DNA of 36,040 nucleotides. It comes from Pseudomonas sp. BN411 (GTDB taxonomy: Bacteria > Pseudomonadota > Gammaproteobacteria > Pseudomonadales > Pseudomonadaceae). The stretch is from contig NZ_SSOM01000062.1 of the NCBI RefSeq assembly GCF_029871235.1, positions 1-36,040 on the forward strand. Direction: 5' to 3'. The notes under the pieces were generated by a model. It was not told the DNA's origin and made no database searches. It saw only the letters and a list, made by a program, of their open reading frames with translations. Shown piece after piece: positions 1 through 36,040 of this stretch; the first letter of the stretch is position 1, and every line of letters starts with the position of its first letter. Made by a program: the position numbers and the translations under genes.

Positions 1-515
1 GCGGCCATCAGCAGCGGGAAGTTCCACGGGATGATCTGGCCGACCACGCCCAGCGGTTCGTGGATGTGGTAGGCGACGGTGTTCTCGTTGATCTCGGCGG
101 CGCCGCCTTCCTGGGCGCGGATGCAGCCGGCGAAGTAGCGGAAGTGGTCGGCGGCGAGCGGAATGTCGGCGTTCAGGGTTTCACGCACGGCCTTGCCGTT
201 GTCCCAGGTTTCGGTGACGGCCAGGACTTCCAGGTTCTGCTCGATGCGGTCGGCGATCTTCAGCAGGATCAGGGCGCGGTCCTGCACCGAGGTGCGGCCC
301 CAGGCATCGACGACGGCGTGGGCGGCGTCCAGGGCTTTCTCAATATCTTCGGCGCCGGAACGGGGGAACTCGGCGATCACCTCGCCATTCACCGGAGAGG
401 TGTTGGTGAAGTACTGGCCACCAATCGGCGCGACGAATTCGCCGCCGATGTAGTTGCCGTAACGCGGCTTGAAGGTGACGACGGCGCCCGGAGTGCCTGG
501 TTGTGCGTAGATCAT
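1..515 (-). CDS. exaC: NAD-dependent aldehyde dehydrogenase, N-terminal part (truncated by window edge)
   Basis: About 171 N-terminal residues of an aldehyde dehydrogenase (family usually about 500 aa); the rest lies beyond position 1. It would oxidise the aldehyde made by the periplasmic PQQ alcohol dehydrogenase to the acid in the cytoplasm. Visible family features are the start [10 protein letters not shown], the YIGGEFVAP strand, the [10 protein letters not shown] helix and the [11 protein letters not shown] segment of the NAD-binding region at the edge. The start ATG (513-515) has a GAGAG-type ribosome site about 9 nt upstream. In P. putida the matching gene (pedI) neighbours pedH and in P. 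aeruginosa exaC neighbours exaA; here a chemoreceptor gene lies between. The catalytic Cys and Glu are outside the window, so activity cannot be judged. Family assignment is firm; the symbol rests on context. Confidence 0.9.
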
Positions 516-631
516 GGCGTTGCTCTCTCTGGTCGGTACCTGCCCGGCTGGGCAAGCTGTGGACCGATCTTAGTCAGCCGTTGCCCAGCCCCGGTATGCG
601 CCCATGGGAGAGACGCCCTCGTCATTTGGTA

Positions 632-2215
632 TTAGTTGGCGGGCGCCGAGGCCCGCGCCAGAGCCTTCTTAGCGGGAGCCGGAACAGCCGCCTGCTCCGG
701 CCGATACCCCAGCCGCAACCCACCCCAGTGCCGGCCCTGGACGATGATCGGCACCGAGAGATCGTGCATCAGCTCGCCCGTATCGCGGGTGTAGGTCTGC
801 AGCAGCAGCGGTTGCTGGTGGCTGCCGCAGCGCAGGCCGGTGCGGTCGTTGAACATGCGTTTGCTGCGGCTGCGGGCCATGTCCTGCTCGGGGTCGCCGG
901 TGGGTGCCTGGCTGAATGCCTTGTTGTGGGTTGGCACATAGCCTTCCTGGGTGCAGGCGATGGCGAACACCAGCCCCTCGTGCTGCTTGAGCAGTGGTTC
1001 CTGGATATCCGGCAGGACCAGGTCGGTGTAGCGGTCGAAACGCGAGCTGTACTTCTGCGGGTAGGTACCCGGCACCACCTGGAAGCGGCGGTCGAAGAGG
1101 TCGTCGAGGCTGACGCGCCCTTCCCGCACATCACGCTCGAAGCGCGCGGCGATGGCACTCGCGCCATCTCGTGCCAGGTCATAAATGCGCTGGTGGTAGT
1201 CATCCAGCCCCACTTCGGCCAGGCGTTCGCTGATGGTTTCCGCCTGCCCTTCCAGCTGGCTGGCGGCTGCGGCCAGGCGGCGGGTCTGCTCATCGCTCAT
1301 GCCCAGGTCGCTGCGCATCTGCCCCACCGCCTCGAACAACCCGGTGAGCTGGTCGCGGTTGGTCCGGGCGCCACGGGCGATTTCGTCCACCTGCCCTTCC
1401 ACTGCAGCGGCCAGTCCGGCGATTTTCTCCAACTGGCGGCCGGTCAGTTCCACCTGGCCGACCCCGGCCTCCAGGTCCGTGGAGAGCTGCTGGATTTGTT
1501 CCACCACCAGTGCGGTCTGGCGCTGGATGTCGGCCACCATCTGCCCGACTTCACCCGTGGCGCTGGCCGTGCGCCCGGCCAGGCCACGCACCTCGTCCGC
1601 CACCACGGCGAAGCCACGTCCATGCTCCCCCGCCCGCGCGGCCTCGATGGCAGCATTCAACGCCAGCAGGTTGGTCTGGCTGGCGATGGACTGGATGACC
1701 TGGGCCACTTGCTGGATTTCCTCGCTGCGCTGGCTGAGGGTAGCGATCAGCTCGCGGCTGGCGCCGGCCCTGAGGCTCAGTTGCTGCATGAGCGCGATGG
1801 CCTGTTGCAGCACCTCGCGCCCTTCATCGCTGCTCTGGCGCGCGTCAAAGGCGGCCGTGAAGGCCTGCTGGCTGAGTTCGGACGTGGCGGCCTCGGTGGC
1901 GATCATCACCTCGGCGCTGCCGACGATGCGTTCGGCAGCCTGCAACTGGGACTTGAGGCGCTCGGCCAGGCGGTCCACGGACCAGGCGACCCCGGCAGCG
2001 GACAAGGCGTTATGGCTGGTACTGCGGGACAGGTCGCGGGTGAGCCGGGCCACGTCGGCGCCCTCTTCCACCGTTGTCCGCGCCTGGGGCTGCTGGCGGA
2101 ACAGCCAGGGCAGCGGCAGCAACACGAGGACGCCGAGCCAGGGCGGCAGGCCCGTAAACGCCACGCCAGCGGCGATGAGGAGGATCAAGAGGCTGTGGAT
2201 CAGGCAGTAGCGCAT
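632..2215 (-). CDS. Methyl-accepting chemotaxis protein with C-terminal Cache-like sensor region
   Basis: A 527-aa chemoreceptor. Residues 5-40 are strongly hydrophobic (one or two membrane segments). A coiled-coil signalling region follows, with the conserved hairpin tip at about 176-215 ([20 protein letters not shown], then [18 protein letters not shown]), which contacts CheA and CheW. After it, at about 335-515, is a region with YVPTHN, FNDRTGL and GGLRLGY motifs that resembles Cache-like sensor modules; this order (sensor after signalling domain) would make sensing cytoplasmic. No large periplasmic loop is visible. The ATG at 2215 has AAGGGA 8 nt upstream. It sits between aldehyde and alcohol dehydrogenase genes, so taxis to alcohols, aldehydes or their acids is a reasonable inference. 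A weak copy of the locus operator lies upstream. The ligand is unknown. Confidence 0.9.
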
Positions 2216-2245
2216 CGCTCATCCCTTTGTTGTCTTTGTTTTCGG

Positions 2246-2290
2246 GTATTAAGCGGCGAATCGCCATCAGGCGACATGGTTCCTTGGTCG
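2246..2290 (-). promoter_or_regulatory. Candidate promoter of the chemoreceptor gene with weak operator copy
   Basis: On the minus strand TAATAC (2251-2246) resembles a -10 hexamer. A degenerate copy of the locus operator, ATGGTTCCTTGGTCG in plus orientation (2276-2290), is centred 32 bp upstream of its first base. It matches 11 of 15 positions of CTACTNCYTTGGTAN, counting the N. The spacing differs by 2 bp from the 30 bp at the strong sites, so this is tentative. Confidence 0.35.
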
Positions 2291-2310
2291 TAGAAGCATC
2301 CGCGCCTCGC

Positions 2311-2373
2311 GGTGCGCATGGCACACCCTACGACCGAGCCACGTGCCCTCCGGTAGGGTGCGCCGCGCGCACC
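2311..2373. repeat. Intergenic palindromic repeat, GTAGGGTGCGCC family
   Basis: Inverted repeat with outer arms GGTGCGC (2311-2317) and GCGCACC (2367-2373) and inner arms CACCCTAC (2324-2331) and GTAGGGTG (2353-2360). A second full copy lies at 32399-32477 and a half copy near 10505. It is probably a REP/BIME-like intergenic element in the gap between pedH and the chemoreceptor gene. Confidence 0.7.
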
Positions 2374-2384
2374 AGGCAGAATGG

Positions 2385-2417
2385 CGAAAGAAACAAGGCC
2401 CGCCGAGGCGGGCCTTG
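2385..2417 (-). terminator. Rho-independent terminator of the alcohol dehydrogenase gene
   Basis: A perfect 10-bp inverted repeat, AAGGCCCGCC (2395-2404) and GGCGGGCCTT (2407-2416), starts 8 nt after the stop codon. On the minus strand it is followed by GTTTCTTTCG, a T-rich tract, as expected for an intrinsic terminator. Confidence 0.8.
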
Positions 2418-2424
2418 CAGCGCA

Positions 2425-4209
2425 TCAGCGCTTGGCTACGGTTTCTGCCTTCGGCAGCTTGAAGGTCCAGAGCATGCCGCCCTGGTTCAGGTCCTTGATG
2501 CGCTTGGCCACTTCACCACCCCAGAGCGGTACCGCACCACCCCAGCCGGACAGCACGGAGACGTACTGCTCGCCGTCCATTTCCCAAGTGATGGGCGAGC
2601 CGATCACGCCGGAACCGGTGTTGAACTCATAGAGTTTCTTGCCGGTCTTGGCGTCGAAGGCCATCAGGAAGCCCTCGGGGTTGCCGGTGAACACCAGGTT
2701 GCCCTTGGTGGCCAGGACGCCACCCCACAGCGGCGCGTAGTTCTTGTAGCGCCAGACTTCCTTGCCGGACTTCGGATCGATGGCGCGCAGCACGCCGATG
2801 TAATCCTCGTTCAGCGGCTTGATGGTGAAGCCCGCACCCAGGTAGGCCGCGCCTTTCTTGTAGGCGATGTTCTCGTTCCACATGTCCATGCCCCACTCGT
2901 TGGAGGGCACGTAGAACAGGCCGGTGTCCTGGCTGTAGGCCATGGGCATCCAGTTCTTGCCACCGAGGAAGGACGGCGCGACGAACACCGAGCTGCCGTG
3001 CTTGCCATCGGTAGCCGGCGCGCCCGGACGCTTGGCGTCGTCGTAGATCGGACGGCCTTCCTTGTCCAGGCCCTTGGCCCAGGTCACGGTGTCGACGAAG
3101 GGGAAGCCACGGATGAACTTGCCGTTGGTGCGATCCAGTACGTAGAAGAAGCCGTTACGGTCAGCGGTGGCCGCGGCCTTCACGGTCTTGCCGCCATCCT
3201 TGTAGTCGAAGGACACCAGCTCGTTGACGCCGTCGAAGTCCCAGCCGTCGTGCGGTGTGGTCTGGAAGTGCCACTTGATGGAGCCGTCTTCCGGATTCAG
3301 CGCCAGGCGCGAGGAGGAGTAGAGGTTGTCGCCCGGACGCAGGTGGGAGTTCCACGGCGAGGGGTTGCCGGTGCCGATCAGCAGGGTGTCGGTGTCCGGG
3401 TCGTAATAGCCACCCAGCCAGGGCGCGGCGCCGCCGGTCTTCCACAGGTCGCCTGGCCAGGTCTTGCCGGCTTCGCCGCCGGAGATGCCGTTCTCGACCT
3501 TCTTGCCGTCCTTGTAGACGTAGCCCATGTGGCCTTCCACGGTCGGACGGCTCCAGAGCAGTTCGCCGTTCTTCGGGTTGTAGGCTTCGATCTTGCCGAC
3601 CACGCCGAACTCGCCACCGGCGACACCGGTGATCAGCTTGCCCTTGACCACCAGCGGTGCGGCGGAGATGGAGTAGCCAGCCTTGTAGTCGGCCACGGTC
3701 TTGCGCCAGACCACTTTGCCGGTGTCCTTGTTCAGGGCTACCAGCTTGGCGTCGAGGGTGCCGAAGATCACCAGGTCGTCGTACAGGGCCACGCCACGGT
3801 TGATCACGTCACAGCAGGGCATGATGCCGTCGGGCAGGCGGGCATCGTATTGCCAGAGCTTCTTGCCGGTGCGCGCATCAACGGCAAACACCCGCGAGTA
3901 GGAGCCGGTGACATACATCACGCCATCCTTCACCAGCGGCTGGGCCTGCTGGCCACGCTGCTTCTCGCCGCCGAAGGACAGTGCCCACACCGGGCGCAGC
4001 TGCTGCACGTTGTCGCTGTTGAGGGCTTCCAGGGTGCTGTAGCGCTGGCCTTGCAGGCCCAGGCCGTTGGTCACCACCTGGTCGGTGGATTTGGCGTCAT
4101 CGAGGATTTCCTGGTCGGTGACACCGGCCAGGGCAAGGCTGCTGGACAGCGCCATGGCGACGCACAGCAGCGTCCGGGCGAAAAGCTGGTTGGGTGTGGC
4201 GGGCTTCAT
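2425..4209 (-). CDS. pedH: PQQ-dependent alcohol dehydrogenase of the lanthanide-dependent (PedH/ExaF) type
   Basis: A 594-aa periplasmic quinoprotein that oxidises primary alcohols to aldehydes and passes electrons to cytochrome c550. The signal peptide spans residues 1-28 (cut near LALA-GV). Visible features are repeated beta-propeller W motifs, the vicinal disulfide C132-C133 ([10 protein letters not shown]), metal ligands E200 (GVAGGE) and N282 ([10 protein letters not shown]), and catalytic D324 in [11 protein letters not shown]326, two residues on, is the additional Asp that in XoxF and PedH coordinates a lanthanide; calcium enzymes have a non-acidic residue there. I checked that codon in the DNA (GAC, 3234-3232). 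The length fits the family (about 595 aa). The ATG at 4209 has GAGGT about 9 nt upstream. It is monocistronic with its own terminator. No calcium-type paralogue (pedE/exaA) is in the window. Metal preference is inferred from the motif. Confidence 0.93.
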
Positions 4210-4319
4210 TAGCGGCTACCTCTGCGGGCTTGTTGTTGTGATCCGGGAAAGTTTCCCGGTCTGCCGCAAATTCTTGGTTCGCCACGTGAGGCCAACAATT
4301 GGACGCAGTGCGGATTTTC

Positions 4320-4334
4320 CTACTCCGTTGGTAG
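4320..4334. promoter_or_regulatory. Operator copy A between pedH and the AI-2E permease gene
   Basis: CTACTCCGTTGGTAG, with perfect CTAC/GTAG arms, fits CTACTNCYTTGGTAN at all but one position. It lies 111 bp upstream of the pedH start and 103 bp upstream of the permease start. No good -10 lies 30 bp away on the pedH side; on the plus side TACTTC starts 29 bp from the centre. Which gene it serves is unclear. Confidence 0.55.
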
Positions 4335-4436
4335 CAATACCGCCATTCCCCCGCATACTTCAGCTGCCGATTGTGCGGCGGCAGCTTCCACTGGCAGACT
4401 GCCGGCCCTGCTTCACACTCCAATGCCCCGGGATCT

Positions 4437-5450
4437 ATGCAAGTCTTCAGTGATCGTCAACTGCTCCTGGCCAGCTGGGCCCTCGTTCTTCTCGGCCTGC
4501 TGCTGGTACTGCCCTTCCGACTCCTGCCTTCCCTGCTGTCAGGGTTGCTGGTCTATGAACTGGTCATCACCCTGGCGCCCCGCCTGCAACCGGTGATCCC
4601 CGGCGGCCGCCGCGCCCGCTGGCTGGCCGTGGCACTGCTGGGCACGCTGGTGGTCAGCTTGCTGTCGCTGTTCTTCGTGTGGATCGCCGGGGTGGTCATG
4701 CAGGAAGTGCACAACCCCGGCCAATTGCTGGAGAAGTTCATCACCCTCACCGAACAGGCCCGGGCACAGCTGCCGGCGTCCGTCGAGAACTACCTGCCGG
4801 CCAGCGCCGACGACCTGCGCCGCGAACTCATGGACTGGCTGCGCGCCCACGTCGGTCAGCTGCAGCTGCTGGGCAAGGGGGCGGCGCATACCTTCGTGAC
4901 CATGCTGATCGGCATGATCCTCGGCGCCATCATCGCGCTGCAGCCCATCCCCAACTTCGAGACCCTGCGCCCGCTCAGCCGCGTCCTGCTGGAACGCATG
5001 GCCCTGCTGGTCACCGCCTTCCGCAATATCGTCTTCGCACAGATCAAGATTTCACTGGTCAACACCACCCTGACCGGCATTTTCCTTGTCGTGGTGCTGC
5101 CGCTGATGGACATCCACCTGCCACTGACCAAGGTCCTGATCCTGCTGACCTTCCTCCTTGGCCTGCTGCCGGTGATCGGCAACCTAATGTCCAACACCCT
5201 GATCTTCATCGCCGGTTTTTCGGTGTCCCTCTGGGTGGCGGTCGGCGCCTTGGGCTACCTGATCGCCATCCACAAGCTGGAATACTTCCTCAACGCCCGC
5301 ATCGTCGGCGGCCAGATCAGCGCCAGGGCCTGGGAACTGCTGCTGGCCATGCTAGCGTTCGAGGCGATCTTCGGCCTGCAGGGGCTGGTGGCGGCGCCGA
5401 TCTACTACGCCTACCTGAAGAGCGAGTTGAAGCACGCGGAGCTGGTGTAA
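4437..5450 (+). CDS. AI-2E family (PerM-like) membrane permease
   Basis: A 337-aa polytopic membrane protein. It has an N-terminal pair of hydrophobic helices (about 5-45), another near 60-85, a hydrophilic stretch with many charged residues (about 90-150), then a hydrophobic C-terminal half with the FLLGLLPVIGNLMSNTLIF and LVAAPIYYAYLKSELK segments typical of the AI-2E transporter family. Members are putative exporters of small molecules or Na+/H+ antiporters; the substrate cannot be told. I chose the ATG at 4437 (MQVFSDRQLL), because the upstream extension is not family-like; ribosome binding is weak. It is transcribed divergently from pedH and convergently with the metallohydrolase gene, so it looks inserted in the ped locus and may not belong to the pathway. 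Confidence 0.82.
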   Translation: MQVFSDRQLLLASWALVLLGLLLVLPFRLLPSLLSGLLVYELVITLAPRLQPVIPGGRRARWLAVALLGTLVVSLLSLFFVWIAGVVMQEVHNPGQLLEKFITLTEQARAQLPASVENYLPASADDLRRELMDWLRAHVGQLQLLGKGAAHTFVTMLIGMILGAIIALQPIPNFETLRPLSRVLLERMALLVTAFRNIVFAQIKISLVNTTLTGIFLVVVLPLMDIHLPLTKVLILLTFLLGLLPVIGNLMSNTLIFIAGFSVSLWVAVGALGYLIAIHKLEYFLNARIVGGQISARAWELLLAMLAFEAIFGLQGLVAAPIYYAYLKSELKHAELV

Positions 5451-5477
5451 GCCCAGTCCAATCTCGACCGTAGCTTT

Positions 5478-5549
5478 GTAGGATGTGGTGGAGCGGAGCG
5501 ATACCCATCAGCCGCGATCGATGGGTATCGCAAGCTCCACCCATCCTAC
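5478..5549. repeat. 72-bp intergenic palindromic repeat, GTAGGATG family
   Basis: Imperfect palindrome: the left arm GTAGGATGTGGTGGAGC and GCGATACCCATC pair with GATGGGTATCGC and GCTCCACCCATCCTAC on the right. A second full copy in the opposite orientation lies at 10292-10364 and a half copy at 9162-9213. It sits between convergent genes, and its right edge supplies the TAG stop codon of the metallohydrolase gene (5546-5548). It could act as a bidirectional terminator. Confidence 0.85.
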
Positions 5550-6481
5550 GGGGCTAGCGCATCCAACCTTTGCATCCGCGCCACCTCGAACTTCGGGTAG
5601 AGGTGGCTGACACTCCGGATCAGCTCATACCGGCTGAGCCTCACCGAGGCGAATCGATCAGGAATAGGCGACCGGATCACCTCGTTCATCTCCTCCCCCT
5701 TCCCCGCCGCCTCTTTCAGCAACCCGTCCAGCCAGCCCAGGTAGTCACGCATCTGCGCGAACGGTGCCTTGTCCTGGCTGACAGGTCCGTGGCCGGGCAC
5801 CAGGACTTTCCAGGGCTGCGCCTCCAGCGTGTCGATATCCTCCTGCCAGGCATCCAGGCCTGGGCTGTTGGGCGTGGTCAGGGCGCGTTGGTAGAACACC
5901 AGGTCGCCGGCGAACAGCACGCCGGTGCGTTCATCCAGCACCGCGAGGTCGGCGCCGGTGTGGCCGCGCAGCCCCAGCAGGCGCAGGCGATGGCCACCGA
6001 TATCGCGCTCCCCCGGCTCCAGGATTTGGCTCGGCAACACCACCTCAGTGCCACGCATCCAGTCCCCGACCAGTCGATACATGTTCTCCGCCATGGCGTT
6101 GCCCTGCTCGTCGAGCAACTTGCGGGTGCCGGCCAGCGCAGCGATAGGCACGTCGCTGAAAGCCTGATTGCCCAGCACGTGATCCGGGTGATGGTGAGTC
6201 AGCAGCACCAGGGCCACGGGCTGGTCGGTGACCGCCTTGATGGCCCGGCGCATGGCCTCGCCATAAGCCCTGGAAGGCCCCGTATCGATCACCACGACAC
6301 CCGCCTCGGTGACGATGAAGCCGGTGTTGACGATGTTGCCGCCATTGGCCTTGTCGAAATTGTCGGTGCTGCCTTCCAGCAGCCAGGTGCCCTTGGCGAT
6401 CTGCCTGGGGCTGAGTGCGTAGTCCTGCTCGGCCTGGGCGGTGATGGCGACGCAGGCCAGTATTAGGGCGATCAGGCGCAT
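5546..6481 (-). CDS. Quinoprotein-associated metallo-beta-lactamase-fold hydrolase (relay system zinc metallohydrolase 1)
   Basis: A 311-aa exported protein: signal peptide 1-17 (ALILACVAITAQA), then an MBL fold with the metal motif THHHPDH (H96, H98, D100, H101), a later LRGHTGAD histidine, FAGDLVF aspartate and VPGHGPV histidine. All zinc ligands are present. It matches the SoxH-related family that travels with PQQ dehydrogenases next to a SoxYZ-like fusion (PP_2678-like in P. putida). Its reaction is not established; hydrolysis of a thiol-linked adduct on the neighbouring carrier is an inference from SoxH. The ATG at 6481 has AAGGAGG 5 nt upstream, and the gene starts 9 bp after the carrier gene, so they form one operon. 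Its stop codon lies inside the palindromic repeat, so the last residues (ALAP) may be repeat-derived. Confidence 0.88.
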   Translation of the reverse strand: MRLIALILACVAITAQAEQDYALSPRQIAKGTWLLEGSTDNFDKANGGNIVNTGFIVTEAGVVVIDTGPSRAYGEAMRRAIKAVTDQPVALVLLTHHHPDHVLGNQAFSDVPIAALAGTRKLLDEQGNAMAENMYRLVGDWMRGTEVVLPSQILEPGERDIGGHRLRLLGLRGHTGADLAVLDERTGVLFAGDLVFYQRALTTPNSPGLDAWQEDIDTLEAQPWKVLVPGHGPVSQDKAPFAQMRDYLGWLDGLLKEAAGKGEEMNEVIRSPIPDRFASVRLSRYELIRSVSHLYPKFEVARMQRLDALAP

Positions 6482-6490
6482 GGTCCCTCC

Positions 6491-7240
6491 TTAGAAGCTG
6501 GCCTCGAATTCGTTGCCGTTGTTGTCGCGCAACCACAACCTGGCGTCCTCGTTGCCCTGCACTTCCAGGCTGATGGTGGGGTTCTCGCTCACCGCCGGGA
6601 ACAGTTCGAGGCTTGCCAGTACTTGGCCGCGGGCGTCACGCAGTTCGGCCTGGTTGAGGAAAAACTCGGGGATGCCGCCGACCAGGCCGTTGTCCATGGG
6701 GTGGTCGATGCGCATGCGCAGGCGGTTGCTGCCGCCATGGGAGAAACGGCCGCCGTGGACCTGGCCCAGGCGATCCTCCCAGCCGGCCTGGGCGCGCACC
6801 ACACTGGGTGCGGTGCAGCCGCCGCCCGCCGCATCGACGCGCGTGGAGCCGATATGCCAGAGGCCGTCACGGGTCAGCACGGCGGCGCGAATGGGCGTGG
6901 CCTGCTCGACGCGGATGCGGATGGCCAGCACCGGCGCCACGTGTTCGCCGGGCTGGAAGATGAATATCTGCGGAATCGGGTTGAGCTCGGCCCAGGCCAT
7001 GATTTTCACCACCTGCCCTGCATAGGCGCGGGCGTCCACCTGGATCGGCACCTGGCGAGAATCCTCGGCAAAGGGTGGCGCTTCCAGCACCACCTTCGGG
7101 TCGTGGACGAAGGGTTGGCCAGCAAGAATCCGCTGGTGGAAGTAGTCCCACATGACCGATTCCACCGGGTCCTGGCCAGCGCCCAGCAGCGGCGCACTGG
7201 CTCCGAGCAATCCCAACAGCAGCAACGAACGCCTGTGCAT
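6491..7240 (-). CDS. Quinoprotein dehydrogenase-associated SoxYZ-like carrier protein
   Basis: A 249-aa exported protein with signal peptide (residues 1-20, ending LLGA). The N-terminal half resembles SoxY and contains DAAGGGCTAP near the middle; its Cys matches the swinging-arm cysteine on which SoxY carries sulfur intermediates. The C-terminal half resembles SoxZ (HPMDNGL, EFFLNQAEL, PTISLEV). SoxY and SoxZ are normally separate, so this is the fused form known from PQQ-dehydrogenase clusters. The role in alcohol oxidation is unknown; it may carry a C1 or aldehyde adduct, or a redox-active thiol, processed by the adjacent metallohydrolase. The ATG at 7240 has GGAGG 6 nt upstream. It lies 13 bp after the solute-binding protein gene in the same operon. 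Confidence 0.87.
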   Translation of the reverse strand: MHRRSLLLLGLLGASAPLLGAGQDPVESVMWDYFHQRILAGQPFVHDPKVVLEAPPFAEDSRQVPIQVDARAYAGQVVKIMAWAELNPIPQIFIFQPGEHVAPVLAIRIRVEQATPIRAAVLTRDGLWHIGSTRVDAAGGGCTAPSVVRAQAGWEDRLGQVHGGRFSHGGSNRLRMRIDHPMDNGLVGGIPEFFLNQAELRDARGQVLASLELFPAVSENPTISLEVQGNEDARLWLRDNNGNEFEASF

Positions 7241-7253
7241 CCCGCACCTCCGG

Positions 7254-8132
7254 CTATTGAACGTCCTGATAGAGCCCCGGCAACTCGTAGCGCAGGCCGT
7301 AGGCGGCGTAGAGCTTTTCCATGCGGCCGTCACGCACCATGCCGTCGAGGGTTTCTTCCACGGCGTTGGCGAGTTGGCGATTGCTCTCGTGCACCGCCAT
7401 ACCGATGTCCCATTCGGGCTGGCCGAGGTTGGGGTAGGTGTTGTCGGCGTTGAGAATCTGCGGGTCGTGGGCCTGGTGCTCCAGCCAGTCCAGCTCCCCG
7501 CGCAGGGCCATCACCGCGTCCACCTCACCCTTGCGCATGCCTTCGAAGGCCGCCGCCGGCCCCGGATAGTGGTGGGTATTGCGCGACAGGCGCCCAGCGA
7601 ACACCGAGGTGAGGTAGAAGGACGGCACGCTTTCCAGTTCCACGCCGATGGGATGGAACTGGAACACCCCGATGCTCGGCACCTCGGGCAGGCGCCGACT
7701 GTCGTAGGCCACCTGCCAGCGTTCGCGCTGGTACGGACCGAACATCACCACCTGCTCGTTGGCCAACTCGCCCACGTCGTTGCGCTTCTGCGAGTAGTCG
7801 CGGTCGTAAGGCACCCGCAGCATCACATCGGCGAGCACGCCGGGACGCATGTAGTGCCCCTTCCAGATGAAGTTGCGCAGGTCATCGTCAAGCCGTTCTC
7901 CCGGCGTGACCCAGAGCAGTTCCAGCTTCAGCCCGAGCCCCTCGGCCAGGGCGTTGGCAAGGTCGATATCCACCCCGCGCGCCTTGCCGTCTTCCTTGAA
8001 GCTGTAGGGCGCGAAGTTCTCGTAGACGGCCACCCGCAGCACGCCCGAGTCGACGATGTCGTCATAGGGGCGCACCTGTGCCTGCGCCAGAGGCAGGCAC
8101 AGCAGCCAGCACAACAGAACCAGCAGGCGCAT
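7254..8132 (-). CDS. Quinoprotein dehydrogenase-associated periplasmic solute-binding protein (MoxJ-like)
   Basis: A 292-aa family-3 type solute-binding protein: signal peptide 1-18 (LCWLLCLPLAQA), then LRVAVYENFAPYSF, GVDIDLANALAEGLGLKL and GEVDAVMALRGELDW, typical of the two-lobed fold. It belongs with MoxJ-like proteins that accompany PQQ dehydrogenases. MoxJ is needed for methanol dehydrogenase maturation, so a role in assembling the dehydrogenase or handling metal or PQQ is more likely than nutrient uptake; no ABC permease is adjacent. It corresponds to PP_2676 (called pedG) in P. putida by position. I chose the ATG at 8132 (MRLLVLLCWL) because it gives a proper signal peptide; it begins 5 bp after the cytochrome stop, implying co-transcription from the cytochrome promoter. 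Confidence 0.87.
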   Translation of the reverse strand: MRLLVLLCWLLCLPLAQAQVRPYDDIVDSGVLRVAVYENFAPYSFKEDGKARGVDIDLANALAEGLGLKLELLWVTPGERLDDDLRNFIWKGHYMRPGVLADVMLRVPYDRDYSQKRNDVGELANEQVVMFGPYQRERWQVAYDSRRLPEVPSIGVFQFHPIGVELESVPSFYLTSVFAGRLSRNTHHYPGPAAAFEGMRKGEVDAVMALRGELDWLEHQAHDPQILNADNTYPNLGQPEWDIGMAVHESNRQLANAVEETLDGMVRDGRMEKLYAAYGLRYELPGLYQDVQ

Positions 8133-8137
8133 GGCGA

Positions 8138-8575
8138 TCACTCGTCCACGTGCACGCTTTCCAGGTAGGTGCGGATGGCCCAGAGCGCTTCCTGGCTCAG
8201 GTAGTCGGCCATCTTCGGCATGTACACCGCCCCGTCGCGCACCGCACCATTGATCACCCGCTCCTTGAACCACTCATCGCCGCTGGCGTCGGTTTCCAGG
8301 AAGCGCAGGTCGGGCGCGATACCACCGGACTTGGCTTCCAGGCCATGGCAGCGCGCACAGTTCTGGTTGTAGGCGGAAGAACCGATCTCAACCGCCAGGT
8401 CATGCTGGGCATAGGGCGCGCGGTAGGGGTTTTCCTCACGCCACTCCTTGCCCAACTGCTCCAGGCCTTCGGTGTTCACTGCCTGGGGCACCACGTCGCC
8501 GTGGGCCAGGACGATTCCGCTGAGGGTCAGACCGGCCAGGAATGCGAGGCCGCGCAGTGCGCTGTTCTTGTTCAT
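8138..8575 (-). CDS. exaB: Cytochrome c550, electron acceptor of the PQQ alcohol dehydrogenase
   Basis: A 145-aa exported class I cytochrome c. The signal peptide is residues 1-24 (LAGLTLSGIVLA), the heme motif CARCH is C73-C76-H77, and the axial Met is probably M119 or M122 in VYMPKMADYL. It takes electrons from the periplasmic quinoprotein and feeds the terminal oxidase. I chose the ATG at 8575 (MNKNSALRG); GAGG lies 9 nt upstream and the longer reading frame lacks cytochrome-like sequence. It is the first gene of a four-gene minus-strand operon: cytochrome, solute-binding protein, SoxYZ-like carrier, metallohydrolase. The P. aeruginosa homologue is exaB and the P. putida one pedF. Two tandem operator copies precede it. 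Confidence 0.92.
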   Translation of the reverse strand: MNKNSALRGLAFLAGLTLSGIVLAHGDVVPQAVNTEGLEQLGKEWREENPYRAPYAQHDLAVEIGSSAYNQNCARCHGLEAKSGGIAPDLRFLETDASGDEWFKERVINGAVRDGAVYMPKMADYLSQEALWAIRTYLESVHVDE

Positions 8576-8631
8576 CACGTACATCCTCATTAGCTGTGCA
8601 AGGCGGCGCCCCGGTGAGGCGCTGTGAGGAA

Positions 8632-8696
8632 ATGGTAAGAAGCCCCCGATCACACCCCCATCCTGCTTTGGTGGCTTGGCCCTACTTCCTTGGTAG
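8632..8696 (-). promoter_or_regulatory. Cytochrome c550 operon promoter with tandem operators
   Basis: A minus-strand -10 TACCAT (8637-8632) has a degenerate operator, ATCCTGCTTTGGTGG in plus orientation (8660-8674), centred exactly 30 bp upstream. A strong operator, CTACTTCCTTGGTAG (8682-8696), lies 22 bp further, two helical turns, so both would face the same side of the DNA. The -35 region is poor (TGGGGG), which suggests activator dependence. The predicted start near 8625 leaves a leader of about 50 nt. Confidence 0.65.
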
Positions 8697-8744
8697 TAGT
8701 GCGGGCGGAGGCAAACGAAAGGCCCGCAGGCAGCAATGCAAACG

Positions 8745-8790
8745 GGCACGCGCGAGCGTGCCGGCGAATGGCTGGAGGCCATTCGCCGGC
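8745..8790. repeat. Two overlapping perfect hairpins
   Basis: GGCACGC-GCGA-GCGTGCC (8745-8762) is a 7-bp stem with a GNRA-type loop. GCCGGCGAATGG (8760-8771) pairs perfectly with CCATTCGCCGGC (8779-8790). They share 8760-8762, so both cannot form fully at once. They follow the first 44-aa gene by 37 nt on the minus strand without a T-tract. A transcript end or stabilising structure is possible; a REP-like element is the alternative. Confidence 0.5.
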
Positions 8791-8826
8791 GAGCGAGTGC
8801 GGTGAAAGCGAGAGAGGCCAGGCTAT

Positions 8827-8961
8827 TCAGTTGGCTCTGGAGTGCAGAGCCAAGGGAGGAAGATTTTGGCCGGCCAGGTCGCTGGAGGCCCTGGCGAGTT
8901 CAAACTCGAGTACGCAGCAGAGCACCAGTAGCGGAAACAGAAGATGCTTGATGACGAGCAT
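8827..8961 (-). CDS. 44-aa hydrophobic peptide 1, paralogue of the one at 10605-10739
   Basis: A short gene starting at ATG 8961 with AAGGGG 8 nt upstream. The product begins MLVIKHLLFPLLVLCC and then has a polar tail ending HSRAN, so it has one membrane-spanning or signal-like helix (about residues 3-18). The second peptide (starting MRILKHLLLPLLL) has the same length and shares M1, K5, H6, L7, L8, P10, L11, L12, L18, F20 and S26. Of the seven codons for K5-H6-L7-L8-P10-L11-L12, five differ between the genes yet encode the same residue, which points to selection on the protein. It has its own operator and -10 with spacing identical to the second copy. Function is unknown; it matches no family I recognise. 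Two vicinal cysteines (15-16) are absent from the paralogue. Confidence 0.65.
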   Translation of the reverse strand: MLVIKHLLFPLLVLCCVLEFELARASSDLAGQNLPPLALHSRAN

Positions 8962-8994
8962 GGCGGAATCCCCTTGAAGGTTCCTGTGTCCGTC

Positions 8995-9037
8995 ATGCTA
9001 GGGCTCAGCCTCCTGGCTGACCTTGCTACCTTGGTAT
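8995..9037 (-). promoter_or_regulatory. Promoter and operator of peptide gene 1
   Basis: A minus-strand -10 TAGCAT (9000-8995), preceded by CCC, lies exactly 30 bp from the centre of TTGCTACCTTGGTAT (9023-9037, plus orientation), whose core TACCTTGGTA equals that of the 10798 site. CCCTAGCAT here and CCCTAGGAT at the paralogue are nearly identical, with the same spacing. The centre would fall at about -42. There is no recognisable -35. Confidence 0.65.
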
Positions 9038-9161
9038 CGCCTGGGTAATACCTTCGTGGCGCACAATTCCGCCGCCTCTGGCGGCAGCCCCGTCGGAGAC
9101 AGCGGCGGGCGCATTCGCAGCAGCGCCAAATCATGGGCCCCGGCATGCGCAGGATCAGTCC

Positions 9162-9213
9162 GTAGGATGTGGCGGGCGGCGCTCCGCTGGAGCGCAGCGA
9201 TACCCATCACCTG
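9162..9213. repeat. Half copy of the GTAGGATG palindromic repeat
   Basis: GTAGGATGTGGCGGGCGG followed by GCTCCGCTGGAGC and GCGATACCCATCACCTGTGAGC matches one arm of the element at 5478-5549. The pairing arm is missing. The surrounding 9038-9319 shows no gene. Confidence 0.6.
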
Positions 9214-9319
9214 TGAGCATTGACGCATCAGAAGCGCCCTACGCCCCGACCGCCTTGTAGTCCTACAGGCCCCACCGATAGCGTCTCGCCCCGTTGTGGC
9301 TTCGGCTGCAACCGGGCTT

Positions 9320-9481
9320 AGAACCCCCGAAAAATCGACACGCACATCGCCATAAGCGAGATCGGAGTGCTGCCCGCCAGCGCAACGAATCTCGGTTGTC
9401 TATGGCGGACCGTGCATGGGTGGGCTTTTGCCCACCGGTTTCGTGCGTATCGACCGGGGTTCTAACCCTGCACGGTCCGCC
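9320..9481 (+). ncRNA. Structured leader region upstream of the BRO-N gene, with two mutually exclusive folds
   Basis: Fold 1 is a cloverleaf: outer stem GGCGGACCGTGCA (9404-9416) with TGCACGGTCCGCC (9469-9481), a perfect 13 bp, enclosing GGTGGGC-TTTT-GCCCACC (9419-9436), a weaker arm GGT/ACC (9437-9439 with 9453-9455), and GGGT-TCTA-ACCC (9457-9468). Fold 2 uses the same bases differently: AGAACCCC (9320-9327) pairs with GGGGTTCT (9456-9463), CGCAC (9341-9345) with GTGCG (9443-9447), CGCCATA (9348-9354) with TATGGCG (9401-9407), and CGAGAT (9357-9362) with ATCTCG (9389-9394). Such a switch suggests a regulatory 5' leader for the downstream leader peptide and BRO-N gene. That it is transcribed is inferred. 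It is not a tRNA: the stem is too long and there is no proper anticodon or T arm. Confidence 0.5.
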
Positions 9482-9530
9482 ACCCTTTCCCGCGGTGGCG
9501 GCTACTCAGTTCCGAACATGGAGTTTGAAC

Positions 9531-9608
9531 ATGAGAGCCCCAACCCTGTATTTGCGCCCCTCTGGCGCCCTGCCCCTCCACCTCCGCCAGGAGGTGCGCC
9601 ATGACTGA
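9531..9608 (+). CDS. 25-aa leader peptide overlapping the BRO-N gene
   Basis: A short frame starting MRAPTLYLRPSGALPLH and ending RQEVRHD. GGAG lies 7 nt before its ATG. Its end carries the AGGAGG ribosome site of the next gene and overlaps that gene's start by 8 nt, a classic arrangement for translational coupling. Whether the peptide itself has a function is unknown. Confidence 0.5.
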   Translation: MRAPTLYLRPSGALPLHLRQEVRHD

Positions 9609-10074
9609 CTACCGCACACCTACGCGCTTCCAGCGTTTCCGCCTGCCACTGCGCGCCCTGCTGATCGACGACCGCGCCTGGTTCGTCAGCCGCGACCTGG
9701 CGAAGCTGGCCAGCATCCGCACCGATACCGACTTCACCCGCAAGCTGGACGAGGACCAACTGCGCGATGAGCTGATCCTTCTGGAGGACGGCGGCTTCAG
9801 CCTGGAACGGTTGGTGAACGAGAGCGGGCTGCACCAGTTGCTGCTGGTGCATTACTACCACCCGGAGCATCGTGGCCTGCGCCGCTGGATCACCGACGAA
9901 GTGGTGCCCGGCCTGGACCGGGAGCACGCCCAGGGCCAGCAGCCGCGCCGCCGGCTGATGAGCTGGCAGGGCCAGCCGCTTAACCTGATGGAGTGGCAGG
10001 GCACGCTGTGGATTCGCTATGAGGATATGCCTCGCTTCCAGGGGCAGGTGCCGGAGAGGAAGGCATTGTTGTGA
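9601..10074 (+). CDS. BRO-N domain protein (phage antirepressor-like)
   Basis: A 157-aa protein. Residues about 12-110 resemble the BRO-N fold of phage antirepressors: LLIDDRAWFVSRDLAKLA, then LLEDGGFSLERLVNESGLHQLLL and LRRWITDEVVPGL. BRO-N domains bind DNA and usually occur with a C-terminal effector; here only about 45 residues follow (WQGQPLNLMEWQGTLWIRYEDMP), with no known effector domain. The ATG at 9601 has AGGAGG 6 nt upstream. No integrase, repressor or other phage gene is adjacent, so it is an isolated cassette made of structured leader, short peptide and BRO-N gene. It may be a domesticated regulator; its target is unknown. Base composition is like its neighbours. Confidence 0.75.
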   Translation: MTDYRTPTRFQRFRLPLRALLIDDRAWFVSRDLAKLASIRTDTDFTRKLDEDQLRDELILLEDGGFSLERLVNESGLHQLLLVHYYHPEHRGLRRWITDEVVPGLDREHAQGQQPRRRLMSWQGQPLNLMEWQGTLWIRYEDMPRFQGQVPERKALL

Positions 10075-10105
10075 GCCGTACATTCGCTACGTGACCACGG
10101 CACCT

Positions 10106-10575
10106 TGTGGGAGCGAATTTATTCGCGAGTAAACATCCACGTTCGTAGAACGTGGACTTGCTTTTGGCCCCCTATAAGGGGGCATCTCGGAGCAGGCTGA
10201 CCAATCGTAGCTCGGCTGCAATCCGGGAGCGGCGGTGGGATAGCCCCGGATTTCATCCAGGCTACGGACTGCTGGCTGCCGCATAACCTCCGTAGGATGG
10301 GTGGAGCTTGCGATACCCATGCGGACAGAGCTGATGGGTATCGCTTCGCTCCACCACATCCTACGAACGTCTACCTGATACCTGGGCAGCCCAATCGTCA
10401 CAGGCAGAGCCGATGACTCATGACCACGCCCTAAGGACGTGGTTTCCCGAGTTCAAATGAATTCGCCCCCACAGGATGAGTGCCCCGCCGGCACTCGGCT
10501 GCCCGTAGGGTGCGCCGTGTGTTCAGCCGGGGGCCAGCTTCGCTGTCCTTGGCGAATGAATTCGCGCCTACAAGG
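10106..10575. repeat. Gene-free stretch with REP-like repeats
   Basis: I see no convincing gene from 10075 to 10604. REP-like units occur at 10106-10126 (TGTGGGAGCGAATTTATTCGC), 10455-10475 (inverted, AATTCGCCCCCACAGG) and 10551-10575 (GGCGAATGAATTCGCGCC). A separate imperfect palindrome at about 10207-10265 joins GCAATCCGGG with CCCCGGATTTCATCC. A half copy of the GTAGGGTGCGCC element lies near 10505. The REP at 10551-10575 is downstream of peptide gene 2 on the minus strand and may end its transcript. Confidence 0.7.
10292..10364. repeat. 73-bp palindromic repeat, GTAGGATG family, second full copy
   Basis: The left arm GTAGGATGGGTGGAGC and GCGATACCCAT pair with ATGGGTATCGC and GCTCCACCACATCCTAC. 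It is the element of 5478-5549 in the opposite orientation, with arms about 90% alike and a different central spacer, as expected for a mobilised or repeatedly copied intergenic hairpin. Confidence 0.85.
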
Positions 10576-10604
10576 TGAGTAATGACCTGCGCCGACAGGG
10601 CGCT

Positions 10605-10739
10605 TCAATCCTTCAGCCAGATGACCGGTAACACCGAGGTACTGCCCTGGGGGTGGATGCCGGAGGGGCCGACGCGGTCGAAGCCGAGCAGGCTGAGGAT
10701 CAGCAGCAAAGGCAACAGCAAGTGTTTGAGGATGCGCAT
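10605..10739 (-). CDS. 44-aa hydrophobic peptide 2, paralogue of the one at 8827-8961
   Basis: The ATG at 10739 has AAGGA 8 nt upstream. The product begins MRILKHLLLPLLLILSLL, one hydrophobic helix, followed by a polar tail GFDRVGPSGIHPQGS and the end LPVIWLKD. Length is exactly that of peptide 1, and the KHLL-PLL core is shared with mostly synonymous codon changes. The tails differ in sequence. It is transcribed divergently from the pedA1 operon, and one operator lies between the two promoters, so both should respond to the same regulator. It may be a small membrane or exported peptide linked to the dehydrogenase or transporter; no function is known to me. Confidence 0.68.
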   Translation of the reverse strand: MRILKHLLLPLLLILSLLGFDRVGPSGIHPQGSTSVLPVIWLKD

Positions 10740-10769
10740 GGACGGCTTCCTTCTGGTTTTTGTTTGATC

Positions 10770-10840
10770 ATCCTAGGGCCTCGTCGCCGCCCGCCTTCTA
10801 CTACCTTGGTACCGCCCGACCGGTACTTTCTTCATATTTC
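10770..10840. promoter_or_regulatory. Divergent promoters sharing one operator (peptide gene 2 / pedA1 operon)
   Basis: The operator CTACTACCTTGGTAC (10798-10812) is centred at 10805. On the minus strand the -10 TAGGAT starts at 10775 and on the plus strand TATTTC starts at 10835, each exactly 30 bp away. Both predicted centres are near -42, with no good -35 on either side. One activator dimer on a near-palindrome could serve both directions. Confidence 0.65.
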
Positions 10841-10891
10841 CCAGGCCCTGCCCCATTCCTATGCTGGCTCCACGTTCAGAGGAGCCATGAA

Positions 10892-12088
10892 ATGCGCCAT
10901 TACCTGCTCCACGGCCTAACCTACTTGCTGGCGCTGACCAGCGCCGCCCTGGTCGCGACACATGTCCACGCTGAAGACGACGGCCTGGAGGTGCGCATCG
11001 GCTATCTGGCCTGGGAGCCCGCGCGCGGCCCGCTGTTGTCCAACGTGATTCCCGAACCGGAAGATGCCGGCCTGCGGGGTGCCGAACTCGCCATCATCGA
11101 CAGCAACAGCACCGGCCGCTTCGTCAAGCAGAGCTACGCGCTGAGCGCCGTGCGCACCGGCACGCCCGAGGCGTTGCTGACCCAGGCGCGGGCGTTGCAT
11201 GAACAGGGCCTGCGCCTGTTCGTGGTCAACGCCCCGGCGAAGGAGCTGCTGCAACTGGCCGATGCCCTCCCGGACAGCCTGCTGTTCAACGCCGGCAGCG
11301 CCAGCGACGAGCTGCGCGGTGCAGAGTGCCGCGCCAATCTGCTGCACAGCCTGCCCAACCGCGCGATGCTGGCCGACGCCCTGGCGCAGTTCCTCGCCAC
11401 CCGCCGTTGGCAGCGCTGGCTGCTGGTGACCGGCGAAACGCTGGACGACCTGGCCTACGCCTCCGCCCTGCGCCGCTCCGCCGGGCGCTTCGGCGCGAAG
11501 ATAGTCGAGGAGAAACCCTGGACCTTCGACAACGACCAGCGCCGCAGCGCCCAGGCGGACATGCCGTTGTTCACGCAGGCCAGCGAGTACGACGTGGTGC
11601 TGGTGGCGGACGAGCGCGGCGATTTCGGCGAGTACCTGCCCTACAACACCTGGTACCCGCGCCCCGTGGCCGGCACCCAAGGCCTGACCCCCACCGGCTG
11701 GCACAAGACGGTGGAAACCTACGGCGCCGCCCAGTTGCAGAAGCGTTTCGAAGCACTGTCCGGGCGCTGGATGAACGACCGTGACTTCGCCGCCTGGATT
11801 GCCGTGCGCAGCATCGCCAGCGCCGTGACCCGCCTGAAGAACGCCGACGCCCAGGCCATCCGGGCCCTCGCGCTGTCCGCCGACCTGCCGCTGGATGGCT
11901 TCAAGGGCCGCAAGCTGAGCTACCGCGACTGGGACGGCCAACTGCGCCAACCCATTCCCCTGGTGCAGCCACGCTCGCTGGTCAGCACCTCGCCCCAGGA
12001 CGGTTTCCTGCACCCGGTGAGCGAACTGGACAGCCTGGGCTTCGACCGCCCCGAGAGCAACTGCCACCGCTTCACCGCCGCCAACTGA
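10892..12088 (+). CDS. pedA1: PQQ-catabolism-associated periplasmic substrate-binding protein of the PedA1A2BC ABC system
   Basis: A 398-aa exported protein. The signal peptide is about 1-27 (LLALTSAALVATHVHA). The body resembles branched-chain-amino-acid-type periplasmic binding proteins (LRGAELAIIDSN, LRLFVVNAPAKELLQLAD, RWLLVTGETLDDLAYASALRR). It matches the binding-protein family that accompanies PQQ alcohol dehydrogenases. In P. putida the pedA1-A2-B-C system is reported to be required for lanthanide-dependent growth, which fits the PedH-type enzyme here; the ligand is not proven. I chose the ATG at 10892 (MRHYLLHG) because AGGAG lies 7 nt upstream and the signal peptide follows. The symbol is assigned by gene order. 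Confidence 0.82.
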   Translation: MRHYLLHGLTYLLALTSAALVATHVHAEDDGLEVRIGYLAWEPARGPLLSNVIPEPEDAGLRGAELAIIDSNSTGRFVKQSYALSAVRTGTPEALLTQARALHEQGLRLFVVNAPAKELLQLADALPDSLLFNAGSASDELRGAECRANLLHSLPNRAMLADALAQFLATRRWQRWLLVTGETLDDLAYASALRRSAGRFGAKIVEEKPWTFDNDQRRSAQADMPLFTQASEYDVVLVADERGDFGEYLPYNTWYPRPVAGTQGLTPTGWHKTVETYGAAQLQKRFEALSGRWMNDRDFAAWIAVRSIASAVTRLKNADAQAIRALALSADLPLDGFKGRKLSYRDWDGQLRQPIPLVQPRSLVSTSPQDGFLHPVSELDSLGFDRPESNCHRFTAAN

Positions 12089-12111
12089 CAACAACAAGAA
12101 GGAAATCCGCC

Positions 12112-13080
12112 ATGCCCACTCCCCTTGCTGCCGCCATAGGCTCCGCCCTGCTGCTGTTCGCCGGCCAGGCACTGGCCGCCACCGCCTATGTGTCCAACGA
12201 GAAGGACGACAGCATCAGCGTCATCGACCTGGACAGCCTGGAAGTCACCGCCAGCCTCGATGTGGGCGCGCGTCCCCGTGGCCTGGCGCTGTCCAGTGAC
12301 AACAAGCTGCTCTACATCTGCGCCAGCGATTCCGACACCGTGCAGGTGATGGATCTCGCTACGCGCAAGATCATCAAGGAGCTGCCCTCCGGCGCCGACC
12401 CGGAGCAATTCGCCCTGCACCCCAATGACCGCTGGCTGTACATCTCCAACGAAGATGATGCGCTGGTGACGGTGGTAGACACCCAGAGCGACCAGGTGCT
12501 GGCACAGATCCAGGTCGGCGTGGAACCCGAAGGCATGGCGGTGAGCCCGGATGGCAAGTGGGCGGTGAACACCAGCGAAACCACCAACATGCTGCACTGG
12601 ATCGACACCGCCACCCAGCAGCTGGTGGACAACACCCTGGTGGACCAGCGCCCCCGCCACGTGGAGTTCAGCCCGGACGGCAAGCTGCTTTGGGCCTCGG
12701 CGGAAATCGGCGGCACGGTGACGGTGGTCGATGTGGCCAGCCGCCAGGTGCAGAAAGTGCTGAAGTTCCAGATCAAGGGCGTGCACCCGGACAAGGTGCA
12801 GCCGGTGGGGGTGAAGCTGACCCGCGACGGCAAGTACGCCTTCGTCGCCCTGGGCCCGGCCAACCATGTGGCCGTGCTGGATGCCAGGACCTATGAAGTC
12901 CTCGACTACCTGCTGGTGGGCCGGCGCGTCTGGCACCTGGCGTTCACTCCGGACGAGAAGCGCCTGCTGGCCACCAATGGCATCAGCGGCGACGTTTCGG
13001 TGATCGATGTCGAGAGCCTCAAGGTGACCAAGTCGATCAAGGTCGGCCGGTATCCCTGGGGCGTGGTGGTGACGCCATGA
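12112..13080 (+). CDS. pedA2: PQQ-catabolism-associated YVTN beta-propeller protein
   Basis: A 322-aa exported protein: signal peptide 1-22 (LLFAGQALA-AT), then about seven YVTN-type blades with repeats such as AYVSNEKDDSISVIDLDSLE, LYICASDSDTVQVMDL and LLATNGISGDVSVIDVESLK. Beta-propellers of this type bind partners or small ligands in the periplasm; it probably works with the neighbouring ABC transporter, perhaps in binding PQQ, metal or the dehydrogenase. It begins 23 bp after the binding-protein gene, and its stop overlaps the ATPase start by 4 bp (ATGA), so the genes are translationally coupled. The symbol is by position and less certain than the family. Confidence 0.83.
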   Translation: MPTPLAAAIGSALLLFAGQALAATAYVSNEKDDSISVIDLDSLEVTASLDVGARPRGLALSSDNKLLYICASDSDTVQVMDLATRKIIKELPSGADPEQFALHPNDRWLYISNEDDALVTVVDTQSDQVLAQIQVGVEPEGMAVSPDGKWAVNTSETTNMLHWIDTATQQLVDNTLVDQRPRHVEFSPDGKLLWASAEIGGTVTVVDVASRQVQKVLKFQIKGVHPDKVQPVGVKLTRDGKYAFVALGPANHVAVLDARTYEVLDYLLVGRRVWHLAFTPDEKRLLATNGISGDVSVIDVESLKVTKSIKVGRYPWGVVVTP

Positions 13081-13799
13081 ACGCGCTCGACCTGATTGAC
13101 GTGGGATTCTCCTATGGCCCGCGTCGTGCGCTCTCCGACGTTGGCTTCCACCTCGCGGCGGGCAGCTTCACGGCTCTCCTGGGGCCCAATGGTGCGGGCA
13201 AATCCACCCTGATCGCCCTGCTCACCCGGCTCTACGACCTGCGCCAGGGTGAGATTCGCGTCTGCGGCTATTCCCTGCGCCAGGAGCCACGCAAGGCCCT
13301 GGCGAAGCTGGGGGTGGTGTTCCAGCAAAGCACGCTGGACCTGGACCTTTCCGTCGAACAGAACCTGCGTTACCACGCCGCCCTCCACGGCCTGCCGGGC
13401 CGGCTGGCGGGCGAGCGCATCGAGCGGGAACTGGAGCGGCACCAACTGGAGCCGCGCCGGCACGACAAGGTTCGCCTGCTCAATGGCGGCCACCGGCGCC
13501 GGGTGGAGATCGCCCGCGCACTGCTCCACGAGCCACGCCTGCTGTTACTGGACGAGGCCAGCGCCGGCCTCGACCCGGCCAGTCGCGAAGGCTTGAACCG
13601 GCATGTGCGGCAACTCTGCCGCGAGCAAGGCGTGGCCGTGCTCTGGACTACTCACCTGTTGGACGAGGTCCGAACCGAGGACCGGCTGCTGGTGCTCAAC
13701 CAGGGGCGGATCATCGCCAACGATCGCGCCGCCAACCTGGGCGCACAGCAGGAAGGCGGCCTGGCTGCAGCGTTCGAGCGGCTGACGGCATGTGCATGA
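13077..13799 (+). CDS. pedB: ABC transporter ATP-binding protein of the PQQ-alcohol cluster
   Basis: A 240-aa ABC ATPase. The Walker A motif GPNGAGKST is at 36-44, the Q-loop is VVFQQS, Walker B is LLLLDEASAGLDP and the switch His is in LWTTHLLDEV. The signature loop reads LLNGGHRRRVEIARAL instead of the usual LSGGQ, an uncommon variant. It pairs with the downstream ABC-2-type permease, which is the arrangement of exporters. It overlaps the beta-propeller gene by 4 bp. It corresponds to pedB of P. putida by order. Confidence 0.88.
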   Translation: MNALDLIDVGFSYGPRRALSDVGFHLAAGSFTALLGPNGAGKSTLIALLTRLYDLRQGEIRVCGYSLRQEPRKALAKLGVVFQQSTLDLDLSVEQNLRYHAALHGLPGRLAGERIERELERHQLEPRRHDKVRLLNGGHRRRVEIARALLHEPRLLLLDEASAGLDPASREGLNRHVRQLCREQGVAVLWTTHLLDEVRTEDRLLVLNQGRIIANDRAANLGAQQEGGLAAAFERLTACA

Positions 13800-13845
13800 A
13801 CGCAAGCCGTTGCGGCGCACCCTATCCACCTTCGGAGACATGACG

Positions 13846-14640
13846 ATGCTCGCTCCCTACTGGCATTGCCTGCGCGGCATCCTGTTGCGCGAGTGGCTGC
13901 GTTTCGTGCTGCAGCGCACGCGGTTTCTCAGCGCCCTGGTGCGCCCGCTGCTCTGGCTATTGGTGTTCGCCGCTGGCTTCCGCGCGGCCCTGGGCATCGC
14001 CATCATCGAGCCCTACGACACCTACATCACCTACGAAACCTACATAGTCCCGGGCCTGGCCTGCATGATCCTGCTGTTCAACGGCATGCAGGGCTCGCTG
14101 TCCATGGTCTACGACCGCGAGATGGGCAGCATGCGCCTGCTACTCACCAGCCCCCTGCCCCGTCCCTTCCTGCTGGGCGCCAGGCTGCTGGCCACCTCGT
14201 TGGTATCACTGCTCCAGGTCTACGCCTTCCTCGCCATCGCCTGGCTCTACGGTGTGCAGCCTCCTCCCTTCGGCCTGCTGTCGGCATTGCCTGCGCTGCT
14301 GTTGGCAGCACTGCTGCTCAGCGCCCTGGGCCTGCTGCTGTCCAACGGTATCCGCCAGTTGGAGAACTTTGCCGGGGTGATGAACTTCGTGATTTTCCCG
14401 CTGTTCTTCCTGTCTTCGGCGCTCTATCCCCTATGGAAGATGCGCGAGGCCAGCGAGTGGCTGTACTGGCTCTGTGCCCTGAACCCCTTCAGCCATGCGG
14501 TCGAGATGGTGCGATTCGCCCTCTATGAGCGCTTCAACGGATTGGCGACTGTCGTCTGCCTGGCGCTGACCCTGTTCTTCGCCATCGCCGCGATGCTCAG
14601 CTTCAACCCCCAGCACGCCGCGTTGCGCAAATCCGGCTGA
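13846..14640 (+). CDS. pedC: ABC-2 type permease of the PQQ-alcohol cluster
   Basis: A 264-aa membrane protein with about six hydrophobic segments (for example LVRPLLWLLVFAAGFRA, LLTSPLPRPFLLGARLLATS, FVIFPLFFLSSALYPLW). It belongs to the ABC-2 permease family, near the NodJ/DrrB group, and to the PedC family of PQQ-linked alcohol clusters. Together with the ATPase it would form an exporter of unknown cargo. I chose the ATG at 13846 (MLAPYWHCL): GGAG lies 8 nt upstream. An upstream GTG at 13792 in frame overlaps the ATPase stop but would add a non-conserved extension. The gene ends the operon. Confidence 0.85.
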   Translation: MLAPYWHCLRGILLREWLRFVLQRTRFLSALVRPLLWLLVFAAGFRAALGIAIIEPYDTYITYETYIVPGLACMILLFNGMQGSLSMVYDREMGSMRLLLTSPLPRPFLLGARLLATSLVSLLQVYAFLAIAWLYGVQPPPFGLLSALPALLLAALLLSALGLLLSNGIRQLENFAGVMNFVIFPLFFLSSALYPLWKMREASEWLYWLCALNPFSHAVEMVRFALYERFNGLATVVCLALTLFFAIAAMLSFNPQHAALRKSG

Positions 14641-14993
14641 GGGCAAAAAACACCCTTTGTTAAGGCCGGGTTACAGCGCAAAGCTGTATGCGTCCGTTGG
14701 GAATCAAAGGCAAATCATTAGTCATAAAGCGCCTGACAGCGGTCCGAATACCAATTGACGGCATCTGGCCACCAGTAACAATATGTTTCGATTGAACGAA
14801 AAAGGTACAAGTGCAGGAGGTTCTTCCTTCGTCTCTGCAAGCTGTCGCGGCCCTTTTGTGTGAGGACTAGCCAGGGTCAGTTAGCGTGATCACCTGTGCA
14901 TCCACCGCGCCCCAGCTTCCTTTGGCGTAGCCACGGACCAAGGCATTTTCCCGTTGCTTGGGTTAAAGGGGTCGAGAGTACGTGGAGGACTGA
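14641..14993 (+). promoter_or_regulatory. Intergenic region with candidate sigma70 promoter for the multicopper oxidase operon
   Basis: No gene is visible in this 353-bp gap, which is more AT-rich than its surroundings. TTGACG (14755-14760) and CAATAT (14779-14784), 18 bp apart, are the best -35/-10 pair, giving a leader of about 200 nt. The locus operator is not convincingly present: a TTCCTTTGG near 14917 matches poorly and has no -10 at the expected distance. GGAGG 7 nt before ATG 14994 is a strong ribosome site. Confidence 0.4.
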
Positions 14994-17228
14994 ATGTACC
15001 TTCCGAGAGACGCGTCAAGGGCACGCCTCAGGGAAGCTGAACATGCACGGAAGAATTTCGCTGACCTGGCGAATGCCTTTACTAAAGGGGAAGTCACACG
15101 ACGCGACTTCATCAAATGGGGCTTGGCGACTTCCAGTGGCTTGCTGGTTCCCGTACACGGCCTGACTCCCTTCTCCAGCAGCGCCTACGCGGAGACGTTC
15201 GACATCCCCACGGGGTTGTCACCCAGCCCACTGTTCGGCGTACAACCTTTCACCCAACCGATGCCACGCTTCGATGTACTGCCCCGCAAGGCCTTCACCT
15301 TCGGCGCGGGTGTGATGAACCCCATTCCCGCATTTCCGCGCGTGCCCGGCCCTGACCCGACCGAACAGGCCAACACCAAGCAGCAACCGGTTCCCGCCGT
15401 ACTGGGCGGTGGCACCGGCCCCATCGAGGGACGGCCACCGGGACCGATCTGGGCCCACCAGCAGTGGACGAATTTCCCACCCCAGGTAGCGGTGGAGGTC
15501 ACCCAGGAGGGCGCCAAGCCCAACACTGTCTACAACCCCGGTGTGCCGTCGAGCCTGAACTCCGGCATCAACGCTTCTGCGGCCTTCAAGCCGCGCTTCC
15601 ACCCCAACCTGCCGGACCAGGGACCGCTGGCGTTATGGACCTTCAATGGCACCCTGCCGCCCAAGCTGCTGATCGGCCGTTATCACGAGTCGATCCTGTT
15701 CCGTCACCACAACCGTCTGCCGGATGATCCAGCGCAGAACGGAGGCTTCGGTATCCACACCATCAGTACCCATGAACACAACGGCCACCATGGGGCGGAG
15801 AACGACGGATTCACCGGGGCCTATTTCTTCCCCCGGCAGTATTACGACTACCACTACCCGATCTGCCACGGTGGCTACAACACCGTCAACACGGGCGCCA
15901 ACGACCCGCGTTGTGGTTCGCCCGACGATGCCGGTGGTATCGAGAACGTCCAGGGTGACTTCCACGAAACCATGAGCACCCACTGGTTCCACGACCACAT
16001 GTTCAGCTTCACCTCGCAGAACGTGTACAAGGGCAACGCCGGGATGTTCAACATCTACAGCAGCCTGGACCGCGGCAACGAGGAGTTGAACGACGGCGTG
16101 AACCTGCGCCTGCCCAGTGGCTCGGCCAAGTCGTTCGGCAACCTCGACTACGACGTGAACCTGATGCTCGCCGACAAGGCCTGGGACCAGGACGGCCAAC
16201 TGGCGATGGATATCTTCGACTTCGACGGTTTCCTCGGCGACGTGATGACGGTGAACCTGGTCTACAAGCCGTATTTCGAAGTGGAACGGCGTAAGTACCG
16301 CTTCCGCATCCTCAATGCGGCGGTGGCACGGTTCTTCAAGCTGGCCCTGAGCGATGCCTCGCCGATGATCCAGATCGCCAACGACGGCAACCTGCTGCCA
16401 ACGCCGGTGGTACTCAACACGCTGGACGAAATGGGCATCGCCGAGCGCTACGACATCGTCATCGACTTCAAGCGCTACAAGGTTGGCGACAAAGTGTGGT
16501 TCGTGAACCTCGCCGAACACGAAAATGGCCGGCGGCCGAAAGAGGACCTGTCCCTGCGCGAAGCGCTGTCGGGCAACTCCAGCGATCCCTGCGTGGGCCG
16601 TTTCCTTGAGTTCCGCATTGTGCGCGACCCGGCGCGGCCCGATGTCAGCCAGGTACCGGACAAACTGATCCAGAACCCGGACTTGACCAGGATACCGGTA
16701 GCCGCCCAGCGCACCTTCGAGTTCGGCCGTGGGGCGAAGCAGAACAGCTCCGACCCGATTACCAGCTTCCTGGGCCCGTGGGGCATCAAGGTCGACGGGG
16801 TAACCACGCTGGCAGCGGACTTCGGTCGGATTTCGGCCGGACCGCGTTTCGGCACCCGCGAGATCTGGACCTTGAGGAATGGTGGCGGCGGCTGGGATCA
16901 CCCGATCCACATCCACTTCGAGGAGGGCCAGATCCTCGCCCGCGACGGCAAGGCGAGCAACGTGCCGGCCTGGGAACGTGGGCGCAAGGACGCCTACCGC
17001 CTGCACCCTGGAGGCAGCGTCACGCTCACCATGCAGTTCCGCGACTTCGGCGGGATGTTCATGGAGCACTGCCACAACACCACGCACGAAGACAACGCCA
17101 TGCTCTTGCGCTGGGAAATCGACGATGCCGGCGGCGCCTTCCTGCGACCGTTGCCAACGCCGATACCAACGCCGCAGGGCGTGAAGTTCGTGCCGCCTGA
17201 CGAGATCCTGCCCACCGCGTTCCGCTAG
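14994..17228 (+). CDS. Tat-exported multicopper oxidase
   Basis: A 744-aa three-domain multicopper oxidase. A long N-region (1-35) precedes the twin-arginine motif TRRDFIKWG (R36-R37) and a hydrophobic stretch ending near SSAYA. All copper motifs are present: HEH (260-262), HWFHDH (330-335), HPIHIH (636-641) and HCH-H-M (H692, C693, H694, H698, M703), giving T1, T2 and T3 sites. The T1 axial ligand is Met. Such enzymes reduce O2 while oxidising metals (Cu+, Mn2+, Fe2+) or phenolic compounds; bilirubin-oxidase- and manganese-oxidase-type activities are possible, and I cannot choose. The gene starts an operon with a SCO1-cytochrome c fusion 9 bp downstream, which would supply copper or redox chemistry. 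It interrupts the usual ped gene order and is probably an insertion. Confidence 0.9.
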   Translation: MYLPRDASRARLREAEHARKNFADLANAFTKGEVTRRDFIKWGLATSSGLLVPVHGLTPFSSSAYAETFDIPTGLSPSPLFGVQPFTQPMPRFDVLPRKAFTFGAGVMNPIPAFPRVPGPDPTEQANTKQQPVPAVLGGGTGPIEGRPPGPIWAHQQWTNFPPQVAVEVTQEGAKPNTVYNPGVPSSLNSGINASAAFKPRFHPNLPDQGPLALWTFNGTLPPKLLIGRYHESILFRHHNRLPDDPAQNGGFGIHTISTHEHNGHHGAENDGFTGAYFFPRQYYDYHYPICHGGYNTVNTGANDPRCGSPDDAGGIENVQGDFHETMSTHWFHDHMFSFTSQNVYKGNAGMFNIYSSLDRGNEELNDGVNLRLPSGSAKSFGNLDYDVNLMLADKAWDQDGQLAMDIFDFDGFLGDVMTVNLVYKPYFEVERRKYRFRILNAAVARFFKLALSDASPMIQIANDGNLLPTPVVLNTLDEMGIAERYDIVIDFKRYKVGDKVWFVNLAEHENGRRPKEDLSLREALSGNSSDPCVGRFLEFRIVRDPARPDVSQVPDKLIQNPDLTRIPVAAQRTFEFGRGAKQNSSDPITSFLGPWGIKVDGVTTLAADFGRISAGPRFGTREIWTLRNGGGGWDHPIHIHFEEGQILARDGKASNVPAWERGRKDAYRLHPGGSVTLTMQFRDFGGMFMEHCHNTTHEDNAMLLRWEIDDAGGAFLRPLPTPIPTPQGVKFVPPDEILPTAFR

Positions 17229-17237
17229 GAGGTCGCC

Positions 17238-18203
17238 ATGGGCGGCTTGAAATGGCTGGTACTGCTGGCCGTCAGTGCGCTGACGGCCAGCGGGATTGCG
17301 CTCGCTGCGCAGCCCTGGGGCCCCGGGTACTTCCCCGATGTGCCTCTGATCACCCAGGACGGCCAAACCGTACACCTTTATCAGGACCTGCTGAAAGGCA
17401 AGCTGGTGGCGATAAACATGATCTTCACCTCCTGCCCGGACAGCTGCCCACTCAGCACGGCCAACCTGGCCAGAGTGCAGAAACAGCTAGGAGACCAGGC
17501 CGCGAACATCCACTTCTACTCCATAACCGTCGACCCCGAGACCGACACGCCGGAGGTGCTCAAGGCCTATGCCGAGAAGTTCCACGCGGGGCCGAACTGG
17601 CTGTTCCTGACCGGCAAGCCGGAGGACATTCGCCTGGCGCAAAGGAAGCTGGGGCTGTGGTCCAGCACCGATGCCGAGGACCCGGACGCACACCTGACCA
17701 GCCTGTCGGTAGGCAATGAAGCCACTGGCCAGTGGATGCGGCAATCCACCCTGGACAACCCCAATTTCCTCGCGGCCAAGCTCAGTACCTTCCTGCTGGG
17801 CTGGCAGAACCAGCGCGGAGTGGCTACCCAGAGCTATACGAACGTGCCGCCCATCACCAACCCCGACGCCGGCCGCCTGTTGTTCCGCAAGACCTGTGCG
17901 GCCTGCCACACCATCGGGAAGGGCGAGGCGCTGGGACCCGATCTGCGAGGGGTGACCACGCGGCGCGACAAGGACTGGTTGCGGCGCTTCATCAAGGCCC
18001 CAGACCAGATGCTGGAGCAAGGGGACCCGATTGCCGTGGAACTGTTCAATCGCCACAACCAGGTGCGCATGCCCAACCTGCACCTGGGTGACGAGGATGT
18101 GGAGGCGCTGATCCACTATCTCGAACAACAAGGCACGACCCCATCGGGGCAATCGGAGTCGCCGCCCCTACCGCCGAGCGAGGGCAGCCTGGCGACCCCC
18201 TGA
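17238..18203 (+). CDS. SCO1/SenC copper chaperone fused to cytochrome c
   Basis: A 321-aa exported or membrane-anchored protein: hydrophobic N-terminus (5-24), then a SCO1/SenC thioredoxin-like domain with copper-binding TSCPDSC (C66, C70) and a candidate third ligand H152, then from about 205 a class I cytochrome c with CAACH (C220, C223, H224) and axial M278 in VRMPNLHLG. A proline/serine-rich tail ends the protein. SCO proteins deliver copper or reduce thiols at copper enzymes; the attached cytochrome suggests direct electron exchange. Coupling to the multicopper oxidase 9 bp upstream implies it matures that enzyme or takes part in its electron flow. AGGAGG lies 6 nt before the ATG. Confidence 0.9.
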   Translation: MGGLKWLVLLAVSALTASGIALAAQPWGPGYFPDVPLITQDGQTVHLYQDLLKGKLVAINMIFTSCPDSCPLSTANLARVQKQLGDQAANIHFYSITVDPETDTPEVLKAYAEKFHAGPNWLFLTGKPEDIRLAQRKLGLWSSTDAEDPDAHLTSLSVGNEATGQWMRQSTLDNPNFLAAKLSTFLLGWQNQRGVATQSYTNVPPITNPDAGRLLFRKTCAACHTIGKGEALGPDLRGVTTRRDKDWLRRFIKAPDQMLEQGDPIAVELFNRHNQVRMPNLHLGDEDVEALIHYLEQQGTTPSGQSESPPLPPSEGSLATP

Positions 18204-18220
18204 GGGTCGAGGAGGTACAG

Positions 18221-18715
18221 ATGAACATCAATCGAAGGCATCTACCCGCCGCACTGCTGACCTTCGCCGGTCTGGTGGCTGCCACGGCATCGGGCATCGC
18301 CAATGCCCTGCCGCTGTTCACGCGCAGGGCAGACCAACTGGTGATCCCCATCGCCGGCACCGTGACCACCGCCACCGAGGACATCAGCCTGAATGGCACC
18401 GCACGCATCAGGAGCACCGGATTCAGCGACCCCGACTTCAATGGGCCGCCGGGGGCCATCCTGTTCATCGACTTCCTCAACGTGGTGGGGGCCGGACTGA
18501 CCAGCAAGACCCGCTTCTTCGCTCATGGCGAGAACCGCGTGGTGCGTGAACTGCGCCCGACCGACGTGGTGGAGCTGACCTTCCTCATCACACCGGTCAA
18601 CGCCAAGGCCACGGCGGTCGCTATCCCCGTGCTGGCCACCTTCCAGCTGACCTTCAACGTCGACCAGGGCCAGCTCACTGCCGCTACAGCGAGCTTCTCG
18701 ACGCCTGACTTCTGA
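18221..18715 (+). CDS. Exported protein of unknown function in the multicopper oxidase operon
   Basis: A 164-aa protein I do not recognise. Residues 1-29 look like a signal peptide (LPAALLTFAGLVAATASGIANA) with a basic NINRRH start. The rest is beta-rich with alternating hydrophobic residues (LVIPIAGTVTTAT, GAILFIDFLNVVGAGL, LTFNVDQGQLTAATASF) and has no cysteine, no histidine cluster and no metal motif. It starts 17 bp after the SCO-cytochrome gene with GGAGG upstream, so it is part of that operon and may be a periplasmic partner of the oxidase. Confidence 0.7.
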   Translation: MNINRRHLPAALLTFAGLVAATASGIANALPLFTRRADQLVIPIAGTVTTATEDISLNGTARIRSTGFSDPDFNGPPGAILFIDFLNVVGAGLTSKTRFFAHGENRVVRELRPTDVVELTFLITPVNAKATAVAIPVLATFQLTFNVDQGQLTAATASFSTPDF

Positions 18716-18756
18716 CCCGTCGGTGGCCGCTGCCGGGCGCGGGCCGGCAGGGCCAT

Positions 18757-18809
18757 CTACTACTTTGGTACGAGTTGCCCCCTCTCAACGTCGAATACCA
18801 AAAGCAGCG
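18757..18809 (+). promoter_or_regulatory. Operator copies upstream of the CxxxCW gene
   Basis: CTACTACTTTGGTAC (18757-18771) differs at one base from the 10798 operator. A second, inverted and weaker copy, ATACCAAAAGCAGCG (18795-18809), follows. TAAAAA at 18832 is 30 bp from the second centre but leaves only about 10 nt of leader; TAATGG at 18821 is an alternative -10. The operator is clear; the promoter start is not. Confidence 0.55.
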
Positions 18810-18853
18810 GCGCTGGCCTGTAATGGCTGCATAAAAAGAACAGAGCGTCCGCC

Positions 18854-19399
18854 ATGAAGCGCTTACTCACCTGCCTTGCCTGTGTTGTCCTCGCGTTGCC
18901 CGCCGTCGCCGGCGAGGCGGCCGACACCCCGCTGTTCTCCGCCGACGGCTATCGCCTGACGCGCTACCGCAGCCCTACCCCAGCCCAGGCCGAAGCCGCC
19001 CGGACCCTGGATACCCCCCAGCTCCAGGCCCAGTTGAAGGCGCAGCCCGACACCCTGCTGGTCGACGTCTACCGCCGCCAGTGGCTGCAGGGGCAATTCA
19101 TCGAAGACGAGCCCCACGCCAACCTGCCCGGCAGCCTCTGGCTGGCCAACACCGGTGACGGCGAACTCAGCACCCAATGGCAGGACTACTTCAGCCGCAA
19201 CCTCCAGCTGGCCAGTGGCGGCCGACACGACCGCGCCCTGGTGTTCTACTGCCGCTCCGACTGCTGGCTCAGCTGGAACGCGGTGAAGCGCGCCGCCGCG
19301 CTGGGCTACACCAACCTCTACTGGTACCGTGACGGAATCGACGCCTGGGAGCAGGCCGGCCTGCCCCTGCAGCCCGCCCGTCCCGTGCCCTTCCCCTGA
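18854..19399 (+). CDS. PQQ-dependent catabolism-associated CxxxCW motif protein (rhodanese-like)
   Basis: A 181-aa exported protein with signal peptide 1-19 (LACVVLALPAVA) and a rhodanese-like fold. The motif FYCRSDCWLSW holds C133, C137 and W138 where rhodaneses have their active-site loop; this CxxxCW signature defines a family found with PQQ alcohol dehydrogenase clusters. A redox or thiol-transfer role in the periplasm, perhaps with the SoxYZ-like carrier, is inferred. The operator copies upstream put it in the same regulon. The regulator gene agmR follows 53 bp downstream on the same strand, so they may be co-transcribed. Confidence 0.85.
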   Translation: MKRLLTCLACVVLALPAVAGEAADTPLFSADGYRLTRYRSPTPAQAEAARTLDTPQLQAQLKAQPDTLLVDVYRRQWLQGQFIEDEPHANLPGSLWLANTGDGELSTQWQDYFSRNLQLASGGRHDRALVFYCRSDCWLSWNAVKRAAALGYTNLYWYRDGIDAWEQAGLPLQPARPVPFP

Positions 19400-19452
19400 T
19401 CCGGCGTGTCCGGGCATGCCGCACCATAATGAGAAAAACGAGGTGAAAGGCC

Positions 19453-20115
19453 GTGTACAAAATCCTGATTGCCGATGACCACCCGCTGTTCCGCGAAGCC
19501 ATCCATAACGTCATCAGCGACGGCTTCCCGGAAAGCGAAGTGATGGAGACCGCCGACCTGGACAGCGCCCTGGCGCTGACCCAGGAGCACGACGACCTTG
19601 ACCTGATCCTGCTGGACCTGAACATGCCCGGCATGCACGGCCTGAACGGGCTGATCAACCTGCGCAACGAAGCGCCGACGGTGCCGGTGGTGATCGTCTC
19701 CGCCGAACAGGACAAGCAGGTTGTGCTGCAGGCCATCACCTACGGCGCGGTGGGCTTCATCACCAAGTCCTCGCCACGGGCGCAGATGACCGACGCCATC
19801 GAGCAGATACTCAACGGCAACGTCTACCTGCCGTCGGACATCATCCGCACCCAGAAGACCTCGCCGCGCCGCCACCACGAAGAAGCCAGCATCCCGCCCG
19901 AGCTGTTGCAGGCCCTGACCCGCAAGCAGCTGCTGGTACTGGAGCGGATGACCAAGGGCGAATCCAACAAGCAGATCGCCTACAACCTGGACATCGCCGA
20001 AACCACGGTGAAGGCCCATGTTTCGGCCATCCTGCGCAAGCTCAACGTGCACAACCGGGTGCAGGCCATTCTCTCGGCCAGCGATATCGACTTCACTGCT
20101 TACCTGCGTCGCTGA
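19453..20115 (+). CDS. agmR: LuxR/NarL-type response regulator, AgmR/ErbR type
   Basis: A 220-aa response regulator. The receiver domain (1-120) has the acidic pair D8-D9, phospho-acceptor D55 ([10 protein letters not shown]) and a KSS segment; the C-terminal LuxR helix-turn-helix (about 155-215) shows [29 protein letters not shown] sequence and [14 protein letters not shown]. It corresponds to AgmR/ErbR (PA1978) and PedR1 of P. putida, which activate PQQ alcohol oxidation genes. The start is GTG at 19453 with AAAGG close upstream. It is the best candidate to bind the repeated CTACTNCYTTGGTAN site, since NarL-type dimers bind short near-palindromes. The cognate kinase may be the hybrid kinase at 21380-23950 or one outside the window. 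Confidence 0.9.
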
Positions 20116-20143
20116 CCATCCGGGTACTTCCCTAAGGACGACC

Positions 20144-21001
20144 ATGCCTGCCGCCCGCACGCTGCTGTTCACGGCCCTGGCCATGCTGGCCTTCGCCGGC
20201 AATTCCCTGCTCTGCCGCCTCGCCCTCAAGCACACCGACATAGACGCGGTGAGTTTCACCGTCATCCGCATCGCCTCCGGCGCCCTGATGCTCTGGCTGC
20301 TGCTGCGCCTGCGCCGTCAGCCCCTGGCCGCTACCGGCAACTGGCGCGCGGCCGCGGCGCTGTTCGTCTACGCCGCCGCCTTCTCCTACGCTTACCTGCA
20401 ACTGGACGCCGGCGCCGGGGCGCTGCTGCTGTTCGGCGCGGTGCAGCTGTGCATGGTGGTCTTCGGCCTTGTGCGCGGTGAACGCCTGAACCTGCAACAG
20501 GCCCTGGGCTTCGCGCTGGCGACCGGGGGACTGGTGGTCCTGCTGCTGCCCGGTGCCAGTGCACCGCCGCTGGTGGGCGGCCTGCTGATGCTGCTCGCGG
20601 GTCTCGCCTGGGGCGCCTACACCCTGCTCGGGCGCCAGGCCGGCCTGCCGCTGGCGGCCACCGCCGGTAACTTCATCCGCGCCCTGCCGTTCGCCGCGCT
20701 GCTCATGCTGCCCTTCATCGACCAACTGCGCCTCGACCTGCCGGGCCTCATCTACGCCGTGCTTTCCGGCGCCCTGACCTCCGGCATCGGCTACGCCATC
20801 TGGTACAGCGCCCTCCCCGGCCTCGGCGCCCTCCAGGCCGCCAGCGTGCAACTGAGCGTCCCTGTCCTTGCAGCACTCGGCGGAGCGCTGCTGCTGGGCG
20901 AACACATCAGCCTGCGCCTGGCGCTGGTATCGATGGCCGTCCTCGGCGGCATCGCCCTGGTGCTGCGGGCGAAGTTCCAGGCGGTGCCGGAGCGGGCTTG
21001 A
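20144..21001 (+). CDS. DMT superfamily (EamA) transporter
   Basis: A 285-aa membrane protein with ten predicted hydrophobic segments in two EamA repeats (for example LLFTALAMLAFAGNSLLCRLAL and LLMLLAGLAWGAYTLLGRQAG), typical of drug/metabolite exporters. The substrate cannot be told. I chose the ATG at 20144 (MPAARTLLF) with AAGGA upstream; the longer frame overlaps agmR in another frame and is not coding-like. It starts 28 bp after agmR and may be co-transcribed, but nothing in it links it to alcohol oxidation. Confidence 0.88.
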   Translation: MPAARTLLFTALAMLAFAGNSLLCRLALKHTDIDAVSFTVIRIASGALMLWLLLRLRRQPLAATGNWRAAAALFVYAAAFSYAYLQLDAGAGALLLFGAVQLCMVVFGLVRGERLNLQQALGFALATGGLVVLLLPGASAPPLVGGLLMLLAGLAWGAYTLLGRQAGLPLAATAGNFIRALPFAALLMLPFIDQLRLDLPGLIYAVLSGALTSGIGYAIWYSALPGLGALQAASVQLSVPVLAALGGALLLGEHISLRLALVSMAVLGGIALVLRAKFQAVPERA

Positions 21002-21037
21002 TACACGCTTCTCTGTGGGGGCCGCTGTGCGACCCTT

Positions 21038-21363
21038 GGCGAATGAATTCGCCCCTACAAAAAAGCGCCATCCTGCATCCGGCATTCGCGTCAGCTGCTG
21101 TCCCTGTGGGGGCGAATTCATTCGCTAAAAGGGCAGATACCGAGCGGACCTGACACAGCCCTCACCCCAACCCTCTCCCAGAGGGAGAGGGGGTAGTTCG
21201 TGCCGGAGATCAGTCAGGCGCTTCTCCTGTGGGGGCGAATTCATTCGCTGAGCAGGTCGCAGACCTGCCGTAGGTTGGCGCTGAGCGAAGCGAAGCCCAA
21301 CAGCGAAGCTGACCGGTATCTTTGAGCTTCGCTCAAGCGGAACTCCGTCCGTGACAACCTACA
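21038..21363. repeat. Repeat-filled gap between convergent genes
   Basis: No gene is seen from 21002 to 21379. REP-like units lie at 21038-21060 (inverted), 21105-21125 and 21228-21248 (TGTGGGGGCGAATTCATTCGC in the last two). A hairpin CCCTCTCCC-AGA-GGGAGAGGG occupies 21171-21191. An imperfect palindrome with arms GTAGGTTG (about 21270) and CAACCTAC (about 21355) closes the stretch. These sit between the DMT gene and the kinase gene, both ending here, and may end transcription from both sides. Confidence 0.75.
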
Positions 21364-21379
21364 ACCGCGTCAAATTCCC

Positions 21380-23950
21380 TCACCGCTCCAACAAATGACT
21401 CATCGCCGTCTTCAGCTTCATCGGCCGAACCGGTTTGTGCATCAGGGTGTGGCCGAGTTCGCGCATCTGCTGCTTGAGCTCGTTGCTGTAGTTGGCGGTG
21501 ATCATCAGGGCCGGGAGCGGCGTGCTGCGGCGGGCGTTGATGGTGGCGACGGCATCGACGCCATTGCAGTCGTTGTCCAGGTGGTAGTCGGCGATCAGCA
21601 GGTCGGCGTCGGCGTGGAAGTTCTCCACCTGGCGTGCCAGGTCTTCTTCCGAGAGCGCGGTGGTGACCTGGCAGCCCCAGCCTTCCAGCAGGGTACGCAT
21701 GCCCGCGCAAATGGCGGCGTCATTGTCCAGCACCCAGATCCGCGCGCCGTTGAGCCGTTCCAGTACCGCCTCGGGCTCGCTGCGTTCCGGCTTCTGCCGG
21801 GGCACGCGCCTCGCAAGGGGCACTTCCACGGCGAACAGCGAGCCCTTGCCCAGTTCCGAAGACACATGGATGCGATGACCGAGCATGCGGGCGATCTTCT
21901 CGACGATGGCGAGGCCCAGGCCGAGCCCGCGGTCCTGCTTCTCGCGGACCACCTCCCCGCGTTTGAACTCCTGGAAAATCTCGCCGAGCTTGTCCCGGGG
22001 GATGCCGACGCCGGTATCCCAGACTTCGATCCACAGGCTCTGGCGACGACGACGGCAGCCCAGCAGGATGCGGCCTTGCGGCGTGTAGCGAATGGCGTTG
22101 CTGAGCAGGTTGCGGAGGATGCGCGCCAGCAGTTGCAGGTCGCTGCGCACCAGGGCCGAGCTGGGGACGAAGTCCAGTTGCAGGCCTTCGCTTGTGGCGA
22201 TCTGGCGGTATTCCACGGCCAGGTTGTCGAGCAGCTCGCCGACGGCGAATGACGCGATGTCCGGCTTGATCACCCCGGCATCCAGCTTGGAGATGTCCAC
22301 CAGGGTTCCCAGCAGGTTCTCCACGTCCTCCAGCGAGTTGCTGACGTTGCGCACCAGGGCCAGGTTGCACGTCTGGCTCCGCTGTTCCAGCAGCGCGCTG
22401 GTGAACAGCCGCGCGGCATTGAGCGGTTGCAGCAGGTCATGGCTGACCGCCGCGAGGAATTTGGTCTTGGACAGGTTGGCCTTTTCCGCCTCGAACTTGG
22501 CCTCGCGCAGGCGCAGTTCCATCTGGGAGCGCTCGTCGATTTCGCGACGCAGCTGGCTATTCAGTGCGGTGAGTTCGGTGGTGCGCTCGCGAACTCGCTG
22601 TTCGAGGTTCTGATAGGCCTGGTGCAGGGCCTCGGCGGTGCGGCGTCGTTCGGTGATATCGCGGATCAGCACAAAGATGCCGACCACCTCGCCGTTGGCC
22701 AGTCGATTGGGCACATAGGAGCGCAACATGCAGCGCTCCTGGCCGTTGTGGTTGGTTTCCGTGACTTCGAAGGACAGGCTTTCACCATTCAGCGCCCGTT
22801 CCACATAGGGCTCCAGGCGCAGCCAGTGTTCTTCACTGTGCACCTCGCGCAGGCTCTGGCCGAGCATCGAGCCGCGCGGCCAGCGGTACCACTCCTCGTA
22901 AACCTTGTTGGTGAACTCGTAGACCAGGTCGGCGCTCAGGTAGGCGATCAGCGCCGGCACATGGTCGGTGATCAGGCGAATCCAGCGCTCGCTTTCGGCC
23001 AGTGCCTCGGCATGGCGATAGCGTTCGGTGATGTCGGTGAAGGTGTTGACGAAGCCGCCGGTGGGCAAGGGATGGGTACGCACTTCCAGCACGCGGCCGT
23101 TGTACAGGCGCTGCTCCATCTCGCGGATGGGCCGGCTGTTGGCGTCTCGGGTGTCGGGGGTGAGCAGCGGCAGTTCGCTGTCGGCCATGACGCTAGCGAA
23201 GGTGCGGTGCGCCTCCACCGGGGCCAGCCCGCAGAGTTCGAGGAAGCGGTGGTTCCACAGTTCCAGGATGCCCTCGGCGCTGACCATGGCCACGCCTTGG
23301 GACAGGTTGTCGACGGCACGTTGCAGCAGGCGCGACTTCTGCGCGATCGCCTGTTCGCGGCGGGCGGTTTCGCTCTGCTTCACTTCGGTGATGTCGGTAT
23401 AGAGGATCACCAGCCCGCCCTCGCGGGTGGGCCGTTCGCTGACCTGCACCCAGCGGCCGTCATGCAGCCGGTAGAGGACGTTGTCGTCGCTTCCACGATG
23501 TTCTTCGACGATCAGGCCGGTGCTGTCCGCCAGGCGACGGATCTCCGAAAGCCGGGTGCCGGCGCCGATGCGTGCGCGGGTGCGGGCCCAGAAGGACTTG
23601 AAGCGGCTATTGAAGAGGACGATGCGCTGGTCGCGGTCGAACAGCACGAAGGCGTCGGAGATGCTTTCGATGGCGTCGATCAGGTGCTGGTGGGCAGTTT
23701 CCGCCCGCAGCCTGGCGTCACTCAGCAGGCGGTTGCTGGCCTTGAGCTCGGCCATGGCCTGGTTCAGCGCATCGGTGCGCTCGCGTACCTGCTCGGCCAG
23801 CACCACCGAATGCTGGAAGGCGGCATAGCTGTCATCGCGACGGGAAGCGCTGGACTCCACCCGCTCGATCAGGGCCGCATTGATGCGGCGCAGCTTGCAG
23901 TTCTCTTCCTCCAGCGCAGCCAGCCGCGTTTGCTGTTCAGCGGCATCCAT
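21380..23950 (-). CDS. Hybrid PAS-domain sensor histidine kinase, ErcS'-like
   Basis: An 856-aa cytoplasmic kinase without membrane segments. Order: coiled coil (about 5-85), PAS 1 (85-190), PAS 2 (205-310), PAS 3 (320-435), coiled coil, HisKA with H504 (FLAAVSHDLLQPLN), HATPase with N-box RNLLSNAIRYTPQG, DTGVGI and GLGLGLAI, then a receiver domain with D788 (LLIADYHLD) and K839. PAS domains suggest sensing of redox state or a small ligand. Its position beside a FIST protein near agmR matches PA1975-PA1976 (ercS') in the P. aeruginosa ethanol oxidation network. I chose the ATG at 23950 (MDAAEQQTRL), which overlaps the FIST stop by 14 bp with a GGGGG site before it, so translation is probably coupled. 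Confidence 0.9.
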   Translation of the reverse strand: MDAAEQQTRLAALEEENCKLRRINAALIERVESSASRRDDSYAAFQHSVVLAEQVRERTDALNQAMAELKASNRLLSDARLRAETAHQHLIDAIESISDAFVLFDRDQRIVLFNSRFKSFWARTRARIGAGTRLSEIRRLADSTGLIVEEHRGSDDNVLYRLHDGRWVQVSERPTREGGLVILYTDITEVKQSETARREQAIAQKSRLLQRAVDNLSQGVAMVSAEGILELWNHRFLELCGLAPVEAHRTFASVMADSELPLLTPDTRDANSRPIREMEQRLYNGRVLEVRTHPLPTGGFVNTFTDITERYRHAEALAESERWIRLITDHVPALIAYLSADLVYEFTNKVYEEWYRWPRGSMLGQSLREVHSEEHWLRLEPYVERALNGESLSFEVTETNHNGQERCMLRSYVPNRLANGEVVGIFVLIRDITERRRTAEALHQAYQNLEQRVRERTTELTALNSQLRREIDERSQMELRLREAKFEAEKANLSKTKFLAAVSHDLLQPLNAARLFTSALLEQRSQTCNLALVRNVSNSLEDVENLLGTLVDISKLDAGVIKPDIASFAVGELLDNLAVEYRQIATSEGLQLDFVPSSALVRSDLQLLARILRNLLSNAIRYTPQGRILLGCRRRRQSLWIEVWDTGVGIPRDKLGEIFQEFKRGEVVREKQDRGLGLGLAIVEKIARMLGHRIHVSSELGKGSLFAVEVPLARRVPRQKPERSEPEAVLERLNGARIWVLDNDAAICAGMRTLLEGWGCQVTTALSEEDLARQVENFHADADLLIADYHLDNDCNGVDAVATINARRSTPLPALMITANYSNELKQQMRELGHTLMHKPVRPMKLKTAMSHLLER

Positions 23951-25103
23951 TGCGCCCCCGGCGGCCGATGGCGACTCCGGTGAAGGTCTGGTTGATGTGC
24001 ATGCCATTGAACTGCTCTCCGTAGGAGTTGAAGCCGATGACCCGCTGCCCGCGCAGGATTTCGGAGGTGCGCGCCACCGCGTCCGCGTCGTTCTCGATTT
24101 CCAGCCGGCGCAGGAAGCAGTCGCAGCCGATGGTCAGCAAGGGCGGGCCGAGCCGCTCGCCAAGACGCCGGAACAGCGCCTCCAGGTTCGGCAGTAAGGG
24201 ACCGGTGCGCATGGCGGTAAGGACGATGCCGTTCTCCACTGCGCAGTAGAAGGTCAGGCTGAGGTCCGGGTTGACCCGCTGGATGGAGCGCACGTAGTAC
24301 GAATCCCCCAGTCGCACCGCCAGTGGATGCGCAGCGAACATGCGCAGGTCGAGGGCGCCGAGCGGAACGCCGATCATCCGCGCATAGACTTCCGCGGCTG
24401 GCTCGGCATTGAGCTCGAAGACGCGTCGGCTGGCGTTGTCGGCCCGGGTGACCACCAGCTTTTCCGTACCCGGCAGGATGTGGTGGGTGCTGAACACCTC
24501 GAAATCCAGTGCCGTGTTCACCAGCACCACCACCGCCGCGCCTGCATGGAAGCGCCCTTCGTAGTAGACGTGGGTGTGCTTGAGGTGATGGTCGTCGGCC
24601 GCCGAACCACCGAAATGCGGGATGCTGCCAAAGGCCGCTCCGAGTGCGGCCAGCACGATTTCCTCACGGCTGGACAGGCCATCCAGCAGGGTCAGGGCGA
24701 AGCTGTGGCCTTTGATCGGTGCCAGGGAGTTGGCCCGGCATTCCTGCACGAGGCGCTCCACCAGTTGCTGGGCGTCGATCAGGCCGAAGCGGTCCATCTC
24801 GTCCACCAGGGCGCTGGCGATGGAAAAGCTGCGATGGTCGAAACCCACCGCGCTCACGCAGTTGCGGCCATAGCCCAGGGGCGTGATTTCGCCAGCGCTG
24901 GTGCAACCCACCAGCCGCACGCCGCCGAAATACTGCTCCAGGGCCTGGCCGAGAGCTTCGAGGTCGTATTCTGCCGAGCAGAAGAACAGCACAAAGCCCA
25001 GGTGCGGGTGGATGAGCTGGCGCGCCAGGTCCTGGGCCACGGCCTCCGCCTCGCTGGCCAGGGACATGGCGGTGACGACGCCCTCTGCCGGTTCTTCGAG
25101 CAT
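23937..25103 (-). CDS. FIST domain sensory protein
   Basis: A 388-aa soluble protein with FIST_N (about 30-215; LGFVLFFCSAEYD, VRLVGCTSAGEITPLGY, IPHFGGSAADD) and FIST_C (about 220-370; LRMFAAHPLAVRLGDSYYVRS, RVIGFNSYGEQFNGMHINQTFTG). FIST domains are thought to bind small ligands, possibly amino acids, and to feed signalling proteins; here the output is probably the overlapping kinase. I chose the ATG at 25103 with GAGG upstream; an in-frame GTG at 25115 is possible. The promoter carries a locus operator at the standard distance, so the sensor operon appears to belong to the regulon it controls. Confidence 0.88.
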   Translation of the reverse strand: MLEEPAEGVVTAMSLASEAEAVAQDLARQLIHPHLGFVLFFCSAEYDLEALGQALEQYFGGVRLVGCTSAGEITPLGYGRNCVSAVGFDHRSFSIASALVDEMDRFGLIDAQQLVERLVQECRANSLAPIKGHSFALTLLDGLSSREEIVLAALGAAFGSIPHFGGSAADDHHLKHTHVYYEGRFHAGAAVVVLVNTALDFEVFSTHHILPGTEKLVVTRADNASRRVFELNAEPAAEVYARMIGVPLGALDLRMFAAHPLAVRLGDSYYVRSIQRVNPDLSLTFYCAVENGIVLTAMRTGPLLPNLEALFRRLGERLGPPLLTIGCDCFLRRLEIENDADAVARTSEILRGQRVIGFNSYGEQFNGMHINQTFTGVAIGRRGRNGCR

Positions 25104-25141
25104 CCTCGGCCTCACTCAATAAGCCTGTTCGCGATGTGGAA

Positions 25142-25184
25142 ATTCTACGGAGGGGGTTCGGGGCGCCCCATCCTTCTTGGGTAG
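25142..25184 (-). promoter_or_regulatory. Promoter and operator of the FIST/kinase operon
   Basis: A minus-strand -10 TAGAAT (25147-25142) and operator ATCCTTCTTGGGTAG (25170-25184, plus orientation) have centre-to-hexamer spacing of exactly 30 bp. The operator matches 12 of 15 consensus positions. The -35 is poor (TGGGGC), as at the cytochrome promoter. Confidence 0.55.
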
Positions 25185-25226
25185 CGGCGGACTAGTTCGA
25201 AGGTAGGGGCTCGCAGATGCATACCC

Positions 25227-25385
25227 TGTGGGGGCGAATTCATTCGCTGCATTGCCCGTAGGAGCTGGCTTGCCAGCGAATGGCCCTTTTTCGCTAGCAA
25301 GCTAGCTCCTACAAGGCTCCTGGGCCGATGGGAGACCTCTGGCTACAGCTATCACAGACATAGTCAATTCATTCGCCCCTACAAG
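25227..25385. repeat. Cluster of REP-like repeats upstream of the FIST operon
   Basis: TGTGGGGGCGAATTCATTCGC lies at 25227-25247 and an inverted unit (CAATTCATTCGCCCCTACA) at 25365-25385. Between them 25258-25312 is a long palindrome of a second REP type, GTAGGAGCTGGCTTGCCAGC pairing with GCTAGCAAGCTAGCTCCTAC. No gene is visible from 25185 to 25410. Confidence 0.75.
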
Positions 25386-25410
25386 AGCACACCGGCCCAA
25401 TGTGTTTCTG

Positions 25411-25447
25411 AAATAAAAAAGGCGGGAGGACAGCAGTCTCTCCCGCC
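25411..25447 (-). terminator. Rho-independent terminator of the porin gene
   Basis: On the minus strand GGCGGGAG and CTCCCGCC form a perfect 8-bp stem with an 11-nt loop, followed by TTTTTTATTT. It lies 26 bp after the porin stop. Confidence 0.9.
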
Positions 25448-25473
25448 AAAACCGGAGCAATCTCGTTCAGGGC

Positions 25474-26652
25474 TTACCAGGTCAGCACGGCACCCAGGGC
25501 AACGGTGTCGGTGTCTTCGTTCTGGGCATCACCCTCATGGCCATCGATCTCGAACTGGTTGTACTCGGCCACCAGCTTGAGGTTGTCGTTGATGTCGTGG
25601 AACAGCGCGATGCCGCGGGTTTCGTAGTCGGCACCGGTGTTCACCACGCCGTTGCCGTCGTCCTTGGTCTTGCCGTAGGACAGCGCCAGGCGGTTCTTGC
25701 CGAAGCGGTAGGAGCCCTGCAGCAGGTAGCCGTCGCTGTCCACTTCGCGCAGGGTCGGCTCGCCGGCGTTGTTGGTGAAGAAGGGGTTGATGCCCTTGGC
25801 CTGGAAGCCGGAGCCCACCAGGGTGAAGGCGCCCATCTTGGCCTGCACGCCGTAACCCAGGCCCTTGGAGGTGACGGAATCGACGTTGGGATCGGTGTTT
25901 TCCGAAGTCTGGTAGGCGCCGTTGACCCAGGAGTAGATCTGCGCGCCGCCCAGATCGAACTCGTAGGTGACCTCGCTCTCGAAGCGCGGGTTTTCCTGGT
26001 AGGCCTTGCCGGTGGGGCTGTCGTCGTTGGTGTCCACCGGGTCCATGATGCCCACGGCGGCGCGCAGGCCGTCGGTTTTCGGGCTGCGGTAGGTGATCTG
26101 CGAAGTCGGGAACGGATAGGGGTAGCCGCTGCCGATGTTGCCGAAGGACACGCCGCCGCCATCCACCAGGCCGAGGGTATCGCTGACCTGGCCGTAACCG
26201 GCGAGCAGTTCATCGAGCAGGATGTTGGAACGGGCGAACAGGCCGAAGTCCTTGCCCACCAGCACCTCGCCCCAGTCGCTGCCGGCGGTGCCATAGAACT
26301 GGCGGACGTCGATGGCGGTGGCGGTGCCGTTGGTTTCGCTGTCGTTGATGGTGACCCAGAAGGAGGAGCGGGCGCCGATCTTGAGGTCGTCCACCTGCTT
26401 GCCCATGTTGAAACCGATCCAGTTAGGCAGGAAGCCCATCTTCACCCGCGATTGGCGGCGGTCGAACTGCTCGCCGTCGCGATCCACGTCGCTGTTGACG
26501 TAGAAGGCGTTGACGTAGCCGTCGGTGGAGAAGGTGGTCTGGTCCTTGTCGTACAGGACGATCTCCGCGGCGGCCTGCTGGGTGGCGAGGGCTACCGCTG
26601 CCGCGAGGGCAAGGCGGGACAAACGGGCTTGGGCGATCTTCTTGTTGTGCAT
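25474..26652 (-). CDS. Gram-negative outer-membrane porin
   Basis: A 392-aa outer-membrane protein. The signal peptide is about 1-29 (LALAAAVALATQQAAA-EI). The mature part has alternating beta strands with aromatic girdles and ends in VLTW; an aromatic last residue is usual for outer-membrane beta-barrels. The sequence resembles trimeric 16-strand porins (GYVNAFYVNSDVDRDG, FDRRQSRVKMGF near the start). It is rich in Asp, which suggests a preference for cations or polar solutes. It could admit alcohols or metal, but that is only inferred from its place next to pqqF and the ped genes. It is monocistronic with its own terminator. Confidence 0.87.
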   Translation of the reverse strand: MHNKKIAQARLSRLALAAAVALATQQAAAEIVLYDKDQTTFSTDGYVNAFYVNSDVDRDGEQFDRRQSRVKMGFLPNWIGFNMGKQVDDLKIGARSSFWVTINDSETNGTATAIDVRQFYGTAGSDWGEVLVGKDFGLFARSNILLDELLAGYGQVSDTLGLVDGGGVSFGNIGSGYPYPFPTSQITYRSPKTDGLRAAVGIMDPVDTNDDSPTGKAYQENPRFESEVTYEFDLGGAQIYSWVNGAYQTSENTDPNVDSVTSKGLGYGVQAKMGAFTLVGSGFQAKGINPFFTNNAGEPTLREVDSDGYLLQGSYRFGKNRLALSYGKTKDDGNGVVNTGADYETRGIALFHDINDNLKLVAEYNQFEIDGHEGDAQNEDTDTVALGAVLTW

Positions 26653-26848
26653 GACGCTCTCCGTTGTGGGTAGACGACCGGGCAGGTCAGTCGAGTCGGA
26701 GGCGATTATCGAAACGCCATCAGGTCTGCCATACGCTGCATTGGCGGGGGTTTCGCCCTGCTTTGGCCGGGTTCTGCAAGCCGCGCCGGGAAGGCTTAAT
26801 ACCGGGCTCGTCCAAAGTCTTAGCCCGACGGACGGTCAAACAGCACGA

Positions 26849-26880
26849 AAGGACGCAGCCCTTTCGGGCTCGTCCTTCAG
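26849..26880 (-). terminator. Hairpin downstream of pqqF
   Basis: GGACG-C-AGCCC and GGGCTCGTCC form a strong stem with a TTTC loop and one bulged base. On the minus strand it is followed by TTTCGTGC, a weak T-tract, about 20 bp after the pqqF stop. It is a plausible terminator. Confidence 0.55.
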
Positions 26881-26900
26881 CACAGGAATGGAGGGGGAAA

Positions 26901-29357
26901 TCAGTACGAGAGGTGCCAGCCCGGCGCAGGGGTTTCGGCATTGGCCAGGGCAAGGCAGGTCGTCCCGGCGATCAGACAGTCGAGTTGCTCTTGCAGGTGG
27001 CTGGGTTGCAGCTCGGTCAATGCCTGGTGCACACGCGAGCGATGGTCGACCGCCAGGCCGGCCAGGTGATCAAGCCAGCATTGGCGGGCGTAGCTGGCGA
27101 ATTCCGCGTCTTCCCGGACCAGCCGCTGAGCGAGGCTCAAGCGCAGATCATCCACTTGTGCCTGGTCCTGCGCCGCCAGGCGCTCGCTTTGACGCTGGAG
27201 GAAGTCCTGAAGGTGCGCGAACAGCCCCGCCACGGATTCCCTCGGCGACTGCACAGCGAACAGCAGGCCACGGTGCGGCCCGAACTGCTTGAAGCCGCAG
27301 GCCAGCGCGTAGCCCAGTTGCAGCTCGCCCCTCAGGCGCTGGTGAAAGGCCGGCTCCAGCAGACTGGCCAGAAGCCGCGCAGACGCCTCCGCCCCGGCGC
27401 TGGCTGGATCGAGTGGATAGAAGAGCAGCAGCGCCGCTTCGCCTTCCATCTCCAGCCGATGCCAGGTACGTCCGCCCTGCCCGGCCAATACGCTGGGTGT
27501 GGCAGGCAAGCCCGGCAGTTCTGCGTCCACCACCACGTCGCCCACGGCCAGACCCTGCCAGCGTGCCTGCTGCCAGAAGTGCGCCAGGGCTTCAGCATTG
27601 AGCGCAGCCGGCGCGTCTGTGGCCGCTGCGAGCAAGCCCGGCAGGTGTTGCAGCATCTGGCGCAAGGGCAGCTCGCCGGCATTGCGACTCGCCGCACTTC
27701 GCTGCAAGCGCGGTCCCTGGGCAAGGCTCCAGAGCGGTGGGGCCTGCAGCAGCGGCAGCACATCGCTGCTGACGTGACGTAGAACACGGACATCTCCCAG
27801 CAGCTCAAGCGTGATCCCGCCCTGCTCCGCCTTGAGCCCGCCTGTCACGCCAGCCCCGGCGGCGGCACCCAAGGTGGGGCGCAATGCCCGTTGCAGTGCT
27901 GAGACGAGCCCCTGGGGCAGCCCGCTGTCTGCGGGTTGCCAGTGCAGGAACAGCGCGCCCTGGCCACTGGCCTCGGGCAGGACCGGCCTGGCGGGCAATC
28001 GCGTATGAGTCGCCGCCAAAGGCGCCGACGGGATCAGATAAGGGTTGGGCGGCGGCAGTCGCCAGTGGGCGCCGGATGATCCGCCGGGACCATCCTCGAG
28101 CCGCTCCAGATTCAGGGGGAAGCCAGCCGAAGCGTGGTTACTCGCGCAATCGGAATCATCGGCCTGGAGATGGATCAGGCATTCGACTCGCAATTGTTCA
28201 AGCAGCGCCTGGACTTCCTCACGGGTCGGAAGCCGGGGCGCCATCGCGACATCCAGCGGCGCCAGTTCGGCGTGGCGTCGGCGCAGGCGCTCCAGCCGCT
28301 CCTCCCAGAGGTCCGGCCAGGGTGCAGTGGCGCGCAGGAAGTCCAGCCAGCCCAGGACCTCGGCCTCCAGTTGCACGCAGTCCGCGCCTTCCACCCGCTC
28401 GAAGTCCATCACCAGCAAGCCTTGCCCGCCATCGGCGCAGGACAGGCGCAGGTGCACGCCGTCGCTCAATTCAAGGACGCCGAGGCGTTCTTGCAGGCCG
28501 CCGGCTGAGTCGTCCTGGACCAGACACTCCAGAAAGGCCGTGGCCGCCTCCAGGGCGTCGCCTTGTTGTGCCACGGCGAACGCCAGCAGGAGCCGTCCGC
28601 CTCCGCCTGGCACACCAAGCCGAAGCCGTTTCGCACGAAGCGGCAGCATGGGTGGCACGACCGGCTCCGGCAAACCTCTGCCCGCCTGTAATGGCTCGCC
28701 GTAGCGCCGGGCAAGTTCCAGCTGTTGCTCCAGGGGGTGCGGCGAAATCAGGGTCAGGCACATGCGGCCCGGCTGGTAATGGTCCCGATGGAAGCGATGG
28801 AGCGCGGGCATGAATGCGGGAGATTCCAGTTTCAGGCTGGCGGCATTGCCCGCATGGAAATCCGCCAGCGGGTGACCGGCCGCGAGCGCCCATGCCAGCG
28901 CGGCGTCGGAGAGAGTCCGACAGTCCCGCGCACGGGCGCTGTATTCAGCCTGCAGAACCTCCCGCTCTCGCCAGAGCGCAGCCGTTTCCAGCAAGGGATT
29001 GGCCAGCATGTCCAGGAGCCGCGCCAGCGCCTGATCGATGTGCGCCTCCGGCACCTCGCAGAAGAAGCGCGTGCTGCGTGGGCGGGTACTCGCATTGACC
29101 CGGCCGCCGAGGCCCTGGACGAATGGAATCAGGCCCTGTTCCGGGGGAAATTCGCGGCTACCCAGGAACACCAGGTGCTCAAGAAAGTGGGCCAGCCCGG
29201 GATAGTCGGCGGGCTCATCGTGGCTGCCGCCGCGAACCTCCACCAGCACCGCGCAAAGCGTCGTGCCAGGCCGATGCAGCAGGCGCACTTCCAGGCCGTT
29301 GGCCAGGTGAGTGGCCAGTGATGGCTGCTGTTCGGACGACTCGACAAGGCTGGACAT
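26901..29357 (-). CDS. pqqF: PqqF, M16 zinc peptidase for PQQ biosynthesis
   Basis: An 818-aa M16 family metallopeptidase. The inverted zinc motif HFLEH is H57-E60-H61 in PGLAHFLEHLVFLGS, with the second-shell Glu in the WREREVLQAEY segment. The C-terminal half lacks the motif, as usual for the family. With PqqG, PqqF cuts the precursor peptide PqqA, releasing the cross-linked Glu-Tyr unit for PQQ. Known Pseudomonas PqqF proteins are about 770 aa, so this one is slightly long. I chose the ATG at 29357 (MSSLVESSEQ), although no strong ribosome site is visible; an in-frame ATG near 29450 would add a non-family extension. No pqqA-E genes are adjacent: a divergent hypothetical lies upstream and a porin downstream, so pqqF is isolated from its usual cluster. 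Confidence 0.88.
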   Translation of the reverse strand: MSSLVESSEQQPSLATHLANGLEVRLLHRPGTTLCAVLVEVRGGSHDEPADYPGLAHFLEHLVFLGSREFPPEQGLIPFVQGLGGRVNASTRPRSTRFFCEVPEAHIDQALARLLDMLANPLLETAALWREREVLQAEYSARARDCRTLSDAALAWALAAGHPLADFHAGNAASLKLESPAFMPALHRFHRDHYQPGRMCLTLISPHPLEQQLELARRYGEPLQAGRGLPEPVVPPMLPLRAKRLRLGVPGGGGRLLLAFAVAQQGDALEAATAFLECLVQDDSAGGLQERLGVLELSDGVHLRLSCADGGQGLLVMDFERVEGADCVQLEAEVLGWLDFLRATAPWPDLWEERLERLRRRHAELAPLDVAMAPRLPTREEVQALLEQLRVECLIHLQADDSDCASNHASAGFPLNLERLEDGPGGSSGAHWRLPPPNPYLIPSAPLAATHTRLPARPVLPEASGQGALFLHWQPADSGLPQGLVSALQRALRPTLGAAAGAGVTGGLKAEQGGITLELLGDVRVLRHVSSDVLPLLQAPPLWSLAQGPRLQRSAASRNAGELPLRQMLQHLPGLLAAATDAPAALNAEALAHFWQQARWQGLAVGDVVVDAELPGLPATPSVLAGQGGRTWHRLEMEGEAALLLFYPLDPASAGAEASARLLASLLEPAFHQRLRGELQLGYALACGFKQFGPHRGLLFAVQSPRESVAGLFAHLQDFLQRQSERLAAQDQAQVDDLRLSLAQRLVREDAEFASYARQCWLDHLAGLAVDHRSRVHQALTELQPSHLQEQLDCLIAGTTCLALANAETPAPGWHLSY

Positions 29358-29383
29358 GGCGCATCGGAATTGGGAGGAACCTG

Positions 29384-29431
29384 ATTCTAGAGTCCTGCCC
29401 GCCTTCTGAGCTAGCAATGCTTCTTTGGAAC
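29384..29431 (-). promoter_or_regulatory. Candidate pqqF promoter with degenerate operator
   Basis: A minus-strand TAGAAT (29389-29384) is a good -10. ATGCTTCTTTGGAAC (29417-29431, plus orientation) matches 12 of 15 operator positions, but its centre is 35 bp from the -10 instead of 30, half a helical turn off. It is therefore doubtful. Confidence 0.35.
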
Positions 29432-29599
29432 TATTCCGGTGGCTCATGCGTCCTATCCGACCGCGTAATGGCAGATTTCCTACAGCCCGTTGAGAGATTT
29501 GCCAGCCCCTTGCATGGGCGTGACGCCATCGTTGCAACTGACATCTCACACCGATAATGGCGCAATGCCATATGGACTGGTGGCCCAATCGGAGCATTC

Positions 29600-29926
29600 A
29601 TGGAACAGACTCCCCAACAACAAGTACCGCCAAGCGAAATCGCCTTGCTGGCCAATATCCTGGCCCTGACAACCCGCAACATGACCGCCATCACCACCCT
29701 GCTGGCAAAAGTCACCGCGAACATGGCCAACTCCACCGACAGCACCCTCCAGGCGGCATCGGTCGGCCTGCTGGACCAGGTCACAGGCCTGGGCCACGAC
29801 CTGGAATTGCAGTGGGACCTGATCCAGTCGCTGGACCGCTACTGCCCCCTGCTCGCCCGCACACCGCCGGCGCGAACCTCGCTGGTCACCGAAATCGACA
29901 TCAGCCAGCTACCGCTCAGTCACTAA
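29600..29926 (+). CDS. Hypothetical protein, 108 aa
   Basis: I do not recognise this protein. It is soluble and mostly helical, with no signal peptide, cysteines or metal motif. Residues 12-55 (EIALLANILALTTRNMTAIT, then LLAKVTANMANSTDSTL) form amphipathic helices rich in Ala, Leu and Thr; the C-terminal part is WDLIQSLDRYCPLLARTPPA and ends PLSH. The ATG at 29600 has GGAG 5 nt upstream. It is divergent from pqqF, and TTGCAA/GATAAT about 15 bp apart upstream could be its promoter. Codon use is like its neighbours, so it is probably a real gene. Confidence 0.6.
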   Translation: MEQTPQQQVPPSEIALLANILALTTRNMTAITTLLAKVTANMANSTDSTLQAASVGLLDQVTGLGHDLELQWDLIQSLDRYCPLLARTPPARTSLVTEIDISQLPLSH

Positions 29927-30179
29927 GGGCTTGATTTTTGCTAGGCGATCCTTTAGGGTCGCCGCCGTTAGTACCAAGTTGTAAGTCAATCCGGCCTTCC
30001 GATCCCTCGCCTCTCACCCCTGAGAAGCCCAACCCAAAGGGACCCGGCCACCCCCGCCGACGCACCGACCGCAACTCTCGCCGAAGGCGATGCAGTAAAG
30101 CTGTCATGAGCACGCGGTAGATTGACCAGGACTGCCAGCCGAGCCAGACCCTTGCCCGGCGCAGCACCTGGCATCCCAA
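29916..30179 (-). CDS. Possible small ORF in a gene-poor stretch
   Basis: The 29927-30327 gap has no convincing gene. An 87-codon frame on the minus strand (with GWPGPFGLGFSGVRGEGSEG and ending SKNQALSD) overlaps the end of the upstream gene and has no clear ribosome site. It looks like Pseudomonas intergenic DNA that is often read as small ORFs. A hairpin GGCGATCC-TTTA-GGGTCGCC (29944-29963) lies within it. I would not rely on it being translated. Confidence 0.2.
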   Translation of the reverse strand: MGCQVLRRARVWLGWQSWSIYRVLMTALLHRLRRELRSVRRRGWPGPFGLGFSGVRGEGSEGRIDLQLGTNGGDPKGSPSKNQALSD

Positions 30180-30327
30180 GTACCAGCTGCCAGAGCTTGA
30201 TCCCGATCGGGGAACTTCATGCCGGCACCCTTGCTCCGATAAGGATCATCCGACCAGAGTGTGTTACTCGGCGGATTCGGAGCCATTGTCTGGCGGCCCA
30301 TGGCCGCAAAACGAAGGAAGCAACACG

Positions 30328-30552
30328 ATGACCATCCATCATCAAGCCCAAGCTGCAATCAGCACCCTGACCCACGCATTTGCGCCGTTCACCTGCCATA
30401 TCACCGCCGCTCGCAACGGCAACTTCAGCTTCACCATCGTCAACGAGTTTGGTGTCGCCCGTCATAGCGAGCGTTTGTACCCGGAGCACTATGGCGACGC
30501 CGATCACCTGCAGAATGTGATCGACCGGACGCACAAAGCGCTGAATGCCTGA
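30328..30552 (+). CDS. Small hypothetical protein, 74 aa, possibly DUF3509-like
   Basis: A small soluble protein beginning MTIHHQAQAAISTLTHAF and containing FAPFTCHITAARNGNFSFTI and NVIDRTHKAL near its end. The alternation of a helix, a beta hairpin and a final helix resembles small Pseudomonas proteins of the DUF3509 type, but I cannot confirm this. I chose ATG 30328 because AAGGAAG lies 8 nt upstream; a frame from 30259 would add a less plausible extension. A strong terminator follows 19 bp after the stop, which supports a real monocistronic gene. Confidence 0.65.
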   Translation: MTIHHQAQAAISTLTHAFAPFTCHITAARNGNFSFTIVNEFGVARHSERLYPEHYGDADHLQNVIDRTHKALNA

Positions 30553-30570
30553 AGATGCAGCCCACGACAA

Positions 30571-30595
30571 AAGCCCCGCAAATGCGGGGCTTTTT
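30571..30595 (+). terminator. Rho-independent terminator
   Basis: AGCCCCGC (30572-30579), loop AAAT, GCGGGGCT (30584-30591), then TTTTC. This perfect 8-bp stem ends the 74-aa gene. Confidence 0.9.
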
Positions 30596-30772
30596 CATGG
30601 GCGATCAATGGGGCCCCACCTTCGCGACTGCAAATCTACCAGTTGGCTCGAAGGAACTCCGAGAGGAGCGGTCCGCGCATCCTCGTAATCCTCCACAACG
30701 CCGACAGCCTGTTACCTAAGCACGACAGACCGGGCATAATTCGCCCCTTCAAATCGCCAGCCCAGCGTTTCC

Positions 30773-32296
30773 ATGCGAATTCACGTCACCTTCATCGACC
30801 GCGTCGGCATCACCCAGGAGGTCCTGGCCTTGCTCGGCGGCCGCAACCTCAATCTGGATGCGGTGGAAATGGTGCCGCCCAACGTCTATATCGACGCCCC
30901 CACCCTCAGCCCGGAAGTGCTCGACGAGCTGCGCGACGCCCTGCATGCCGTGCACGGCGTGCAGGAAGTGACGGTGGTGGACATCCTTCCCGGCCAGCGC
31001 CGGCGCCTGCAGCTGGATGCGCTGCTGGCCGCCATGACCGATCCGGTACTGGCAGTGGATGGCGATGGCCGCATCCTGCTGGCCAACCCGGCGCTGATTG
31101 CCCTCTACGGCGCCGAGCCGGAAGGCCAGCCCCTGGCGCAACTGTTCGGCGACGACAGGCTGCACAGCGCCCTGCTGGAACACGGGTTCCGCCTCCCCCT
31201 GCGGGAAATCACCCTCAAAGGGCAGGCACTGCTGCTGGATGCGGTACCCATTACCGAAGGCGATCACCTGACCGGCGCTCTGCTCACGCTCTACCAGCCC
31301 AACCGAATCGGCGAACGCCTCTCAGCGCTGCACCACGACCATGCCGCCGAGGGTTTCGACGCCCTGCTGGGCGACTCGGCCCCTATGGCCATGCTCAAGG
31401 CACGCGCCCAACGGGTAGCGGCCCTGGACGCGCCGCTGCTGATACGCGGCGAGACCGGCACCGGTAAGGAGCTGGTGGCTCGCGCCTGCCACGCCGCCAG
31501 CGCCCGCCGCAACCAACCGTTCCTGGCACTGAACTGCGCCGCACTGCCGGAAAACCTGGCCGAGAGCGAGCTGTTCGGCTATGCCCCCGGCGCCTTCACC
31601 GGTGCCCAGCGCGGCGGCAAGCCCGGCCTGCTGGAACTGGCCCATCAGGGCACGGTCTTCCTCGACGAAATCGGCGAAATGTCGCCCTACCTGCAAGCCA
31701 AGCTGCTGCGCTTCCTTAGCGACGGCAGCTTCCGCCGCGTGGGCGGTGACCGCGAGATCAAGGTGGACGTGCGCATCCTCAGCGCCACCCACCGCAACCT
31801 GGAGAAGATGGTTGGCGAAGGCGCCTTCCGCGAAGACCTCTTCTACCGCCTGAACGTACTCAACCTGGAAGTGCCGCCACTGCGCGAACGCGGCCAGGAC
31901 ATCCTGCTGCTGGCTCGCTTTTTCATGCAGCAGGCCTGCACCCAGATCCAGCGACCGGCCTGCCGCCTGGCACCCGGCACCTTCCAGGCCCTGCTGGGCA
32001 ACCGCTGGCCGGGCAATGTGCGCCAACTGCAGAACGTGATCTTCCGTGCCGCCGCCATCTGCGAGAGCAGCCTGGTGGAGATCGGCGACCTGGACATCGC
32101 TGGCACCGCAGTGGCACGCCAGAGCGACGGCGAGGTGAACAGCCTGGAGGAGGCCGTTGAGAACTTCGAGCGAGCGCTGCTGGAGAAGCTCTTCGTCACC
32201 TATCCCTCGACCCGCCAACTGGCCGCGCGGCTGCAGACCTCCCATACCGCCATTGCCCACCGGCTGCGCAAGTATGGGATCCCAGGCAAAACCTGA
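30773..32296 (+). CDS. gcsR: TyrR-like sigma54 enhancer-binding protein, GcsR type
   Basis: A 507-aa regulator. It has an N-terminal ACT domain (1-75, HVTFIDRVGITQEVLALL), a PAS domain (about 80-180), an AAA+ domain with Walker A GETGTGKE (226-233), GAFTGA loop (273-278) and Walker B VFLDEIGEM, and a C-terminal TyrR-type helix-turn-helix (STRQLAARLQTSHTAIAHRLRKYGI). The intact GAFTGA shows that it can activate sigma54 RNA polymerase, unlike E. coli TyrR. The paralogue PhhR has the same architecture, but the genes directly downstream are gcvH and gcvP, so GcsR, the glycine-responsive activator described in P. aeruginosa, is the better match. Glycine would be sensed by the ACT domain. The start ATG at 30773 has a weak ribosome site. 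Confidence 0.88.
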   Translation: MRIHVTFIDRVGITQEVLALLGGRNLNLDAVEMVPPNVYIDAPTLSPEVLDELRDALHAVHGVQEVTVVDILPGQRRRLQLDALLAAMTDPVLAVDGDGRILLANPALIALYGAEPEGQPLAQLFGDDRLHSALLEHGFRLPLREITLKGQALLLDAVPITEGDHLTGALLTLYQPNRIGERLSALHHDHAAEGFDALLGDSAPMAMLKARAQRVAALDAPLLIRGETGTGKELVARACHAASARRNQPFLALNCAALPENLAESELFGYAPGAFTGAQRGGKPGLLELAHQGTVFLDEIGEMSPYLQAKLLRFLSDGSFRRVGGDREIKVDVRILSATHRNLEKMVGEGAFREDLFYRLNVLNLEVPPLRERGQDILLLARFFMQQACTQIQRPACRLAPGTFQALLGNRWPGNVRQLQNVIFRAAAICESSLVEIGDLDIAGTAVARQSDGEVNSLEEAVENFERALLEKLFVTYPSTRQLAARLQTSHTAIAHRLRKYGIPGKT

Positions 32297-32398
32297 TACT
32301 TGTTCGAGATACAACCAATATCTCATTGATAAATATCGTTTTTTACTCATGCGTCTTTAGACGAAAAACCTGAATCGCACGCATGGCCGAGCAACCCC

Positions 32399-32477
32399 GT
32401 AGGGTGCGCCATGCGCGCCGATTCCAGGATTGGCACCGGAGCCGGCATAGATTTCTGGTGCGCGCGGCGCACCCTAC
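32399..32477. repeat. Palindromic repeat, GTAGGGTGCGCC family, second full copy
   Basis: GTAGGGTGCGCCATGCGCGCC on the left pairs with GGTGCGCGCGGCGCACCCTAC on the right around a central spacer of about 37 nt. It is the same family as 2311-2373. It lies after gcsR and may serve as its transcript end. Confidence 0.8.
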
Positions 32478-32556
32478 CCAAACTCTTCTTACAAAACATT
32501 AGATAGCTTCGTTAACTAGCTGTTTTTAATTGATTTACTCAGTAAGCAAGCCCGGG

Positions 32557-32676
32557 CCGTAGCGAAATCGATACAGCGTAACGATTCCGCAACATCCAGC
32601 CGTAAGCCCCGTCACTACTGGCTCCCCACACATTCCCGCAAAAAGCGCCCATCACCCTGTAGCGATTTCGCTACAG
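32557..32676 (+). promoter_or_regulatory. Two GcsR-type upstream activator sites
   Basis: CTGTAGCGATTTCGCTACAG (32657-32676) is a perfect 9+2+9 palindrome. CCGTAGCGAAATCGATACAG (32557-32576) is an imperfect copy exactly 100 bp upstream. Both have TGT/CGT-AGCG-N4-CG half-sites, the layout reported for GcsR operators. The proximal centre is about 75 bp before the -24 element, a normal distance for an enhancer-binding protein. Confidence 0.7.
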
Positions 32677-32740
32677 AGGCCATCACCCATTTCCTCCACT
32701 AACACTCGCAAAGCCTTGATTTACAAGGCATACAGCCTTC

Positions 32741-32755
32741 TGGCACTGCCCTTGC
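32741..32755 (+). promoter_or_regulatory. Sigma54 promoter of the gcvHP operon
   Basis: TGGCAC (32741-32746), five bases, TTGC (32752-32755): a perfect -24/-12 match. Transcription would start near 32767, about 80 nt before gcvH. Confidence 0.88.
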
Positions 32756-32848
32756 TAAAGGCCGGGCAACAGCGCGCGGCCATGACCGCGTGCGGGGCTA
32801 AGCGCCTGGCAGAAGAAACAGGCGCGTCATACGAGTTGAGGACCAAAG

Positions 32849-33226
32849 ATGAGCGTATTGCGTTTCACCGCCGACCACGAATGGCTGCGCCTGGAAGAGA
32901 ACGGCAGCGTCACCGTAGGCATTACCGAGTACGCGCAGGACGCGCTGGGCGATGTGGTCTTCGTTCAACTCCCGGAACTGCAGGCCTATGCCAAGGGCGA
33001 AGAAGTCGCCGTGCTGGAGTCGGTGAAGGCCGCCAGCAACATCGTCATGCCGCTGGATGGCGAAGTGATCGAAGTGAACCAGCAACTGGCCGACAGCCCC
33101 GAACTGGTCAACGAAGAGCCCCTGGGCAAGGGCTGGTTCTTCCGCATGCAGCTGTCCGACACCAGCATCCTTGACGGCCTCCTCGACCAGGCCGGCTACG
33201 AAAACCTGCTGAAAGCCAACGGCTGA
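32849..33226 (+). CDS. gcvH: Glycine cleavage system H protein
   Basis: A 125-aa lipoyl carrier. The lipoylated Lys is K60 in VAVLESVKAASNI; the fold markers HEWLRLEENG, GITEYAQDALGDVVFV and PLGKGWFFRM are all present. It shuttles the aminomethyl group from GcvP to GcvT. Pseudomonads often carry two gcv sets; the sigma54 promoter and GcsR-type activator make this the inducible gcvH2-type copy, by analogy to P. aeruginosa. gcvP follows after 9 bp. Confidence 0.95.
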   Translation: MSVLRFTADHEWLRLEENGSVTVGITEYAQDALGDVVFVQLPELQAYAKGEEVAVLESVKAASNIVMPLDGEVIEVNQQLADSPELVNEEPLGKGWFFRMQLSDTSILDGLLDQAGYENLLKANG

Positions 33227-33235
33227 GGAACGACC

Positions 33236-36040
<2,805 letters not shown>

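Follow-up and report, generated by a model that had tools for sequence, protein, structure and literature searches.

Our analysis suggests that P1 and P2, two 44-residue peptides encoded in the PQQ-alcohol cluster of Pseudomonas sp. BN411, are probably free-standing membrane micropeptides that arose from a secreted cupredoxin-fold protein, here called LONG, by retention of its signal-peptide end. Signal peptides are usually seen as disposable; here several lineages have kept one after losing its cargo, and it is approximately as conserved as a neighbouring transporter protein. In relatives, the peptide is encoded by the first open reading frame (ORF) in the operon controlling the rare-earth switch between PedE and PedH. 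The window, i.e. the whole 36,040-nucleotide stretch of DNA that was analyzed, is one whole contig of a 6.37-Mb assembly.

Each peptide gene stands behind one exact copy of the operator (Table 1), as the preliminary description had held, and both lie on the minus strand, a point left unstated there; the plus-strand reading of both stretches contains a stop. The common promoter and ribosome-site layout claimed for the two genes was likewise borne out, in that boxes of the form CCCTAGSAT lie 23 nt from the operator at both and purine-rich ribosome sites end 8 nt 5′ of each ATG. A scan with the sigma-70 consensus gave no match at either promoter-like box. Five of the seven codons for shared core residues, counted by eye, differ synonymously, as had been stated. 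Judged by eye, the P1 leader has a possible cleavage site between ARA and S, and no cleavage site is evident in the P2 leader. Weak terminator-like hairpins follow P1 (four in the region, against 1.6 expected), and pedF is the next gene on the same strand; P2 is followed by the BRO-N gene, and its operator also faces the divergent pedA1-like gene. The exact 10-base operator occurs six times in the assembly: twice in the window, once before a third leader copy on another contig (C75) and three times elsewhere. Operator sites on contigs C40, C43 and C53 were considered as extra peptide genes and rejected, because no leader-like ORF stands behind any of them. Two matches at E ≤ 0.5 came from an Rfam scan of positions 8000-11500, and both lie outside P1 and P2.

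Table 1. Coordinates of P1, P2 and associated features in the window.
Feature	Coordinates	Strand	Remarks
P1, 44-aa ORF	8961..8827	-	hydrophobic leader, tail like mature N-terminus of LONG
P2, 44-aa ORF	10739..10605	-	hydrophobic leader; tail ..VLPVIWLKD
Operator TACCAAGGTA of P1	9036..9027	-	exact; 75 nt above P1 ATG
Operator TACCAAGGTA of P2	10811..10802	-	exact; 72 nt above P2 ATG
Promoter-like box CCCTAGCAT of P1	9003..8995	-	read from sequence
Promoter-like box CCCTAGGAT of P2	10778..10770	-	read from sequence
PQQ_ABC_bind, PedA1 by gene order	10868..12088	+	TIGR03863, 505.8 bits
pedF, cytochrome c-550	8138..8575	-	TIGR04494, 216.1 bits
BRO-N gene	9601..10074	+	PF02498, 26.7 bits

Among 5.8 billion proteins, P2 has 20 homologues and P1 has two at E ≤ 10; those of P2 are 40-44 residues long and come, where an organism is given, from Metapseudomonas or Pseudomonas. 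Matches to P2 (E ≤ 1) occurred in 43 of 95 relatives, the strong ones within the genus of the window, while many of the weak ones are probably noise. The family profiles of P1 and P2 match each other (hhalign probability 97.1%, E 6.9e-11), which, together with the homologues, upholds the proposal that the peptides are paralogous, conserved, membrane-type and under one operator. P1 was found in the window and in 10 loci fetched from the same genus, always near pedF and in five of those loci divergent from a second quinoprotein dehydrogenase gene; it is absent from the near relative G008. Neither a lack of orthologues nor common frameshifting was seen in the loci read, which had been found via intact leader matches. 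No Pfam or NCBIfam family matched P1 or P2 at E ≤ 10, and the peptide was not found in the open-licence PMC literature on ped genes, coupling and small or truncated proteins.

LONG is a 145-residue secreted protein with a cupredoxin fold (mean pLDDT of the model 72, from 17 sequences) and carries the database names 'copper-binding / cupredoxin domain-containing protein'. The protein (L054:6323-6757 and relatives), encoded directly ahead of PedS2, is without conserved Cys or His. Homology to its N-terminus extends over 42 columns of P1 and 29 of P2, and the likeness includes the operator, spacing and slot. Unlike LONG, the peptides lack the entire secreted β-sandwich domain, since both ORFs stop at 44 residues. 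In the genome of the window, the LONG domain was unmatched at E ≤ 1e-5 and the leader alone was matched at E ≤ 0.01. P2 combines homology to the LONG N-terminus with the operator and the slot that the divergent pedA1-like gene marks in relatives; P1 lies elsewhere, beside pedF. LONG is divergently upstream of pedA1 in all 24 LONG loci with pedA1 read, and a kinase, PedS2 by gene order, follows it directly in 20 of the 24 loci. The order in relatives is LONG or the short peptide, then a sensor kinase, a LuxR-type regulator, a pentapeptide protein and a quinoprotein dehydrogenase. Ser stands two residues past the Asp of the pattern TPNDAWDFSG at all 10 loci where this pattern was found in that dehydrogenase, and the pattern had no match in the window's own dehydrogenase. 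Dehydrogenases of the calcium type are marked by Ser at this position and those of the lanthanide type by Asp. Judged by the gene order in the available sections of PMC12997753, the four genes are pedS2, pedR2, pedD and pedE, and the order in relatives reads pedA1-(x)-pedS2-pedR2-pedD-pedE, where x is the peptide or LONG. The gene table of this 2026 review, as available, gives no gene between pedA1 and pedS2, and PP_2670 is not mentioned in four ped papers, including the available parts of PMC6115532 and PMC12997753. In another family, f37, a close LONG stands beside pedA1 in six of six genomes and a kinase is next in three of the six (loci of ~3 kb); a seventh, remote match (G595) adjoins neither. 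Because the f37 loci have LONG beside pedA1, sometimes with the kinase, and signal peptides quite unlike the KxLLLP leader, LONG is taken as ancestral. These sequence comparisons show that LONG held the place between pedA1 and the kinase-regulator pair before the short peptides did, and that P1 and P2 descend from it.

Genome comparison also shows repeated truncation of LONG with its leader kept: in several lineages the secreted domain has gone, and the operator, promoter box, ribosome site and ~21 leader codons stay. Of 398 genomes of the family, 163 contain pedA1 (E ≤ 1e-50); 88 of these have LONG, 54 have the leader without LONG and 21 have neither, with the leader set taken at about E ≤ 1e-4. 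Seventeen of the last 21 were read, and the operator was present in all and the leader in none. On a pedA1 tree of 94 loci built by a quick method (53 short, 24 long, 17 none), the long and short states require four changes, three of them forced by starred branches; the number drops to three if L054 and L057 are omitted. A count of at least four separate truncations was dropped, since its label mixed truncation with loss of the whole gene. The tails that follow the leader are clade-specific, reading ..VLPVIWL(D/E)E in most Metapseudomonas types, from which the WLKD tail of P2 in the window has drifted, and having two Cys near the end in the g9 group. WL(D/E)E may be a peptide motif, or its last codons may hold the ribosome site of the kinase (GGAGGAGTGA in L046). 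Eight genomes of the g14 group have tails of repeats that we take to be REP-like, and some other tails read as translated next operator. The open REP-like tails were given no weight, because each of the eight would be open by chance with a probability of 0.15-0.43 and the tails are related.

In relatives, the short ORF characteristically ends at the start of the kinase gene. This was found in 35 distinct loci, including the third copy on C75, with a distance from stop to kinase start of -4 to +15 nt (median 2); these loci come from 36 short rows, since L220 repeats L056 from the same genome. The corresponding distance for 18 LONG is -1 to 57 nt. Start codons for these counts were chosen by script, and the LONG loci L067 and L184 were left unassigned. 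In all 10 leader-less loci with a kinase, the kinase starts 71-80 nt from the operator, and six of these kinases begin MRV or MRL, as the leader does; judged by these positions, translation of the leader-less kinase seems to start at the initiation site of the leader. The geometry resembles by analogy that of cbrX-cbrA in Pseudomonas putida, for which translational coupling has been measured; according to the sections available of this source (PMC6591292), CbrX has 58 residues, overlaps cbrA by 17 nt and is predicted to reside in the inner membrane. The likeness, as far as those sections go, is that a short hydrophobic ORF leads into a sensor-kinase gene, and it applies to the peptide's relatives. 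CbrX has two predicted helices and no paralogues, whereas the P1/P2 family has one leader helix; unlike CbrX, as described there, the family derives from a secreted protein, has been repeatedly truncated and includes free-standing copies away from a kinase. A leader acting purely in cis, whose translation opens the PedS2 start while the peptide itself is inert and P1 and P2 are idle relics in this genome, would explain why tails can be exchanged for one another with the stop remaining next to the kinase start and why leader-less kinases start at the leader's place. We consider it unlikely, because the leader is conserved at the amino-acid level, as described below, and P1 is conserved in 11 genomes without an adjoining kinase.

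P1 and P2 themselves are not kinase-coupled leader ORFs, as a kinase is absent downstream of both; unlike in the PedS2-PedR2 loci of relatives, the kinase of this genome adjoins neither. A single PedS2-like kinase is present, on contig C75, behind the operator and the third leader copy, which is 30 residues long, has two prolines in its core and ends 15 nt before the kinase. That contig carries the degenerate leader, the only PedS2-like kinase and a PedE-like dehydrogenase (L039, 63-1213 and 4836-6907), and ORFs at its start look like transposase. Because PedS2 is encoded on another contig behind a degenerate copy, P1 and P2 are regarded as free-standing, operator-driven membrane micropeptides, and P2 and its duplicate P1 could act solely in trans. 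P1, which is never beside a kinase, is the best case for such a role. The slot is without a kinase in 20 genomes, of which 19 have no PedS2-like match anywhere at E ≤ 1e-60; 18 of the 19 keep the short peptide and G009 keeps LONG. PedS2 therefore cannot be the partner of the peptide in those 18 genomes, and in all 19 (G008, G015, G012, G007, G013, G011, G009 and 12 others, each with a pedA1 cluster) a lanthanide switch, if any, would need another sensor.

We propose that a regulator of the alcohol-oxidation cluster would bind the putative operator, that ribosomes would begin at the leader, and that the hydrophobic segment would enter the inner membrane as a signal anchor (P2) or a cleavable signal (P1). 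Where PedS2 follows, ribosomes would re-initiate on the kinase, and the leader would in that case both set kinase output and give a membrane peptide in equal dose. The target of P1 and P2 in trans would most likely be PedS2, or else a different membrane component of the PQQ-alcohol system. The loss of the peptide in 21 of 163 genomes, the 18 short-peptide genomes without a PedS2-like gene and the lack of a kinase downstream of P1 and P2 here count against this explanation. More tentatively, LONG could have been a secreted accessory of PedS2 that repeatedly lost its domain, its signal peptide being kept as a working micropeptide that left the operon and acts in trans. If this were true, lanthanide sensing would involve LONG as a third component, for which the micropeptides would serve as a minimal substitute. 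PMC6115532, in the parts available, describes direct versus partner-mediated lanthanide sensing by PedS2 as open and leaves room for an 'uncharacterized indirect interaction'. LONG is a candidate periplasmic partner of this lanthanide-switch sensor, and the periplasmic protein and the micropeptide encoded just before the kinase provide named, deletable candidates for that role. The earlier suggestion of export-linked signals survives only in so far as the peptides derive from a signal peptide.

The neighbours of P1 and P2 form a PQQ-alcohol cluster with genes for a quinoprotein dehydrogenase, SoxH- and SoxYZ-like proteins, PedF, PQQ_ABC_bind, a beta-propeller protein, an ATPase, PedC and a CXXCW protein; pedF has an operator-like site of its own at 8686-8695. 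Membrane complexes are known to include small hydrophobic subunits, and the shared operator and cluster would suit the idea, put forward in the preliminary description, that the peptides are small subunits or assembly factors of the dehydrogenase, the cytochrome or the PedABC transporter. We find this doubtful: operator and leader are present in 7 of 13 leader-positive genomes without pedA1, which weakens the case for a PedABC subunit in particular, and what held the slot earlier is an exported protein, encoded in front of a kinase. The operator-plus-leader pattern was not found in the other six (L151, L152, L159, L160, L164 and L218), which may for that reason be false matches. A subunit or assembly factor is less supported than descent from a leader of the PedS2 operon.

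Selection on the peptide, as first claimed, holds for the leader codons, which look to be under purifying selection, and not for the whole 44 residues, as the tails are weakly constrained; conservation is concentrated in the ~21-residue leader. dN/dS was pooled over Nei-Gojobori pairs with Jukes-Cantor correction, the leader being codons 2-21. For the P2-type leader it was 0.097 (12 genomes, including L053, without L052) versus 0.180 for pedA1 in the same genomes; for the short leader of g9, 0.150 versus 0.187 (18 genomes); and for that of g14, 0.123 versus 0.108 (19 genomes, from 19 of 20 rows). These pooled values for leader and pedA1 in the same genomes indicate roughly equal conservation of the short leader and pedA1. 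The g14 leader evolved faster than pedA1 in both subsets (0.108 versus 0.073 with REP-like tails, 0.176 versus 0.093 in the others), which counts against our explanation. The P1 leader gave 0.184 (11 genomes, including that of the window). The leader of LONG evolves about twice as fast as the mature part, at 0.366 and 0.178, respectively, over 377 close pairs and 0.156 and 0.087 over the 142 closest. Tighter constraint after truncation was considered and dropped, since LONG leaders in the closest pairs are already at 0.156. The P2 tail gave 0.78 and its last 12 codons 0.56 (uncorrected; 12 genomes, including L052, without L053), and the tail of the 52-residue g9 form gave 0.344. By group, leader values were 0.128, 0.155 and 0.215 in kinase-less genomes and 0.061, 0.168, 0.108 and 0.110 beside a kinase; recent kinase-less pairs had too few substitutions to demonstrate selection once the kinase was lost.

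In the P2 set used for tails, variable leader columns at codon positions 1, 2 and 3 number 9, 4 and 14, and an RNA-level cause of conservation was ruled out because third positions vary most. The non-synonymous fraction, over pairs that are not independent, was 0.262 for P2 (11 genomes, without L052 and L053) and 0.436 for P1 (11 genomes); the lowest values among 200 simulation runs were 0.653 and 0.689, respectively. The leader is free of stops in both the P2 set (12) and the P1 set (11), each found by leader matches. That the peptides are decaying, functionless debris of LONG would fit the nearly neutral P2 tails, the absence of the gene from 21 of 163 genomes and the shortened, proline-bearing third copy, but is improbable given the uninterrupted leaders of sets found by leader matches, the variability of third codon positions and non-synonymous fractions below the simulated minima, albeit over non-independent pairs.

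Between pedC and the CXXCW gene, positions 14994-18715 (+) encode a multicopper oxidase, a SCO1-cytochrome fusion and a 164-residue protein without a Pfam or NCBIfam match; this block is present in L043-L046, matched in part in L050 and not found in L047-L049, L051, L053 and L055. By synteny, the BRO-N gene occupies the place of pedS2-pedR2-pedD-pedE of several relatives. Its own relatives lie near ped genes at L053:11114-11581 (86% identity), L069:14736-15149 (49%) and L044:6057-6527 (98%), in positions that differ among these genomes, as of a repeated visitor of the ped cluster. Just 5′ of the BRO-N gene, between P1 and P2, lies a C4 antisense RNA (RF01695) at 9398-9487 (+), with 58.1 bits against a gathering threshold of 45 (E 6.8e-10); C4 antisense RNAs are phage immunity RNAs.
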